From: Verrucomicrobiota bacterium
Lineage (GTDB): Bacteria; Verrucomicrobiota; Verrucomicrobiia; Opitutales; UBA953
DNA length: 64,000 nt
Assembly (NCBI GenBank): GCA_015061905.1
Contig: SUVQ01000001.1
Location: forward strand, 62,001-126,000
Reading direction: 5' to 3'
Under the pieces are notes generated by a model. That model was not told where the DNA came from, ran no database searches, and worked only from the letters and a program-made list of their open reading frames with translations. The translations under genes and the position numbers were made by a program. Shown here one piece after another: positions 1 through 64,000 of this stretch; position 1 is the first letter of the stretch, and each line of letters opens with the position of its first letter.

Positions 1-42
1 GTCAAAAACTACCTTATTCCCGACAAGCATCTCGGCGAATAA
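1..42 (+). CDS. C-terminal end of an unidentified protein (5' truncated by window)
   Basis: Frame 1 is open from the first base and ends at TAA (40-42), giving a 13-residue tail that ends PDKHLGE. A possible hairpin terminator follows, which fits the end of a gene. Too little remains to name the product. Confidence 0.4.
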   Translation, partial: VKNYLIPDKHLGE

Positions 43-49
43 GAAAGTT

Positions 50-97
50 ACGGGAGAGGCGCGTTTTCGCGGCTTAAGCCCGAAGCGTTTCTCCCGT
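50..97 (+). terminator. possible hairpin terminator
   Basis: ACGGGAGA (50-57) pairs with TCTCCCGT (90-97) around a loop that holds a smaller palindrome, GGCTTAAGCC. Only a short A/T-rich tail follows, so intrinsic termination is uncertain. Confidence 0.3.
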
Positions 98-136
98 AAA
101 ACCGAACCTCATTTTTATAAAAAAACAGACAAAAAC

Positions 137-1120
137 ATGAAAATCATCACAGCAATCGCCCTACTCGCGCTCGTTCCGTTTGCCGCGTTCGCGCAAGAAA
201 AAACCGGCGTTCCCGCCGAAAGCGCACGCACCGAAATCGCACCGAAGAAAACTTCCACGCCGCAAGGCTGGACGGATAATTTTGAAGCCGCAAAAAAGCA
301 GGCGGGAACGGAAGGCAAAGACCTGCTTGTCGCGTTCTCCGGCTCGGACTGGTGCGGCTGGTGCGTGCGACTCGAAAAAGAAGTTTTTTCTGAAGGAGAT
401 TTCACCGAAAAAGTTTCAGAGCATTTCGTTCCCGTTTATATCGATAACCCGAACGATTTATCGCTTCTCTCCGAGCACGCACAAAAGCAAAATCGCGCAC
501 TTACGGATCACTACCGCATCGAGGGCTTCCCCACGGTTCTGCTTATGGACGCTTCCGGGTGCATCTTTGCGCAAACCGGCTACGCGTCAGGCGGACCGGA
601 AAAATATCTCGAAATGCTGAAAAAACTGCGCGACGACGGAAAAAACGCGCCGGAATATAAAACACAAAAGGCTCTGAACGTCGTCCCGAAAGGTCCCGAT
701 CGCGTTCGGAAGCTTGACGAGCTTCTTGCTCCGCTCCCGCTTCCGCTTCAGATTGCCAACGAAAATTATATCGATGAAATTCTCGCGGCAGATGCCGACG
801 GCTCCTTAGGTTTGCGCTCCAAGTATCCGTATTTCACGGTCGTTCGTCCCTTAAAACAAGATTTGCAGGCGGAAATTATCCGGCTTTCACAACTCACGGA
901 CGAAGCGCTCAAGGCACAAGGCTCGCCCGCGGACAAAGCAAAGCGCATGAAAATCGCAACGGAAGTTCTTCGAAAAAATGCCGACACCTTGCGCAAGCTT
1001 CGCCAACGCGCCGACGAAGCACGGAAAATGTTTGCCGAAAACACGCACGCAGCAAGACGCGTGGGAGCCATTCATCAGCAACTCCACTACCTGTTTTCCA
1101 ATTACATCGACAAAGAGTAA
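137..1120 (+). CDS. Secreted thioredoxin-fold protein with CGWC motif
   Basis: The 327-residue product begins with a signal peptide (MKIITAIALLALVPFAAFAQ), so it should act outside the cytoplasm. Residues about 50-165 form a thioredoxin-like domain of the Thioredoxin_7/DUF255 kind: a strand ending LVAFSGSDWCGWC carries the CxxC pair and GFPTVLLMD is the usual cis-proline segment. The C-terminal half is helical and charged, with no recognised domain. A role as periplasmic thiol-disulfide reductase is inferred from the fold and the CxxC; partners are unknown. It is a single-gene unit closed by a hairpin at 1150-1182. Confidence 0.8.
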   Translation: MKIITAIALLALVPFAAFAQEKTGVPAESARTEIAPKKTSTPQGWTDNFEAAKKQAGTEGKDLLVAFSGSDWCGWCVRLEKEVFSEGDFTEKVSEHFVPVYIDNPNDLSLLSEHAQKQNRALTDHYRIEGFPTVLLMDASGCIFAQTGYASGGPEKYLEMLKKLRDDGKNAPEYKTQKALNVVPKGPDRVRKLDELLAPLPLPLQIANENYIDEILAADADGSLGLRSKYPYFTVVRPLKQDLQAEIIRLSQLTDEALKAQGSPADKAKRMKIATEVLRKNADTLRKLRQRADEARKMFAENTHAARRVGAIHQQLHYLFSNYIDKE

Positions 1121-1149
1121 GCGCGGTCGCAGGCATTCGCTAATTTTGT

Positions 1150-1195
1150 GCGTTCCCGCGAAAAAAAAATCCGCGGGAACGCCGTTTTAATTTTT
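1150..1195 (+). terminator. intrinsic terminator made of an inverted GCGGGAACG pair
   Basis: GCGTTCCCGCG (1150-1160) pairs perfectly with CGCGGGAACGC (1172-1182), followed by a T-rich tract (1185-1195). Both arms are copies of the window-wide iterated oligomer. Confidence 0.8.
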
Positions 1196-1205
1196 GATTC
1201 CATTC

Positions 1206-2171
1206 ATGTTTGACTCCTTTTACAACAAAACGATTTTCCTTGCTCCGCTTCTGCTCGGGCTAAGCGCGTGCATGTCTCCGGAAAAAGAAACGGAAGAAAA
1301 TTTACCCGCCGCCACACCGGAAAACGTCGAAATCCGGGAACGCGTCGAGAATGCCGAAGTTTTTGAAGCCAAACTGAAGAAAGCCCTTGCCGACGGGGAC
1401 TCCGCCCTCGCCTCGTATTTTGCCGAATACGTGCTTTCCGTAGAAGAACTTCTCGAGTTCGTCGAAAAATATTACTCGGAAAAAACCTGGCTTCCCGGCG
1501 ACCCCAACTCCATCGACTCCGCGACGGAAACCGCACGGGAAATTCGCTACACGCTCGCGCGGAGGCTCTTGCGCGAAGGCAGATGGGCAAAAGCACGGCA
1601 ATATTTTCCGGAGGATCTTCTCCCGACGTTTAATGCCTACGTTGCCGCCATCCAGCGCGGCTACAACGCTAAACTTTCCGACACCGAGCGCGCACGCGGC
1701 TTCTGGGACGCCGCGCTAATCGTGCGCACCGACGGAGACGCGCTCTTTCTCGCCGCCGCCGGCCCCACTTATGTTTCCGGCGGAGAGTGGGAAGAAAACC
1801 CCATTCTCAAACTGCGTTTTTCGGAAAATATCGCTTCCGAAGAAGAGCGTTCCCGCGCGGAATCTCGCGACATTTCCCGCTTCGTCAACGATCGCCGTTT
1901 TCGCGCCGCGATGCTCGTGCAAAACGCCGCAAGCCTCCTGCCGAACAACGACGACCGCACCGCCCGCCTGCTTTGCACCGCCGGCGTTTGGCTTCGCTAC
2001 CGGGATCCGAAAACCGCAGATTCATTTTACAAATCCGTCGTCATTCGTTGTCCGCAAACCGAAATCGGCAAACACTGCCAAGAGCTCCGCTGGTTTCCGC
2101 CGACGCTCGAATGGACCGACGAAGAAGCATGGAGCGGAATTTCGAAAATCGACTCCCCGGAAAGCTTTTAA
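1206..2171 (+). CDS. Putative lipoprotein of unknown function
   Basis: The start is taken at ATG 1206; an in-frame TTG at 1194 would only add four residues. The 321-residue product opens with a hydrophobic stretch ending in the lipobox LSAC, so it is probably lipid-anchored. The remainder is helical and rich in acidic and arginine residues, with helix pairs reminiscent of TPR/Sel1-type solenoids (for example the segment ending DPKTADSFYKSVV). No enzymatic motif is visible. It is followed after 12 bases by the TatD-like gene, so the two may be co-transcribed. Confidence 0.7.
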   Translation: MFDSFYNKTIFLAPLLLGLSACMSPEKETEENLPAATPENVEIRERVENAEVFEAKLKKALADGDSALASYFAEYVLSVEELLEFVEKYYSEKTWLPGDPNSIDSATETAREIRYTLARRLLREGRWAKARQYFPEDLLPTFNAYVAAIQRGYNAKLSDTERARGFWDAALIVRTDGDALFLAAAGPTYVSGGEWEENPILKLRFSENIASEEERSRAESRDISRFVNDRRFRAAMLVQNAASLLPNNDDRTARLLCTAGVWLRYRDPKTADSFYKSVVIRCPQTEIGKHCQELRWFPPTLEWTDEEAWSGISKIDSPESF

Positions 2172-2183
2172 CGCCCGTAAAAA

Positions 2184-2786
2184 TTGAGAGAAGGTTTTTT
2201 CCACGGCTTCACGGACGCGCACGCGCACCTGCCGGAAAACCCGGCAGACGATGCCGCAATTTCCGTTCCCGCGAATACGAAAATTCTGCTAAACGCCGCC
2301 CGTGCCGAAGATTTTCCGCGCGTTGCCGCGCTCGCCGAAAAATTTCCGGAAAGTATCGTTCCCGCCTTCGGCATTCATCCGTGGTTCGCCGAAGAATGGA
2401 GCGGGAACGTGAAAATTCTTTTGCGTAAATATATTTCGGATACACCGAATGCAACTATCGGAGAAATCGGGCTCGACCGCTGTTGCGGGACCGCGGAGCG
2501 TCAGGAATCCGTCTTTCGTGAGCAACTTGAAATCGCCGCCGAATTCGACGTTCCCGTAAGCCTTCATTGCGTGCGCGCCTTCGGAAAGCTCGAAGAAATT
2601 TTACGCGGATTTTTCGTCGCCAAAAAACTTCCGCCATTCCTGCTCCATGCTTACGGAGGCTCGGCGGAACAGGCAAAAATTTTTGCGAGGTTCGGCGGTG
2701 TTTTTTCAAATCCTCGCCGACAACTCCCGTCGGAATGTAAAATCGTTTCCGAAAGCGACGCTCCGCTCAGAAGCTTTTCGAAGTAA
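2184..2786 (+). CDS. TatD-family metal-dependent hydrolase (short form)
   Basis: The 200-residue protein shows TatD-family metal-binding landmarks in order: DAHAHLP near the N-terminus, FGIHPWF, GEIGLDRC, SLHCVRA, LLHAYGG and a terminal SESDAP. Family members usually act as 3'-5' DNases or deoxyribonucleotide-end hydrolases in the cytoplasm. At 200 residues it lacks the last helical segment of the classical 255-265 residue enzymes; similar short forms exist. The only in-frame start is TTG at 2184, just after the lipoprotein gene. It could be slightly degenerate at the C-terminus. Confidence 0.75.
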   Translation: MREGFFHGFTDAHAHLPENPADDAAISVPANTKILLNAARAEDFPRVAALAEKFPESIVPAFGIHPWFAEEWSGNVKILLRKYISDTPNATIGEIGLDRCCGTAERQESVFREQLEIAAEFDVPVSLHCVRAFGKLEEILRGFFVAKKLPPFLLHAYGGSAEQAKIFARFGGVFSNPRRQLPSECKIVSESDAPLRSFSK

Positions 2787-2840
2787 AAAGCGAGTGAAAC
2801 GAATCTGCATCGCGGGAACGCAAAATGCTCGCGCAAAAAC

Positions 2841-3030
2841 GTAAAAATCTCGCGCAAAGACACTAAGACGCAAAGTTTTTTTGCGGGTTATTTTTCCCAC
2901 AGATAAAACAGATTTTCGCAGATGTCCTGATTCTTCTTCGCGGTTGAATCATTCGTGGAAATTCGTGTTTATTCGCGGTTCCTTTTTTTACCTTTTTAAA
3001 AACTTCGCGGCACGGCGGCTTCTCGCGAAA
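2841..3030. repeat. Interspersed composite repeat, copy 1
   Basis: This non-coding stretch fills the gap after the TatD-like gene. It begins with the CGCGCAAAGACACTAAG module, continues with CACAGATAAAACAGATTTTC and ATTCGTGTTTATTCGCGG modules, and ends with ACTTCGCGGC...CTCGCGAA, an imperfect inverted copy of the first module. The central part is almost identical to copy 2 at 4031-4207. Confidence 0.85.
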
Positions 3031-3034
3031 AAAA

Positions 3035-3062
3035 CGTTCCCGCAACCGAAGCCGCGGGAACG
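3035..3062 (-). terminator. terminator of the first PEP-CTERM gene (inverted GCGGGAACG pair)
   Basis: CGTTCCCGC (3035-3043) pairs with GCGGGAACG (3054-3062). Read on the minus strand the hairpin is followed by a run of T (complement of 3028-3034), just beyond the stop codon at 3098. Confidence 0.75.
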
Positions 3063-3097
3063 CTAACCATAATCTATGAATTAATATATTACAGAAA

Positions 3098-3859
3098 TTA
3101 TTTGCGGCGGCGACGCGATGCCACCAACGCCAGCGCGCCAAGCCCAGCAAGCATTCCGAACGCCGAAGGCTCGGGAACGACGATTCCGCTATAGAACGTG
3201 GCATCGTAAAGCTTTATGTTCGACTTATTACCACCGCCATTACGAGCACCAAAAGTGAAGTTTTTTATGAGTTTATTGCTTCCGTATTCTGCCGCGCTGG
3301 TAATCGTTGTATAACCGGCTTCGGCTCCTCCCACGTAAAGAGAGATTTTTCCTGCTCCGTTAGACACAAGTGAAATAGTGACAGGAACTCCATATCCTTC
3401 CTCAGGCAAAGTATAATCAATATTCCCGACGGCCTTGTTCGTTTCATCCACGACGCCACCAAATCCGTCCTTATCAAGATTGAATTTCCCTGTTGCGACG
3501 TAAAAAGAAGGTTTCCAACACCAATCATTAGTCTCTCCAAGCCCAAAAATAGCCGGCCAGTTTCCGGGTTGTGATGCTCCAAGGGCAACGGTTACCACCA
3601 AGGAAAATTCATCTGCATAAGAAAGGTTTCCCGCTGTCTGGGTAAATGAAAATGAATTGTTATTCAATGTAATCGCACCACCGGAAATAAGACCGTTTGA
3701 ACCGACCCCGGTGCCGAGATTGGTGGCAACGCCGTCTGCCACTTTAATAGCAACGCCATCGGATTCAAAATCCAGATCCCACACGACCGTAGGCGTTTCC
3801 GCGTTAGCGAATGTTGTTCCTGCGGCGAGGAGAGCCGCGAGTGTTATGTATTTTTTCAT
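3098..3859 (-). CDS. PEP-CTERM domain protein, LamG-like ectodomain
   Basis: The 253-residue product has a signal peptide (MKKYITLAALLAAGTTFANA), a beta-rich middle with the VWDLDFES opening and SLYVGGAEAGY strand typical of concanavalin/LamG-type jellyrolls, and a C-terminal sorting tail: VPEPSAFG, a hydrophobic helix, then ARRRRK-like basic residues (ASRRRRK). PEP-CTERM tails are recognised and cleaved by exosortase in families where this is known, so surface or matrix localisation is expected. The ligand is unknown. It is monocistronic, with its own leader hairpin and terminator. Confidence 0.85.
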   Translation of the reverse strand: MKKYITLAALLAAGTTFANAETPTVVWDLDFESDGVAIKVADGVATNLGTGVGSNGLISGGAITLNNNSFSFTQTAGNLSYADEFSLVVTVALGASQPGNWPAIFGLGETNDWCWKPSFYVATGKFNLDKDGFGGVVDETNKAVGNIDYTLPEEGYGVPVTISLVSNGAGKISLYVGGAEAGYTTITSAAEYGSNKLIKNFTFGARNGGGNKSNIKLYDATFYSGIVVPEPSAFGMLAGLGALALVASRRRRK

Positions 3860-3909
3860 AATGATTAAGTTTGATTGTGAGTGTTAAAAGTATTTTGTGG
3901 GTAAAAACC

Positions 3910-3975
3910 GAGACAAACGCGGCGTTCCCGCCGATTTGTCTCAATTCTTAGTGCGGATTGTCGCAAAAAAAAAAA
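3910..3975 (-). promoter_or_regulatory. Conserved leader of PEP-CTERM gene: two-storey hairpin plus poly-T/GCGA box
   Basis: GAGACAAA (3910-3917) pairs with TTTGTCTC (3935-3942), and inside it CGGCG (3920-3924) pairs with CGCCG (3929-3933), with part of the iterated motif CGTTCCCG in the apical stem-loop. Further upstream on the minus strand lies a T run followed by GCGA and GCAC (complement of about 3951-3974). The same arrangement precedes the second PEP-CTERM gene (32284-32356). Confidence 0.55.
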
Positions 3976-3996
3976 CGTGCCCGTCAAGCACGTTTT
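3972..3996 (-). terminator. hairpin with T run on minus strand, upstream of PEP-CTERM gene
   Basis: AAAACGTGC (3972-3980) pairs with GCACGTTTT (3988-3996) around a 7-base loop; on the minus strand it is followed by a run of T. It may stop read-through into the PEP-CTERM gene, but it overlaps the presumed promoter zone. Confidence 0.35.
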
Positions 3997-4030
3997 GAAA
4001 AAAAATCCGTAAATTTCACTAATTACGCAA

Positions 4031-4207
4031 AAGAATCTCGCGCGAAGACGCAAAATCGCAAAGTTTTTTGCGGTTTATTTTCCCACAGATAAAACAGATT
4101 TTCGCAGATGTCCTGATTCTTCTTCGCGGTTGAATCATTCGTGAAAATTCGTGTTTATTCGCGGTTCCCTAAAAACTTCGCGTCTTAGCGGCTTCGCGCG
4201 AAAAAAA
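4031..4207. repeat. Interspersed composite repeat, copy 2
   Basis: It carries the same modules in the same order as copy 1 (2841-3030): CGCGCGAAGACGC, CACAGATAAAACAGATTTTC, TTCGTGTTTATTCGCGG, then AACTTCGCGTCTTAGCGGC. The two ends are imperfect inverted repeats, so the transcript could fold into one long stem. With the leader elements at 3910-3996 it accounts for the gene-free interval 3860-4297. Confidence 0.85.
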
Positions 4208-4297
4208 CGGGAATGCGTTTTCTCCGAAAACTCTCAAAAAATTCAATTTGAGCGACGCATATTTCCGATTATAATCCCGAGTAAATTTTTTAAACCT

Positions 4298-5368
4298 ATG
4301 GCTACCAAATTATTTATTCCCGGTCCGACGGAAGTCGCGCCCGAAGTGCTCGCCGCAATGTCGCTCCCGATGATGGGGCACCGCTCGAAAGTCGCCTCCG
4401 AACTGCAACGCCGCATTTCCGACAATCTGCGCCGCATCCTGCTCACGAAAAACGAAATCCTGCTCTCGACTTCCTCGGGAACGGGCTTTATGGAAGGCGC
4501 CGTACGCTCATGCACCGCCAAGCGCGCCGCGATGTTCTCCGTCGGAGCCTTCGGAAAAAAATGGTATAAAATCGCCAAAATGAACGGCATTCCCGCGGAC
4601 TTTTTTGAAAGCGAGCCGGGCGAACCGACCACGCCGGAAATGGTTGACGCCGCCCTTTCCACGGGAAAATACGACACGGTTTGCATCACGCACAACGAAA
4701 CTTCCACCGGGATTCAAAACCCGTTTGAAGAAATCGCCGAAGTGATGAAAAAATACCCGGACGTCGTTTGGTGCGCAGACGCGGTTTCCTCCGCCGCCGG
4801 AGCAAAAATCGAAACCGACAAGCTCGGCGTAGACGTGCTCGTTACCTCGACGCAAAAAGCACTCGCGCTCCCGCCCGGCATGGCGATTTGCGCGCTTTCG
4901 CAAAAAGCCTACGAACGCACGGCGAAAGTTGAAAACCGCGGGTGCTACTTCGATTTGCGCGACATTTACGACGTCATTCAGAAAAAAGATTATCAATACA
5001 CGAACACGCCCTGCGTTTCGATTATGTATGCGATGGATTTACAGCTTCAGCGCATCATGCAGGAAGGCGTTGAAAACCGCTTCAAGCGCCACGAGGAAAT
5101 GGCGGCGTTCGTGCGTGCGTGGGCAGACGAATATTTCGGCATTTTCTCCAACCGCAAATATTTGTCAAAAACGCTGACCGTCATCAAAAACACGCGCGGC
5201 ATCAGCGTTGCCGACCTGAACAAAGAACTCATCAAACGCGGCATGCAGCTCGGGAACGGCTACGGAGACTTTAAGGAAAAGACGTTCCGCATCGCGCACA
5301 TGGGCGAGCTTCAGATGTCCGACATGCGCGCCATCACGGAAAACATCGTCGATATTCTCGGCTTGTAA
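4298..5368 (+). CDS. Class V aminotransferase (serine-pyruvate/alanine-glyoxylate or phosphoserine type)
   Basis: The start is ATG 4298, where family similarity begins (MATKLFIPGPTEVAPEVL); the in-frame sequence upstream lies in the repeat and is not coding. The 356-residue enzyme contains the N-terminal GPTEV and GHRSK elements, the SSGTGFMEGAV PLP-phosphate loop, CADAVSSAAGA with the ring-stacking aspartate, and VTSTQKALALPPG with the Schiff-base lysine. This subgroup transfers amino groups between alanine, serine or phosphoserine and glyoxylate or pyruvate, and in some bacteria replaces SerC. Which substrate applies here cannot be read from the sequence. It is monocistronic. Confidence 0.85.
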   Translation: MATKLFIPGPTEVAPEVLAAMSLPMMGHRSKVASELQRRISDNLRRILLTKNEILLSTSSGTGFMEGAVRSCTAKRAAMFSVGAFGKKWYKIAKMNGIPADFFESEPGEPTTPEMVDAALSTGKYDTVCITHNETSTGIQNPFEEIAEVMKKYPDVVWCADAVSSAAGAKIETDKLGVDVLVTSTQKALALPPGMAICALSQKAYERTAKVENRGCYFDLRDIYDVIQKKDYQYTNTPCVSIMYAMDLQLQRIMQEGVENRFKRHEEMAAFVRAWADEYFGIFSNRKYLSKTLTVIKNTRGISVADLNKELIKRGMQLGNGYGDFKEKTFRIAHMGELQMSDMRAITENIVDILGL

Positions 5369-5388
5369 AAATTTCCGAATCAAAAAAA

Positions 5389-5424
5389 ACTCCGCGAAGC
5401 CAAGCCGACTTCGCGGAGTTTTTT
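5389..5424. terminator. bidirectional terminator between aminotransferase and thiD
   Basis: ACTCCGCGAAG (5389-5399) pairs perfectly with CTTCGCGGAGT (5409-5419); A run on the left and T run on the right serve the convergent genes. Confidence 0.85.
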
Positions 5425-5438
5425 GTATATAAATTTTC

Positions 5439-6290
5439 CTATACTAAAAGGTGCGCGATGAATTGATCGCCGGCTACAGGAAGCGGATTGGAAATCCCCC
5501 GTGAAACGTAGACGACCGCCTTCGATACGGAATCGAGAAGATTTTCGCCATCGTCTCCCGCCAAATTCGCGGCGATGGCGGCAGAAAGCGTGCAACCGCT
5601 TCCGTGCGTGTTGGTTTCCGCAACGCGCTTGTGAGTTAAAATTCCCGGATTTTTTCCCAGCCCGGATTCCGTTTTTTTCGGGAACGCGAGCGCGTCGTAA
5701 ATGTCCTCTCCGTTCCCGTGTCCGCCTTTAAGCAAAACGGGAACGCCGAGCGCGGCGGCAAGTTTTTCTGCGGATTCCGCGATGTCCCGAAAATCCGTTT
5801 CAGCGTTCCCGCGCCAGAGAAATTTTTCGCCGAGCAAAACTTCGGCTTCGTCGAGATTCGGCGTAACGAGCGACGCGAGCGGAATCAGGCGTTCCCGCAA
5901 AACGGAAACGGCTTCGTCGTCGATAAGTTTTGCGCCGCTTGTGGCAATCATCACAGGATCGAGGACGAGCCTGATTTCGCGATGCGCTTCGAAAAAATCC
6001 GCCACGGCGCAGATAATTTCCGCGTTGGCAAGCATTCCCGTTTTTGCCGCGCCGATTTTAAAAAAACGCGCCACCTGCTCCGCCTGTTCGCGGACAAATG
6101 CGGCGGGAACGGGATGCACGGCGGAAACGCCGGAAGGATTTTGTGCGGTGAGTGCGGTAATCGCCGTCGTTCCGAAAACGCCGTGTGCGGCGAACGTCAG
6201 CAAATCCGCTTGAATGCCCGCGCCGCCGCCGGAATCCGACCCGGCAATCGTCAGAGCCACAGGCAAATCATTTTTCTTAAATTCTCTCAT
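5439..6290 (-). CDS. thiD: Hydroxymethylpyrimidine/phosphomethylpyrimidine kinase ThiD
   Basis: The 283-residue protein is a ribokinase-fold ThiD. Visible landmarks are AGSDSGGGAGIQAD near the N-terminus (substrate loop), KTGML, the DPVM...SGAKL segment, TPNLDEAE, LKGGHG and NTHGSGCTLSAA with the catalytic-type GSGC anion hole. The enzyme phosphorylates HMP and then HMP-P in thiamine biosynthesis in the cytoplasm. No other thi gene is adjacent and no TPP riboswitch is apparent upstream. Length matches the family. Confidence 0.93.
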   Translation of the reverse strand: MREFKKNDLPVALTIAGSDSGGGAGIQADLLTFAAHGVFGTTAITALTAQNPSGVSAVHPVPAAFVREQAEQVARFFKIGAAKTGMLANAEIICAVADFFEAHREIRLVLDPVMIATSGAKLIDDEAVSVLRERLIPLASLVTPNLDEAEVLLGEKFLWRGNAETDFRDIAESAEKLAAALGVPVLLKGGHGNGEDIYDALAFPKKTESGLGKNPGILTHKRVAETNTHGSGCTLSAAIAANLAGDDGENLLDSVSKAVVYVSRGISNPLPVAGDQFIAHLLV

Positions 6291-6370
6291 TTCACGCAGA
6301 TTTTAAAGACGCCTGAAAAAAAATGAAACCACGAATGCGAGGAAGCGAGATTCCGAAGTGCTGTAAAAAT

Positions 6371-7678
6371 TCAATTCAAGTCGCGACCTTCGACACGCGT
6401 GCGCCCGTCGGAAAATTCGAGCTCAACGAGTTGCCCGAATCCGATGCCGCGTGAGCTGTCGATGATTTTTCCCGTTGCGGAATCGCGCGCAACGGCGAAC
6501 CCCCGCCTGAGCGTCGACTCCAAGCCGGAAGCGCGAAGACGCGTTTGCAACTGCGCCAAATGCAGGCGCGCCAAGCGAACACGGTGTTCCGGATTTTGTT
6601 TTTCCAAAGAAAAACCGACACGCGCCAATTTCTCACGGGAACGCGAAACACAATTTGTAATTGCGGAATCGATACGAAATTTTATCCGCGTCAAGCGTTC
6701 CCATTCCACACGCAAATGCGCCAAGGGAGAATGTTGCGCCAGCTTCGATTCGAGAAGGTCGAGCGTTTGGGAAAAATCCTGCATTGCTCTTTCGGTCAAA
6801 TTCTCAAGCGATGCGGCGGCGTTTTCAAAGCGTTCAACCATTTCCAAGCGCGCGCTGGAAATAAACTCGGCGGCGGCGGAAGGCGTTTCCGCCCGCAAGT
6901 CCGAAGCAAAGTCGCTCAACGTAAAATCAATTTCATGACCGACGGCGGAAATCACGGGAACGCGGGAAGTGCGCACGGCTCGCGCTACGATTTCTTCGTT
7001 GAAACACCAAAGATCTTCGAGGCTTCCGCCGCCGCGCCCGACCACAAGCAACTCCAAATCGCGAATGCGGTTTGCCGCCGCGATTCCGGCAACAATTTCT
7101 TCCGCCGCGCCCGCGCCCTGCACTTTCGCCGGGATCACAATCAGCCGCCCGGACCAATCTCGCCGGCTCAGAATACTGATAAAATCCCGAATCGCCGCGC
7201 CCGTAGGCGAAGTAACAAACGCAATCGTGCGCGGGAACGTCGGCAGGGGGCGTTTTTTACTTTTGTCAAAAAGCCCTTCCGCTTCGAGCTTTCGGCGCAG
7301 TTTTTCAAACGCTTCCTGAAGGCGTCCTATTCCCTCTTCCTGAAAAGTGCGAACGATGATTTGGTAGTTTCCGCGCGGCTCGTAGATGCTGATTTCGCCG
7401 AAAACAACAAGCTGCATCCCTTCCCGCAAGCGCGTTCCCGCGCGCGCAAGCGTCCCGCGAAACGCCACCGCCGAAAGCTGGGCACCCGCATCTTTCAGCG
7501 TAAAGTAAGCGTGCCCGCTCGATTGTATCCGCAAATTCGATACTTCTCCGCGAATCCACACGCCGGAAAACGCATTTTCCACAAGCACTTTTATGCGGCG
7601 CGTAAATTCCGTGACGGAAAACGGCGTATCGTCCTGCGGCGTTCCCGCAACAGATTCGTTTTCTTTAAAAAAATCCAT
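6371..7678 (-). CDS. xseA: Exodeoxyribonuclease VII large subunit XseA
   Basis: The 435-residue protein has an N-terminal OB fold (SVTEFTRRIK, then WIRGEVSNLR and GHAYFTLKD), the catalytic core with FVTSPTGAAIRDF, VVGRGGGSLEDLW and SAVGHEIDFTLSDF, and the coiled-coil C-terminal region ending in the LRRGFAV motif. XseA with several XseB subunits degrades single-stranded DNA to oligonucleotides. No xseB is adjacent in this window. It is transcribed in the same direction as the upstream HIT gene (51-base gap) and thiD. Confidence 0.93.
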   Translation of the reverse strand: MDFFKENESVAGTPQDDTPFSVTEFTRRIKVLVENAFSGVWIRGEVSNLRIQSSGHAYFTLKDAGAQLSAVAFRGTLARAGTRLREGMQLVVFGEISIYEPRGNYQIIVRTFQEEGIGRLQEAFEKLRRKLEAEGLFDKSKKRPLPTFPRTIAFVTSPTGAAIRDFISILSRRDWSGRLIVIPAKVQGAGAAEEIVAGIAAANRIRDLELLVVGRGGGSLEDLWCFNEEIVARAVRTSRVPVISAVGHEIDFTLSDFASDLRAETPSAAAEFISSARLEMVERFENAAASLENLTERAMQDFSQTLDLLESKLAQHSPLAHLRVEWERLTRIKFRIDSAITNCVSRSREKLARVGFSLEKQNPEHRVRLARLHLAQLQTRLRASGLESTLRRGFAVARDSATGKIIDSSRGIGFGQLVELEFSDGRTRVEGRDLN

Positions 7679-7729
7679 GAGCCGTTAAGGTTTTTCGGAA
7701 ATATTAACGACCTTAAGAAAACGCCCGCC

Positions 7730-8239
7730 TTAGCTTTCGCCGAAATGTTTCGGCGTAAATTTCTTCAGGCGTTCCCACATCATATCGAGAGAAGCCGGAA
7801 GCGTGCGCGTGTCGGCGATTACCGGCATAAAATTGCTGTCGCCCTCCCAACGCGGGACGATGTGGCAGTGCAAATGCTTGGGAATGCCTGCGCCTGCGGA
7901 AGAGCCGAAATTGAAACCTACGTTGAAGCCGTGCGGCTTAAGGGCGTCCGACAAAATTTGTTGCCCGAGCACGATTAAATCCATCAGATCGGCTCGCTCT
8001 TCAGCCGTGAGGTCCGAAAGCGCGGGAACGGCGCGATACGGAATCGCGAGCAAATGCCCGGCGTTATACGGGAACGTATTGAGCACAAGGTAGCCGGTTT
8101 TTCCGCGATAGAGCAAGTGAACGGATTTTTCGTCCGGTTCCTTGGGGATTTCGACAAACGGATCGTCGCATTTCGGACCCTTATCCTGCTTAGGCGCTTC
8201 GATATACGCCATTCTCCAATACGCGTGCAAGTGATTCAT
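7730..8239 (-). CDS. HIT-family protein, Ap4A-phosphorylase-like
   Basis: The 169-residue protein has the histidine triad in KHLHCHIVPRWEGD, followed by a NFMPVI segment that resembles bacterial diadenosine tetraphosphate phosphorylases of the HIT class, and the earlier GHLLAIPYR strand. HIT proteins hydrolyse or phosphorolyse nucleoside polyphosphates and adenylylated amines. The Ap4A assignment is by resemblance only. It begins at ATG 8239. Confidence 0.85.
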   Translation of the reverse strand: MNHLHAYWRMAYIEAPKQDKGPKCDDPFVEIPKEPDEKSVHLLYRGKTGYLVLNTFPYNAGHLLAIPYRAVPALSDLTAEERADLMDLIVLGQQILSDALKPHGFNVGFNFGSSAGAGIPKHLHCHIVPRWEGDSNFMPVIADTRTLPASLDMMWERLKKFTPKHFGES

Positions 8240-8309
8240 GAAAAGAGTTTCCCCTCATGCCGTTTTTTTTTCAAATGAAAAACCTTTTCCCGCTACGAAA
8301 AAAAAACGC

Positions 8310-8338
8310 TTGCAACTGCGCCCGAAAACGAGCATCCT
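8310..8338 (+). promoter_or_regulatory. candidate promoter of tRNA-Tyr
   Basis: TTGCAA (8310-8315) and CATCCT (8333-8338) are separated by 17 bases and lie 19 bases before the tRNA 5' end. The -10 box is a weak match. Confidence 0.4.
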
Positions 8339-8356
8339 TGCGTCTCCTTTTTCATC

Positions 8357-8442
8357 GGTGAGATATCCAAGTGGCTAAAGGGCGTGGACTGTAAATCCAT
8401 TCGGTTTTCCGTTCGGGGGTTCGAATCCCTCTCTCACCACCA
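8357..8442 (+). tRNA. tRNA-Tyr (GTA)
   Basis: The acceptor stem GGTGAGA (8357-8363) pairs with TCTCACC (8432-8438), followed by discriminator A and encoded CCA. The anticodon loop CTGTAAA gives anticodon GTA. A long variable arm precedes the T-arm (GGGGGTTCGAATCCCT), as expected for bacterial class II tRNA-Tyr. Confidence 0.95.
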
Positions 8443-8489
8443 CTTAAAAAAGCTCTTTCCTCTTGTTTGCTACACATAGAAAAGAGCGG

Positions 8490-8525
8490 CGGCGGGAACA
8501 GTTTCGGCTGTTCCCGCCGTTTTTT
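8490..8525 (+). terminator. strong intrinsic terminator after tRNA-Tyr
   Basis: CGGCGGGAACAG (8490-8501) pairs perfectly with CTGTTCCCGCCG (8508-8519) around a 6-base loop, followed by six T. The arms are near-copies of the iterated motif (last base differs). Confidence 0.85.
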
Positions 8526-8588
8526 GATTTTAAGGCGCGGAAACTGCACGCTTTCACGGTTTCCCGCTACGGCGTGCAGAGGAGAGCG

Positions 8589-8705
8589 TTATTTAAGCCA
8601 TCGGCATAGCTTTTCAAGAATCGCAAGCACGCTTGCAATCGTGTTTATGACTATGACGGCGATTTCTAACGCTCGCCTTTTGCGGGTTTTATGCTTGCTA
8701 CACAT
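8589..8705 (-). CDS. Possible 38-residue membrane peptide
   Basis: An open frame from ATG 8705 to TAA 8589 encodes a peptide with a basic start (MCSKHKTRKRRALE), one hydrophobic segment (IAVIVINTIASVLAIL) and a basic end (EKLCRWLK). This layout is typical of small membrane peptides such as type I toxins or holin-like proteins. The first bases of the frame and its upstream flank recur at 8463-8485 (TGCTACACATA followed by GAAAAG). No clear ribosome-binding site is seen. It lies in the otherwise gene-free interval 8443-8879. Confidence 0.35.
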   Translation of the reverse strand: MCSKHKTRKRRALEIAVIVINTIASVLAILEKLCRWLK

Positions 8706-8805
8706 AAGAAAAGCAAACGGCATTCCCGTTTCCGCGCGAAAATGAAAAAAGAACGATTACGCGGGAAATTTTTACAAGCCATCCCGACATCGCAACCGAA
8801 AAAAA

Positions 8806-8848
8806 AGCGTTCCTGCGTGAATCGGATTTCTCCGCCGGCGGGAACGCT
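8806..8848 (-). terminator. terminator of the pilus motor operon
   Basis: AGCGTTCCTGC (8806-8816) pairs with GCGGGAACGCT (8838-8848) with one wobble. On the minus strand a run of T follows (complement of 8799-8806), just past the pilC stop. Confidence 0.7.
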
Positions 8849-8879
8849 TTTCTTTAAACGTAAAACTCTGAGACTTTTA

Positions 8880-10091
8880 TCAGGTCATTTTCTGGATGAT
8901 GGAAACGATCGGCATAAACATCGCAACAACGATAGTCCCGACGACGACGGCGAGGAAAAGAATCATCACCGGCTCAATGACGGAAGTAAGTGCGCCGACA
9001 GCGTTGTCAACTTCTTCGTCGTAGTTGTCCGCCACGCGGTTGAGCATTTCCGGAAGTTGCCCGGTTTCTTCGCCGACCTGCACCATGGAGCAAACCATCG
9101 GCGGGAAAACTTTTGCCTGTTCAAGCGGCTGAGCGAGAGTGTCGCCGTCGCGCACGCGGTCATGAACGCGTTCAAGCGCGTCGCGCAAAACGACGTTATC
9201 GAGCGTGTCGCGTGTAATTTTCATTGCCTGCAGAATCGGCACACCAGAAGACATCAGCGTCCCGAAGGTGCGGGCGAAGCGCGAAACGGTAACGACTTGA
9301 ACGAAAGTGCCGATTTTCGGGAGTTTGAAAACGAGGCGGTCAATCATCGCTTTGGTTTTCGCATTTTTGAAAAGGAAGCGAACGAGGAAAAGTCCGCCGA
9401 AAACGACGATAACGGTCAAGAGCCAGTGCTCGCTCAATGCGTTCCCGAGATCCATGACGAATTTTGTCAACGGAGGCATCGTTCCGCCCTGCGCGGAAAT
9501 CATTTTTTCAAACGAAGGAACGACAAAAACCAAAAGCACCCACACGATGATGAACGCAACGGAAAGCACGACGCAGGGATAAACCATCGCGGATTTTACT
9601 TTTTTCTTAATTTTACCGGCTTTTTCCTGGAAGGACGCGAGGCGATCGAGCACGGTATCGAGCACGCCGCCGGCTTCCCCGGCACGAATCATATTGACGT
9701 AAAGGCGGTCAAACATGCGCGGATATTGCGCGAGCGCGTCGGAAAGAGTGTTCCCGCCCTGAATATTTTCGGAAATCGTTTCGAGTGCCGTTTTGAAAAC
9801 AGGATCTTTTTCCTGATCGGAGAGGATCTGCATGGCGCGAAGCAAAGGCAAACCCGCTTGGAGCAAGGTCGCGAGCTGGCGCGTAAAAATCGTCAACTGC
9901 TCCCCGTTAATTTTTTTGTTAAAGCCGGCGTTTTTCTTACCTTTTTTGCCGAAACCTTCGGCGGAGATGGAAGAAACCATGAGGCGTTGGGCAGAGAGTT
10001 TTGCGCGCGCCTGCTCCTCGTTCGGGGCGTCTATTTTTCCGTTCACGGGTTTTCCGTTCCCGTCGATGGCGGAATATTTGAATGTTGCCAT
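8880..10091 (-). CDS. pilC: Type IV pilus / type II secretion inner-membrane platform protein PilC (GspF)
   Basis: The 403-residue protein has an N-terminal cytoplasmic region (MATFKYSAIDGNGKPVNG, typical of the family) and two GspF domains, each with the glycine-rich signature (TRQLATLLQAGLPLLRAM at about 65-85 and SRFARTFGTLMSSGVPILQA at about 270-290), with three membrane segments. It anchors the assembly ATPases and the retraction ATPase at the inner membrane. It is the last gene of a four-gene operon with two GspE/PilB ATPases and PilT. Length is normal. Whether it serves a pilus or a secretion pseudopilus is decided mainly by the neighbouring pilT, which favours a pilus. Confidence 0.92.
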   Translation of the reverse strand: MATFKYSAIDGNGKPVNGKIDAPNEEQARAKLSAQRLMVSSISAEGFGKKGKKNAGFNKKINGEQLTIFTRQLATLLQAGLPLLRAMQILSDQEKDPVFKTALETISENIQGGNTLSDALAQYPRMFDRLYVNMIRAGEAGGVLDTVLDRLASFQEKAGKIKKKVKSAMVYPCVVLSVAFIIVWVLLVFVVPSFEKMISAQGGTMPPLTKFVMDLGNALSEHWLLTVIVVFGGLFLVRFLFKNAKTKAMIDRLVFKLPKIGTFVQVVTVSRFARTFGTLMSSGVPILQAMKITRDTLDNVVLRDALERVHDRVRDGDTLAQPLEQAKVFPPMVCSMVQVGEETGQLPEMLNRVADNYDEEVDNAVGALTSVIEPVMILFLAVVVGTIVVAMFMPIVSIIQKMT

Positions 10092-10120
10092 AGTTTTTTA
10101 AGGGGCTGGGGTTAAAAAGA

Positions 10121-11782
10121 TTAGGTGTATTTTAAAACTTCCTCGATGGTGGTCAACCCATCAAAAATACAGCGCAAGCCGTCGTCGCGGAGCGTGCGCA
10201 TACCGTTTTCGATTGCCTTTTGCTTGAGCACGAGCGTCGGTGCTTTTTTCGTAATGAGCTCGCGGACAGAATCGTTGATAACCATGAGCTCAAAAAGCCC
10301 TTGCCGCCCTTTGTAGCCCGTGCGATTGCACTCGGAACAGCCTTTGCCGTAGAAGAATTGTTTTTCCGCGATTTCGAGCGGGTCGACCTGAAGCATGGAA
10401 ATCACGTTTTGGTCCGGCTCGTAAGCTGTGCGGCAATGGCGGCAAATGCGGCGAAGCAAGCGTTGCCCGAGCACGCCTTCAAGCGAAGCCGAGATGAGGA
10501 ACGGCTCCAATCCCATATCGACAAGACGCGTTACCGCGCCGGGAGCGTCGTTCGTGTGAAGCGTGGCGAGCACGACGTGCCCGGTGAGCGATGCCTGCAC
10601 CGCGATTTGCCCCGTTTCCAAGTCGCGAATTTCCCCGACCATAATCGTATCCGGGTCCTGACGCAAAAAGGAACGCAAAGCCGAAGCGAATGTAAGCCCC
10701 ACCTGATGGTTAATCTGCACCTGCATGATACCTTCGATTTCGTATTCGACCGGGTCTTCGGCGGTGAGGATTTTTACGTCCACGGTATTGACTTCGCGGA
10801 GCGCGGAATAAAGCGTGGTTGTTTTCCCGGAGCCCGTCGGTCCCGTTACGATGAAAATTCCGTTCGGGCGGTTCACGAGTTCGCGGATACCGTTCATGAT
10901 TTCCGGCTCCATCGAAAGGTTTTCGAGGTCGAGATTGACAACGCCTTTGTCGAGAATACGAAGCACGACGGATTCGCCGAACTGCGTCGGGAGCGTGGAA
11001 ACACGAAGGTCAATCGGACGCCCGCCGATAGTCGTCTTGATACGTCCGTCTTGCGGAATACGTTTTTCGGCGATATTTAAGCCGGACATGACTTTGACGC
11101 GCGCGGTAACGGCGTTCGCGAGGCTTTTCGGCGGCGGAGCCATTTCGTAAAGCGCTCCGTCAATGCGGTAGCGAATGCGGAATTGGTCTTCAAACGGCTC
11201 GAAGTGAATATCGGAGGCTTTTGCCTTCACGGCTTCCTGCAAAACGACATCGACGAAGCGGATAATCGGAGCCTGATTGGCGGAGTCGTCCGCGTCCAAA
11301 TTGTCCATATCGATTTCGGAAAGAATATCGTCGATGGACGAATGTTGCTCCCCGTAAAATTTTATAATCGCGCCGTCAATCTGCGCGGGATCGCAAACGG
11401 AAAGCTCAACATCACGGCGAAGCGAGAACGACAAGTCGTCCACCACGCTGAAATTTAACGGATCCTTCGCGAGGAACCAAACTTTATTCGGATCCGCGCG
11501 ATAAGGCAAAATTCCGTATTTGTGCGCCTGGTCCGGCTTGATGATTCGGAGAAAATCCGGTTCGATCTGTTCGGGGATTTCGGGAACGTAATCAACGTTC
11601 AGATTGCGGGCAATCAGCTCCAAAATCGTGTTGCGGTCGAGGTCGCCGGCATCTTCGAGAACATCGGTAAACGCCTTGCCCGTGTCGACATGCTCTTCCC
11701 AAGCCTCATCAAGCCGATCAGGCGAAACCAAGCCGGATTCTTCAAAAATATTTTTTAATGTTTCGCTGTGTTCGTTAAACAT
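10121..11782 (-). CDS. pilB: Type IV pilus assembly ATPase PilB (GspE family), second copy
   Basis: The 553-residue protein has an N-terminal MshEN/GspE-II-type domain, Walker [11 protein letters not shown] at about 310, an Asp box around [13 protein letters not shown], a His box [13 protein letters not shown], and a zinc-binding CRHC...CSEC pair at about 445-490. It hydrolyses ATP to drive pilin polymerisation. It lies 21 bases downstream of pilT and 29 bases before pilC. A second ATPase of the same family heads the operon, so the two may power distinct fibres or form a mixed ring. Confidence 0.9.
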
Positions 11783-11803
11783 AACGGGAACGCGGGTTGA
11801 GAA

Positions 11804-12892
11804 TTAAATGAGGGAAAGCGCGCGCAATTTATCGCGCATTTCGTTGGGAGCCTGCGCAAATTTCGTCGCTTCGGACGGATCAATGTAGCCTTCCTGCGCG
11901 AGTGAGAGCAAGTGGCTGTCGAGCGTGCGCATGCCGAGATTTCCGCCGGTTTGAATGTCGGAAGTGATGCGGTAGGTTTTATTGTCGCGAATGAGAGCCG
12001 CCGTGGAATCCGTGTTGATCATGATCTCGTAAGCGGCAATGCGTCCGCCGTCGCGACGGCGGCAAAGCACCTGCGAAATCACGGCGACGAGCGACGAGGC
12101 GAGCTGCGTCCGAATTTGGTCTTTCGTATCCGCCGGGAACGCATCGACGATGCGGTCGACGGTGCGCGCCGCGCCGGTGGTGTGCAAAGTAGCAAAAACG
12201 AGGTGCCCGGTTTCGGCGGCGGAAACGGCGGCGGTAATGGTTTCAAGGTCGCGCATTTCCCCGACGAGGATGATGTCCGGGTCTTGGCGGAGCGCGCCGC
12301 GAATTGCTTCGGCGAACGACGGGACGTCGCGCCCGATTTCGCGCTGCGTTACGACCGAGCGTTGGTGGTCGTGGAAATATTCAATCGGGTCTTCAATCGT
12401 GATGATGTGTTTTTCTTCGTTGCGATTGACCCAGTTGAGCATGGAGGCGAGCGTCGTCGTTTTCCCGGAACCGGTCGGTCCCGTAACGAGAATCAAACCG
12501 CGTTGGCGTTGCAAAAGTGCTTTCACCTTGTCGGAAAGCCCGAGTTGCTCAAGCTCGAACATTTTGTTCGGAATCTGGCGCAGAACGATCCCGTAGCCGT
12601 TCGTGTCGCCGTGTCCGTGGCGCGCCTTAAATACGCTCACGCGGAAACGCGCCTGCCCTTCGTAGGAAAAGCCGAAGTCGCAACCGCCGCGCTCTTCCAA
12701 GCGTTTCCAATGGTGCTCGGCAGTGATTTCGCGCGCCATCGCCTCGGTTTCCGCCGCCGTCAGCACGGGACCGTCCACCGGCATCATCGCGCCGGAAATA
12801 CGCAGAACGGGAGCTTGGTCGATGTGAATGTGCAAGTCGCTCGCGCTTTCGCTCACCATCAAATCGAGCAACTGTTTCAACGTGTAATTCAT
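11804..12892 (-). CDS. pilT: Type IV pilus retraction ATPase PilT
   Basis: The 362-residue protein begins [23 protein letters not shown] as PilT proteins do, carries Walker [10 protein letters not shown] at about 140, the Walker B region [17 protein letters not shown] and the [13 protein letters not shown] histidine box. It lacks the zinc-binding cysteines of PilB. Retraction by PilT drives twitching and is required for DNA uptake in naturally transformable bacteria. The position between two assembly ATPases and upstream of pilC marks the operon as a type IV pilus motor. Confidence 0.92.
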
Positions 12893-12943
12893 GCTTAAAA
12901 ATCCTCTTTGTTGTTATTGTTTTTTGTGATGCGTTCCCGCGGC

Positions 12944-14665
12944 TTATTCGACTTCAACCGTTGTGGAAAGGACTTCCTCGACAGACGTGATGCCCGCCGC
13001 AATTTTCCGAATCCCGTCTTCACGCATCGTGCGCATGCCGAGTTCGCGCACCTTACGCCGTAAATCGACGAGCGAAACATTGCGGTAAATCATTTCCTGA
13101 ATTTCCTCGTTGACCATGAAAATTTCAAACACGCCGCGACGCCCGCGATAGCCGGTGTTGTGGCATTTCGAGCAACCGCGTCCCTTTTGGAAATTCGAGT
13201 TTGAAAGATCGCCGACCGTCATGCCGATTGAGATGAGTTCCTTTTCCGTCGGGTTGTAGGATTCCGTGCAATCCGGGCAAATGCGGCGAACAAGGCGTTG
13301 CGCGAGAACGCCGCGCAACGACGCCGAAACAAGGAACGGTTTTACACCAATGTCGACAAGACGCGATACGGCGGACGGAGCGTCATTCGTGTGAAGCGTG
13401 GAAAACACCATGTGCCCCGTAAGCGACGCATTGACCGCGATTTCCGCCGTTTCCAAGTCACGAATTTCCCCGATCATGATGATGTTCGGCGCTTGACGAA
13501 GCATGGAACGAAGCGCGGCTGAAAACGTCATTCCGACTTCGCGGCGCACCTGCACCTGATTGATGCCGGGCATTTGATATTCGACCGGATCTTCGACCGT
13601 GATGATTTTACGGTCCGGCTGGTTAATGTAATTAAGAGCTGAATACAACGTTGTGGATTTCCCGGAGCCCGTCGGTCCCGTAACAAGGAAAATGCCGTCC
13701 GCGCCGGTGATGATTTTCTGGAACGTTGCCTGGTCGTCGGAGAAAAATCCGAGTTCCGGCAATCCGAGCCGCAAGCCTTCTTTGTCCAAAATACGCATGA
13801 CGATGGACTCGCCGTAAACTGTAGGAAGCACGGAAACACGCAAGTCCACGTCTTTTCCCGAAACCTGAATTTGAATGCGCCCGTCTTGCGGAATGCGTTT
13901 TTCGGCGAGAGAAACTTCCGCCATCAGTTTTAAACGCGCGATAATGGACGCCTGCAGGCGTTTCGGCGGGTTTTCCACTTCCTGCAAAACGCCGTCGATG
14001 CGATAGCGCACGCGAAAACGTTTTTCGAGCGGTTCCATGTGAATGTCGGACGCGCGACGACGAATCGCCTCCGTAATCAGCAAATTCACGTATTTGATAA
14101 TCGGTGCATCTTCGGATTCGGACGCGTTCCCGCCGGCGGCTCCGGGAACGTTGACGCCGTTCCCGTTTTCGCCGAAAAGCGCCTTCATCGCGTCGCTTTG
14201 CGGCAAACCGTCGTCGCCGTAAGCGGATTTTATTGCCGCGCGAATATCATCCGGCGGAGCCAAGCGGAAAGAAACCGACATTCCGAGCAGGCGCGCGAGC
14301 TCGTCCATCATGTCCGTATCGAGCGGATCAGCGGTAACGGCAAGCATTTGCCCGCCTTCAAGCTGCAACGGCAAAACGTTGTAACGCTCGGCGAGTTCGC
14401 GCCCCATTTTTTCAAGGGCTTCGGGCGTCGGGCGCACGTCTTCCATTTCTGCGACTTCCATGTCGAACTGCTGTGCAAGCACTGCGGTAATCGCCGCCCA
14501 AGTCGTGTAGCCCTTGTCCACCAAAAGCGTCAGTGCTTCGGTGTCAACCTTGTCCTCCGGCACGCCTTGCGAGCGCACATATTCCTTGGCGGCTTCGACG
14601 GTTTCCGGCGGCACAAGCTGCTCGTTTTGAATTAAATCAATGACATAATCGTCAGCGGAAATCAC
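12944..14665 (-). CDS. GspE/PilB-family assembly ATPase, first copy
   Basis: Translation most likely starts at GTG 14665, preceded by an AGGAG ribosome-binding site 9 bases upstream. The 573-residue protein has an N-terminal MshEN-like domain (about 1-150), Walker [10 protein letters not shown] at about 330, [25 protein letters not shown], and the zinc pair CPDC...CSKC at about 465-500. It is a type IV pilus or type II secretion assembly motor. It heads the operon gspE-pilT-pilB-pilC. Its sequence is clearly diverged from the PilB two genes downstream, so this is an old duplication or two systems. Confidence 0.88.
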
Positions 14666-14864
14666 GATTTCGGGTCTCCTGTAAGATTAATAAAAGGGGC
14701 AAAAAAAGGGGAAAATCAAAAACGTTCTTTTTCCGAATGAGCGACGGAAAGCGTTCCCGCCGCGTCTTTCTTAAAAAGAACGACTGATTTTTATCACGAA
14801 TCTTGCACGCATGCAAAAGAAAATACGCGGCGAAACGCGCAAAGATGCGGAGTTTGCGCCGTCG

Positions 14865-15098
14865 CTAAAATTTCATGCGCGTGTTTTCGAGTCCGCAATG
14901 CGGGCAAACCGAGACTTCGCGCCTGCGGGAACGCGAATAAATTTTCCCGCAACGAATGCAATAAAACACGGTGCGGTAACGGCGATGATCAATCAGCAGG
15001 CGATCCCGCCGGTCGTAATACCAGCGAACGACACCCGCAAAAACAAATATCCCGAAAAGCAAAATTGCGGAAAACGTAACCAAATCAACCGCGAACAT
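14865..15098 (-). CDS. Small membrane protein with zinc-ribbon tail
   Basis: The 77-residue protein has one N-terminal membrane segment (VTFSAILLFGIFVFAGVV), a basic linker and a CIRC...CPHC pair that should bind one zinc ion. Function unknown. It lies between the pilus operon and trkH, on the same strand as both. Confidence 0.7.
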   Translation of the reverse strand: MFAVDLVTFSAILLFGIFVFAGVVRWYYDRRDRLLIDHRRYRTVFYCIRCGKIYSRSRRREVSVCPHCGLENTRMKF

Positions 15099-15146
15099 GT
15101 CGGAGAGATTAAAGGTTAAAGATTAAGGGTTAAAGATAAAACGCGC

Positions 15147-16943
15147 TTACGAAAGCACAATATTCGTTTCCGGGAGGCGAGCCGTAATTCCGCTTTTCTT
15201 CCTCGGAAGGAAAGAAGAAATAAACAGCAAAATTCCGATACGCCCGACAAACATCGTTCCCGCGAGCAGATATTTTGCCGGCTCGCCCAGCTCCGGCGTA
15301 ACGCCGCACGAAAGACCCACCGTTCCCACCGCAGAGACCGCCTCAAAAGCGAGCGAAAGGAAATCAAGTTGCGGATGCAGGATACACAGCGAAACCGTTA
15401 CCGCAAAAACCGCCGTCATACCGAGAAGCACAATCGCCAACGCCTGATTCGCAAAATCGCTGTTCAAACGCCGCCCGAAAACTTCCAAATCCCGCCGCCC
15501 CAAAACGTATTGCCGCAGGGAAAGCACGGCGACGGCGAACGTTGTCGTTTTGATTCCGCCCGCCGTCGAAAACGGACTTCCGCCGATAAACATCAGCACC
15601 ATCAGCAAAACTTTCGCCGCCGGCGTAATATTTTGCGTCGGTTCAATGTCAAAACCTGCCGTCCGCGACGTTCCCGCGAGGAAAAATGCGCGGCGCAAAG
15701 AATCTCCGCCCCAGTCCGCCCAATCCAAAAGGTAGAACGCGACGAAGCCGAACAAAATCAATCCGAGCGAAGTTACGAGAACGATTTTCGTGTGCGTCGC
15801 CAAGCGCACGGGAACGTGACGGATTTTCCGGCTCCAAAGAAACGTTCGCAGGCGATTGCTGAAAAACATCCAAAAATCCCGAATCACCGGGAAACCCAAG
15901 CCGCCGATAATCGCCATCACGAACAGCGACGAAATCATCGCCATGCTCTGCGCAAGCTCCGGATTCGTCATTCCGCCGGGAACGCAGGAAAGCCCCGCAT
16001 TACAAAATCCCGAAATCGAATGAAACACCGCGAAAAATATCGGGCGCGCCGCCGCAATTTCCGTTCCTGCCGTCGAAAAATAAATGAAAAGCGCGCCGAC
16101 CGCTTCCGCCGCAAAAGTAAAACCGACAATCACCGCGAGCACGGTGCCGATTTGCCCCATGTTTTCCTCGCTGAATAAATCCTGAAAATCAAAGCGGTTT
16201 TTCAACGAAAGCCCTCCGGCAAAAAAGTAGGCAAAAAAATACGTAATCGTCATCACGCCCAAGCCGCCGAGCTGAATCAGCACAAGCAAAATGCAAAGTC
16301 CGCTAAACGTCATTTCCGTCGCCACGTCAAAAGGCGAAAGCCCCGTCACGCAAACCGCGCTCGTAGAGAGAAACAGCGCATCGCACCACGAAATTCCGCC
16401 CACGCTCGCATTCGGCGTTTTCAAAAGAAGCGTTCCCGCGATGATTAACAGCACAAAACTTAAAATAAAAACGCGCCCGGGTGTCAGCGAAACACCTTTT
16501 AAAAACGAATGCCGGAAACGAATCCCGCGCAAAGCCAGCACCCACAAAATCAGCGCATTTAATCCGGCGGAATACCACAAACGAATCGATAGCGAATCCG
16601 TTTCGGAGAAAAACGCCGTCAAGCCTTTCAAAATCGGCGCATACGCAACCATCATCAGCAACGCGCCGCAAAACAGGAAACTTTCAAACCAATGCGTTAA
16701 AAATCGGCGCAATATCGACTCCCGCCGAAAAACCATTCGCAAAACTTCCTGCAACAAGAACAACCCGACCGCGCACCGCGTTCCCGCGCGCAACCAAAAC
16801 AGCTGAGCCTCCTGAACCGGCCAGCCGATAATGGCGACAACGGACGCCAACGCCGTCAGAAGGCACACCGCCCCGATGCCGTTTACCAGCCACCGCGCCC
16901 ACACGTTCCCGTCAACGGGATTTTCTTTGGAGAAATCATCCAT
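15147..16943 (-). CDS. TrkH/KtrB-family potassium transporter subunit
   Basis: The start is placed at ATG 16943 (MDDFSKENPVDG); an in-frame GTG at 16976 has no better ribosome-binding site. The 598-residue membrane protein has about ten to twelve hydrophobic segments and the four pore loops of the family, visible as SAVCVTGLSP, SISGFCNAGLS, GTSRTAGF followed by STAGGIKTTT, and SAVGTVGLSCG. These glycines line the K+ selectivity filter. The regulatory TrkA/KtrA subunit is not in this window. It is divergent from hisA with about 100 bases between starts. Confidence 0.88.
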   Translation of the reverse strand: MDDFSKENPVDGNVWARWLVNGIGAVCLLTALASVVAIIGWPVQEAQLFWLRAGTRCAVGLFLLQEVLRMVFRRESILRRFLTHWFESFLFCGALLMMVAYAPILKGLTAFFSETDSLSIRLWYSAGLNALILWVLALRGIRFRHSFLKGVSLTPGRVFILSFVLLIIAGTLLLKTPNASVGGISWCDALFLSTSAVCVTGLSPFDVATEMTFSGLCILLVLIQLGGLGVMTITYFFAYFFAGGLSLKNRFDFQDLFSEENMGQIGTVLAVIVGFTFAAEAVGALFIYFSTAGTEIAAARPIFFAVFHSISGFCNAGLSCVPGGMTNPELAQSMAMISSLFVMAIIGGLGFPVIRDFWMFFSNRLRTFLWSRKIRHVPVRLATHTKIVLVTSLGLILFGFVAFYLLDWADWGGDSLRRAFFLAGTSRTAGFDIEPTQNITPAAKVLLMVLMFIGGSPFSTAGGIKTTTFAVAVLSLRQYVLGRRDLEVFGRRLNSDFANQALAIVLLGMTAVFAVTVSLCILHPQLDFLSLAFEAVSAVGTVGLSCGVTPELGEPAKYLLAGTMFVGRIGILLFISSFLPRKKSGITARLPETNIVLS

Positions 16944-17040
16944 GCGGATTTCTTTGTTTTCCCTCCATGCTTTCACAAAGCCTCCGCAGAGACAACTCTT
17001 TAAGCTTTAAGATTCCGGCGTCCCGCTCTAATCTCTCGGC

Positions 17041-17769
17041 ATGATTATTTATCCGGCAATCGACATCCAAGGCGGCAACTGCGTTCGCCTCCGCCAAGGC
17101 GTCGCAGAAAATGCGACCAAATATTTTGAAGATCCCGCAGAACCCGCAAAAGCCTTTGCCCGCGACGGAAGCGCATGGATTCACGTTGTCGACCTCGACG
17201 GAGCCTTCGGCGGAGAACCGCGCAACCTCGCCGCGCTCAAACGAATCGCAGAAACCGGACTCAAAATTCAGTTCGGCGGCGGTTTGCGCACAATCGAAAA
17301 CGTGCGCGCCGTCCTCGATTCCGGTGCCGCACGGGCAATCGTCGGCACCAAAGCTGCGCACGACGACGGATTTGTCGCCGAACTCGTAAAAACTTTCGGA
17401 GGAGAAAAAATCGCCGTCGGCATCGACGCGAAAGACGGATTCGTCGCCGTCAAAGGCTGGGTCGATGTTACCGCCCGCCGTGCCACGGAACTCGCGGGAA
17501 CGGCTGCGCGCCTCGGAGTAAAAACCATTATTTATACCGACATCGCCACCGACGGAATGCTCCGCGGTCCGAATTTTCCCGCGTTGGAAGAAATGCTTAA
17601 AAGCACGACGGCAAACATCATTGCTTCCGGCGGCGTTTCCCGCCGCGAAGACATTTTGAAACTGCGCGCGCTTGCGGGAACGCACGCCAATCTCGACGGC
17701 GCCATTGTCGGAAAAGCCCTTTACGAAAAACGGGTCGAACTTCCCGATTTGCTGGCGATTTCCAAGTAA
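17041..17769 (+). CDS. hisA: HisA, ProFAR isomerase
   Basis: The 242-residue TIM barrel starts MIIYPAIDIQGGNCVRL with the catalytic Asp in AIDIQ, has QFGGGLRT and the second catalytic Asp in YTDIATDGMLRGPN, and phosphate loops IVGTKA and ASGGVSRRED. It catalyses the Amadori rearrangement step of histidine biosynthesis. No other his gene is adjacent. A strong terminator follows directly. Confidence 0.95.
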   Translation: MIIYPAIDIQGGNCVRLRQGVAENATKYFEDPAEPAKAFARDGSAWIHVVDLDGAFGGEPRNLAALKRIAETGLKIQFGGGLRTIENVRAVLDSGAARAIVGTKAAHDDGFVAELVKTFGGEKIAVGIDAKDGFVAVKGWVDVTARRATELAGTAARLGVKTIIYTDIATDGMLRGPNFPALEEMLKSTTANIIASGGVSRREDILKLRALAGTHANLDGAIVGKALYEKRVELPDLLAISK

Positions 17770-17774
17770 AAATC

Positions 17775-17812
17775 AAAAGCTCTCCCTCTTTGTAAAAGGG
17801 AGAGCTTTTTGT
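17775..17812. terminator. bidirectional terminator between hisA and the glycosidase gene
   Basis: AAAAGCTCTCCC (17775-17786) pairs with GGGAGAGCTTTT (17798-17809) and is followed by T. The A/T arms serve the convergent genes on both sides. Confidence 0.85.
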
Positions 17813-17835
17813 TTCATGCCGAGCAGCACGCCGTT

Positions 17836-20532
17836 TTAGTTTCTCAGCTGGCGCGCGGTCGGTTTTTCGATTTTGATGTCGACGGTCGCGGCGGGCAGTT
17901 TTGCGCCGGAAATTTTCAGCGTTGCCTTGCCGGCGGAATCGCGCTTGGAGCGCAAAATCACCTGCGCCATGCCGGAAAACGCCTTAATCGTGTCGCCTTT
18001 CATCGAATCGTGGTCGGTCGGGTCGCCGTTACACACGCCGACGATTTCGGCGTTCCCGCTGACGGAGAATTTCAGGCGGTTGTCGGCGGTCGGCACCTTG
18101 CGTCCTTTTTTGTCTTCGATAACGATTGTAACGTAAGCGAGGTCGCGCCCGTCGCCGAGAATCGTCGAGCGATCGACGGAAACGTTCATTTGCGCGGGAG
18201 CGTCGGTGGTTTCCACAATGTCTTCCGCCCATTTTTTTCCGTTTTTGTAGGCGACGACTTTGAGCGTTCCCGGCTCGTATTTCACGTCCGTCCACGTCAG
18301 GCGGAAGCGTTCCCGCATGTCGCCGTTCATGTCTTTTCCGGTGAGCCCTGCGCCTGTTTTTTTCTTTCGCTTGCCGAGAGATTTTCCGTTCAAAAAGAGT
18401 TCGGCGGAATCGCCGCTCGTGTAAACGAACACGGGCGTAATTTTTCCTTCGCGCTGACCTTTCCAGTTCCAATGCGGAAGAATGTGCGCCATCGGCACGT
18501 CCGGCATCCAGTGCGACTGATAAAGGTAAGTGCGGTCTTTCCAAAAGCCGCAGAGATCGACGATTCCGAAATACGAACTGCGGGAAGGCGTGCCCTGCGC
18601 GAGGATTTTCGCCATTTCCTCTTTGAGTTTTTTGATTTCGGCTTCGGACGCACCGCGAAAATCGTTTTCCGGCTTGCGCCCGAGGTTCCACGGCGTGGGC
18701 TCGCCGAGATAATCGAAGCCCGTCCAAACGTATTCTCCGGCGCAGCGCGGCTCGTCTTCAAGCGCGCCGAATTCCACGTCCGGCGCATACGCCCAGCCCG
18801 GCGCGTAAAGCCCGTAGTCGCTGACTTGGCAAATCGCGAGATTGTCGCAGAAATTGCGTCGCCAGAACGGCGCGTAATCCTTGTCGTTTTCCGGGAACGA
18901 GTAAAACCCGCGCGTGCTCACGCAGGACGAAGTTTCCGAGGCGACGAAAGGCATTTTCGGATTTTTGCTCGCGAAATTTTTGTAGTCGTTCGGTTTGTAG
19001 TTGAAGCCGTAAACGTCAAATTCCTTGCCGAAGCCGTTCCACGAAGCACTCAAGTCGTTGCAACCGACCGTTACCGGACGCGTCGTATCGTATTTTTTGA
19101 AAAGCGAAACGAGGTCTTTCGCAATCGCGATCCCGTCTTTCGCGCCCTGCTCGGCGATTTCGTTCCCGGCGGACCACGCAATCACGCAGGCGTGATTTCT
19201 GTCGCGCATGACAAAATTGCGCACGTCGCGTTCCCGCCAGTCATTCCAATAGAGATTGTAGCCGTTTGCCTTGCCTTCCTTGAGGTGTTTCCAGCAGTCG
19301 AAAAGCTCGTTGTCGACGAGAATACCCATGCGGTCGCAAAGCTCAAGAAGTTCGGGCGCGGGCGGATTGTGCGAAGTGCGAATCGAGTTTACGCCGAAGC
19401 TTTTCAAAATCTCAATCTGCCGCTCGATCGCTCGTTTATGAACGGCGCCGCCGAGCGGTCCCAAATCGTGGTGCTGGCAAACGCCTTTGATTTGAACGCG
19501 GCGATTGTTCAGGTAAAATCCGTCCGGCTTCCATTCGGCTTTGCGCACGCCGAAGATCGTGTCTTTGCGGTCGGTCGTTTTCGCCTTCCCGTCGCTCCCG
19601 ACGATTTTTACCGTCGTGCGCAAAACGTAAAGCGAGGGAGAAAGCACGTCCCAAAGCTTCGGCGAACTCAGCGAAAAAGACGCTTCGATGACTTTTTCCT
19701 TCCCGGCGGGAACGCTGACCGAACCGACGGCTTTCGTCGCCAGCGGCTTATCTTTTTTCCCGACAAGCGGATAGACGGCTTGAAGAATTTCGACGTTCAC
19801 GGGAGCGTCGTCGGTGTTGGCAACCGTCGTCGCGACATTGATTTTCGCGCTCGACGCCTTAATTTCCTTCGGCGGTTTCTTGTCGTTGATTTTCTTGATT
19901 CCCTTGATTTCGGGCACCGTAACGAAAACGCCCCAATGCGCAATATGCACGGGATTTGCTTCCGTAATCCAAACGTGGCGGTAAATACCCGCTCCCGGAT
20001 ACCAGCGCGTCGAGTTCTGCTTGTTTTCCGCGCGCACGGCGACAACGTTTTTCCCGCCGTATTTCAAAAATTTCGTAATATCGACGCGGAACGAGTTGTA
20101 GCCGTATTTCCACTCGACGGCGAGTTGCCCGTTGACGTAAACCTGCGGCGTCATCATCACGCCGTCAAAATCGAGGAAAAAGCGGTTGCCCTTCGAGGCG
20201 GCGGGAACGGAAAATTCCTTGCGATACCAGCCGACGGCGTCCCACGGGAGCGAGGCGGTTTGGTTCGGTTTGTTCGGCATGAATCGGCTTTCCACGCCCC
20301 AATCGTGCGGCAGGTCGAGCTTGCGCCATTTCGCGTCGGAGTAGCCGGGCTTGGCGGCTTCCGCGCCGGGATCGTTGCGCTCCAAGCAATGTTCGTCGCC
20401 GCCGAACTTCGCAAAACGCCAATCAAAGTCAAAGGTTTGGCGTTGAGAATATTTTACGGGAGCGGAAAAAAGCGTTCCCGCAAAAACAAACGACGCGAGA
20501 GCAGTAAAAGCAAAGAATTTGGGGGAAATCAT
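17836..20532 (-). CDS. Secreted glycoside hydrolase family 2 protein (beta-galactosidase-like)
   Basis: The 898-residue protein has a signal peptide (ending TLFSAP), an N-terminal GH2 sugar-binding jellyroll (about 35-230; DLPHDWG, GWYRKEF, VYVNGQ), an immunoglobulin-like domain and a TIM barrel with RTSHNPP, IAWSAGNE containing the acid/base Glu near 456 and VASETSS with the nucleophile Glu near 530. The C-terminal portion holds further beta domains typical of DUF4982-bearing enzymes. It should act outside the cytoplasm on galactosides or related glycans; the exact specificity cannot be told. It stands alone, with no transporter or other glycosidase nearby. Confidence 0.88.
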   Translation of the reverse strand: MISPKFFAFTALASFVFAGTLFSAPVKYSQRQTFDFDWRFAKFGGDEHCLERNDPGAEAAKPGYSDAKWRKLDLPHDWGVESRFMPNKPNQTASLPWDAVGWYRKEFSVPAASKGNRFFLDFDGVMMTPQVYVNGQLAVEWKYGYNSFRVDITKFLKYGGKNVVAVRAENKQNSTRWYPGAGIYRHVWITEANPVHIAHWGVFVTVPEIKGIKKINDKKPPKEIKASSAKINVATTVANTDDAPVNVEILQAVYPLVGKKDKPLATKAVGSVSVPAGKEKVIEASFSLSSPKLWDVLSPSLYVLRTTVKIVGSDGKAKTTDRKDTIFGVRKAEWKPDGFYLNNRRVQIKGVCQHHDLGPLGGAVHKRAIERQIEILKSFGVNSIRTSHNPPAPELLELCDRMGILVDNELFDCWKHLKEGKANGYNLYWNDWRERDVRNFVMRDRNHACVIAWSAGNEIAEQGAKDGIAIAKDLVSLFKKYDTTRPVTVGCNDLSASWNGFGKEFDVYGFNYKPNDYKNFASKNPKMPFVASETSSCVSTRGFYSFPENDKDYAPFWRRNFCDNLAICQVSDYGLYAPGWAYAPDVEFGALEDEPRCAGEYVWTGFDYLGEPTPWNLGRKPENDFRGASEAEIKKLKEEMAKILAQGTPSRSSYFGIVDLCGFWKDRTYLYQSHWMPDVPMAHILPHWNWKGQREGKITPVFVYTSGDSAELFLNGKSLGKRKKKTGAGLTGKDMNGDMRERFRLTWTDVKYEPGTLKVVAYKNGKKWAEDIVETTDAPAQMNVSVDRSTILGDGRDLAYVTIVIEDKKGRKVPTADNRLKFSVSGNAEIVGVCNGDPTDHDSMKGDTIKAFSGMAQVILRSKRDSAGKATLKISGAKLPAATVDIKIEKPTARQLRN

Positions 20533-20628
20533 AAAACGAATTTACCGATTCGCCGCTTCTGCGAAAACAAAAAAAAGCCACCGCTTTTCTTAAAACGCCC
20601 GAGAAGCGGGAACGCCTTTCACGCAAAA

Positions 20629-20759
20629 CGTAAAAAATTCGCGCAAAGACGCCAAAACACAGAGTTTTTTTACATTTTTAAGAAATTCTCACGGAACCGC
20701 AGACACACAGAGTTTTTTCACGTTTAAAACTTCTTCGCGGCTTCGCGCGAAAAAAAACG
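20629..20759. repeat. Interspersed composite repeat, copy 3
   Basis: It begins TTCGCGCAAAGACGCC and ends CTTCTTCGCGGCTTCGCGCGAA, the inverted counterpart. The inside is replaced by CACACAGAGTTTTTT-type modules rather than the ATTCGTG module of copies 1 and 2. It fills most of the gene-free interval 20533-20843. Confidence 0.75.
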
Positions 20760-20843
20760 GGAAGCCTCGCACAAAAGCGCAAAATTCGGGAACGGAAAGC
20801 TTCGTGCTTGCGGGCTCTGCGAGGAATTTATTTTATCGTTCCC

Positions 20844-22655
20844 GTGAAAAAAATCGTTTTTGCCCTTGCCGCAATGAGCACTTTTTCGTTTCCCGCACCT
20901 GAATCTTACGGACAAAACCTGCCCGCCGCCTCAAGCGTTCCCGCCGCGCAACAGCCGGCTTCCGCCAACGGAGAACTGCTCAATCTGATTACGCTCGCAG
21001 ATTTGACGCTATATAAAAATCCGCGGGATGTTGCCGCTGCCGCCAATAGGCTTTTGGAAAAAACCGACATCATCGCCGACGACAAACTCCGCACCTCCGT
21101 GCGCCTTTCCCTCGCAGAAATTTCCGCCGAGCCGGAAAAATTTCCCGAAATCCGGACGCGTCATTTCAAAAAAATTTCACTTCGCTTCACGGACATTGCC
21201 GACGAAGCTCGCAAAAACAAAAATTACAAAACCGCCCTCAACTCCGCTCAAATCGCCGCCAAGGCAGATCCGCGCAACATGAAGGCGCGGCTGATTCTCG
21301 CCTCGCTCGTCGACGCTTACGGAGGCGACACGCCCACGGCACTCAAACTCATGCACGCCGGGCTGAAATTCATCGATCTCGATGCCGCCGTTACGCCGGA
21401 TTATTTTTCAAAATATTTTGAAATGCTCTTTGCGCTTCAGCAGGATTTTGTTCTGTCCGAACAGGCGACAAAGATTCTGAAAAATCCGAACGTTCCCGCA
21501 AAGACGCGCAAACTCGTCGCGCTTGCCGGAGCTTTTGCGCTCTACAATCGCGGGAAATACGCAGATTCGCTCGCGCTCATTGCGCGGGAACGCCTCGACG
21601 AAATTGTCGCCGGGAACGACGACGCAATCCACGGGCGCATTCTGAAAGCGCGGAATCTTTTCGCGTCCGGGCAACGCGCAGAAGCCGTGGAACTGCTCGA
21701 AGACAGCCTTCCGCAATTCCCCGCGGAAAAACGCGAACTCATTTACAACCAACTCTCGCGGTTTTTCTCCGAATCCGGAAACTACGAAGGCGTTTTATCC
21801 GTCGCGCAACGCCAAACCGAAGAAAACCAAGCCTCGCTCAGCCCGCGCCTGAGCCGCCTTTTCGCCTACAAAAAGCTCGGGAACGCAAACGCCTTTGACG
21901 CGGAACTTGCGACGATTTTCGAACTTTTTTCCACCTCGCAAGGCGCGCTCGTTGCGCTCGCAAACTTCGCCGCCGAACAGGGAATGCCGGAGCTTGCGCT
22001 ACGCTGCATGGACACGGCGCAGCTTCACCACTTCGAGGCACCGCTTTTTGTCGCCGCCGCCGTCGAATCCCTGGTCGCGGCAAACCGCCCGGCAGAAGCG
22101 ATTGAAGCCTACGTTCAGGCAACCGGAGCCGACCCGAAAGTTTTCGAAGAATTTCAAACCGTCATCTCCGCCGTGCTCGCCTCCGCTTACGCCGAAGCCG
22201 CCAAAGCGGAACCCGATCCCGCCAAGGCGGAACCGTTGCGCACGCATTGCGACCTTCTGCTGAGCCAATTTTTGGAAAATCCCGCCGTCCGCCCGGAAAA
22301 CCAAATCGCGGTCATTCGCCATTTCCGACGCATCGGGCGAGACGACATCGCCAACCGCATCGCCACCGCCGCGCTGAAAAAATTCCCCTGGCACTCGCAA
22401 ATCCGCGCCGACTGGCTTTCCCTGCAACTTGCCTTGCCGGATTCGCTCGCCCGCATCAACGTTCCCGCCGAAATCCGCACGCTCGCGGAAATGCGCCGCC
22501 CGGATCCGAAAGTTTGGAAAGAAGTCCTCGCATGGCTCGACTCTGCGGGAACGCCGCAGGCAAGCGGCGGCTGGAGCGCACCGCTCGACGCGGGAACGCT
22601 TTCCGCGGAAGAATGCGCCAAGCTTCGCGAACTCGTCGCCCCGCTTTCACAGTAA
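20844..22655 (+). CDS. Secreted tetratricopeptide-like repeat protein
   Basis: Translation is placed at GTG 20844, giving a signal peptide (MKKIVFALAAMSTFSFPAPES); an in-frame TTG at 20808 is less likely. The 603-residue protein is almost wholly helical and alanine-rich, with helix pairs such as ALNSAQIAAKADPRNMKARL and ALYNRGKYADSLALIARE that fit TPR repeats. It probably acts as a scaffold in the periplasm or at the envelope. It ends 21 bases before dprA and may share its transcript. Confidence 0.7.
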   Translation: MKKIVFALAAMSTFSFPAPESYGQNLPAASSVPAAQQPASANGELLNLITLADLTLYKNPRDVAAAANRLLEKTDIIADDKLRTSVRLSLAEISAEPEKFPEIRTRHFKKISLRFTDIADEARKNKNYKTALNSAQIAAKADPRNMKARLILASLVDAYGGDTPTALKLMHAGLKFIDLDAAVTPDYFSKYFEMLFALQQDFVLSEQATKILKNPNVPAKTRKLVALAGAFALYNRGKYADSLALIARERLDEIVAGNDDAIHGRILKARNLFASGQRAEAVELLEDSLPQFPAEKRELIYNQLSRFFSESGNYEGVLSVAQRQTEENQASLSPRLSRLFAYKKLGNANAFDAELATIFELFSTSQGALVALANFAAEQGMPELALRCMDTAQLHHFEAPLFVAAAVESLVAANRPAEAIEAYVQATGADPKVFEEFQTVISAVLASAYAEAAKAEPDPAKAEPLRTHCDLLLSQFLENPAVRPENQIAVIRHFRRIGRDDIANRIATAALKKFPWHSQIRADWLSLQLALPDSLARINVPAEIRTLAEMRRPDPKVWKEVLAWLDSAGTPQASGGWSAPLDAGTLSAEECAKLRELVAPLSQ

Positions 22656-22676
22656 AATTTTTCAGAGCAAAAAAAA

Positions 22677-23825
22677 ATGACTCCGACTCCGCGCCAAGCC
22701 GCCATGATTCTCAACGGGCTTCCCGGAGTCGGGCCCGTGGCTTGCCGTCGCCTTCGGGAAATTTTCGGAGATGACCTCGTCGCCGTTCTCTTCGCGGAGA
22801 AAAAGAAACTTTTCGGCGTGCCCGGCCTCGGGAAAACGCTCGCGGAAAGAATTTCGGCGTGGCGGGATTTTTTTGATTTGGAAAAAGAAGAACGCGCCCT
22901 CGCCGCCCACGATGCGAAATTTATTCCGTTTTTCGACGATGCGTTCCCGCCGCTTTTGAAAGAGATTCCGGATCCGCCCGTCGGGCTCTACCTTCGCGGG
23001 AACGCCGATGCGTTGCCGTCGCGGGAGACCGTCGGACTTATCGGCACGCGCAAAGCTTCGCTTTACGGCACGACGCAGGCGAAAAAAATTTCGCGGGAGC
23101 TTGCGGCGGCGGGCTGGAACGTTGTCAGCGGCGGTGCGCGGGGAATCGACACCGCCGCCCACGAAGCCGCGCTCGAAGCCGGCGGACGCACGCTTTGCGT
23201 GCTCGGTTGCGGCATAGATCTTGTTTACCCGCCGGACAACGCGGAATTGTTCAAAAAAATCGCGCAAAGCTCCGGCGCGCTTCTCAGCGAATTTCCTTTC
23301 GGGAAAAAAGCGGACAAGCGCACGTTCCCGCAACGCAACCGCATCATCGCCGGAATCTCGGCGGGAACGCTCGTCGTGGAATCCGATTGTAGCGGCGGAA
23401 GCATCATCACCGCGCATTTTGCGGCAGATTACGGGCGCACGGTTTTCGCCCTGCCCGGGCGCGTCGAACAACCCGGTTCGCGCGGTTGCCATAAGCTGAT
23501 TCGAGAAGGCGCCACTCTCGCCACCTGCGCGGCAGACATCATCGACGATCTTTCGGGAACGCCCGTGCAACAGCTCCTCGCCCTCGAAAATGCGCCCGCC
23601 GAAACGGGAAACCGCGAAAATCCGCCGCAACACGCCGAGTCCGAAAAACTTTCCGCCGAAGCTCAAAAAATTCTCGCGCACCTGCAAAACGGAGACGCAT
23701 TGACGCCGGACGCTCTCGCAGAGCTCACCGCCCTGCCGTTCCCGCTCGTTTCCGCAACGCTCCTGCTTCTGGAGCTCGACCGCCTCGTCGCCCGAAAAAC
23801 CGACGGCTCCTACGAAATTCTTTGA
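22677..23825 (+). CDS. dprA: DNA-processing protein DprA (Smf)
   Basis: The 382-residue protein has an N-terminal helix-hairpin-helix/SAM-like part (LNGLPGVGPVACRRL), the Rossmann core (VGLIGTRKAS; VVSGGARGIDTAAHEAAL; TFPQRNRIIAGIS; SGGSIITAHFA; PGRVEQPGSRGCHKLI) and a C-terminal winged-helix domain (about 320-382). In transformable bacteria DprA binds incoming single-stranded DNA and loads RecA. It is found also in bacteria not known to be transformable, so alone it does not prove competence. Relevant here because of the pilus motor operon and the iterated oligomer. Confidence 0.95.
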   Translation: MTPTPRQAAMILNGLPGVGPVACRRLREIFGDDLVAVLFAEKKKLFGVPGLGKTLAERISAWRDFFDLEKEERALAAHDAKFIPFFDDAFPPLLKEIPDPPVGLYLRGNADALPSRETVGLIGTRKASLYGTTQAKKISRELAAAGWNVVSGGARGIDTAAHEAALEAGGRTLCVLGCGIDLVYPPDNAELFKKIAQSSGALLSEFPFGKKADKRTFPQRNRIIAGISAGTLVVESDCSGGSIITAHFAADYGRTVFALPGRVEQPGSRGCHKLIREGATLATCAADIIDDLSGTPVQQLLALENAPAETGNRENPPQHAESEKLSAEAQKILAHLQNGDALTPDALAELTALPFPLVSATLLLLELDRLVARKTDGSYEIL

Positions 23826-23917
23826 AAAATCCCCCTCCCGCAAAAAAAAATTCGTTTCAAACGACGAGGAGCGTTCCCGTTGCGGCACCCGCGAAAAAAA
23901 GGCTTGACTAATTACTG

Positions 23918-23945
23918 TTGACCAAAAGAACAGAAGTTCTATAAT
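23918..23945 (+). promoter_or_regulatory. sigma-70-type promoter with inverted repeat in the spacer
   Basis: TTGACC (23918-23923) and a perfect TATAAT (23940-23945) are 16 bases apart. The spacer holds AGAAC-AGAA-GTTCT (23927-23940), a possible operator. It drives the gene at 23984. Confidence 0.75.
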
Positions 23946-23983
23946 TTCTGCTCCTTAATCGGATTGTTAGGTTATTTAATTAT

Positions 23984-24421
23984 ATGAAGAAGACAACAAA
24001 GACCGCAGCCGCCAAAGGTTGCGCGAAAAAGAAAACAACAAACACTGAAAAGAAAGCAACGCCGGCGGTAACGAAAAAAACCGCCACGAAGGCAACGCCC
24101 AAAACGGCTGTAACCAAAAAAGCGCCTGCAAAAAAAGCACCCGCCGCCACTAAGAAAGCTACGAAAAAAGTAACGCGTATCGTCGCGAACGTAGATGTCG
24201 GCTGGGGCAACATGCTTTACATTCGCGGCGAAGGTGCCGGATTGAGCTGGGAACAAGGCGTTCCGATGCTTTGCGAAAACGGCACGGAATGGCATTGGAC
24301 GGCGGAAACCGACGCGGAACCGATTTCCTTCAAGTTCCTCGTGAACGACGAAATCTGGGCCGCCGGAGAAAACGTCACCATCAACGCCGGAGACGTTCAC
24401 ATCTCCACCCCGACGTTCTAA
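23984..24421 (+). CDS. Histone-H1-like basic tail fused to a CBM48/glycogen-binding-like domain
   Basis: The 145-residue protein has two parts. Residues 1-65 are Lys/Ala/Thr-rich (KKAPAKKAPA-type repeats), like histone H1 or chlamydial Hc1 tails that bind DNA without sequence specificity. Residues about 66-145 form a short beta domain with the pattern GNMLYIRGEG, LSWEQG and FKFLVND, resembling the starch/glycogen-binding modules of CBM48/AMPK-beta. How the two parts work together is unknown. It has the best sigma-70 promoter in the window and its own terminator, so it is probably strongly expressed. Confidence 0.75.
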   Translation: MKKTTKTAAAKGCAKKKTTNTEKKATPAVTKKTATKATPKTAVTKKAPAKKAPAATKKATKKVTRIVANVDVGWGNMLYIRGEGAGLSWEQGVPMLCENGTEWHWTAETDAEPISFKFLVNDEIWAAGENVTINAGDVHISTPTF

Positions 24422-24440
24422 TTTCCTGTCGTTAAAAATA

Positions 24441-24474
24441 AAAAGCGCGTTCCCGCAACGGAGCGCGCTTTTTT
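24441..24474. terminator. bidirectional terminator containing one iterated motif copy
   Basis: AAAAGCGCG (24441-24449) pairs with CGCGCTTTT (24464-24472), flanked by A and T runs. The loop side holds CGTTCCCG. It serves the convergent pair at 24421 and 24479. Confidence 0.85.
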
Positions 24475-24478
24475 ATTT

Positions 24479-25276
24479 CTAAATTAACCCGAGTTCGCGA
24501 GCTTTTTTCATAAAATCCGGCGTTCCCGCAATCCAACGCAAATTCGGCATTTTCGCGGAAACTTCCCGCAACGGGAACGCCGCGTTCCCGCCAAGAAACA
24601 CCATCTCCCGCCCGGCGGACTCAATCATCGCCGCCGCCGCCGCGATATCCCAAATCTTCGTATTGTAATCAACGCTTCCGTCAATCGCGCCGAAGGCATT
24701 ATACGCCAAATTCAACGCCGCCGAGCCTTGGCAACGCAAGGCGTTTACCGTCATCAGCGGCTCCAGTGCCGCCAACTCCGCCGGCTTCATCGGGAAATGC
24801 AAACTGATAAGACTGTGGTGATTGAACGCCGGAGCTTCGATATTCGCGGGAACACCGTTCTTGGAAAGCGGCACGCTTTTTCCGCCTTCCAAAAATGCTT
24901 TTTGCGCGTGATCGTAAAGTATCCCGTAAACGGGGAATCCGTTTTCGAGCAACGCCAGCGAGATTGCACAAAGCGGGATTCCGCGCGCGAAATTATTCGT
25001 CCCGTCAATCGGATCCAAAACCCACGCAAAGCGGGAACGCAACTCCCGCGCCGGCTCGCCCGGCAACGGCAAATCTTCCTCCGAGCAAAAATCATCCTGC
25101 GGGAACGCGCCCGTAATGAAATCCGTGATACGTTTTGAAATCTCCAAATCCGCCTCCGTTACGCGCGTGTCGTCGCGCTTCCAGCGGCTTTCCACCTTGG
25201 AAAATTTTTCTTCAAAAAACGAAACCGTTCCCGAAACGGCTTTCCGGGCAATTTCTATGCGTTTTTCAATTTCCAT
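24479..25276 (-). CDS. Inositol monophosphatase family protein
   Basis: The start is ATG 25276 (MEIEKRIEIARK); the upstream in-frame stretch overlaps leuC and is not coding. The 265-residue enzyme has the metal-binding EEDLP, the WVLDPIDGTNNFARG signature and the WDIAAAAAMIESAG C-terminal motif of the Mg2+-dependent, Li+-sensitive phosphatase superfamily. Substrates in bacteria include inositol phosphates, histidinol phosphate and 3'-phosphoadenosine phosphate; which one applies is open. It begins 26 bases after leuC on the same strand, so the two are likely co-transcribed. Confidence 0.88.
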   Translation of the reverse strand: MEIEKRIEIARKAVSGTVSFFEEKFSKVESRWKRDDTRVTEADLEISKRITDFITGAFPQDDFCSEEDLPLPGEPARELRSRFAWVLDPIDGTNNFARGIPLCAISLALLENGFPVYGILYDHAQKAFLEGGKSVPLSKNGVPANIEAPAFNHHSLISLHFPMKPAELAALEPLMTVNALRCQGSAALNLAYNAFGAIDGSVDYNTKIWDIAAAAAMIESAGREMVFLGGNAAFPLREVSAKMPNLRWIAGTPDFMKKARELGLI

Positions 25277-25302
25277 GATTTTGACGGGAGAAACGACACC
25301 CG

Positions 25303-26709
25303 TTACAGCCCGAAAACTTCGCGGCAGTCGGCAACTTCGCCCTTCACGGCGGCGGCGGCAACCATCAGCGGCGACATCAGCAGCGTGCGCCCCGTCGGCG
25401 AGCCTTGGCGCCCTTTGAAATTGCGGTTCGACGCGCTCGCGCAAACCTGATCGCCGACCAGTTTGTCCGGATTCATCGCCAAACACATCGAGCAACCCGC
25501 CATGCGCCATTCAAAGCCCGCGTCGCGGAAAATCTGCGCGATACCGAGTTTTTCGCATTGCGCGGCAACGATTTGCGAGCCGGGAACGGCAAGCGCTTTC
25601 ACACCCGGTGCCACTTTTTTTCCCGCCAAATATTTTGCAACCAATTGAAAATCCGAGAGCCGCCCGTTCGTGCACGAACCGATAAACGCGACATCGACCT
25701 TCGTTCCCGCCACGGGAGTGCCCGGCGAAAAACGCGTGTAGCGGTAAGCTTCTTCCGCCGTCGCGGCATCCGTCGCCGAAAGCTCCTCCGGACGCGGGAA
25801 CGTCGCCGTCACGGGAACGCTCTGCGCGGGCGTAATACCCCAAGTTACCGTCGGTGCAATGTCTGCCGCGTCGACGTTGACGACATCGTCGTAAACGCAA
25901 TCCGGGTCGCTTGCAAAAGATTTCCAGCGCGCAACCGCAGCTTCCCACTCCGCGTCTTTCGGCGCGAATTTACGCCCTTTGAGATAGGAGAACGTCGTTT
26001 TGTCGGGATTGACGTAGCCGACACGCGCTCCGCCTTCAATCGCCATATTGCAAACCGTCATGCGTTCGTCCATTGAGAAATTATCAAACACGCTCCCGCC
26101 GTATTCGTGCGCGTAGCCGATCCCGCCGTCCACACCGAGCAAGTTTATCAGATGCAGGGCAACGTCTTTCGCGGTAACGCCGGGCTTAAGCGCGCCGTTG
26201 ACGTTGATGCGGCGCACTTTGAGCGGCGAGAACGCAAGCGTCTGTGTCGCAAGCACGTTGCGCACCTGCGAAGTGCCGATGCCGAACGCGACCGCGCCGA
26301 ACGCGCCGTGCGTGGCAGTATGCGAGTCGCCGCACGCAATCGTTTTCCCCGGCTGCGTAATACCCTGCTCGGGACCGACAATATGGACAATGCCCTGGTG
26401 CCCGGTATGCGTATCGAAAAATTGAATACCATTTTCCGCGCAGTTTTTACGGAGCTCGGAAATCATCGACTGCGCAACGGTGTCGGAGAACGGCTCGGCA
26501 ACGCTCGTCGTCGGCACGATGTGGTCGACCGTCGCGAAAGTGCGCTCCGGGTGCATGACGGGCAGTTTCATGTCGCGCAACATTCCGAACGCCTGCGGCG
26601 AAGTTACTTCGTGAATGTAATGCGTGGCGATAAAAAGTTGCGTTTGTCCGTTCGGGAGCGTGGCGACGGTGTGCGCGTCCCAAACTTTTCGAAAAAGTGT
26701 TTTACCCAT
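25303..26709 (-). CDS. leuC: 3-isopropylmalate dehydratase large subunit LeuC
   Basis: The start is ATG 26709 ([15 protein letters not shown]). The 468-residue aconitase-type enzyme has [15 protein letters not shown], the [14 protein letters not shown] signature, [12 protein letters not shown] with the first cluster cysteine and [11 protein letters not shown] with the other two, so it should bind a 4Fe-4S cluster. With LeuD it isomerises isopropylmalate in leucine biosynthesis. leuD, normally adjacent, is not next to it here. A perfect hairpin lies 47 bases upstream. Confidence 0.95.
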
Positions 26710-26755
26710 AATGCGGAAAAATCTAATTCGTGCGACGCGTTCCCGCAAAGCGAAA

Positions 26756-26780
26756 TTTGTTGCTCGTTTCGAGCAACAAA
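26756..26780. promoter_or_regulatory. perfect inverted repeat upstream of leuC
   Basis: TTTGTTGCTCG (26756-26766) and CGAGCAACAAA (26770-26780) form an 11-bp stem with a 3-base loop and no T tract. It may be an operator or leader element of leuC. Confidence 0.45.
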
Positions 26781-26781
26781 T

Positions 26782-26867
26782 GCTGAAAAGCGTAAGCGCT
26801 TGGAAGTTGAGTTGTTTTGCAAGCGAAACAAGGAAAACTCTCGGCGAAGCCGATTAAACTTTTCAGC
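26782..26867. other. multi-branched inverted-repeat structure between leuC and tRNA-Arg
   Basis: GCTGAAAAG (26782-26790) pairs with CTTTTCAGC (26859-26867) and encloses small hairpins: TTGTTT/AAACAA (26812-26817/26826-26831) and TCGGC/GCCGA (26841-26845/26849-26853); AGCG/CGCT (26789-26800) overlaps the closing stem. It could be a structured leader of leuC or a small RNA. Confidence 0.35.
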
Positions 26868-26961
26868 CTCTCAGCTTTTAAACATTTAGCGAAGCATGCG
26901 CTTCGGCAAATTTCAATTTGACGATTAGGCTACGAATCCGTTTCATGGTAGCTTCTTTCGT

Positions 26962-27036
26962 GTTCCCGTATTTCAATGGATAGAATTCTGGCCTCCGAAG
27001 CCGGCGATCCGGGTTCGAATCCCGGCGGGAGCGCCA
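26962..27036 (+). tRNA. tRNA-Arg (CCG)
   Basis: Acceptor GTTCCCG (26962-26968) pairs with CGGGAGC (27026-27032), one G-T pair included. The anticodon loop CTCCGAA gives CCG. The T-arm is CCGGGTTCGAATCCCGG and the gene ends with discriminator G and encoded CCA. A TTGACG box (26918-26923) lies upstream, without a clear -10. Confidence 0.93.
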
Positions 27037-27056
27037 TTTTCCGCTTTTTTTGTTTC

Positions 27057-27671
27057 ATGAAACTGAAAGAACTTCTCCCGCGCAAACTTCTCAAATTTAT
27101 CGCGTATACTTACATTGCGGGAACGCTCGGTTTTTTTCTGCTCTTCGGGATTATCGCTTACACACCCGTCGGCTACATGCTCGAAGCTCCGCAAATCGAA
27201 TCTACGCCGTTTGACGAGCTTTGGGACGATGCGGAGGCAGTCGTCATTCTCGGCGGGGACGCCCAGCGCGCCGCCGACGCCGTAAAAGTCTTCAACGCAG
27301 GAAAAGCCCGCCGCATCGTTGTCAGTGCCGACGAACGCGCGATGCTCGATGTTCTTTACGGAGCAAAAATTCCGCCGGAAAAAATTTCCGTCGACGAAAA
27401 GCCGCTTCGCACGATTGACCACCCGCGCACGATTCAATCCTGCGGCATTACGCCCGAAACGAAAATCATCATCACCAGCACGCGCATGCAGGAACGGCGC
27501 GCCGCGCGGCTTTTTCGCGAAGCCGGATACACGCAATTTCAAATTTATTCTCAAACCTACGAAGTTCGCGCTCCCGAGCGGATTGAAAAAGGTATTCGTC
27601 TCGGCGTTTCCGGCGCCGTCGATGTTTTTTACTCCTACCTCGCGTGGCTGAAATACTGGATTGTGGACTAA
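27057..27671 (+). CDS. YdcF/SanA-like DUF218 membrane protein
   Basis: The start is ATG 27057, just after tRNA-Arg. The 204-residue protein has one N-terminal membrane segment (about 12-35) and a Rossmann-like DUF218 domain with AVVILGGDAQRAADAV, RRIVVSADE and ITSTRMQERRAARLF. Relatives such as ElyC and SanA affect cell-wall precursor handling and envelope integrity; the reaction is not established. Assignment rests on the GGD and post-strand motifs. Confidence 0.7.
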   Translation: MKLKELLPRKLLKFIAYTYIAGTLGFFLLFGIIAYTPVGYMLEAPQIESTPFDELWDDAEAVVILGGDAQRAADAVKVFNAGKARRIVVSADERAMLDVLYGAKIPPEKISVDEKPLRTIDHPRTIQSCGITPETKIIITSTRMQERRAARLFREAGYTQFQIYSQTYEVRAPERIEKGIRLGVSGAVDVFYSYLAWLKYWIVD

Positions 27672-27774
27672 TTCTGCTCCACGCGCCCTTTTCCCGCAAC
27701 GCGCGTGAAAATTTGCCCGTTTTGCGAAATTGCCAATTTTGTGCGGCATGTTTACGATAGGCGCAAAGGTTATT

Positions 27775-28794
27775 ATGTCCGACAACAATTCAGCCAACAC
27801 CGCTACGCAAAAACAAGTCGTGCTCACGGGAGCGCAACCGACGGGCCGCCTCCACCTCGGCAACTATCTCGGAGCCGCGCTCAACTGGAAAAAAATGCAG
27901 GACGACTACACCTGCTTTTTCATGATTGCCAATCAGCATGCGATTACGGTGCCGACCGTTGCCGCCGAGCTTCGCAAAAACACGTATTCCTGCCTCGCTC
28001 AATACATGGCTTGCGGGCTCGATCCGGCAAAGAGTTCGCTTTTCGCGCAAAGCCAAGTTATCGGGCACACCGAGCTCGCCTGGATTCTCGGGTGCCTCTG
28101 CCCGCTCGGACAACTCGAACGCATGACGCAATTTAAGGACAAGGCGAAAAAGCAAATTTCCGTCGGTGCAGGCTTGCTCTACTACCCGGCACTGATGGCG
28201 GCGGATATTTTGCTCTACAACGCGCACGTCGTTCCCGTCGGCGAAGACCAAAAACAACACTTGGAAATTACGCGCGACCTCGCGGACAAGTTTAACGCAA
28301 CGTATTCCCCCACGTTTAACGTTCCCGCGCCCTTTATCGGCAAGGCGGGAGCGCGCGTGATGTCGCTCCAAAACCCGACCTCCAAAATGTCCAAATCCGA
28401 TCCGAATCAGGCGGGAACGGTTTACATTGTCGACACGGACGACGTGATTCGCAAAAAAATCATGTCCGCCGTAACGGATTCCGAAGGTTCCATCCGCGCA
28501 GACGCGGAAAACAAGCCCGGCGTAACGAACCTTATCTCGATTTATTCGGCGGTTACGGGAACGTCGGTCGCCGATATCGAGGCGGAATTTGCCGGCAAGG
28601 GCTACGGCGATTTCAAAAAAGCCGTTGCCGATGCCGTCGTCGCAATGCTTTCGCCGATTCGCACGCGCTACGAAGAGCTTGTTTCGCAAAAAGATTATCT
28701 GGATTCTGTGCTCAAAGCCGGAGCGGAAGCCGCCCAGCGCGCGGCAAACCGCACGCTCTCGAAGGTTTACCGCAAAGTCGGCTTCCTTCAATAG
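27775..28794 (+). CDS. trpS: Tryptophanyl-tRNA synthetase TrpS
   Basis: The start is taken at ATG 27775; another ATG at 27748 is in frame. The 339-residue class I synthetase has TGAQPTGRLHLGNYLGA (the HIGH-equivalent), VPVGEDQKQHLE and the KMSKSD loop. It charges tRNA-Trp. Length is typical. No T-box or leader is evident. Confidence 0.95.
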   Translation: MSDNNSANTATQKQVVLTGAQPTGRLHLGNYLGAALNWKKMQDDYTCFFMIANQHAITVPTVAAELRKNTYSCLAQYMACGLDPAKSSLFAQSQVIGHTELAWILGCLCPLGQLERMTQFKDKAKKQISVGAGLLYYPALMAADILLYNAHVVPVGEDQKQHLEITRDLADKFNATYSPTFNVPAPFIGKAGARVMSLQNPTSKMSKSDPNQAGTVYIVDTDDVIRKKIMSAVTDSEGSIRADAENKPGVTNLISIYSAVTGTSVADIEAEFAGKGYGDFKKAVADAVVAMLSPIRTRYEELVSQKDYLDSVLKAGAEAAQRAANRTLSKVYRKVGFLQ

Positions 28795-28887
28795 CCGGCA
28801 CGCGGGAACGCCCGGCAAACGAAACCCGAAGCCGTGCCGTGTTTCCCGTTTTGAGAAAAATTCACCTGTAAACTCCCGTTTCTTCTT

Positions 28888-29898
28888 ATGCAGAAAATCG
28901 CCACGCCCGTCATTTTTATTTCCGCCGTCGCCGCCACGCTTTTTTACGTCAGCCAAGAAGAGCACGACACGGGAACGCTGGCTTTGCTCGCCGCGGTTTT
29001 GCTCGTCGGACAAATTTGCGCAACACTTCCGTTTATTCTCGAAGCAAAACGCCCGAAAACGGGAACGTCCGCCCACGCAAACGCCGGCGGGAACGCGCAA
29101 AAAATCGTCGCCAACCAGCAAATCATTCACGAGGATTTGCGCTCTCTCGGCGAAACGCTCATTAAGCGTCTCAATGCCATTTCCGAGCATCAAAACGCCA
29201 CGGAAAAAAAACTGCTCGCCGCTCTCGTCAAAGACGCGCCCACTTTGTCCGACGATTTTGACGCTTTTCGGGAAAAAATCTCCAAAGAACTCGAAGAACG
29301 CTTTGAGGATTTGGACAAAGCTCTCGGCGAAATCGCCGCCGAAAACGCTCCGAACATCGAAGACATCGAAAAAAAACTGAACGAAATCGCCTGCCGCCTC
29401 GACGGTTTTTCCGAAATTTTAGAAAACATTGCTTCCGAAAAAAATATCCGCTCCGACGAGGATGACGAAGACGCGTTTTCCGATTTTGACGAATTTGACG
29501 ACGACGAAGACGACATTTCCGTAGAAGATTTTCCCGAAGACGAAACGGAATCCGCGCCGGGAAAAGTGCGCGCCGAAGAGCCGCCCGCAACTACGCAGGG
29601 CGAATTTGAGCTCGGCGATTTGCCCCGCGCTCGCGGAGCAACGCTCGTCCTCGAAGCCATGCTCGGCATCGAGAACAAACCTTTCCTGCGCGGGAACGCG
29701 CCCGGGCTCTCGGAAAATGCGGGAACGCCGATGACTTTTGTCGAAATCGGAAAATGGAGCCACGATTTCAGCGCGCTCACGGAGGAAATTTCCGTGCGCA
29801 TTTTGCGCAACGACGACGAAAACGACCCGCTCGGCGAAACCATTACGCTCGCACCCGGACAAAAACTCGAACTCGCCTACGTTCCCGACCGCGCGTGA
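28888..29898 (+). CDS. Membrane-anchored coiled-coil protein with acidic linker, unknown function
   Basis: The 336-residue product has two closely spaced hydrophobic segments at the N-terminus, a helical/coiled-coil region (about 65-180; VANQQIIHEDLRSLGETLI), a very acidic low-complexity linker (about 185-225, rich in D and E) and a C-terminal globular part. It overlaps the next gene by 4 bases (GTGA), so translation of the two is coupled. No known domain recognised. Confidence 0.65.
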   Translation: MQKIATPVIFISAVAATLFYVSQEEHDTGTLALLAAVLLVGQICATLPFILEAKRPKTGTSAHANAGGNAQKIVANQQIIHEDLRSLGETLIKRLNAISEHQNATEKKLLAALVKDAPTLSDDFDAFREKISKELEERFEDLDKALGEIAAENAPNIEDIEKKLNEIACRLDGFSEILENIASEKNIRSDEDDEDAFSDFDEFDDDEDDISVEDFPEDETESAPGKVRAEEPPATTQGEFELGDLPRARGATLVLEAMLGIENKPFLRGNAPGLSENAGTPMTFVEIGKWSHDFSALTEEISVRILRNDDENDPLGETITLAPGQKLELAYVPDRA

Positions 29899-31061
29899 TT
29901 TTTCCCACGAAAAAAGCTTCCGGACTTTGCGCCTGCATCTGCGCTTGCGCAACGGCACTCTTCGGCGAAACCGAGCCCGACGTTCCCGCCCCGGCAAACC
30001 CCGATTCCGCAACAATCGAAACGGAGCGGTTTTCCACCGCGCGCACGGATTTTTTTGAAATTTCCGCCGAAGACGCGCAAGCCGCCACGCGTGCCGCAGA
30101 GCTCGCCGGCGAAGTCGAAAACTATTTTCTCAAACACCCGAGACTTTGGAAAAAACTGCTTCCGCCGCTCGGCTTCCGCGTTCACGTCGAACTGTTTCGC
30201 CGGTCCGGAATCTTCGCTTTGTCCAAAACCGAAAACGGGCGCACACGCATTTTTCTCAGCGAAAATCTTTCAACGCCCGCCGCCCGCGAAAGCACACGCC
30301 GAAACCTCGCGCACGCGATGATTTTTCAGCTCTCACCCGCAAAAAATCCGGCAGACGTTCCCGCTTGGCTCGTTTACGCCGCCGCCGAGGAAAGCCGCAT
30401 CGGAAGCGTTCCCGGTCGACGCATTTTCCTGCAAAAAAAATCAAAATTCGCGCCGCCGGTTTCGCCGGAAAAAATCCTTTCCGCAACGGCAAGCGAATTT
30501 GACAACGACGAAGATCTCCGACTCAACGCGCTTTGGTTCTCGCGTGCGATTCCCGAACTTGCGCCGTTTTTCGACAAAGAAAAATCCGCAGAAGAACAGC
30601 TTCTCGCCGCGTTCCCGCAAGCTTTTGAAGGAGAAAAATTCGATTCCGCTTCCGCAAATAAATTTTGGGCAACGCGCTTTCGGAGACTCATCGCCGCCGC
30701 GCCTTCCGGCATCGATTTACCGGAAGAATCCCAACGCGTTTTTGACGACGCGCTCCTCGTGCTCGTTCAAAAAGACGGAAACGAAACGCGCCTCCTCGCC
30801 GGAGACCTCATTCCGTTCCGGCTCCAACCGGAAATCCGCGAAACCCTTGCCGAACAGCTCTCCGCGCTCTCTGCTCATTTCCGGAAAGTAAATCCCGTCT
30901 GGCACAACGCCTTCGCAGAATACGGACTTTTTCTCGAAATGTTCGGCAACCCCGATGTGGATGCGGGAACGCTCGAAGCGCAATGGAACAAAGCCGTTCT
31001 CGCCCGCTCCGACGCGCTCGCGCTTCAGCGCGATATCCGAGCCGCCCTGGAAAACAGATAG
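29895..31061 (+). CDS. Secreted protein with degenerate gluzincin-like segment, unknown function
   Basis: GTG 29895 overlaps the upstream stop codon. The 388-residue protein starts with a short basic stretch and a Cys/Ala-rich hydrophobic segment that may serve as a signal. At about 135-165 the segment NLAHAMIFQL followed by VPAWLVYAAAEE resembles the HExxH...LPxWLxEG layout of MA-clan metallopeptidases, but the catalytic His-Glu pair is missing (AHAMI). It may therefore be a non-catalytic relative. This reading is tentative. Confidence 0.55.
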   Translation: MIFPTKKASGLCACICACATALFGETEPDVPAPANPDSATIETERFSTARTDFFEISAEDAQAATRAAELAGEVENYFLKHPRLWKKLLPPLGFRVHVELFRRSGIFALSKTENGRTRIFLSENLSTPAARESTRRNLAHAMIFQLSPAKNPADVPAWLVYAAAEESRIGSVPGRRIFLQKKSKFAPPVSPEKILSATASEFDNDEDLRLNALWFSRAIPELAPFFDKEKSAEEQLLAAFPQAFEGEKFDSASANKFWATRFRRLIAAAPSGIDLPEESQRVFDDALLVLVQKDGNETRLLAGDLIPFRLQPEIRETLAEQLSALSAHFRKVNPVWHNAFAEYGLFLEMFGNPDVDAGTLEAQWNKAVLARSDALALQRDIRAALENR

Positions 31062-31071
31062 CTTCACGCGA

Positions 31072-31200
31072 AACGTAAAAATCTCGCGCAAAGACGCCAA
31101 AACGCAAAGTTTTTATAATTTAAGAACCACGAATAAACACGAATTTTCACGAATGATTTTTTATAAAAAACTTCGCGGCTTGGCGGCTTGACGCGAAAAA
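31072..31200. repeat. Interspersed composite repeat, copy 4 (inner module inverted)
   Basis: It starts ATCTCGCGCAAAGACGCC and ends AACTTCGCGGCTTGGCGGC. The inner part AACCACGAATAAACACGAAT is the reverse complement of the ATTCGTGTTTATTCGCGG module of copies 1 and 2. Confidence 0.8.
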
Positions 31201-31202
31201 AA

Positions 31203-31230
31203 CGTTCCCGCGACCGGAGCCACGGGAACG
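31203..31230 (-). terminator. terminator of the second PEP-CTERM gene (inverted motif pair)
   Basis: CGTTCCCG (31203-31210) pairs with CGGGAACG (31223-31230); on the minus strand T residues follow (complement of 31196-31202). Same design as 3035-3062. Confidence 0.75.
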
Positions 31231-31270
31231 CAAAACAATTCACATTAAAATAAATATAGAATCAAACATT

Positions 31271-32254
31271 CTACGAACGGGAACGCCGGCGACGCGCCGC
31301 CACCAGCGCAAGCGCACCCGATCCCGCCAACAACCCGAACGCCGACGGCTCCGGAATATCAGGAACAACAGGCGGCACTTCCGGAGTTATAACTTCTCGT
31401 TTAACACGTGAATACTCGTAGCTACTCGCACGCTCCGCAGTTGCTATGGAGTTTCCGTCATTATGAAGCAAAAAGCCATAGGCATCAAAATATGCATTGG
31501 ACGCAAACCCCAAACCGTCAAAATTCAACCAATAGTATTTTTCTCCATCGGGAGTATTAGCATAAAGGTAAAGAATATCTTGTTTAGATTCATCCTTAAA
31601 TGCTTCAATGACGATCTCAAGCCGATAATTGCCCGAATCAAAACCATTGTCTTCTCTTCCATCTACGATGGTATACCATTTTCCACTAACCGGAGCCGTA
31701 TAATCATACGGACTCGATACCTTGTATTGAAATTCTCCGTTTGGGAAATAAACTTTTTGACCTGCGTTGTCATTGTATTCCGCAATGTCAGCATCGTATC
31801 GAACAGCAACCGCATCTCGTCTATCCGAAGATGACTCTAGTTGCACGTTCCCGAAATAAATGGAACCGCCGCTTCCTGCCAAATACATCCCCGCCATCGC
31901 TTGATCTCCAGCCCCTGCCCCATTTTGTGTCAGCTTAAAATTAAAACTGAATTCATAGCGTGCATCTGAGTCCAAGTGAATAGTCATATTCTGCCGATGG
32001 TGCGTTAAATGGAGGGGGTGACTACTGGCATTATGAGTTCCGTCATAACCAATATTTCCATGCCACGTCCCATCGTAGAGTCCCCCGGAGTTACTTTCTT
32101 GAGGGCCGGAATACACGTAACCGCCTGTGTTGTAGTCATTATTGTTCAGTTTATCAATATTCCCGCCTGCATACATGTTAAGTTGCGCCGTTCCCGCCAT
32201 TGCGCCGACACTACTCGCGGCGAGGAGTGTTGTGATTAATAATGTGTTTTTCAT
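31271..32254 (-). CDS. PEP-CTERM domain protein
   Basis: The start is ATG 32254 (MKNTLLITTLLAASSVGAMA signal peptide). The 327-residue protein has a beta-rich ectodomain with Tyr/Gly/Asn-rich stretches (MYAGGNIDKLNNNDYNTGG) and ends with IPEPSAFGLLAGSG, a hydrophobic helix and RRRRSRS. Like the protein at 3098 it should be exported and processed at the tail by an exosortase-type enzyme. The two ectodomains are not obviously related. The gene is poor in the iterated motif (three copies in about 1 kb). Confidence 0.85.
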   Translation of the reverse strand: MKNTLLITTLLAASSVGAMAGTAQLNMYAGGNIDKLNNNDYNTGGYVYSGPQESNSGGLYDGTWHGNIGYDGTHNASSHPLHLTHHRQNMTIHLDSDARYEFSFNFKLTQNGAGAGDQAMAGMYLAGSGGSIYFGNVQLESSSDRRDAVAVRYDADIAEYNDNAGQKVYFPNGEFQYKVSSPYDYTAPVSGKWYTIVDGREDNGFDSGNYRLEIVIEAFKDESKQDILYLYANTPDGEKYYWLNFDGLGFASNAYFDAYGFLLHNDGNSIATAERASSYEYSRVKREVITPEVPPVVPDIPEPSAFGLLAGSGALALVAARRRRSRS

Positions 32255-32283
32255 GTGTGTTTTTCTAATCTGTGTGTTTTTAA

Positions 32284-32356
32284 ATTTGAGCCTTCCGGAA
32301 ACCGTTCCCGGATAAATTTGGCTCAAATATCGGGTGCATTTTCGCAAAAAAAAAAG
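32284..32356 (-). promoter_or_regulatory. Conserved leader of second PEP-CTERM gene
   Basis: ATTTGAGCC (32284-32292) pairs with GGCTCAAAT (32320-32328), enclosing TCCGG (32294-32298)/CCGGA (32308-32312) with CGTTCCCG in the apical part. Upstream on the minus strand are a T run and GCGA (complement of about 32343-32356). The arrangement matches 3910-3975. Confidence 0.55.
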
Positions 32357-32398
32357 CGAATTGTCAAATTATTTTTACCGACACGGTAGTAAAAAAAA

Positions 32399-32658
32399 GA
32401 ATCCACGAATAACACAAATTTCACGAACGACTTCTTTTTAAAGAGAAAAACATCCGTGTGCGTCCGTGTTTATCCGTGGTTCATTATTTCTCACGGAGCC
32501 ACGAAACCACAGAGTTTTTTGTGATTATTTTTTTTTGCGACAGACGAAACAAATATACGCAGATTTCCTCTTAAAAAAACTTTGCGGCTTGGCGACTTCG
32601 CGCGAAAATCATTCGTGAATATTTGTGTTTATTCGTGGTTCCTTTCTTTTTACGCAAA
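32399..32658. repeat. Interspersed composite repeat, copy 5 (long form)
   Basis: It contains ATCCACGAATAACACAAATT, GTCCGTGTTTATCCGTGG, CACGAAACCACAGAG, ACTTTGCGGCTTGGCGAC and ATTTGTGTTTATTCGTGG in mixed orientation. It is longer and more diverged than the other copies and, with the leader before it, fills the gene-free interval 32255-32753. Confidence 0.7.
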
Positions 32659-32696
32659 AAAACGGCAAGGGACGACATTTCTCCCAATAATAAAAA

Positions 32697-32735
32697 AGCG
32701 TTCCCGCGAAATGAATCACGGGAACGCGCTTTTTT
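32697..32735 (-). terminator. terminator of the ribosomal superoperon (inverted motif pair)
   Basis: AGCGTTCCCG (32697-32706) pairs with CGGGAACGCG/CT (32719-32730), with A run on the left and T run on the right, so it works in both directions. It lies 20 bases beyond the rplQ stop. Confidence 0.8.
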
Positions 32736-32753
32736 TGATTCAACCGAATCTTA

Positions 32754-33248
32754 TTATTCGGCGGCGGGCTGTTCTGCGGGAGCCGCTTCTTCAGCCGGAG
32801 CTTCTTCCGTAGCTTTCTTAGCCTTGGGAGCCGCTTTTTTCGGGGCTTTTTTGTAGCCTTCGTCGTTAGCGGCAATGAGCTCAATGAGAGCCATTTCCGC
32901 ACCGTCTCCGATACGCGGGATCGCAAGCTTGTAAATGCGGGTGTAGCCGCCGTTGCGATTCAGGAATTCCTGAGCACGCTTGGTGAAGAGAATCGCGACC
33001 GCTTCTTCGTTACGAACCTTGGAGAGAGCCAAACGGAAGTAGTGAAGTTTTTTCACCTTGTCATCCGTCTGAGCCGCTTTCTTGGCAAGCGTAATGACTT
33101 TTTCCGCGAACGGGCGGAGAGCCTTGGCTTTCGGGAGAGTGGTCTTGATACGGTTGTGAATAAAGAGCGCGGCGGCGAGATTCGCCATAAGAGCTTCGCG
33201 GTGCTCTTTCTTAACGCCGAGCTGATGGCGATGTTTGCAGTGACGCAT
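32754..33248 (-). CDS. rplQ: 50S ribosomal protein L17
   Basis: The 164-residue protein begins MRHCKHRHQLGVKKEHREAL with the L17 signature. Residues about 130-164 form an Ala/Glu/Lys/Pro tail beyond the usual 115-130 residue core. It is the last gene of the superoperon, after rpoA. Confidence 0.95.
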   Translation of the reverse strand: MRHCKHRHQLGVKKEHREALMANLAAALFIHNRIKTTLPKAKALRPFAEKVITLAKKAAQTDDKVKKLHYFRLALSKVRNEEAVAILFTKRAQEFLNRNGGYTRIYKLAIPRIGDGAEMALIELIAANDEGYKKAPKKAAPKAKKATEEAPAEEAAPAEQPAAE

Positions 33249-33293
33249 AGTTTCTAAATATTTCTATAGGATTAATTTTGTATGAATCTGCTG

Positions 33294-34370
33294 TTATTCG
33301 GCGATTTCGTCGTCGTCATCCTCTTCGGCGAGCAACGCTTCGTCCACGGGCGGGCGATTTGCCTTGTGCTGAGCGATGATGTCGCGATCGATAAGGCGTT
33401 CGTCAATTTTCATACCGAGGGAAAGTCCGAGTTGCTCGAGCTTTGCCTTGATTTCATTGAGAGACTTCTTACCGAAGTTGCGATACTTCAGCATTTCGGA
33501 TTCCGACTTGAGGGCGAGTTCGCCCACCGTCGTGATATTCGCGTTGTTCAAGCAGTTTGCGGCACGAACGGAAAGTTCGATTTCGTTAACGCTCATGTTG
33601 AGAAGCTTGCGGAGACGATTCTGTTCTTCGCTGACTTCCTTACCTTCGGTTTCAAACTGAACGACTTCGTTCGACGCGGCATCAAACACATCGAGGTGGT
33701 GGCGAAGAATGGAGGCTGCTTCCTTGAGAGCGTCCGACGGAGTGATACGACCGTCGGTCCAAATTTCAAGAACGAGCTTGTCATAATTCGTCATCTGACC
33801 GACGCGCGTATTTTCAACGCCGTAGCGGACGAGGCGAACCGGGCTGAAGAGCGAATCGATTGCGATTACGCCGATCGGCTGATCGTCGGTTTTATTCGCT
33901 TCTGCCGGGCACCAGGAACGTCCTACGCGCACCGTAAGTTCCATTTGGAGGCGGCGCTTAACGTTGAGCGTGCAAATCAGTTGATCCGGATTGACGAGGT
34001 CGAGGTCGGTAACGAGCTCAATGTCTTTTGCCGTTACGGGACCTTCGCGATCGACGTCAATACGCACCGTGAACGTATCACGGCGATGAGCACGAAGAAT
34101 AACCTTTTTCAGGTTGAGAACGATTTCCGTCACGTCTTCGACGACGCCGTCGATAGACTGAAATTCGTGGCTGACACCTTCAATTTTGACGGAGCAAATC
34201 GCCGCGCCTTCAATCGAGCTGAGAAGAACACGACGAAGAGCATTTCCCATCGTGTGCCCGTAGCCGATTTCAAACGGTTCCGCGATGAATTTCGCGTATG
34301 TGTCGTTCGACACCGATTCGTCCCGCTTGAGACTTTTCGGCAACTCAAATTTACCAAGGCGTTTAGGCAT
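33294..34370 (-). CDS. rpoA: RNA polymerase alpha subunit
   Basis: The start is ATG 34370 (MPKRLGKFELPKSL). The 358-residue protein has the N-terminal dimerisation domain (TMGNALRRVLLSSIEG) and the C-terminal domain with LSVRAANCLNNANI and GKKSLNEIKAKL helix-hairpin-helix elements that contact UP elements and activators. It carries a short acidic tail (EEDDDDEIAE). Order rpsM-rpsK-rpsD-rpoA-rplQ is the usual alpha operon. Confidence 0.96.
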   Translation of the reverse strand: MPKRLGKFELPKSLKRDESVSNDTYAKFIAEPFEIGYGHTMGNALRRVLLSSIEGAAICSVKIEGVSHEFQSIDGVVEDVTEIVLNLKKVILRAHRRDTFTVRIDVDREGPVTAKDIELVTDLDLVNPDQLICTLNVKRRLQMELTVRVGRSWCPAEANKTDDQPIGVIAIDSLFSPVRLVRYGVENTRVGQMTNYDKLVLEIWTDGRITPSDALKEAASILRHHLDVFDAASNEVVQFETEGKEVSEEQNRLRKLLNMSVNEIELSVRAANCLNNANITTVGELALKSESEMLKYRNFGKKSLNEIKAKLEQLGLSLGMKIDERLIDRDIIAQHKANRPPVDEALLAEEDDDDEIAE

Positions 34371-34392
34371 TTTACTTAGACTCTTAGAAGGA

Positions 34393-35001
34393 TTAACGGC
34401 TGTAGAATTCGACGATGAGCTGGACGTTGATGTCCTGCGGCATTTCTTCGCGAGTCGGCTTGCGGTCAATCGTGCCTTCAAGCGTTCCCGCCGGAAGCGT
34501 CAACCATGCGGGAACCGCACGGAACTGGTTTTCTTCGACGCCACGGGTTGCAAGTTGCTTCGAGGAGGTGCGGTTGCGGATTTCAACCTTGTCTCCGACT
34601 TTGCAGGAGTAGGACGGGATGTCCACCTTGTGTCCGTTCACGCAAATGTGCCCGTGCCCGACGAGCTGGCGCGCAGCGCGGCGCGTGTTTGCAAAGCCGA
34701 GAAGATACACGACGCTGTCGAGGCGTGTTTCAAGAAGCGTGAGGAAGTTTTCACCGACGACGCCCCCCATGCGTTTTGCGCGGGCAAAGGTGAGGCGGAA
34801 CTGCTTTTCGCTGAGTCCATACATGAAGCGTAATTTCTGCTTCTCGTTGAGACCGGTTCCGTATTCGGTAGCTTTGCGGCGGAGCGTCGGACCATGAACT
34901 CCCGGAGGATACGGCTTGCGTTCCTCAGCCTTGCAGGTCGGGAGGATGTTCTGGCCAAAACGGCGGTTAATTTTGCTTGTCGGGCCTATGTAGCGTGACA
35001 T
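34393..35001 (-). CDS. rpsD: 30S ribosomal protein S4
   Basis: The 202-residue protein has the S4 RNA-binding domain (LDSVVYLLGFANTRRAARQL...GHICVNG) and a normal length. S4 binds 16S rRNA early in assembly and in some bacteria represses the alpha operon. It has no N-terminal zinc cysteines apart from one (LPTCKAEE). Confidence 0.95.
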   Translation of the reverse strand: MSRYIGPTSKINRRFGQNILPTCKAEERKPYPPGVHGPTLRRKATEYGTGLNEKQKLRFMYGLSEKQFRLTFARAKRMGGVVGENFLTLLETRLDSVVYLLGFANTRRAARQLVGHGHICVNGHKVDIPSYSCKVGDKVEIRNRTSSKQLATRGVEENQFRAVPAWLTLPAGTLEGTIDRKPTREEMPQDINVQLIVEFYSR

Positions 35002-35074
35002 TTTCTTTTTTCTCTATAGTTTGGCGGCAATGAATGCCTTCCGGGTTGCCATTGCCGGAAGGAAAAAATCAATC

Positions 35075-35095
35075 GCGGGAACGCGATGTTCCCGC
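35075..35095 (-). terminator. inverted motif-pair hairpin in the rpsK-rpsD spacer
   Basis: GCGGGAAC (35075-35082) pairs perfectly with GTTCCCGC (35088-35095) around GCGAT. On the minus strand a T run comes about 6 bases later (complement of 35063-35068). It may attenuate transcription into rpsD/rpoA; a second hairpin (35037-35062) is next to it. Confidence 0.4.
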
Positions 35096-35102
35096 AGAAA
35101 TA

Positions 35103-35591
35103 TTAGACGCGGCGGCGTTTCGGCGGGCGGCATCCGTTGTGCGGAACCGGCGTAACGTCCATAATCGAAAGAACGTTCAAGCCGAGCTGCTGCAACGCAC
35201 GAATCGCGGAGTCGCGTCCCATTCCCGGACCGCGAACTTTAACGATAACGTCTTTGAGACCGTGCGACATGGCGACGCGAGCGGCATCCTGACAAACGAC
35301 CTGCGCGGCGAACGCCGTGGATTTGCGGGATCCGCGGAAATTGCATTTTCCGGAAGAGGACCAGGAGATTACGTTCCCGTTCGGATCCGTGAAAGTGATT
35401 TTCGTGTTGTTGAAGGTCGCGAGAACATTGCAAACGCCCGTTGTAATGTTCTTCGATCCCTTTGCGCGACGAATCTTGATTTCTTCAAGTCCTTCAGCGA
35501 GAAGATCCTTCGCCGTGATTTCCTTCTTTTCGGGAACGGCGGGAGCGGCTTCTGCAGTCGCGTTTTGTTCCTTGATTTCTTCTTGGCTCAT
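35103..35591 (-). CDS. rpsK: 30S ribosomal protein S11 with N-terminal extension
   Basis: The S11 core ([50 protein letters not shown]) is preceded by about 35-40 extra acidic/Ala-rich residues ([20 protein letters not shown]). Total 162 residues versus about 125-130 usually. The platform-forming protein of the small subunit. Confidence 0.95.
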
Positions 35592-35618
35592 TATAAAAGA
35601 GAATTTCGGAGATTAAAC

Positions 35619-35990
35619 TTATTTGGAAACGACGCCGACCGTCTTGCGGGCTCCCTTGCGGGTGCGGGCATTCGTCTTCGTGCGCTGCCCGCGAACCGGA
35701 AGTCCGCGGAAGTGGCGAAGTCCGCGATAGGACTTAATCGACTGGAGACGCTTGAGGTTCGAGCCGATTTCGCGACGAAGATCGCCTTCGCACTTGTAAC
35801 CGCGTTCGACGATGTAATTAACGATCTTATTGAGCTGCTCTTCCGTCAGTTTGTCCGAACGGAGCGCGGGATCGAGCCCAAGCGCATTAACGATCTCGGT
35901 CGCACGAGTCGGACCGATCCCGTAGATATAACGCAGCGCATATTCGACGCGTTTGTTATTAGGAATGTCTACACCAAGGATGCGTGGCAT
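35619..35990 (-). CDS. rpsM: 30S ribosomal protein S13
   Basis: The 123-residue protein starts [19 protein letters not shown] and has the helix-two turns-helix and C-terminal [14 protein letters not shown] tRNA-contacting tail. The usual rpmJ and infA upstream are absent; map precedes it after a 108-base spacer without a gene. Confidence 0.95.
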
Positions 35991-36098
35991 TTTATTTTAC
36001 TCTTGTTATGTTTTGTTTTGAAAGGGAAAAGCCCGGCAGTATGGCAAAGCTTCTCGTAAATGGAAAGTCTTTTTTCTAAAGTCGGAGAAAAAAAAAAA

Positions 36099-36869
36099 TT
36101 AAGAAAGAACAGTCAGCACTTCGGGATCGCCGTCCGTAATGAGAATCGTGTGCTCATAGTGGGCAGCCGGTTTTCCGTCTCGCGTCGTTATTGTCCATCC
36201 GTCCGGCGCCGTGTTTATCAGGCGGGACCCGAGACAAACCATCGGTTCAATTGCAAGCGTCATTCCCGGGCGAAGTTTAGTTTTGCCTTCACCTCTTGAA
36301 TAATAATTCGGAACCTGCGGGTCATCGTGCATTGAGCGCCCTACTCCGTGTCCGCAAAATTCCCGGACAATTCCATAGCCGTGAGGCTTAATAAAACGCT
36401 CAATTGCTCGGGAAATATCACTCACGCGATTCCCGGCTCTTGCGGCGGAAATCCCGGCGTAAAGCGCACCTTCCGTAACCTCACAAAGTTTTCGAACTTC
36501 CGGGGCAACGTTTCCGACAAGAACCGTTCGGGTATTGTCTCCGACAAAGCCGTTGTAGGTCGTAACAACATCGAGCGAAACAATATCGCCGTCGCGAATC
36601 ACACGCTCCAAAGTTCCGATCCCGTGAATAACTTCCTCGTTTACGGAAACGCAAATGTAGCGCGGGAACGCCGGAATCGAAGAACTCGGCTTATACCCGA
36701 TACACGGGCTCGTGCAACCCAACTCCGCCATTGTTTGCTTCGCGAAGCGGTCAATATCATACGCGGTAACCCCTTCCTTAACAAAACGGCAAGTGCGGTC
36801 AAGCACCTCCGCCGAAACACGACAGGCTTCGCGCATCTTTACGATTTCTTCGGCAGAAAGAGGTTTCAT
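36099..36869 (-). CDS. map: Methionine aminopeptidase type I
   Basis: The 256-residue enzyme has the five metal ligands in expected settings: SLDVVTTYNGFVGDNTR (two Asp), EFCGHGVGRSMHDDP (His), TLAIEPM (Glu) and HYEHTILIT (Glu). It removes the initiator Met from nascent proteins. It follows secY with a short spacer; adk, which often sits between, is missing. Confidence 0.95.
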   Translation of the reverse strand: MKPLSAEEIVKMREACRVSAEVLDRTCRFVKEGVTAYDIDRFAKQTMAELGCTSPCIGYKPSSSIPAFPRYICVSVNEEVIHGIGTLERVIRDGDIVSLDVVTTYNGFVGDNTRTVLVGNVAPEVRKLCEVTEGALYAGISAARAGNRVSDISRAIERFIKPHGYGIVREFCGHGVGRSMHDDPQVPNYYSRGEGKTKLRPGMTLAIEPMVCLGSRLINTAPDGWTITTRDGKPAAHYEHTILITDGDPEVLTVLS

Positions 36870-36914
36870 AAGTGCTGGTGTGAAAGAACAGTTTTCAAGG
36901 GAACGTTCAAGGAA

Positions 36915-38429
36915 TTACCCTGCGAAGGTTGTAATTCCGAAGGCGATAAACCCGAGAACAAAAATCGTAAGCAGAACATAGGTCAAACGACCCAAGCCCG
37001 AGGGCTGTCCGATATCGGCAATCCGGCGGGAATGCGCGGATTGCGGCAAGGCAACGCCGCCGATTCTCGATTTTTTGAGAAATCCGTCATAATGGCGTTG
37101 CAAAAGCAACGTTTCGACCTGACGCATCGTATCAAGGATAACCCCGACCGTAATCAACCCGCTCGTTCCGCCGATAACGCGAGCCAAGCGCGGATAAAAA
37201 TCAAAATTGTAAATGAACAAATCCGGCAAAAGCGCAATAACGACAAGGAACACACCGCCGGCAAAAGTCAGGCGATTCATTACAAATTCAAGATAATGCG
37301 CCGTGTGCTCGCCGGGACGAACGCCGGGAATATAGCCGTTATTTTTTTTCAAATCATCTGCCACCTGAATCGGCTTAAACATCACCGAAACCCAGAAGTA
37401 GCTGAAGATAAAGACCAACGCGCCCATAACCACATAATAGGTCAAACGACCGGGTTGGAATTGTTCGGGAACGCCGAGAAGGAAAGAAAGTGCCGGCTTC
37501 GTTGCGAGCCACCCGAGCGGCATCGCGAGAAAGGAGATAATCGCGCCCGCAAAAATGACCGGCATAACCCCGGCATAATTGACTTTCAAGGGAAGATAAA
37601 CGCTCTGTCCGTTGAAAACTTTACGCCCGACAACGCGTTTCGCATATTGCACAGGAATTTTGCGAACCGCCTGCGTAATCGCGACAAGTGCCGCCGTTCC
37701 CGCGACGAACAGAAGAATCATTCCGAGGAGATGCTCCAAGCCGTTATCCGTCGTTCCCGTGCCGGCAACAGGTCCGGCCAAAAGTGAAACGAACGAAGAG
37801 AGAGCTTGAGGAATATCCGCGACAATTCCGAGAACGATAAGAATAGAAGCTCCGTTTCCGATACCCCGTTGCGTGATTTGCTCGCCGAGCCAAAGCATGA
37901 TAACGGCTCCTGCAGTCAGAATCAAAGTTCCCATCACGGTGAACAGCGTCTTGTTGATAATCACCATTTCACCGGTAAATCCCTGGACACCGACAGCCTG
38001 CCCGACGGTTGCGGGATTACAGAACATTCCGACGATGATAAACGCCTGCAAAAGAGCAATGGCAATTGTCATGTAACGGGTATATTGAGCAATCTTTTGC
38101 TGTCCGTTTTCCTCATTGCGCAAACGCGCCAAGCTCGGAACAACCGCCCCCATCAGCTGCATGATAATAGACGCGCTGATATAAGGCATAATTCCCAACG
38201 CAAAAATCGCGCCCTTGAGCATAGCTCCGCCGGTAAACATATTGTAAAGACCGACAAAGCCTTCTCCGGTTTGCGGAAGACTTTTGATAAAACTCGTCAA
38301 AACCGTCGGATCCAATCCCGGAAGCGGAAGATTTCCTCCGATTCGAGAAATAAACAACAATCCGAGCGTAACGATAATACGATTCCGAAGTTCCGGAATC
38401 TTCCAGCAATTAATAAAGGCGGAAAACAT
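36915..38429 (-). CDS. secY: Protein translocase subunit SecY
   Basis: The 504-residue protein has ten hydrophobic segments, the N-terminal MFSAFINCWKIPELRNRI, the plug-region LDPTVLTSFIK, and the cytosolic loop AQVRKIPVQYAKRVVG-like segment (AVRKIPVQYAKRVVGRK). It is the channel of the general secretion pathway. It is longer than the usual 430-450 residues, mainly because of an extended loop (LLAGPVAGTGTTDNGLEH) and C-terminal segment. Confidence 0.96.
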   Translation of the reverse strand: MFSAFINCWKIPELRNRIIVTLGLLFISRIGGNLPLPGLDPTVLTSFIKSLPQTGEGFVGLYNMFTGGAMLKGAIFALGIMPYISASIIMQLMGAVVPSLARLRNEENGQQKIAQYTRYMTIAIALLQAFIIVGMFCNPATVGQAVGVQGFTGEMVIINKTLFTVMGTLILTAGAVIMLWLGEQITQRGIGNGASILIVLGIVADIPQALSSFVSLLAGPVAGTGTTDNGLEHLLGMILLFVAGTAALVAITQAVRKIPVQYAKRVVGRKVFNGQSVYLPLKVNYAGVMPVIFAGAIISFLAMPLGWLATKPALSFLLGVPEQFQPGRLTYYVVMGALVFIFSYFWVSVMFKPIQVADDLKKNNGYIPGVRPGEHTAHYLEFVMNRLTFAGGVFLVVIALLPDLFIYNFDFYPRLARVIGGTSGLITVGVILDTMRQVETLLLQRHYDGFLKKSRIGGVALPQSAHSRRIADIGQPSGLGRLTYVLLTIFVLGFIAFGITTFAG

Positions 38430-38467
38430 TAGAAATACTCTTATTGGTCGCGAAAGCCCGTTTTTCT

Positions 38468-38498
38468 CGTTCCCGCCCTTCTAAAACGGACGGGAACG
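38468..38498. other. inverted motif pair in the rplO-secY spacer
   Basis: CGTTCCCG (38468-38475) and CGGGAACG (38491-38498) are inverted and 15 bases apart. There is no T run on the minus strand, so termination is not implied. Confidence 0.5.
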
Positions 38499-38527
38499 GG
38501 ATTGACGTTTCGAGTTAAAACGAGGCG

Positions 38528-38980
38528 TTATTCAGCGCTCGCCTTCAATTCGATAACTTTGCCTCCGGCGGCTTCAATTTTAGCCTTCGCAGAAGCCGAG
38601 AACTTTTGAGCGGAAACCGTCACGGCGCGGGTAATCTCTCCGTTGCCGAGAACTTTCACCAAAAGATCCGCCTGACGGATAAAACCGCCCTTTACGAGAG
38701 CATTGCGATCAATTTCCGTGCCTTCGCATTTGTCAATCTGGCTCAAATTCACAACCGCGAACTCAACACGGTTTACATTGTTGAAGCCACGATGAGGCAA
38801 TTTGCGATAAAGGGGCATCTGACCGCCTTCAAATCCCGGACGCACACCGCCGCCGGAACGAGCCTTCATCCCTTTGTGTCCGCGACCGGACGTTTTGCCG
38901 TGACCGCTACTACGACCACAGCCGAGGCGCTTATGACGATGCGTCGAGCCTTCGATTTTCGGAAGAGTGTGAAGTTTCAT
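38528..38980 (-). CDS. rplO: 50S ribosomal protein L15
   Basis: The 150-residue protein begins MKLHTLPKIEGSTHRHKRLG and has the glycine-rich GRGSSGHGKTSGRGHKG-type region (GCGRSSGHGKTSGRGHKG). Normal length. rpmD, usually just upstream, is absent from the 81-base spacer before it. Confidence 0.95.
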   Translation of the reverse strand: MKLHTLPKIEGSTHRHKRLGCGRSSGHGKTSGRGHKGMKARSGGGVRPGFEGGQMPLYRKLPHRGFNNVNRVEFAVVNLSQIDKCEGTEIDRNALVKGGFIRQADLLVKVLGNGEITRAVTVSAQKFSASAKAKIEAAGGKVIELKASAE

Positions 38981-39016
38981 TGATATGAAAAATTTATAAA
39001 ATTATTAAAAACAGTC

Positions 39017-39053
39017 GACAGATGAATCTGCGAATATCCGCAAATTCATCCGT
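39017..39053 (-). terminator. long hairpin in the rpsE-rplO spacer
   Basis: 39017-39032 pairs with 39038-39053 (16 positions, two G-U wobbles) around a 5-base loop; on the minus strand ACTGTTTTT follows. It occupies the place where rpmD is usually found and may act as a partial terminator or processing site. Confidence 0.45.
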
Positions 39054-39061
39054 CAAGCGAA

Positions 39062-39685
39062 TTAGGAACGAACAGCACGAATCTGTTCAAGCGTGCGGAG
39101 CTTCAACAAACCGTCAAGTGTCGCTTTAACAAGAGCACCGGGATTGTTTGATCCGAGAGATTTCGAAAGAACGTCTTTAACGCCTGCAACTTCGAGCACG
39201 GCACGAACACCGCCGCCGGCAATAACACCGGTCCCGGGAGAAGCCGGACGAAGAAGAACTTCACCGCCGTCATGAACGCCGATAACTTCGTGCGGGATCG
39301 TATTGTTGCGAAGACAAACCGGACGGAGAGCCTTGTGGGCGCGTTCCGTTCCTTTGCGAATCGCATCCGGAACTTCTTTCGCCTTACCATAGCCGACGCC
39401 GACATTTCCCTTGCCGTCACCGGAAACAACCAATGCAGCAAAGCTAAAACGGCGACCGCCCTTTACCACTTTTGCACAACGGTTGATGTGAACGACCTTG
39501 TCAATGTATTCAGGCGCATTCGGATCTACGGGAGCCGCATTACGAGCATTGCGACGATCCCCGCGACGCCCGTCACGACGCGGCGCACGTCCGCGACGTT
39601 CCTGCGCGGGAGCCGCAGTTTCTGCGGAAGCGTCAGCGGCGGGAACGACCGATTTTTCAGTGGATTCAGAAATTTCTTGTGACAT
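39062..39685 (-). CDS. rpsE: 30S ribosomal protein S5 with long N-terminal extension
   Basis: The S5 core ([49 protein letters not shown]-type segment [13 protein letters not shown]) is preceded by about 60 residues that are first acidic/Ala-rich, then Arg-rich ([16 protein letters not shown]). Total 207 residues versus about 165. The extension looks disordered and RNA-binding. Confidence 0.95.
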
Positions 39686-39696
39686 TGGGCTTTTCC

Positions 39697-40068
39697 TTAG
39701 AATTGAAGTCCTGCTTCGCGAACAGCATCCGCGAACGCTTTGACGGTTCCGTGATAACGACGTCCAGCGCGGTCAAATACAACCGCAGAAAGACCTGCAT
39801 TTTTCGCTGCTTCGCCGAAGATTTTTCCGAACTCCGTTGCACCGGCAACATTCGGAAGAAGCTTCTTTTCACGCATCACTTTTTGAGTCGTGGAAGCTCC
39901 GACAAGCGTGCGCCCGACGGAATCGTCGATAATTTGAGCGTGAATGTGAAGATTCGTGAATTTCACGACAAGGCGCGGACGTTCGGCGGTGCCGACGACT
40001 GCCTTGCGGATACGCCAACGACGGCGTTGCAGAAGCTTATTCTTCTTTTCGATTTTATTCATTTTCAA
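39697..40068 (-). CDS. rplR: 50S ribosomal protein L18
   Basis: The 123-residue protein has [19 protein letters not shown] and the C-terminal [24 protein letters not shown] motif that contacts 5S rRNA. ATG 40062 is an alternative start two codons in. Confidence 0.95.
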
Positions 40069-40082
40069 GAAAATGTTAGGGA

Positions 40083-40622
40083 TTACGCAGTCTTCTTGCC
40101 TTCCTTACGACGGACATATTCGCCGACGATACGAACGCCCTTGCCCTTATACGGTTCAACCGGCTTGAAGGACTTGATGTCCGCCGCGACCTGCCCGACC
40201 ATGTGCTTATCCGCACCGGAAATATCGAGCTTGGTGCCGTCCGTAATCGTTACCTTGATTCCGGCCGGAATCGGGTAAATGATGGGGTGCGACTGTCCGA
40301 GAGCAAGATCAAGCTTGTCGCCGGAAAGCACGGCTTTAAAGCCGACGCCTTGAATTTCGAGTTGTTTCTGATAACCGTCTTTCACGCCCTTCACCATATT
40401 ATTGATGATGGCACGCACCGTGCCGTGCATAGCACCGGCGAAGCGGGAGTCGTTCGCGGGAACGACATGGACGGCATCGCCTTCGAGCGTAATTTTGACG
40501 GCAGAAGCGTCAAAGGTTTTAGAGAGTTTGCCCTTGGCGCCTTCAACTTCGACGGTAGAACCGTTAATCGAGATCTTAACGCCTGCAGGAACCTGGACCG
40601 GGATTTTACCAATTCGACTCAT
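40083..40622 (-). CDS. rplF: 50S ribosomal protein L6
   Basis: The 179-residue protein begins MSRIGKIPVQVPAGVKISI and contains both L6 folds, with the C-terminal KPVEPYKGKGVRIVGEYVRRKEGK signature split here as EPYKGKGVRI and YVRRKEGKK. Normal length. Confidence 0.95.
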   Translation of the reverse strand: MSRIGKIPVQVPAGVKISINGSTVEVEGAKGKLSKTFDASAVKITLEGDAVHVVPANDSRFAGAMHGTVRAIINNMVKGVKDGYQKQLEIQGVGFKAVLSGDKLDLALGQSHPIIYPIPAGIKVTITDGTKLDISGADKHMVGQVAADIKSFKPVEPYKGKGVRIVGEYVRRKEGKKTA

Positions 40623-40656
40623 AGTCTTTAATTATTCCTTACGGTGAAAAAGAGTT

Positions 40657-41052
40657 TTACCAAACTTGTGCGAGAACTTCGCCGCCAACTTTTTGCTGGC
40701 GCGCTTCCGCATCACTAAGAATTCCTTTGGAAGTCGTCAGAATGGAAATTCCCATCCCTCCGATAACTTTCGGAATTTCGCCATATCCGGTATAGATACG
40801 GCGACCGGGCTTGGAAATACGGTTAATTTCCGTAATCGCAGCCTTTTTGCCGTTGTATTTGAGCGTAAGCTCAATCACGGGCAATCCGTTCTTTTCGATT
40901 TTTGCGAAATCGGCGATGTAGCCGCATTCTTTGAGAATACGCGCGATACCTTCGCGGGAAGAGCTCCACTGAGCAGCAACCGTTTTCAAAGAAGCATTGC
41001 TGCCATTGCGGATGATGGTGAGAAAATCACCCAAAGTGTCGTGTGTTGCCAT
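40657..41052 (-). CDS. rpsH: 30S ribosomal protein S8
   Basis: The 131-residue protein has the N-terminal DTLGDFLTIIRNGS and the C-terminal GISILTTSKGILSDAEAR signature. S8 binds helix 21 of 16S rRNA and in Escherichia coli represses the spc operon. Confidence 0.95.
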   Translation of the reverse strand: MATHDTLGDFLTIIRNGSNASLKTVAAQWSSSREGIARILKECGYIADFAKIEKNGLPVIELTLKYNGKKAAITEINRISKPGRRIYTGYGEIPKVIGGMGISILTTSKGILSDAEARQQKVGGEVLAQVW

Positions 41053-41078
41053 AACGATGTTTCCTTTTCTGAGGAGAA

Positions 41079-41384
41079 TTACCAGGACGCCTTCGTGATG
41101 CCCGGAATTTTGCCGTTGGAAGCAAGTTCACGGAACGTGATACGGGAAAGACCGAACTTTCCGATATACGCACGGGGGCGACCGGAGATTGCGCAACGAT
41201 TGCGCAGACGGATTTTCGAAGAATTACGCGGGAGCGAGTCAAGATCGCGTTGCGCCTTGTAAAAATCTTCGTCGTTCGTTTCCGGATTTGCGATGATCGC
41301 CTTCAAAGCCGCACGCTTCGCCGCATATTTAGCGACGAGACGCTGACGCTTCAAATTTTTTTCGATAGCAGACTTTTTTGCCAT
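41079..41384 (-). CDS. rpsN: 30S ribosomal protein S14 (zinc-free long form)
   Basis: The 101-residue protein has [21 protein letters not shown]; it lacks the paired CxxC motifs of the short zinc form. It lies between rplE and rpsH as usual. Confidence 0.95.
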
Positions 41385-41414
41385 GACTTCTATTTGTTAA
41401 ATGGTGATCCGTTA

Positions 41415-41990
41415 TTAGGCAGCCGCTTCCGTTGCGGTTTTTGCCGAAGATTTGCGGAAAGGCATTCCGAGGAGGCGGAGAAGCTCGCGCCCTTCATCGT
41501 CCGTCTGCGCAGTCGTAACAATCGTGATATCCAATCCGATGTTCTGACGTTGAGAACCGTCGCCCTGTGTTTCCGGGAAAATCGTGTGGTCGGCAATTCC
41601 GAGGGAATAATTTCCCTTTCCGTCGAAACGGTTGGAAACACCGCGGAAGTCACGAATCATCGGAAGCGCAACATAAATCAAGCGAGCCAAGAACTCATAC
41701 ATCGCGGCACCGCGGAGCGTAACCATCACGCCGAGGGGCATACCCTGACGCACCTTAAAGTTGGAAACGCTCTTGCGTGCGTGCGTAACGACAGGCTTCT
41801 GTCCGGCAATTTTCGAAATTTCTTTCAAAATTTCAGCCTGAAGATTCTTGTCCGTATCCGCACGATAGGAGGAGTTAATGACGACCTTCGTCAAAGCAGG
41901 AACCTGATGCGGATTCGAAACACCGAGCTTTTTCTTGAGCTCGGGAACGACTTGTTCCTGATAAAGTTTCTTTAAAACCGGAGTGTGCAT
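41415..41990 (-). CDS. rplE: 50S ribosomal protein L5
   Basis: The 191-residue protein contains VPALTKVVINSSYR, AGQKPVVTHARKSVSNFKVR and RDFRGVSNRFDGKGNYSLG, which identify L5, the 5S rRNA binder. The short spacer upstream holds a small hairpin with one motif copy (GTTCC-TTCG-GGAAC at about 42014-42027). Confidence 0.95.
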   Translation of the reverse strand: MHTPVLKKLYQEQVVPELKKKLGVSNPHQVPALTKVVINSSYRADTDKNLQAEILKEISKIAGQKPVVTHARKSVSNFKVRQGMPLGVMVTLRGAAMYEFLARLIYVALPMIRDFRGVSNRFDGKGNYSLGIADHTIFPETQGDGSQRQNIGLDITIVTTAQTDDEGRELLRLLGMPFRKSSAKTATEAAA

Positions 41991-42032
41991 ATTCAGCTTC
42001 TTTTCTTATAAGTGTTCCTTCGGGAACGTTAC

Positions 42033-42284
42033 TTACTTCTTCTTTGCGTCGAACTTCGAAGCGAGCATCACATTCGAAGCATGAATGGGTGCTTCCTTCT
42101 CGATAATTCCGCCTTCGATTCCGGCCTGTTCGTTGGCCTTCGTGTGGCGTTTTACGAGATTGAGACCTTCGACAACTACGCGTCCCTTCGTCGGAAGCGT
42201 TTTAAGAATCTTTCCGCGCTTACCTTTTTCGGAGCCGGCGATGACGACGACTTCGTCGTCTTTTTTAAGATTTTGTTTAGCCAT
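42033..42284 (-). CDS. rplX: 50S ribosomal protein L24
   Basis: The start is ATG 42284 ([14 protein letters not shown]). The 83-residue protein has the KOW motif [13 protein letters not shown] and ends KFDAKKK. It overlaps the rplN frame region only if the further upstream start is used, so the inner start is preferred. Confidence 0.94.
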
Positions 42285-42285
42285 A

Positions 42286-42654
42286 TTACAGAACCTCCGG
42301 AGCAAGGGAGACGATTTTCATAAATTTTTGGCGAAGTTCGCGAGCGACCGGCCCAAAGATACGGGTTCCGCGCGGATTGCCGTTCCCGTCAAGAATAACG
42401 ACGGCATTCGAGTCGAAACGCAAATAGCTACCGTCCGGACGACGAATCGGAGCCTTAGTGCGAACCACGACAGCCTTAACGACCGAGCCTTTTTTAACGG
42501 CATCGGGAGCGCTCGGAATGGAATCCTTAACTGCGCAAACGATGATATCGCCAACGGAAGCCGTATCCGTAATCTGTCCAAGGCGGCGGATCATTTCCAC
42601 TTCCTTGGCACCGGTATTATCGGCGACATCCAAACGAGATTTCAATTGTACCAT
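42286..42654 (-). CDS. rplN: 50S ribosomal protein L14
   Basis: The 122-residue protein begins [20 protein letters not shown] and ends [17 protein letters not shown]; both are L14 hallmarks. Confidence 0.95.
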
Positions 42655-42676
42655 TGTTATGCCTCTCTATTGATTC

Positions 42677-42964
42677 TTAGACGGCAGCCTGACCGATAAT
42701 TTTCGCGGCTTCAACCACACGCACGACACGAAAACGTTTCAATTTCGAAATCGGGCGGGTTTCCATAATTTCCACCTTGTCGCCCACATTGCACACGCTC
42801 TTTTCGTCGTGAGCATGGATAACCGTTTTACGCTTAATTTCCTTGCGGAAAATCGGGTGCGGCATCTTGTAGAAGTAAGTAACCTTGACGCTCTTTTCTC
42901 CGGTCTTGCTGGTAACAACACCGATAAGCGTCTTACGGGAGGAACGATTCTGTTCTTCAGACAT
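42677..42964 (-). CDS. rpsQ: 30S ribosomal protein S17
   Basis: The 95-residue protein has KTLIGVVTSKTGEKSVKV and VCNVGDKVEIMETRPISKLKRFRVV. OB-fold protein that binds 16S rRNA early. Confidence 0.95.
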   Translation of the reverse strand: MSEEQNRSSRKTLIGVVTSKTGEKSVKVTYFYKMPHPIFRKEIKRKTVIHAHDEKSVCNVGDKVEIMETRPISKLKRFRVVRVVEAAKIIGQAAV

Positions 42965-42987
42965 TGTTTTATCCTAAATTCGGAATG

Positions 42988-43197
42988 TTAGCGAGCGGCG
43001 CTTTTTTCACGAGCGACGGTTTCGAGGCGCGCAATTTCACGACGAAGCGTGCGGATACGAGCCGGATTATCGACCTGCCCCGTGTTCTTGCGAAGGCGCA
43101 AGTTCAGGAGTTCTTCACGGTCGCTGCGGAGCGTCTTTGAAAGTTCTTCCGGTGTCATTTCGCGAATGGCGGAAGCATTGTTTTTATTTGCACTCAT
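42988..43197 (-). CDS. rpmC: 50S ribosomal protein L29
   Basis: The 69-residue helical protein has MTPEELSKTLRSDREELLNLRL and QVDNPARIRTLRREIARLET, typical of L29, shown here in two parts. It sits at the exit tunnel. Confidence 0.93.
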   Translation of the reverse strand: MSANKNNASAIREMTPEELSKTLRSDREELLNLRLRKNTGQVDNPARIRTLRREIARLETVAREKSAAR

Positions 43198-43237
43198 AGC
43201 GGAAAAGTTTCGAATAAATAGATATTTTTACCAAGAA

Positions 43238-43666
43238 TCAATACTTTTCGAGCTGTTCTTTGCTGACAAAGCGGCAATGAATCGGGAGCTTCGTGTCGGC
43301 AAGGCGCATGGCTTCACGCGCGGCGGACAGAGGAACACCGGAAACTTCAAAAAGCATCGTTCCCGGACGCACAACTGCGCACCAGTATTCGACGTTCCCT
43401 TTTCCGGAGCCCATTCGGACTTCAGCGGGCTTCTTCGTAACCGGCTTATGCGGGAACACACGCATCCACATTTTTCCTTTACGCTTGAGCGAGCGGGAAA
43501 TTGCAACACGAGCGGCTTCGAGCTGTGCTGCCGTCATACGGCAACGTTCCAAAGCCTGAATTCCGAATTCACCGAAAGCAAGTTGGTTACAGGAAGTCGC
43601 GTTCCCGTAAATACGCCCTTTTTGGACTTTCCGGTATTTCGTGCGAGAGGGTTGAATGTTAGGCAT
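43238..43666 (-). CDS. rplP: 50S ribosomal protein L16
   Basis: The 142-residue protein has PSRTKYRKVQKGRIYG, ARVAISRSLKRKGKMWMRV and the GSGKGNVEYW loop. It is involved in the aminoacyl-tRNA site of the large subunit. Confidence 0.95.
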   Translation of the reverse strand: MPNIQPSRTKYRKVQKGRIYGNATSCNQLAFGEFGIQALERCRMTAAQLEAARVAISRSLKRKGKMWMRVFPHKPVTKKPAEVRMGSGKGNVEYWCAVVRPGTMLFEVSGVPLSAAREAMRLADTKLPIHCRFVSKEQLEKY

Positions 43667-43694
43667 AGTATTATGTCCTTATTCTTGGTTTCAA

Positions 43695-44324
43695 TTAGAT
43701 TTCGGGCTCTTTCGTGCAAACCCAGCACTTGATCCCGAGTTTACCGTAAACGGTATGTGCTTCGGCGAACCCGTAGTCGATATTTGCACGCAGTGTGTGC
43801 AACGGCACGCGTCCGACGCGAGACGATTCGACGCGAGCGATTTCCGCACCGCCGAGACGACCGGCAACGCGAAGACGAATCCCTTCTGCGCCCGCGTTCA
43901 TCGTGCTTTGGACGGCTTTCTTCATTGCACGGCGGAAAGAAACACGGCGTTCCAACTGAAGCGCGATATTTTCCGCGACCAACTGTGCTACGAGATCCGG
44001 CTTTTTGATTTCTTGGATATCGAGAATGACTTCGCGTCCGGCGATTTTCTCAATATCTTCACGCAGTTTTTCAAGCTCTCCGCCCTTACGACCGATGACG
44101 ACACCCGGGCGAGCCGAGTAAATCTTCACGCGGATACGAGAACCGGCGCGTTCAATGAAAATTGTCGGAACTCCTGCCTGGCGGAGTTTTTCATGAAGAA
44201 ACTTACGAATCGCATAGTCGTTCTTCAAGAATTCCGGGAACGTTTTCTTATCCGCATACCAACGGGAATCCCAATTGCGGCGGACGGCAAGACGAAAGCC
44301 GATCGGATTTGTTTTTTGACCCAT
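43695..44324 (-). CDS. rpsC: 30S ribosomal protein S3
   Basis: The 209-residue protein begins MGQKTNPIGFRLAV, has the KH domain (ARPGVVIGRKGGELEKLRED) and the C-terminal S3 domain. Length is normal for a short-tailed S3. Confidence 0.95.
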   Translation of the reverse strand: MGQKTNPIGFRLAVRRNWDSRWYADKKTFPEFLKNDYAIRKFLHEKLRQAGVPTIFIERAGSRIRVKIYSARPGVVIGRKGGELEKLREDIEKIAGREVILDIQEIKKPDLVAQLVAENIALQLERRVSFRRAMKKAVQSTMNAGAEGIRLRVAGRLGGAEIARVESSRVGRVPLHTLRANIDYGFAEAHTVYGKLGIKCWVCTKEPEI

Positions 44325-44343
44325 AATCGAAATTATTCGGAGG

Positions 44344-44679
44344 TTATTGTTTATCGCTCAAAACGATGGTGATATGGCTCGTCGACTTGCGAATCGGATG
44401 AGCACTACCCTTCGCTGCAGGACGGAAACGCTTCAACACCGGACCTTGGTTAACCATTGCGGCAGAAACGACGAGATCTTTAGCGGAGAGATTGTTATTG
44501 TTTTCCGCGTTGGCAATCGCGCTATTGAGCGTCTTCAAAAGAAGACGTGCAGACTTGCGCGGGATGAAGCGGAGGAGGTCCGCCGCCTGAAGCGCGGGAA
44601 GACCTTGAATTTGTCGAGCCACGTCGCGCACCTTTTGAGGCGTCATACGGGCAAACTTAGTGATGGCTTTAACTTCCAT
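44344..44679 (-). CDS. rplV: 50S ribosomal protein L22
   Basis: The 111-residue protein begins MEVKAITKFARMTPQKVRDV and ends with the SHITIVLSDK hairpin that lines the exit tunnel. The gene upstream is not rpsS, as usual, but an unknown signal-peptide gene. Confidence 0.95.
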   Translation of the reverse strand: MEVKAITKFARMTPQKVRDVARQIQGLPALQAADLLRFIPRKSARLLLKTLNSAIANAENNNNLSAKDLVVSAAMVNQGPVLKRFRPAAKGSAHPIRKSTSHITIVLSDKQ

Positions 44680-44698
44680 TGTCCGGAATTAGCTAAAA

Positions 44699-45052
44699 TT
44701 AAATGGTTTTCAATTTGACCGTATCACCGGTCTGAATCGTTTGATTATTTTCAAGAAACGTGATTAAGGCAACTGCTCGGTTCCGCTCTGCGGAGGCAAT
44801 AACAACTTCTGCAACCGGCTCCGCGCCGCGATTAACGCGGCAACGTGCGCCCGTGCAAAAGTCGGAGTCGTATCCGGCATCAACAAGAACGACATCGACC
44901 GAACGTCCGGCAAATACGGAGATAACCGAAGCCTCATTCGTTTCGGAAACCGAAACATTGACGCTCTCGGCATTCAATCCGCCCGCGAATCCCAGGCAAA
45001 ACGCCGGGAACGCGAGAGCGGAAAGAACCGTAGCCGTGAATCCTTTAATCAT
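44699..45052 (-). CDS. Signal-peptide protein of unknown function inserted in the S10 operon
   Basis: The 117-residue protein begins with a signal peptide (MIKGFTATVLSALAFPAFCLGF) and continues with a small beta-rich domain containing TGARCRVNRG, VVIASAERNRAVALI and QTGDTVKLKTI, similar in rhythm to small beta-barrel modules. It is not a ribosomal protein. It lies between rpsS (5-base gap) and rplV (19-base gap), in frame with operon spacing, so it must be made with ribosomal proteins. The reading frame is intact, which argues that it is used. Confidence 0.75.
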   Translation of the reverse strand: MIKGFTATVLSALAFPAFCLGFAGGLNAESVNVSVSETNEASVISVFAGRSVDVVLVDAGYDSDFCTGARCRVNRGAEPVAEVVIASAERNRAVALITFLENNQTIQTGDTVKLKTI

Positions 45053-45057
45053 CGGAA

Positions 45058-45333
45058 TTAGACAGCCTTCTTGGTCGGAGCCGTATGGTGTTTGAAGGAA
45101 CGCGTCGGCGCAAATTCGCCAAGTTTATGTCCGACCATATTTTCTGTGATATAGACGGGCAAAAACTGCTTTCCGTTGTGAACGTTGAGATTAAGCCCGA
45201 CAAAGTCCGGCGTAATCGTCGAACGGCGCGACCAGGTTTTGATAGGCTTGTGATCACCGCTCTTCTGAGCAGCCAACACTTTGTCCATCAAGGACGGTTC
45301 GACGTAGTAACCTTTTTTGATTGAACGTGCCAT
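45058..45333 (-). CDS. rpsS: 30S ribosomal protein S19
   Basis: The 91-residue protein begins [19 protein letters not shown] and has [21 protein letters not shown] and [14 protein letters not shown], the S19 signature, given here in two parts. Confidence 0.95.
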
Positions 45334-45339
45334 TGTCTA

Positions 45340-46197
45340 TTAGCCCTTCTTAACTTTGCGCCCATTGCGACGAACAATAATATGAACGTTCGAGGGCTTG
45401 GATTTGATACGGGTCGGGAAGCCTTTCGCGAGCTGTCCCCACGGCGAGCTGAGATGCTGACGACCGCCGCCGCCTTTGGATTTACCCTGACCGCCGCCGT
45501 TCGGGTGGTCGACAGGATTCATCACCATACCGCGAACGCGCGGACGACGCCCGAGCCAACGATTGCGACCGGCTTTCCCCAAGGAGCGATTTTGGTGCTC
45601 GGAATTACCGACCTTTCCGACCGTTGCACGGCAATTCGCGTTCAAATAACGCTGCTCGCCGGACGGCATCTTAATGATTGCGAGATCTCCTTCAATACCG
45701 AGAAGCTGTGCAGCGTTCCCGGCGGAGCGAGCGATGCGGGCTCCCTGTCCGGGTTCCATTTCGATCGCATGGATATCCGTTGCCGGCGGAAGATAGCGCA
45801 ACTTCACGGAAATACCGGGAGTAAACTCTTCAACCGTTCCGGAAGCGGAGATAATCTGATCGCCGACATTCAAGCCGTTGGGAGCAAGAATATAAGCTTT
45901 TTCTCCGTCCGTATACTCAATCAAAGCGATGTTTGCAGAGCGGTTCGGATCGTATTCAAGAGCGAGAACCGTCGCGGGAACGTCGAGCTTAGCACGACGA
46001 AAATCAATGCGGCGATAAAGTTTCTTGTGTCCTCCGCCACGGCGACGGGAAGTGATGCGACCGTAGCAGTTACGTCCCTTAGGATTGTGGATGGATTCCA
46101 CGAGATCCTTTTCCGGACGCTTCTTGGAAAGCTCCTGCTTATTGCGGACGAGAAAACGCTGTCCGGGAGTAAGCGGGCGATTGGATGCGAGTGCCAT
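45340..46197 (-). CDS. rplB: 50S ribosomal protein L2
   Basis: The 285-residue protein has GRNCYGRITSRRRGGGHKK and the peptidyl-transferase-proximal VMNPVDHPNGGGQGKSKGG with the conserved histidine. Normal length. Confidence 0.96.
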   Translation of the reverse strand: MALASNRPLTPGQRFLVRNKQELSKKRPEKDLVESIHNPKGRNCYGRITSRRRGGGHKKLYRRIDFRRAKLDVPATVLALEYDPNRSANIALIEYTDGEKAYILAPNGLNVGDQIISASGTVEEFTPGISVKLRYLPPATDIHAIEMEPGQGARIARSAGNAAQLLGIEGDLAIIKMPSGEQRYLNANCRATVGKVGNSEHQNRSLGKAGRNRWLGRRPRVRGMVMNPVDHPNGGGQGKSKGGGGRQHLSSPWGQLAKGFPTRIKSKPSNVHIIVRRNGRKVKKG

Positions 46198-46215
46198 TTT
46201 CGGTATCCTCTACTA

Positions 46216-46503
46216 TTAAATGAGTTCGATTTTGTCGCCCTTCTTAAGGGTAACAATCGCTTTCTTAACGTCCGGAGCCTTAATGATTTCTCCGCGTTTC
46301 GTGCGGGACATCTTTTGCTTGCCCTTAGCGTTAAGAATGTTAACGCGCGTCACGGTTACCTTGAATTGAGCCTCAACGGCAGCGGCAACTTCCTTGCGAT
46401 CAGCGCAGGGATAGATTTCGAAGACATATTTATTGTCTTCCGCGAACGCAGCGGTCTTTTCAGAGACGAGCGGACGCTTGATAACACTGTATGCAGGTTT
46501 CAT
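46216..46503 (-). CDS. rplW: 50S ribosomal protein L23
   Basis: The 95-residue protein has VIKRPLVSEKTAAFAEDNKY and NILNAKGKQKMSRTKRG. It forms the docking site for signal recognition particle and trigger factor at the exit. Confidence 0.95.
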   Translation of the reverse strand: MKPAYSVIKRPLVSEKTAAFAEDNKYVFEIYPCADRKEVAAAVEAQFKVTVTRVNILNAKGKQKMSRTKRGEIIKAPDVKKAIVTLKKGDKIELI

Positions 46504-46517
46504 TCTTGAAAATCTCC

Positions 46518-47141
46518 TTATTTAACGCGTTCAAGAATCTTGTTCAAGCCCTGTTCGCTGACAAGAACCTGATCAAACGAAACGAGGTCAAGCGCATTGA
46601 GAGTGTCGGCTTCAACACAGGAAACGCGAGCAATATTTCGCGTAGCGAGAGCCGCATTTTCATCCCAAGCGTCAGCCACGACAAGGAGTTTGCCCTTCGG
46701 GAAAACCTTGGTGAACACACCGCTCATCGTTTTCGTCTTTCCGTCTGCGGACTCAAGGCGTTCGATGACGTTCAAGCCGCCTTCCGATGCGAGATCAACG
46801 AGCGCACGCGAAAGAGCAAGTTTCTTGACGTTTGTCGTGATGGCTTTGGACCAATCGCGGGGACGCGGACCGAAAACAACGCCGCCCTTGTAGAGCTGGG
46901 GAGCGCGCTTGTCTCCGTGACGAGCACCGCCGGAACCTTTTTGGGGACCTTGTTTCTTACCGGAACCGGCGACTTCGCCGTAATCCTTGGTCTTGGCATT
47001 CCCCTGACGGAGGTTCGCCTGATAAGCGATAATTGCCTGCTTCAACGCGGCAATACCCTTGCCTTCTTCGAGAGCCGGGAACGCTTCAAATTCCTTTTCG
47101 GAGAAAGAGCTACCGTCAACCGTGTAAACTTTAAGTTTCAT
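46518..47141 (-). CDS. rplD: 50S ribosomal protein L4
   Basis: The 207-residue protein has the tunnel loop region (EVAGSGKKQGPQKGSGGARHG) and GGVVFGPRPRDWSKAI. In enterobacteria L4 represses the S10 operon; whether it does so here is unknown. Confidence 0.95.
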   Translation of the reverse strand: MKLKVYTVDGSSFSEKEFEAFPALEEGKGIAALKQAIIAYQANLRQGNAKTKDYGEVAGSGKKQGPQKGSGGARHGDKRAPQLYKGGVVFGPRPRDWSKAITTNVKKLALSRALVDLASEGGLNVIERLESADGKTKTMSGVFTKVFPKGKLLVVADAWDENAALATRNIARVSCVEADTLNALDLVSFDQVLVSEQGLNKILERVK

Positions 47142-47162
47142 AACTTCGGTGTCCTTTCCTTA

Positions 47163-47798
47163 TTATTTCGCTTTTTTCGCTTCGCGAACAAAAACCAAAT
47201 CACCGTTTGCTCCCGGGAACGAGCCCTTAATGAGAATCAGGTTTTGGTCTTCCAAAACTTTTACAACCGTCAAATTTTGGACGGTGCGGCGAACTTGCCC
47301 CATATGACCGGGCATGTCCTTACCTTTGAAAACGTGACCCGGTGTTTGGCGCATACCGATGGAACCCGGGCGACGGTGCATCATGTGCCCGTGAGAATCC
47401 GGCTGTCCCGCTTGGTTGTGGCGCTTAACGTTACCTTGGAAACCACGACCTTTCGTCGTTCCGATAACGTCAACGATCTGACCTTCCTTGAAAGTCGCGA
47501 CCGTAAGCACATCCCCGACCTTATATTCGGGGGCTTTGTCGTCAAAGCGGATTTCTCCGAGCACAGAGTGCGGATCAATTCCGGCTTTTTCGAAGTGACC
47601 TTGAACCGGCTTGGTCAAGCGTTCTTTTTTCTGAGTGCCGTAGGCAATTTGAACGGCGTTGTATCCGTCAGACTCAACGGTCTTGACTTGGACTACAGGG
47701 CACGGACCCGCTTGCACTACGGTCACGGGAACGAGTGTATTGTTCCCGTCGTAGATTTGGGTCATCCCAATTTTTTTGCCAATCAGTTGTAACTTCAT
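47163..47798 (-). CDS. rplC: 50S ribosomal protein L3
   Basis: The start is ATG 47798 (MKLQLIGKKIGMTQIYD). The 211-residue protein has the QPDSHGHMMHRRPGSIGMRQ segment with the Gln that is methylated in Escherichia coli L3 nearby. It begins after an unusually long 150-base spacer following rpsJ. Confidence 0.95.
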   Translation of the reverse strand: MKLQLIGKKIGMTQIYDGNNTLVPVTVVQAGPCPVVQVKTVESDGYNAVQIAYGTQKKERLTKPVQGHFEKAGIDPHSVLGEIRFDDKAPEYKVGDVLTVATFKEGQIVDVIGTTKGRGFQGNVKRHNQAGQPDSHGHMMHRRPGSIGMRQTPGHVFKGKDMPGHMGQVRRTVQNLTVVKVLEDQNLILIKGSFPGANGDLVFVREAKKAK

Positions 47799-47948
47799 AG
47801 CTAAGAGGCAGGTGGAGTTTAATTCCGTTTGCACAGACCTGCTTTAGGCTGCATAAATCAGTATGTTAGTGATCTAATTCTCTTACAGACCTAACGCAAT
47901 CCGAATAAACGAAAATATACGGTTTATGTTTAATCGGTTAAGCGGGAA
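47799..47948 (-). promoter_or_regulatory. long AT-rich spacer between rpsJ and rplC
   Basis: The 150-base gap is AT-rich, has no gene and contains the direct repeat CAGACCT (about 47836 and 47891). No iterated motif and no clear terminator is seen. It may hold a secondary promoter or a leader for the rplC-onward genes. Confidence 0.35.
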
Positions 47949-48257
47949 TTAGACATTGATTGAAATATCAACGCCCGCGGGAAGGTTCAATTTTTTCAGT
48001 TCATCGACGGTCTGAGCCGTCGGTCCGATGATGTCGATCAGGCGCTTGTGTGTGCGCTGTTCGAATTGATCCATCGACTTTTTGTCAACGTGCGGGGAAC
48101 GGTTAACCGTCCAGCGTTCGATTCCCGTCGGCAGCGGCACGGGCCCCGAAACACGGGCTCCGGTGCGCTTGGCGGTTTCAACGATATCGCCCGCAGATTG
48201 ATCAATGACGCGATAGTCAAAGCCTTTCAGTTTAATGCGGATTTTTTGAGCGCTCAT
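47949..48257 (-). CDS. rpsJ: 30S ribosomal protein S10
   Basis: The 102-residue protein has [39 protein letters not shown] and the C-terminal [16 protein letters not shown]. tuf, which usually precedes rpsJ, is absent; fusA is directly upstream. Confidence 0.95.
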
Positions 48258-48293
48258 AGTTGTGCGTTTTGTAAAGTGTTATTAGAACCGCGC

Positions 48294-50441
48294 TTAGGAA
48301 CGAGCCGGCGCACGGGATGCGGTTTCAACGATTTCCTTCAGAACATTGGCGGGAACCTGTTCAAAGTGATCCGGTTCCATCGTGTAGGAAGCACGCCCCT
48401 TCGAGAGGGAGCGAACGTCCGTCGCATAGCCGAACATGGTCTGAAGCGGAACAAACGCGTTAATCGTGCAAACACCGTTCTTCGTTTCCATGTTCTGAAT
48501 CTGTCCGCGACGGCGATTCAGGTCGCCCATAATATCGCCCTGATATTCTTCCGGCGTAACCACTTCGACCTTCGTAATCGGTTCGAGCAGAATCGGAGAA
48601 GCATTCTTCATCGCATCTTTCAAAGCGAAGATACCCGCCATACGGAACGCCATTTCGTTCGAGTCGACTTCGTGATAAGAACCGAACACGATACGCGCCT
48701 TGAAGTCTATAACCGGATACCCGGCGATCGTCCCGTTGTTGGCTGCTTCCTGAATACCTTCCGTCGTCGGCTTAATGTATTCTTTCGGAATAACACCGCC
48801 AACAATTTCATTGATGATTTCAATACCCTTGCCCGGATTCGGTTCGATTTCGATTTCGGCGTGACCGTATTGACCGCGACCGCCGGACTGGCGAACGAAT
48901 TTACCGATACCGCGTGCAGGACCGGTAATCGTTTCACGATAAGAAATTTGCGGACGCCCAGCCTTCGCATCGACCTTGAACTCACGGCGGAGACGGTCAA
49001 CGATAATATCAAGGTGGAGCTCACCCATACCGGAAATAATGGTCTGTCCTGTTTCCTGGTCGGAGGAAACGCGGAACGTCGGGTCTTCTTGAGCAAGACG
49101 TTGCAACCCGATCGAGAGTTTTTCCTGGTCAGCCTTGGTCGCCGGCTCAATCGACATGGAGATAACCGGTTCCGGGAACGACGGCGGTTCGAGAACCGTA
49201 TCTTCTTCGCGCGTGCAAAGGGTGTCGCCGGTAACGATTTCTTTCGGACCGATAAGTGCACAAATGTCTCCGGAATACGCAGTGTCGATTTCTTCGCGAT
49301 CCATTGCCTTCATAATCATGAGGCGGGAAACGCGTTCCGTCTTGCGCGTGCGGGGATTGTAAAGCGCGTCACCTTTCTTGAGAGTTCCGCGATAGAGGCG
49401 GAAGAACACGAGCTGACCGACATACGGGTCGGACCAAAGCTTGAAGCAAAGACCAATCGGCTTTTCGTTGTCGTCCGGTTCAATTCCGACTTCAGTTGCT
49501 CCGTCGTCCTTGAAAGCCTTCATCGGCGGAAGGTCGAGCGGGGACGGGAGGTAATCGACAACGGCGTCGAGCACCATCTGAACGCCCTTATTCTTAAAAG
49601 AAGAACCCGGAATGACACCGACAAAGTTCAGAGAGAGGGTTGCCTTACGAATCGCGACACGGAGTTCGTCTGCCGTAATTTCCTGCCCGTCAAGATATTT
49701 CTCGGCGATGGTGTCATCGAAATCGGAAACCGCTTCGATGAGGGCTTCACGATATTTTTCGTAATCAGCCTTGAGGTCGGCGGGAACATCCGTCTTCGCA
49801 TACTTCATTCCCTTCGGGTCGGAATCGTCATAAACGTAAGCGATTCCCTTAACGAGGTCGACGAGACCCGTGAACGTGTCTCCTGCGCCAATCGGAATAA
49901 AGAGCGGATGCGCGTTCCCGCGAAGTTTTTCGCGAATACCGTTGACAGCATTGAAGAAGTCAGCTCCCGTGCGGTCCATCTTATTGATGTAGGCGATGCG
50001 CGGAACGCTATACTTGTTCATCTGACGCCAAACGGTTTCAGACTGCGGCTGAACACCGGCGACAGCACAGAAAACAGCGACGGCACCGTCGAGAACGCGA
50101 AGAGAGCGTTCAACTTCAGCCGTAAAGTCAACGTGCCCCGGAGTATCGATAACGTTCAGACGGTGCGGAATTTTAGCAAACGGACCGTCGGCAACCGTCC
50201 AACCGCAGGAGACCGCTGCAGAGGTAATCGTAATACCGCGTTCCTGTTCCTGTTCCATCCAGTCCGTGGTTGCGGCGCCTTCGTGAACTTCACCCGTTTT
50301 GTGAATAACACCGGCGTAAAACAGGATACGCTCAGACGTCGTCGTTTTTCCGGCGTCAATGTGAGCCGCGATACCGAAGTTGCGGGTATATTCGAGCGGC
50401 GTGCCGCGGGAAGAGGAATTTTTGGCGGAAAGTGTTGCCAT
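48294..50441 (-). CDS. fusA: Elongation factor G
   Basis: The 715-residue translational GTPase has G1 AHIDAGKTTT, switch II DTPGHVD, G4 NKMD and the domain IV loop regions (VDSNEMAFRMAG). It drives translocation. It lies between rpsG and rpsJ in the str operon. Confidence 0.97.
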   Translation of the reverse strand: MATLSAKNSSSRGTPLEYTRNFGIAAHIDAGKTTTSERILFYAGVIHKTGEVHEGAATTDWMEQEQERGITITSAAVSCGWTVADGPFAKIPHRLNVIDTPGHVDFTAEVERSLRVLDGAVAVFCAVAGVQPQSETVWRQMNKYSVPRIAYINKMDRTGADFFNAVNGIREKLRGNAHPLFIPIGAGDTFTGLVDLVKGIAYVYDDSDPKGMKYAKTDVPADLKADYEKYREALIEAVSDFDDTIAEKYLDGQEITADELRVAIRKATLSLNFVGVIPGSSFKNKGVQMVLDAVVDYLPSPLDLPPMKAFKDDGATEVGIEPDDNEKPIGLCFKLWSDPYVGQLVFFRLYRGTLKKGDALYNPRTRKTERVSRLMIMKAMDREEIDTAYSGDICALIGPKEIVTGDTLCTREEDTVLEPPSFPEPVISMSIEPATKADQEKLSIGLQRLAQEDPTFRVSSDQETGQTIISGMGELHLDIIVDRLRREFKVDAKAGRPQISYRETITGPARGIGKFVRQSGGRGQYGHAEIEIEPNPGKGIEIINEIVGGVIPKEYIKPTTEGIQEAANNGTIAGYPVIDFKARIVFGSYHEVDSNEMAFRMAGIFALKDAMKNASPILLEPITKVEVVTPEEYQGDIMGDLNRRRGQIQNMETKNGVCTINAFVPLQTMFGYATDVRSLSKGRASYTMEPDHFEQVPANVLKEIVETASRAPARS

Positions 50442-50463
50442 AACGTTATCGACAAAAAGTTAA

Positions 50464-50946
50464 TTAGTTGTTGCCCCAGCGAAGGTGAGCGAACGCACGA
50501 TTCGCCTGCGCCATCTTGTGGGTTTCTTCGCGTTTTTTAACGACCGATCCCGTGTTGTTGTAGGCATCGATAAATTCCGCAGCGAGAGATTCCACCATCG
50601 GCTGTCCTTTGCGTCCGGCAGCCGCGTTCACGAGCCAGCGGAAAGCCATGCTCGTTTGGCGCTCGTGAGAAATTTCGACGGGAACCTGATAGGTCGCACC
50701 GCCGACGCGACGGCTTTTGACTTCCAATTTCGGGCGGCAGTTTTCCAACGCACCGAGGAGAAGTTCCATCGGATCACCCTTTTCAAGTTTTTCGCTGACG
50801 CGTTCAATCGCACCGTAAACGATGCGTTGTGCGACCGTCTTTTTGCCGTTTTTCATAACGACATTAATCAGCTGGCTCACCAGCGGGCTGTTATAACGGG
50901 AATCCGGCTTGTGCGGGTTCTTAGTGGCTCGACGACGACGAGACAT
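50464..50946 (-). CDS. rpsG: 30S ribosomal protein S7
   Basis: The 160-residue protein begins MSRRRRATKNPHKPDSRYNS and contains LINVVMKNGKKTVAQRIVYGA and VGGATYQVPVEISHERQ. Slightly longer than the Escherichia coli protein core. Confidence 0.95.
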   Translation of the reverse strand: MSRRRRATKNPHKPDSRYNSPLVSQLINVVMKNGKKTVAQRIVYGAIERVSEKLEKGDPMELLLGALENCRPKLEVKSRRVGGATYQVPVEISHERQTSMAFRWLVNAAAGRKGQPMVESLAAEFIDAYNNTGSVVKKREETHKMAQANRAFAHLRWGNN

Positions 50947-50969
50947 GGTCTTTTTTCCTTCTTTAAAAA

Positions 50970-51350
50970 TTATTTACCGGCTTTCGGACGCTTAACACCG
51001 TATTTAGAGCGGCTACGGCGACGTTTTTCAACCCCGGCGCAATCCAACGGACCGCGAACGATGTGGTAACGCACACCCGGCAAGTCCTTAACACGACCGC
51101 CGCGAACGAGCACAACACTGTGTTCCTGAAGCTTGTGCCCTTCGTCCGGAATATAGGAAATGACTTCGACACCGGTCGTAAGGCGCACTTTTGCGACTTT
51201 ACGCTGAGCCGAATTCGGCTTTTTCGGCGTGCGGGTCATAACCTGAATGCACACGCCGCGTCTAAACGGAGAGCAATTCAAGGCGGGTGATTTCGACTTG
51301 ATGTTGGCTTTATTCCGCGGCTTGCGGACGAGTTGATTAATCGTTGGCAT
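50970..51350 (-). CDS. rpsL: 30S ribosomal protein S12
   Basis: The 126-residue protein begins [12 protein letters not shown] and has [16 protein letters not shown] and [18 protein letters not shown], with the lysines corresponding to the streptomycin-sensitive state. It is the first gene of the superoperon; rpoB/rpoC are not upstream. Confidence 0.96.
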
Positions 51351-51392
51351 TGAAGCTAAACTAAAAAAAATTTGAATGAATAGGAACGGCTA

Positions 51393-51420
51393 TTAATAAC
51401 TTTTTTGCGTTCCCGCGCAA
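51393..51420 (-). promoter_or_regulatory. candidate promoter of the ribosomal superoperon
   Basis: On the minus strand TTGCGC (51420-51415) and TATTAA (51398-51393) are 16 bases apart, with one iterated motif copy in the spacer. It lies 43 bases before the rpsL start. Weak consensus match. Confidence 0.4.
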
Positions 51421-51571
51421 GCTCTTTTTCAAAAATTTTTGAAATTTTTCTTGATTCCCGATAAGAAAGCCTTATGCGGGACAGTTCCCGACTCAAGATT
51501 TCTGCCCCGCAAAGGCGCGTTCCCGCGATTTACGCTTGTTCCCGACGCCCTTTCCTGCAAATCTTCACTGC

Positions 51572-53050
51572 ATGAAAAATGCTTTTTTCGGGATTCTCGC
51601 CTTTCTTCTCGGAATGTTTTCCGTGCTCGCCGAACCGTCAACCCCGACGGGTAACGTTCCCGCGGCACCAACAAGTGAAACGAAAAAAATCGTCGTCGTT
51701 CCCGTGCGCGGCGAAATCAACAACGCCAACTGGTATATTTTTCGCCGCGGCGTAAAAAAAGCTCTCACCGACCGCGCGGACGCACTCGTTCTCGATATCG
51801 ATACGCCCGGCGGAGACCTCGCCGTAACGCTCGACTATATTTCCGCTTTGCAAAAGTTCCCCGGCAAAACCCTCGCCTTCGTCAATCCCGATGCCATTTC
51901 CGCCGGTGCTTACATTTCGGGTGCCACACAAAAAATCTTTTTTGCACCCGACGGAAAAATCGGAGCCGCAGCCGTTGTTTCCGGCAACGGCGAAGATGTC
52001 GATAAAACCATGAAAATGAAAATCGACTCCTATCTCGCCGCACTTACGAAAACATTTTCCAAAGAAAACCCGCGCCGAGCCGACGTCTTGCGCGCAATGT
52101 TCGACGCAGACTACGTTTTAAAAATCGACGGGGAAGTTCTGAAAGACCGCAACGGCGATCCCGTAAAACCGGCGGGAACGCTACTCACGCTCACGGCGGA
52201 AGAAGCAATGCGCCCCGTCGGAACTCCCGCCGCGCCGCTTTTCGGAGCCGGCATCTACGAAAACATCGACGCAATGCTCGCCGCCGAGTTCGCGGGAACG
52301 CCCTATTCCGTCGAAAAAATCGAACCCGTCGGGTTGGAACGCCTTGCCCAACTCGCCGCACCTTTTCTTCCCGTCCTGCTCGGGCTTGGCATGCTCCTGA
52401 TTTTTATCGAAATCAAATCGCCGGGCTTTGGCGTTCCCGGAATTTCCGGCATCGCGCTTATCGGGCTTTATTTCGCGCTCCAGCACGCGGCGGGGCTCGC
52501 CGGCTACGAAGGCGTTCTGCTCTTTTTCGCCGGCGTCGCTCTGATTCTCATCGAAATCTTCCTCGTCCCCGGCGTTTTTGTTTTCGCCGTCGCCGGCATC
52601 GCCTGCATCATCGGAAGTATTTTTTGGAGCGGTATCGATATTTGGCAACTCCCCGACGGGTCTTACGATTTCGACTGGGAAATGCTGTCCACTCCGCTTG
52701 AACACTTGGGGCTGACGGTTGTAACGATTTTCGCGGCAACGCTTCTTGCATGGAAACTCCTCCCGGCAAAATGGTTTCGCGACAAAATTGTTCTTCAAAA
52801 CAAAATCGGAGAATTTGAGGACACCCGCGTCCAAGGCGCACGCTCCCGAAGCGAAAATCTTCCCGAAGTCGGCGCCACGGGAACGGCACTGACGGATTTT
52901 CGTCCGCTCGGCATCGTTGAAATCGACGGACACCAGTTCGAAGCCTCCGCCGAAAGCGGTGCCATCCAGCGCGGGAACGCCATCGCGGTCGTCGGCTTTC
53001 GCGACTTCGAGCTGATCGTTCGCAGAACCGACACGACGCCTTCCCGCTAA
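51572..53050 (+). CDS. NfeD-type membrane serine protease
   Basis: The start is ATG 51572 (MKNAFFGILAFLLGMFSVLA signal segment). The 492-residue protein has a ClpP-like N-terminal domain (VVVPVRGEINNANW; LVLDIDTPGGDL; NPDAISAGAYISGA with the catalytic-type Ser; GKIGAAAVV), four to six membrane segments (about 260-400) and a C-terminal OB-fold NfeD domain (GATGTALTDFRPLG, DGHQFEA). NfeD proteins work with flotillin-like FloA/stomatins in membrane quality control. floA lies 3.4 kb downstream, with three unknown genes between. Confidence 0.88.
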   Translation: MKNAFFGILAFLLGMFSVLAEPSTPTGNVPAAPTSETKKIVVVPVRGEINNANWYIFRRGVKKALTDRADALVLDIDTPGGDLAVTLDYISALQKFPGKTLAFVNPDAISAGAYISGATQKIFFAPDGKIGAAAVVSGNGEDVDKTMKMKIDSYLAALTKTFSKENPRRADVLRAMFDADYVLKIDGEVLKDRNGDPVKPAGTLLTLTAEEAMRPVGTPAAPLFGAGIYENIDAMLAAEFAGTPYSVEKIEPVGLERLAQLAAPFLPVLLGLGMLLIFIEIKSPGFGVPGISGIALIGLYFALQHAAGLAGYEGVLLFFAGVALILIEIFLVPGVFVFAVAGIACIIGSIFWSGIDIWQLPDGSYDFDWEMLSTPLEHLGLTVVTIFAATLLAWKLLPAKWFRDKIVLQNKIGEFEDTRVQGARSRSENLPEVGATGTALTDFRPLGIVEIDGHQFEASAESGAIQRGNAIAVVGFRDFELIVRRTDTTPSR

Positions 53051-53074
53051 ATCTTTTCTTTTTATAAAAAACAA

Positions 53075-53122
53075 AAAAACGTTCCCGCTAAAAACTGCTT
53101 TCGCCGCACGGGAACGTTTTTT
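53075..53122. terminator. intrinsic terminator after nfeD (inverted motif pair)
   Basis: CGTTCCCG (53080-53087) pairs with CGGGAACG (53109-53116), extended by A run on the left against T run on the right (53117-53123). Confidence 0.85.
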
Positions 53123-53133
53123 TATTTGACGGG

Positions 53134-54027
53134 ATGTTTTTAAACACTACTTTCGCGGTTGTGTTTTGTATCTCGAAATTATTTTGCGCGTGTTGCATTG
53201 CTTTTATCGGCTTCTGCCTTCCGCTTGAAGCGGGAACGTTTTTCCGGGGAGAGCTGGAGGAATTTTTGGACGAATATGTTTCGAAGCCGCCGTATAACCC
53301 GCAACGCGCGCGGGAAAAAGTGCGTGCGTTTTTGGAGCAAAATCAAAACCAAGGATCTGCAGTTCCGCTCAAATACGACCCGCGCGGGAATTGGCAGGTT
53401 TATTACTACATGGAGAAGCATTCTAAACTGACGCGCGGTGCGCAGTTTTATGCGATTTTACAGGCGTTGGATTTCGTTGAGCGCAATCAAAAGCACAAGC
53501 GTGTTGAGCGACAACGCGGAGCACTGATTGCGCTGAGTGAAATCATTTCCGTGGTTGCGTATTCGTCCCCGCCGCCTTACGAAAAACCGGGCTTTGAGCG
53601 GAAGAACGGAAAAGTTCCCGAGTGGCAACTGCAGGAACGCGACGCACTTCGCCTCTTACTCGAAGCCGGTTGGCTGACCCCGTATTTCGGGACGGAACTG
53701 GTGGAAAAAGATGAAAAGGCGGCGGAATATTTTGTGCGGGATTTTGAACATCACATTCGGGAGGCGCGTCTCAGCGGGAAAAAATTTTATCCGTATGCGT
53801 GTTGGCAGTCGGAGCGATTTATTCCGAAGTATTATGCGAAAAGACCGGTCGCGCAGGCGCGGCTTTATTTCCGGCTTTCGTGGATGTATCTGCACTTGGA
53901 GGAATACAACAAAGCAAAGGTCGCGGCGCGGAAAATTCCTAAAATCAGCGGCATGGAGGAAGCGGGCGACCGTTTCATAAAATACGCGGACGAAGAGCTG
54001 AAAAAACGGCGTTCCCGCAAAAAATAA
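53134..54027 (+). CDS. Secreted helical protein of unknown function
   Basis: The 297-residue protein has an N-terminal hydrophobic signal (about 5-32) and a helical, charged body rich in Arg, Lys and Tyr (YYYMEKHSKL; ARLYFRLSWMYLHLEEYNKAK) whose end resembles one TPR-like helix pair. It begins 11 bases after the nfeD terminator. First of three unknown genes between nfeD and floA. Confidence 0.6.
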   Translation: MFLNTTFAVVFCISKLFCACCIAFIGFCLPLEAGTFFRGELEEFLDEYVSKPPYNPQRAREKVRAFLEQNQNQGSAVPLKYDPRGNWQVYYYMEKHSKLTRGAQFYAILQALDFVERNQKHKRVERQRGALIALSEIISVVAYSSPPPYEKPGFERKNGKVPEWQLQERDALRLLLEAGWLTPYFGTELVEKDEKAAEYFVRDFEHHIREARLSGKKFYPYACWQSERFIPKYYAKRPVAQARLYFRLSWMYLHLEEYNKAKVAARKIPKISGMEEAGDRFIKYADEELKKRRSRKK

Positions 54028-54045
54028 ATCTCTTATGAAAAGAAA

Positions 54046-55431
54046 ATGAAACTACGACTAAAACAAATGATTGCAGGATCCGTTCTCGCGTGGCTCGCGC
54101 TCGCGCCGCCGGGATTTGCGGTTTTTCAAATAATCGGAGACGATATTTGCGTTGTCGCTTCCGAATATAAAAAATTTGAAGCAGAGATTGAACGTGCGCG
54201 CAAGGGAGACCTTTCCCGCTCCAACAGCACTTTGGTCAACCCGAGAAAAAATCGCCCGCCGATAAAAGAAAAATATTCGACTCAGGTTTCGCTCACGAAA
54301 GATTCCGGCGGGAACGCGCACGTTGCGGCGGTGGCTCTTGTTTCCGATGACGGGTGCGACGTGCGTGTCAACGGCGAGCAGTGGCTGAAAGAAAGCGGGA
54401 AGGGACACGATATTTCGAGAGGTTTGCGCCGCTACGGCAAGTTGTTGCTTCCCGGTGATGAAAACCGTTTTGACATCGAATATTCGCAGACGTTTTACGA
54501 TCCCGCCGTTTTGGAAAACGATTTGGACGGCTTGACCATGGTGGTTTTACCGATAGAGATTGATATTTCGGTAAAAGATTCACGCGGGAACGTGAACGAT
54601 CGCATCCTTGTCAAAAAAGGCGAAACGATAGATGTCGCAATCAATCCCGCATTCTGGGAACACGACCTCCCCGGGAACAACAATATCGAGTGGGAAATTG
54701 GACGAGCAAATGATTTCCTGGGGACGATTAAATGGATTCCTCTTGAAGAAACCGGCGCAAAAGTCAGTCTTCGAATGCGGGAGTCTGGTATTTTTCGGAT
54801 TCGAGCAAGTATTAAAGGAAAATATTATTATTATCGCCGCCACAGTGATATCCCGAATCATAAGGGGAAAGAGAGGTTGTCAAAAGGTGATTTTGATTAT
54901 GTAGGTGTGTATACACACAGAACGCAGAAGCGGATGGTAGAAACGGCGTATCGGTATTGCATGATCAATTCAAAAGAATTTTTAAAAAGTACTAAATTTG
55001 ACGTGGAATTGTATGGTGGGAGGAATCGCAATGATGAATTCGTCGGTGCCGACAAATGCAATATTTTTGTTTTTGTTGTTGCGGATGAATGTGGTGTAGA
55101 GATTGGTTTGAGGGTTAGGGGCTATGATGAGTTTCCCTATCTTTATCATTCTCCGCCTACGGTAAGTGAATGGGGGAATCAAGATGAGAAAATCGCTAGT
55201 ACCCCTCCTCCGTTTTGGATTTATTATCACATCGATAAGTGGAGAAGACCGGAGCCGGGATTTGTTGTTATGAGCCCAATACACATGGGGATTGTTGACT
55301 ATGACGGAAGCTGGATAAGCGCAGGTCGGAATGGGGTGAATAAATTGGCGTGCATCGGCTCCGAAGGCATCGGCTCTCTCGGATACATGTATAACAAAAC
55401 AACGGCAGTCAGAAATAGAGAAAGTGATTAG
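54046..55431 (+). CDS. Secreted beta-rich protein of unknown function
   Basis: The 461-residue protein has a signal peptide (MKLRLKQMIAGSVLAWLALA), then beta-rich sequence with VRVNGEQWLKESG and a PVD-like DISVKDSRGNVNDRILVKKGE stretch. The 3' half of the gene (from about 54,750) is clearly AT-richer than the surroundings and has no copy of the iterated motif for nearly 1 kb. It starts 19 bases after the previous gene and ends 2 bases before the next, so the three form a unit. No domain recognised. Confidence 0.6.
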   Translation: MKLRLKQMIAGSVLAWLALAPPGFAVFQIIGDDICVVASEYKKFEAEIERARKGDLSRSNSTLVNPRKNRPPIKEKYSTQVSLTKDSGGNAHVAAVALVSDDGCDVRVNGEQWLKESGKGHDISRGLRRYGKLLLPGDENRFDIEYSQTFYDPAVLENDLDGLTMVVLPIEIDISVKDSRGNVNDRILVKKGETIDVAINPAFWEHDLPGNNNIEWEIGRANDFLGTIKWIPLEETGAKVSLRMRESGIFRIRASIKGKYYYYRRHSDIPNHKGKERLSKGDFDYVGVYTHRTQKRMVETAYRYCMINSKEFLKSTKFDVELYGGRNRNDEFVGADKCNIFVFVVADECGVEIGLRVRGYDEFPYLYHSPPTVSEWGNQDEKIASTPPPFWIYYHIDKWRRPEPGFVVMSPIHMGIVDYDGSWISAGRNGVNKLACIGSEGIGSLGYMYNKTTAVRNRESD

Positions 55432-55432
55432 A

Positions 55433-56248
55433 ATGAAATATATAATATGGATTTTATGCTTCTTCGGGAGCACAAGCTATTTGCTCGGCGAAGAGCAGAA
55501 GAGAAAAGAAGAAAACGCGTTGTCATTAATAGAGAGCGCGATTGCGCGCATCGAGGCGGGAACGCCACTGACGGAAAAACAGAAAATGTTTATCTTTTGG
55601 GAGGTTCCTTCTGTTGAGTATCCGTATTTTTTTGAGCTGAATCATAAGGATTTTCGGGTTCAAAAATTGAAGAAGCTCATAGAGAAAAGTCCTCTTTTTT
55701 CAAAGGAAGAAAAAGCGCTTTTTCGGGAATCAACATCGCCTGCGGCAAGAGAAAGTGCGTTTGAAAATCTTGCTATGCATGCCTCGGTGCTTCCTGTCTT
55801 GTTGCCGCGGGAAGATTGGGAAGAAGAGTTTAAAAAATACGGTCCGCCTTGGCGTGAGCAAAAGGAAATAATGGATTCATTTGTTAAGTCTGCGCAGGCT
55901 TATTGTGCCGTTGTAGCGGAGAAAAAGTCGAGCAAGCGCGACCTTGAAGAGAGTCGGGTTGCCTATGTGAGGATGTATTTGAGTATGTTGACTCTTGATC
56001 CGCCGAAGAATACGGATGAACAGAAAAAAGCACGCAGTTATTTTTGTGAGAAAGTTTGCCCGTGGATTCTTCGTATTCGCAATTATGAAGCCGATCTATT
56101 GGAAAAAGATCGGAACTTTGCAACCTTGATTCGCAAGACGAGCCAAGCTGCAGGATTGGTTCCCGTGAAAGACTCGTATTTGATGGAATACACAATTCTT
56201 GAAGAAATTCGGGAACGCATTAAAAAACGGGACGAGAAGGGAAAATAG
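55433..56248 (+). CDS. Secreted helical protein of unknown function
   Basis: The start is ATG 55433, one base after the upstream stop; GTG 55424 is in frame and would overlap it. The 271-residue product has a signal peptide (MKYIIWILCFFGSTSYLLG) and a charged helical body (ESAIARIEAGTPLTEKQK; REDWEEEFKKYGPPWRE). AT-richer than the genome around it. Function unknown. Confidence 0.6.
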   Translation: MKYIIWILCFFGSTSYLLGEEQKRKEENALSLIESAIARIEAGTPLTEKQKMFIFWEVPSVEYPYFFELNHKDFRVQKLKKLIEKSPLFSKEEKALFRESTSPAARESAFENLAMHASVLPVLLPREDWEEEFKKYGPPWREQKEIMDSFVKSAQAYCAVVAEKKSSKRDLEESRVAYVRMYLSMLTLDPPKNTDEQKKARSYFCEKVCPWILRIRNYEADLLEKDRNFATLIRKTSQAAGLVPVKDSYLMEYTILEEIRERIKKRDEKGK

Positions 56249-56427
56249 GAATAGAGGTCCGGCTTTCGCGGGAATGTTTTTTTGAGCAAACCGTCATTAA
56301 GGCGGGAACGGCGCCGGCGGATAAACGGTTTCTCGTATTATTGACAACAGCCCGCAATCCATTCACTGTTTGCTCGCACAAGGCAACTCCCCTTTTTACG
56401 TTTTAATTTACGTCATTAATTCACAAC

Positions 56428-57420
56428 ATGAATACGTCCAACATCATCTACATTGCCCTCGGTATTGTCGGGCTGATTTTTCTCTTCATCTTCCTTTCGT
56501 TTTTCAGCGTCTGGATTCGCGCATTGCTCGCGGGCGCGCACGTTTCACTTCGACAGCTTTTCACGATGCGCCTGCGCCGCGTTCCCTACGCGCTCCTTGT
56601 CGACACTCGCATTACGGCAATCAAGGCGGGCATTGACCTTTCCATCGACGAAATCGAAACGCACTACCTCGCCGGCGGGGACGTGCTCCAAACAACACAA
56701 GGCATCATCAACGCCCAAAAAGCACGCATCTCTCTTTCTTGGAACGAAGCCTGCGCGATCGACCTCGCGACCAAAGGCACAGGAAAATCCATTATCGACG
56801 CCGTGCGCACTTCCATTAATCCCAAAGTCATCGATTGCCCGAATCTGCAATCCGGACGCCTGACAATTGACGCCGTTGCCAAAGACGGCATTCAAGTCAA
56901 AGTCCGTGCCCGCGTTACCGTGCGCTCCAACCTCGCCCGCTACGTCGGGAACGCGCAGGAAGAAACGGTCATCGCCCGCGTCGGCGAAGGCATCGTTACC
57001 TCCATCGGCTCGGCGGAAAGCTACAAAAACGTGCTCGAAAATCCGGACGCCATCTCCAAGCGCGTGCTGGAGCGCGGCTTAGACGTCGGCACCGCATTTG
57101 AAATTCTTTCCATTGATATTGCCGACGTAGATGTCGGCGACAACATCGGCGCAAAATTGCAGGAAGCACAAGCGGAAGCCAATAAAAACATGGCGCAGGC
57201 CCAAGCCGAAATCAAGCGCGCCGCCGCCGTTGCCCGCGAACAGGAAATGAAAGCCCTCGTTCAGGAAAAACGCGCGGAAGTCGTCGCCGCCGAGGCAGAA
57301 GTTCCGCGCGCAATGGCGGAAGCGCTCCGCTCCGGGAATCTCGGCGTCATGGATTTGTATCGCCTGAAAAACATTAATGCCGACACGGACATGCGCGCGA
57401 ACCTCGCACGCAAGGACTAA
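56428..57420 (+). CDS. floA: Flotillin-like protein FloA
   Basis: The 330-residue protein has one N-terminal membrane segment (about 8-35), a SPFH-like domain with [37 protein letters not shown] and [17 protein letters not shown], and a helical region rich in [16 protein letters not shown]. FloA proteins form membrane foci that organise lipid microdomains and partner NfeD. The pair nfeD-floA is usually adjacent; here 3.4 kb separates them. Confidence 0.93.
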
Positions 57421-57447
57421 AGCAAATCAACGACCGGATTTAACACG

Positions 57448-57975
57448 GTGTATTTTTCGCCGCACAGTTTTATCTTCGCCGACGGATCCGGAAAAGATCT
57501 GTTGGAAACGATTTTTTTCATCGTCGTTGCTCTGATTTCCGTTCTCGGTCCGATTTTTAATAAATTTCTGAAAAAAACGGACGGGAATGAAGATTCGGAA
57601 ATTACGGTCGACGACTCGCTCTTCGGCGACATTGAGGAAGAATCGGAGCCGCTTCCGAAAAACCCGGTTCACGAGCCCCGCACAACAACTCCCTACGACG
57701 AACAGCAGCGGGAACGCCGCCGGCAAACGCTTCTTGCGCGTTCCCGGCAGGACGAGGAACGCTTGCTCCGCTTTAAAAATCCGACTCTCCGCGCCGTGAG
57801 CGAGCAAAAAAGCGTTCCCGCGCCGAAATCAATTTCGGCAGGAAAACTCCACTCCTTTTCCCAAACGAGCCTTCCGATAAATTCAAACAGCGAAATTTTT
57901 GAAAACCGGGAAGCACTCCGCCGAGCCGTTCTCGCGCAGGAAATTCTTTCCCCGCCGCTCGCCCTGAGAGATTGA
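57448..57975 (+). CDS. Single-pass membrane protein of unknown function
   Basis: The only plausible start is GTG 57448, 27 bases after floA. The 175-residue protein has a membrane segment (ETIFFIVVALISVLGPIF at about 20-37), then an acidic and Arg/Gln-rich disordered tail (DEQQRERRRQTLLARSRQDE). It is probably co-transcribed with floA. Confidence 0.6.
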   Translation: MYFSPHSFIFADGSGKDLLETIFFIVVALISVLGPIFNKFLKKTDGNEDSEITVDDSLFGDIEEESEPLPKNPVHEPRTTTPYDEQQRERRRQTLLARSRQDEERLLRFKNPTLRAVSEQKSVPAPKSISAGKLHSFSQTSLPINSNSEIFENREALRRAVLAQEILSPPLALRD

Positions 57976-57980
57976 TAAAT

Positions 57981-58011
57981 AAAGACTTCGAAGCTCTTCG
58001 AGGTCTTTTTT
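57981..58011 (+). terminator. intrinsic terminator after the floA unit
   Basis: AAAGACTTCGAA (57981-57992) pairs with TTCGAGGTCTTT (57997-58008) around GCTC, with one wobble, and a long T run follows. Confidence 0.85.
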
Positions 58012-58045
58012 TTCAAGAAAAAAAATTCCCCTAAAGAAAATGGTA

Positions 58046-58074
58046 TTGACGCAAAAACAAACACTACTTATAAC
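58046..58074 (+). promoter_or_regulatory. sigma-70 promoter upstream of trpB
   Basis: TTGACG (58046-58051) and TATAAC (58069-58074) are separated by 17 bases. Expected start near 58,081, giving an about 200-base leader before trpB. Confidence 0.75.
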
Positions 58075-58113
58075 GTAGACATTAATTTACAGCTACAGCA
58101 GCTTCTGTCTCAA

Positions 58114-58223
58114 AGTTCGCCTTCGGCAACTTTTTGCGCTTATGGTTGTAAACAAAAAACACATATAAAAAAATAACACATCCGAAAGGGGACGGCGGTG
58201 CGGAGAAATTCTTCGCACCGCCG
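58114..58223 (+). promoter_or_regulatory. structured trpB leader with early terminator hairpin and second strong hairpin
   Basis: AAAGTT (58112-58117)/AACTTT (58128-58133), extended by GCC/GGC, is followed by five T: an intrinsic terminator only about 55 bases after the predicted start. A second hairpin, CGGCGGTGCG (58193-58202)/CGCACCGCCG (58214-58223), precedes trpB. Either an attenuator or a small RNA read from its own promoter. Confidence 0.5.
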
Positions 58224-58283
58224 CTTTATATTGAAATTTTCCTTTTCCCGCACGGGAACGCGACTTAGAATCCCGCACCAATT

Positions 58284-59504
58284 ATGAAAAAAGAACTTCC
58301 TGCCAATAAACGCCTTCCCGACGCCAAAGGATTTTTCGGACGCTTCGGGGGCTCTTTCGTTCAGCCGGAACTGCAAAAGCAAATGGACGAAATCGAGCAC
58401 GCGTATCACACAATTTGCCGCTCGCACAACTTCGTTCAGGATCTGCGCAACATTCGCAAACATTTTCAGGGACGCCCGACGCCGGTCTATTACTGCAAAA
58501 ACCTGACGGAGAGAGTCGGCGGTGCGCGCATTTATCTCAAGCGTGAAGACCTGAATCACACCGGCGCACACAAGCTCAATCACTGCATGGGCGAAGCCTT
58601 GCTCGCGAAATATTTGGGCAAGAAAAAGCTCATTGCGGAAACGGGTGCCGGGCAACACGGCGTCGCGCTCGCAACGGCGGGAGCGTATTTCGGCATTCCC
58701 GTGGAAATCCACATGGGCGAGGTCGACATCAAAAAAGAATATCCGAACGTCATGCGCATGAAAATCCTCGGCGCGAAGGTTGTTTCCGTGACGCGCGGCG
58801 ACAAAACGCTCAAGGAAGCCGTCGATTCCGCGTTTGAATCTTACCTCGACGATCCGGTTAATTCCATTTACTGCATCGGCTCCGTGCTCGGGCCGCACCC
58901 GTTCCCGCTTCTCGTGCGCGAATTCCAACGCGTCATCGGCATTGAAGCGCGGGAACAGTTTTTTGAAATGACGGGGGAAATGCCCGACAATATCTGCGCC
59001 TGCGTCGGCGGCGGCTCGAACGCGGCGGGATTTTTCCACGCGTTTATCGACGATCCCGTCGAAATCTACGGCGTCGAGCCTCTCGGTCGCGGAACCAAGC
59101 TCGGAGAACACGCCTGTTCGCTCGCCTACGGCACAGAAGGCATTATGCACGGATTTAACTCCATTATGCTCAAAGACGAAAACGGCGATCCCGCGCCGGT
59201 TTACTCAGCGGCGAGCGGCTTGGACTATCCGTCCGTCGGACCGGAACACGCTTACTGGCACGAAATCGGGCGCGAAAAAGCCGTCAGCATCAACGACGAC
59301 GAAGCCGTCACGGCGTTTTTCCAGCTTTCGCGCTTGGAAGGCATCATTCCCGCGCTCGAAAGCGCGCACGCCGTCGCCTTCGCGACGAAACTTGCCAAGG
59401 AACGCCCGACGGAATCCATTCTCGTCAATCTTTCCGGGCGCGGCGACAAAGACCTTGATTTCGTCATGGAAAAATTCGGTCATTACGCCGACCGCGAGTA
59501 TTAA
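58284..59504 (+). CDS. trpB: Tryptophan synthase beta subunit
   Basis: The 406-residue PLP enzyme has [12 protein letters not shown] at the N-terminus, the [14 protein letters not shown] segment with the Schiff-base lysine, [25 protein letters not shown] (phosphate loop) and the final [10 protein letters not shown] with the pyridine-facing region. It condenses indole and serine. trpA, normally next to trpB, is not in the window. The length and motifs fit the TrpB1 type. Confidence 0.96.
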
Positions 59505-59534
59505 ACTTCGCAAAAAACATAAAAACCTCGCGAG

Positions 59535-59574
59535 AAAAACGGGGGAAGCGGCAAAAATCGCTTCCCCCGTTTTT
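59535..59574. terminator. strong bidirectional terminator after trpB
   Basis: AAAAACGGGGGAAGCG (59535-59550) pairs perfectly with CGCTTCCCCCGTTTTT (59559-59574). It also overlaps the stop of the convergent HAD gene. Confidence 0.9.
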
Positions 59575-60173
59575 CATTCGGATTTTTCCGGCTTGGAAGT
59601 TTCCCCTGCGGGAACATCCGTCGGTTTCTGCTTTTTTAAAAGATAAAACGTTTCGTCCGCAGATTCGTCCGGCAAAATCGGAGCCGACGGTCGCCCGAAA
59701 ATCGACGGAGAAAGAAAGGGGCGCCCCGTGTTGGCAACGATCTGCACTGCGCGATCGTCCCAAAGCTCAATCATCGCAAAATCTTTTTGATTCGTAACTT
59801 CCAAATCCGGCAAGCCGTTTTCCTTGAGCCATTTTTTTACGGGCGCGATTCCTTTTTCGCCTTCGGCGGCGCGTGCCGTAAAAATTTTCACGCAATAACC
59901 TTCGTCGAGCCAATGTTTTACGCGGGCGAGCATCACGGGAATCGGTTTGCCGACGTGTTCAAGCCCGCGCCAACCGGAATAGCGCGCCAGCGTGCCGTCA
60001 AGATCCACGCCGATCCACGAACGCGTTCCCGGACCGTCGTCCGCCTGCGTTCCCGCGGGAACGGCTTCCGGCACTTCCGCCTTATTTTCCGGAAGCGGCT
60101 GCGTTTTTACTGCTTCCGAAAGTTCGACTTTCGGCGTCTTTTTTTCGAAAATTTTCTTCAAAAAATTAAACAT
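59574..60173 (-). CDS. HAD-superfamily-like protein with N-terminal extension
   Basis: The start is taken at ATG 60173 (MFNFLKKIFEKK). After a 55-residue amphipathic/Pro-rich leader, the segment WIGVDLDGTLARYSGW contains the HAD motif I (DxDGT), and KIFTARAAEG and ELWDDRAVQIV fit the later motifs. A phosphatase of nucleotide or sugar phosphates is possible, but the substrate is unknown. It overlaps no gene and follows terC on the same strand. Confidence 0.7.
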   Translation of the reverse strand: MFNFLKKIFEKKTPKVELSEAVKTQPLPENKAEVPEAVPAGTQADDGPGTRSWIGVDLDGTLARYSGWRGLEHVGKPIPVMLARVKHWLDEGYCVKIFTARAAEGEKGIAPVKKWLKENGLPDLEVTNQKDFAMIELWDDRAVQIVANTGRPFLSPSIFGRPSAPILPDESADETFYLLKKQKPTDVPAGETSKPEKSE

Positions 60174-60183
60174 TTTCCGAGCC

Positions 60184-61194
60184 TCAATCTTTTTTCGGGA
60201 ACAGCAGGGAAAGCAAAATCGACACACCGAAAACCACACCGAGCACGGCAAGTGATTGCCAAATTTCAAAATGGAATGCCCAACCCTCCGGCAATTCCGC
60301 AAGTATCAGCTTTATCCCGATGAAAACGAGCACCACTCCCAAGCCGTAATGCAGAAAGCGAAGCATTTTCATGAATCCGGAAAGCGCGAAGAAGAACGAG
60401 CGCAGTCCGAGAATCGCAAAAATATTGGACGTGAACGCAAGGAACATTTTTTCCTCGGCGGAGAGGCTACCGTCATTCGGCAAAACGCCGAGCACGGCGG
60501 GAACGCTATCCACCGCGAAAATCACGTCGGAAAGCTCTATCACGAGCAAGGCAAGGAAAAGCGGGCTCGCGTAAAGCAGTCCGTTTTTGCGGAAAAAGAA
60601 ATCGTGACCGTTAAGCTCCGGCGAAAAACGTCCGATTTTTGTCGCGCCCCGCACGATCGGATTTTTCGACAAATCCTTGTCTTCTTTCTCCGGAAAAAAC
60701 AATCGAATTCCGGTAAAAATCAAAAACACGCCGAAAATCCACAGCACCCAGGAAAATTTTTCGACCAACGCCACGCCGCCGAAAATAAAGAGTGCCCGGA
60801 AAACCACCGCGCCGATAATTCCCCAAAACAGCACGCGGTGCTGATACATTTCGGGAATTTTGAAAAACGTAAAAATGATGATAAAAACAAACAAATTATC
60901 AATGCTCAGCGCGAGTTCCAACAAATAGCCTGCCGAAAAAAGCTGCGCCTTATCCGCGCCCTGCCACGCCCCGATTGCGACACAGGCGAGCCCTGCCAAC
61001 GAAACCCAAACCACACTCCACGCGACAGCCTCCTTAAACGGCACCGGCTTGTCGTTTTTGTGAAAAACGCCGAGGTCAAGCGCCAGCATCGTTACGATAA
61101 AAACGCCGAACACCAGCCACGCCCAAATCGGGAACGACTCCCGCGCGGGAACGGCGTTTGCCAAACAAAACAGGGAATCAGAAATACTCATCAT
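60184..61194 (-). CDS. TerC/Alx-family membrane protein
   Basis: The start is at the double ATG 61194/61191 (MMSISDSLF). The 336-residue protein has eight or nine membrane segments and the two acidic family motifs, LALSIDNLFVF and VIELSDVIFAVDSVPAV. Members export Mn2+ or assist metal loading of secreted enzymes. No yybP-ykoY type manganese riboswitch was seen upstream; a terminator hairpin sits there instead. Confidence 0.9.
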   Translation of the reverse strand: MMSISDSLFCLANAVPARESFPIWAWLVFGVFIVTMLALDLGVFHKNDKPVPFKEAVAWSVVWVSLAGLACVAIGAWQGADKAQLFSAGYLLELALSIDNLFVFIIIFTFFKIPEMYQHRVLFWGIIGAVVFRALFIFGGVALVEKFSWVLWIFGVFLIFTGIRLFFPEKEDKDLSKNPIVRGATKIGRFSPELNGHDFFFRKNGLLYASPLFLALLVIELSDVIFAVDSVPAVLGVLPNDGSLSAEEKMFLAFTSNIFAILGLRSFFFALSGFMKMLRFLHYGLGVVLVFIGIKLILAELPEGWAFHFEIWQSLAVLGVVFGVSILLSLLFPKKD

Positions 61195-61219
61195 TTGAAC
61201 GCGATTCTGTAAAAAAATC

Positions 61220-61262
61220 AAAGAGCTTAAAAGCTGAAAAATTCAGACATTTTAAGCTCTTT
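61220..61262 (-). terminator. terminator between the RG-rich gene and terC
   Basis: AAAGAGCTTAAAA (61220-61232) pairs with TTTTAAGCTCTTT (61250-61262), with an inner CTGAA/TTCAG stem; on the minus strand seven T follow nearby (complement of 61211-61217). Confidence 0.75.
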
Positions 61263-61293
61263 CGCTTATTAAAAAGCTGTCGCTGACAAATTT

Positions 61294-62160
61294 TTATGCT
61301 GCCGGCGTGTTGTTCCCGCCGTTTTGCGGACGGGCACCGGAATTTCCGGGACGCGGACCGCGATTGTGGCGTCCGCGACGGTTGCCGCCGCGAAAATCAC
61401 GCTTGCCGTTGCGGTCGCCCTGTCCGCCCTTGCCGTGGAATTTTTTCCCCTGCTTGTTGCGATACTTGCCGCCGCGACGTTTTTTGTCGTGCTTTTTCTT
61501 CTTTTTATCCAAACCGAAAATTGCGAGGACTTTCGCTTTGAATTTTTGCCAAAAAGAAGGATCTTTTTCCTGCTCGGGAATCGGAGCCGGCTCAATGATG
61601 AGCTTTGCACGATTCGCATTGGTGTTGGATTGCGGGTGGCGACGGCGTGCGCCTTCCGTGTTCGCGTCCTTCAATTCCCAGCCGTGCGCGGCAGGAGCTT
61701 CGCTCTGTGCGGATTCCGCTTTTTCACGGCGTTCCCGCGCACGGCGAAATTCTTTGTCCTTCTCGTATCCGTCAACGAATTTTCCGGAAAGCGTTTCTTT
61801 CACTTCGTTCGGATTTTCGACGACCCCGACGCTTTGCGCGGCATTTTTCCCGTTGCGATTGCCTCGCCCGGAATTTCCCCGGCGCAATCCGCGGCGGGCG
61901 TTTTTCTTTTCATTTCCCTTTTCGGCGGGAACGGCGGTTTCGGAGGCGGAAGCCGCAATCGGGCTGAGCGGAAGCACTTCGCTGTGCGAGGCTTCAAGGG
62001 AGGATTCGACGAGGCGTTCCTGTTTTTCTTCCGCAGGCGCGGCTTCGGCGGGAGCCGGTGCTTCCGGCGCGATTTCGGGGGAAACCGGCGTTTCCGGCGC
62101 CGGAGAAATGACGGCCTTTTCCTCGGAAAGCGGCGCGTCCTGATTTTGTTCTTCAGACAT
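61294..62160 (-). CDS. Disordered protein with acidic N-terminus and RG-rich C-terminus
   Basis: The 288-residue protein is low-complexity: an acidic Ala/Pro/Glu half (about 1-75), an Arg/Gly/Asn patch (ARRGLRRGNSGRGNRNGKN), a short ordered-looking middle (FWQKFKAKVLAIFGLDKKKKK) and a C-terminal RGG-type tail (FRGGNRRGRHNRGPRPGN). RGG tails bind RNA and promote condensates in other proteins; that role here is an inference. No folded domain is recognised. Confidence 0.65.
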   Translation of the reverse strand: MSEEQNQDAPLSEEKAVISPAPETPVSPEIAPEAPAPAEAAPAEEKQERLVESSLEASHSEVLPLSPIAASASETAVPAEKGNEKKNARRGLRRGNSGRGNRNGKNAAQSVGVVENPNEVKETLSGKFVDGYEKDKEFRRARERREKAESAQSEAPAAHGWELKDANTEGARRRHPQSNTNANRAKLIIEPAPIPEQEKDPSFWQKFKAKVLAIFGLDKKKKKHDKKRRGGKYRNKQGKKFHGKGGQGDRNGKRDFRGGNRRGRHNRGPRPGNSGARPQNGGNNTPAA

Positions 62161-62496
62161 TGCTGTTATGTTTACTCTTTTTTGTGGGTTTTATACTTGG
62201 CTTCGCTTACTTGCGGAGAATCGCAAAACAGTCGGCAATCATTCTCGGCGTTGTTCGCGTTCCCGCATCGGGAACATCAGTCCGACTCAGACGGAAAAAA
62301 TAACTTCGTCAAAAGCGCAACATTCGGCGCGGGCGATTCCGGCAAAGCAGTTCGAAGAACCGTGAAAAGGAAAAATCTCGCTGTATTCAAAAGTAATTTA
62401 CACAGCCACTCAACGCTAAAAGTAAAGTTGCCTTCACACGAGCGCAGGACAAGCACACGCGCGCGTGCGGGATGCACCGCGTTCCCGCCGCCCGGG
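62161..62496. other. gene-free interval upstream of the RG-rich gene
   Basis: No convincing gene in either strand. It contains an inverted motif pair (GTTCCCG 62259-62265, CGGGAAC 62269-62275) but no T run, and presumably the promoter of the RG-rich gene on the minus strand. Nothing else recognised. Confidence 0.5.
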
Positions 62497-63252
62497 CTAC
62501 CGCGCGCCTTTTTTCCGTTGGAGAAAATAAACGATTCTCGCGACAAGCGCCCGCGGCAAAAATCGGGAAAGCACCTCCAGCGCGCGATACCCGAAGAGCG
62601 GAGTCACCAAAAGTTTTCCGGCGAACATTCCGTCCACGGCGACGCGCGCCGTTTCCGCGCTGTTCGCACTCCGCAAATTAAATTTAACGCCCGCCCGCGC
62701 GTTAAAACCCGTTTTTACCGGTCCCGGACAAAGCACGGAAATTTTTACACCGGAACGTTCCCGGCGAAGCTCCTCCGCGACGGCTTCGCTGAGACGCGTT
62801 ACATAATTTTTCGACGCGTAATAACCCGCCATCAGCGGCCCCGGGAAAAATCCGGCAACCGAAGAAACGTTCATTATATAGCCGCTTCCGCGTTCCCGGA
62901 AATCTTTGAGAAAAAGATACATCAGAATATGCAAGGAGCGCACATTCAGATCAATCAGGTTGATTTGTTCGTCGAGCGGCGCGTCGTAAAATTTTCCGAA
63001 AACGCCGAAGCCTGCGTTGTTCACGAGAATGTCGATCCCGTCGTTTTTCGTCATCCCGTAAAGCGCTCGGCAATTTTCCTCGCTTGAAAGATCCAACGCA
63101 ATTATCCGCACGGGAACGCGAAGCTCCGCCGCCGTTTCCTTTAACTTTTCTTCATTACGCGCACAAAGCACAAGCTCGCACCCGCGCGCGGCAAGCACCT
63201 TCGCAATATCGCGCCCGATCCCGCCGGACGCGCCGGTTACCAACGCCTTCAT
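62497..63252 (-). CDS. Short-chain dehydrogenase/reductase
   Basis: The start ATG 63252 overlaps the upstream stop by ATGA. The 251-residue classical SDR has the NAD(P)-binding TGASGGIG, NNAGFGVFG, catalytic Ser in NVSSVAG and YxxxK in YYASKNYV. The substrate is unknown. Translation is probably coupled to the upstream dihydroorotase gene. Confidence 0.88.
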   Translation of the reverse strand: MKALVTGASGGIGRDIAKVLAARGCELVLCARNEEKLKETAAELRVPVRIIALDLSSEENCRALYGMTKNDGIDILVNNAGFGVFGKFYDAPLDEQINLIDLNVRSLHILMYLFLKDFRERGSGYIMNVSSVAGFFPGPLMAGYYASKNYVTRLSEAVAEELRRERSGVKISVLCPGPVKTGFNARAGVKFNLRSANSAETARVAVDGMFAGKLLVTPLFGYRALEVLSRFLPRALVARIVYFLQRKKGAR

Positions 63253-64000
63253 CGCTCGCTTACGCTCCACGCGATTTCTTTTCCGGCAAGCATCGGCACG
63301 ACCCGCGTTTCGGTGTCCGCCCCGCAATAAATTTCGGGAACTCGCTGCGTTTTTTTCTCAAGCACGATTTTTTTCGTCGCTTTCGGCAGGTCGTAAATTC
63401 GCCGTGCGTTTCCGCCGAGAAAATCATTCAGCATACCGAGCGCATTATTTTTTTCGAAAAGCTCCGCGAGTGCCGGCAAGAGCACGGGTGCCGAATAAAT
63501 TCCGCCGAACGCTCCCGCGCATTCTTTTTTCGAAACGGGGTGCGGCGCGGAATCGCTTCCGAACATAATTTTCGCGTTCCCGCCGAAAACCGCTTCACGC
63601 AAAGCCGCGCGATCTTCCGGGCGTTTCACGATCGGTTTGCAGAAAAAGTGCGGATTAAGCAACCCGCCCGCCAAATCATCAAGCGTGTAAAGCAAATGGT
63701 GAAGCGTAACCGTGGCAAAAAGGTTTTCAAATTCGCCGAGCAGCGGGAGTGCCGCCGCCGTCGAAATGTGTTCCATGCAAATTTTTAATTTCGGAAAACG
63801 TATCGCAAGATTTCGATACACGGGCAAAAATTCCGTTTCCCTGTCCATGACAAAACCGTTGCTCTCGCCGTGAACGAGTAGCGGAATTCCGAGTTCTTCC
63901 ATTGCGCGCAACGTTTCCTCCGCTTCTCCGAAATCGCGCACACCGCCGTCGGAATTCGTTGTCGCGCCCGCCGGATAGAGCTTCATCGCAAAAAATCCGG
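63249..64000 (-). CDS. pyrC: Dihydroorotase (PyrC type), 5' part beyond the window
   Basis: The frame is open to the end of the window, so the N-terminal part with the HxH metal site lies outside. The visible 249 residues include KLYPAGATTNSDGGV, the VHGESNG and CMEHIST histidine motifs, TVTLHHLLY, and FGSDSAPHP with the catalytic Asp, which match the homodimeric class II enzyme of pyrimidine biosynthesis. The lysine of KLYPAG is near the carboxylated lysine of the family. It overlaps the SDR gene. Confidence 0.9.
   Translation of the reverse strand, partial: GFFAMKLYPAGATTNSDGGVRDFGEAEETLRAMEELGIPLLVHGESNGFVMDRETEFLPVYRNLAIRFPKLKICMEHISTAAALPLLGEFENLFATVTLHHLLYTLDDLAGGLLNPHFFCKPIVKRPEDRAALREAVFGGNAKIMFGSDSAPHPVSKKECAGAFGGIYSAPVLLPALAELFEKNNALGMLNDFLGGNARRIYDLPKATKKIVLEKKTQRVPEIYCGADTETRVVPMLAGKEIAWSVSER

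Follow-up and report, generated by a model that had tools for sequence, protein, structure and literature searches.

The S10 operon across much of the phylum Verrucomicrobiota carries an old, inherited family of genes that is tied to rplV, and the 117-residue protein encoded in the window (the whole 64,000-nucleotide stretch of DNA analysed here) belongs to the short form of this family that occurs in the window's order (Table 1). The best explanation of the gene, which we hold tentatively, is that it encodes an inherited periplasmic envelope protein whose supply would be coupled to the synthesis of ribosomal proteins.

The genes rpsS and rplV are among the most constant gene pairs of bacteria. 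An earlier note on this DNA described an intact 117-codon reading frame between them, with gaps of 5 and 19 bp, and this was borne out by the coordinates and by the Pfam identification of both neighbours; the gene takes up 354 of the 378 bases from the rpsS stop to the rplV start. No Pfam or NCBIfam model matched the 117-residue protein at E 1 or better, a search of a viral collection found no relative of it, and a literature search, mostly outside subscription journals, found no paper describing the gene. The same note called a non-ribosomal gene at rpsS-rplV unusual. A conserved, exported-looking gene is indeed present at this place, but it is not a local oddity: it is inherited, and its relatives lie between rpsS and rplV in at least 22 of the families sampled, as counted from the genomes' group codes. 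The reach of the gene across the phylum had thus been underestimated.

Table 1. Coordinates of the embedded gene, its parts and neighbours in the window, and of related loci in other genomes.
Feature	Position	Strand	Basis or remark
Embedded gene, 117 aa	44699..45052	-	ATG start, stop codon included; frame conserved, dN/dS
Predicted signal peptide, about residues 1-28 (end approximate)	44969..45052	-	Hydrophobic stretch, positive-inside pattern of the family, low-confidence region of the model
Predicted C-terminal six-stranded barrel, about residues 38-117	44702..44941	-	AlphaFold2, block pLDDT 83-94 from residue 41; homology to long-form C-terminal domain
rpsS (S19), upstream neighbour	45058..45333	-	Pfam PF00203, E 1.2e-35
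rplV (L22), downstream neighbour	44344..44679	-	Pfam PF00237, E 4.5e-37; linkage to the gene kept in other lineages
5-base gap after rpsS stop	45053..45057	-	-1 to 10 bases in sampled loci of the family
19-base gap before rplV start	44680..44698	-	4 to 22 bases in most of the family
Paralogues	L140 6877-7650; L141 7319-8910; L147 7372-8223; L142 6612-7352; L143 6127-6882; L144 6556-7332; L146 6380-7192		
Seven split loci	L042, L097, L099, L102, L104, L107, L109		
Locus pairs of a broken operon	L096/L097 (G061); L101/L102 (G079); L103/L104 (G082); L098/L099 (G173)		

Near the window's genome, the gene is consistently present. Of the 57 genomes covered by a protein search, 44 (own included) have homologues. 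Among them are each of the seven other species sampled from the genus, every further member of the family except one, and members of several more families in the order. All 20 loci taken from this search (own included; the rpsS end of L010 is masked by Ns, and rpsS itself is interrupted in L012) have the gene between rpsS and rplV, and so do 29 of 29 further loci, which came from scanning named genome records and are mostly titled as Opitutae, Opitutales or Verrucomicrobia MAGs. The comparison of this interval with other Opitutae, as the earlier note had proposed, therefore returned the gene in all 49 loci fetched by homology. No internal stop interrupts its frame in any of the seven other species sampled from the genus or across the family, and dN/dS within the genus is about 0.1-0.6, with changes mostly at third positions. 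The gene is under purifying selection. It diverges faster than its neighbours: one species has S19 and L22 identical to those of the window, but 91% identity in this gene. A sequencing or assembly artefact, or a frame not conserved in relatives, had been named as what would overturn the first account, and we found the opposite in independent assemblies. We therefore regard an artefact or a chance reading frame as practically dismissed: independent assemblies, the conserved frame, dN/dS below 1 and the phylum-wide relatives all count against it, and nothing was found in its favour.

Some of these loci have peculiarities of their own. In L012 (G026:C39), rpsS lies at 1824-2003 and 2178-2282, split by roughly 175 bases after its first 35 codons; this genome is 71% complete, and an assembly error is possible. 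Two public MAG records that hold an Opitutae-type locus (L114 and L132) are titled Akkermansia muciniphila and Polynucleobacter meluiroseus; these titles look wrong, or the bins mixed. The window's genus also has two cysteines, at residues 66 and 71, five apart (FCTGARC). Most of the order shares the second cysteine, which is not true of the first; the genus may therefore have a disulfide of its own.

When 240 genomes of the phylum were searched with a profile, 71 gave matches, some of them to paralogues elsewhere in the genome. S19 and L22 were both located in at least 102 genomes, and among those listed, 59 have an rpsS-rplV interval of at least 350 bp, 28 have a shorter interval, and in the other 15 the genes lie far apart or on separate contigs. 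We fetched 80 regions and read the intervals of all except L166-L168. Every interval read above about 350 bp contains a family reading frame ending 0-97 bp before rplV (in L013 and L015 the automated reading chose an overlapping frame, and the family frame was identified separately). The shorter intervals, namely L072 (313 bp) and those of 9-218 bp, have no such frame.

The proteins are 108-137 residues long in the window's order, 233-290 residues in the rest of the class and 129-402 residues elsewhere. In general they start with a signal peptide or membrane anchor and finish with a C-terminal domain about 75 residues long; between the two lies a coiled-coil-like segment, whose length varies. 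The central part of the long forms weakly matches many coiled-coil families and is read as a coiled coil; it is absent from the 117-residue protein and from the other short forms of the order. In profile-profile comparison with hhalign, the order matched the rest of the class with E 1.2e-16 and the other classes with E 3e-15, over the C-terminal 83-85 columns, and the two long groups matched each other over 210 columns (E 1.9e-30). Thus, the C-terminal domain of the short forms is homologous to that of the long forms. The family as we define it here, the rpsS-rplV envelope protein family, does not require the coil, and the window protein is a short variant that shares the family's place directly upstream of rplV (19 bp before it). 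Across short and long forms alike, no Pfam or NCBIfam family reaches its cut-off, so members are probably annotated as hypothetical proteins in many genomes.

The earlier note had also suggested a search for homologues at other loci, and the answer depends on the genome. A search of the window's own genome found no second copy of the gene, whereas other genomes have paralogues with anchor, coil and barrel away from ribosomal genes. In L141 the paralogues form an adjacent pair near a dnaX-like gene; in one lineage, paralogues stand beside what we take to be dnaX and a short gene resembling ybaB. The surroundings of the paralogues that we examined gave no functional hint.

Lineages in which the operon has come apart separate the two neighbours as partners of the gene. 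In seven loci from five families, rpsS was not found beside rplV, and the gene lies 1-117 bp upstream of rplV. We located rpsS for five of these seven (L107 and L109 not among them), and in the five genomes concerned (G061, G079, G082, G173 and G260) it lies either on a separate contig or at a distance of more than 500 kb. On the rpsS side of the split genomes (L096, L098, L100, L101 and L103), the fetched stretch after rpsS contains no family gene. Since the gene is upstream of rplV and missing after rpsS, the break fell between rpsS and the gene, and the gene went with rplV. Of its two neighbours, rplV is the one to which it is tied.

Several families have a broken S10 operon, in which rpsS is separated from rplV at the insertion point of the gene. 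For Gammaproteobacteria and Bacilli it is reported that the genes on either side of an insertion into the rpoBC-str-S10 cluster often became disconnected later, in some lineages; the insertions there are tusDCB, bfd-bfr, nrdHEF and ilv-leu (PMC8046335). They resemble the embedded gene in being inherited non-ribosomal genes in a conserved cluster, three of them between operons and one inside the rpoBC operon (PMC8046335). Unlike those four, the embedded gene lies inside the S10 operon, encodes a predicted envelope protein and is found in many families of a phylum.

The gene and the ribosomal proteins diverge in parallel (Spearman 0.74; 0 of 300 permutations), as vertical inheritance would predict, and the gene is an old resident of the lineage. 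On an unrooted tree built from S19, L22 and S3 of 108 loci, its presence and absence, scored by interval length, require 12 changes or more. The gene is absent from one group of families (f37, f47, f49, f50, f63, f64 and f70), and other absences are scattered, notably in f14. Judging from the shared place and sequence, one gain and several losses would be the simplest reading of this unrooted tree. As it is missing in many lineages, the gene is not essential everywhere.

The N-terminus of the protein, MIKGFTATVLSALAFPAFCLGFAGGLNA/ES, reads from its sequence as a Sec signal peptide, and export of the 117-residue protein is predicted. In 59 of 72 family proteins, the N-terminal flank of the hydrophobic stretch is more positive than the C-terminal flank (9 tied, 4 opposite). 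This charge pattern fits an N-in/C-out orientation with a periplasmic C-terminus.

Modeling the rest of the protein with AlphaFold2, using 22 relatives, gave a confident domain from about residue 40 to residue 117 (block pLDDT 83-94, six strands) and an N-terminus of low confidence. The predicted fold is a six-stranded barrel. In a Foldseek search, FlgT ranked first and MreC was among the matches listed, none of which reached E 0.001 or better. VIA-align placed 8z5n_0, from the flagellar LPHT ring, first (Z 10.9, 83 residues, 2.3 A), with FlgT (8z5n) tied with the N-terminal barrels of F1-ATPase subunits. The modeled domain is a common small barrel, and such a match supports the fold, not a function. 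Alanine racemase and the F1/V-ATPases were considered as relatives and set aside, their structural matches being taken as the same small-barrel fold. Searching the PDB by sequence gave nothing significant; the best match was TsaP (3jc8, E 0.024), a LysM protein of the type IV pilus, over about 28 residues, and the LysM domain is absent from the window protein. The family alignment used for the sequence searches of the PDB and the own genome and for the Pfam comparison of family members had four wrong residues at the beginning of its first row (GDDS in place of GAGN); they lie outside the domain core and are not expected to alter the outcome.

Could the protein belong to a known envelope family, as a FlgT-type flagellar ring protein or an MreC whose sequence has drifted too far to be recognised? 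The barrel fold is common to both, and some family members give weak Pfam matches (FlgT_C, best E 0.002; MreC, E 0.0065, in one member). The long forms also share with MreC (PF04085; 7eft) the plan of membrane anchor, coil and barrel, and the window protein shares with the C-terminal domain of FlgT (PF16538; 3w1e, 8z5n) a small six-stranded barrel in an exported protein, export being predicted here. These Pfam scores are nonetheless below the curated cut-offs, and the window protein itself has no Pfam match to FlgT (PF16538) or MreC (PF04085). It also lacks the other domains of FlgT, and the family has one barrel domain only, unlike MreC. In its own genome, estimated to be 98% complete, no FlgI (PF02119), the flagellar P-ring gene, was detected, and a separate, clear MreC is encoded. 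A flagellar ring protein or MreC itself is therefore unlikely, and we consider the drifted-family explanation very improbable.

Several features of the locus bear on its expression. A search of the coding strand from 43600 to 46300 found no terminator-like site. The same segment contains four weak promoter-like sites on that strand, one of them inside the gene (44772-44744); these prove little because 1.9 (sd 1.2) were expected on both strands. Co-transcription with the ribosomal genes is likely, and the link to growth rate proposed in the earlier note is plausible from the tight spacing and the absence of a terminator-like site. The codon adaptation of the gene to ribosomal genes (0.687) is just below the range of the ribosomal genes themselves (0.703-0.851), with long reading frames elsewhere in the window at 0.452-0.763, and strong expression is therefore not supported.

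In the explanation that we prefer, the S10 operon would have acquired a gene for an envelope protein early in the evolution of the phylum, immediately before rplV, and would have kept it there. The full-length form would combine a signal peptide or membrane anchor at the N-terminus with a coiled-coil-like stretch and the C-terminal six-stranded beta barrel, of which the window's order would retain the signal peptide and barrel. We infer that the barrel may act in the periplasm as a structural or adaptor module, a scaffold of the envelope, as the barrels of FlgT, TsaP and MreC do. The position in the operon would couple the supply of the protein to ribosomal-protein synthesis by co-transcription and probably also by translational coupling. 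This explanation draws on the constant interval, the reading frame in every long interval, the profile homology, the linkage to rplV and the correlated divergence, and also on purifying selection, the charge bias, the confident barrel model with FlgT ranked first and the lack of a terminator-like site. Against it stand the absence of the gene from many lineages, the commonness of the fold, the tie of FlgT with F1-ATPase, the lack of a Foldseek match at E 0.001, the codon adaptation slightly below that of ribosomal genes and the uninformative surroundings of the paralogues.

Some of these same observations would suit a passive hitchhiker, that is, a dispensable envelope protein kept because rearrangements of ribosomal operons are rarely tolerated, its position having no regulatory meaning. 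The gene has been lost cleanly and repeatedly, leaving gaps of 9-218 bp, its codon adaptation is not at the ribosomal level, and it diverges faster than its neighbours. Its persistence beside rplV where rpsS and rplV have come apart, together with purifying selection, speaks against passive carriage, but both are also compatible with inertia. We regard such carriage as a real possibility, if a doubtful one. It is unlikely, in our judgement, that the protein is a phylum-level envelope component hard-wired into the S10 operon, with envelope growth keeping step with ribosome synthesis. If true, this would join envelope assembly to translation capacity through a direct genetic link, and we know of none from model bacteria. 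Retention before rplV across much of the phylum, even in broken operons, suggests a lasting tie between ribosome supply and the envelope, and makes the gene a lineage marker.

Secretion-monitoring leader peptides offer a precedent for a different role, in which the gene would be a cis-acting leader: translation or export of the peptide would regulate rplV and the downstream genes, and the protein would be secondary. The conserved place directly before rplV, with short gaps, would suit such a leader. So would the distribution of synonymous changes, fewer of which occur close to the 3' end in the genus of the window (p 0.01-0.02) and, marginally, in f11 (p 0.06). Neither the second genus group of the family nor the long forms of f23 showed such a constraint, however, and an Rfam search gave no family match for an RNA element; a general leader function is not supported by these two results. 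The folded, conserved domain also occurs in paralogues far from ribosomal genes, and protein length varies from 108 to 402 residues, both of which tell against a leader. We judge a leader role improbable. Within the window's genus, few synonymous changes occur in the last 14 or so codons (44699-44760 and relatives L002-L005), and this scarcity perhaps reflects an overlap with signals for the start of rplV.
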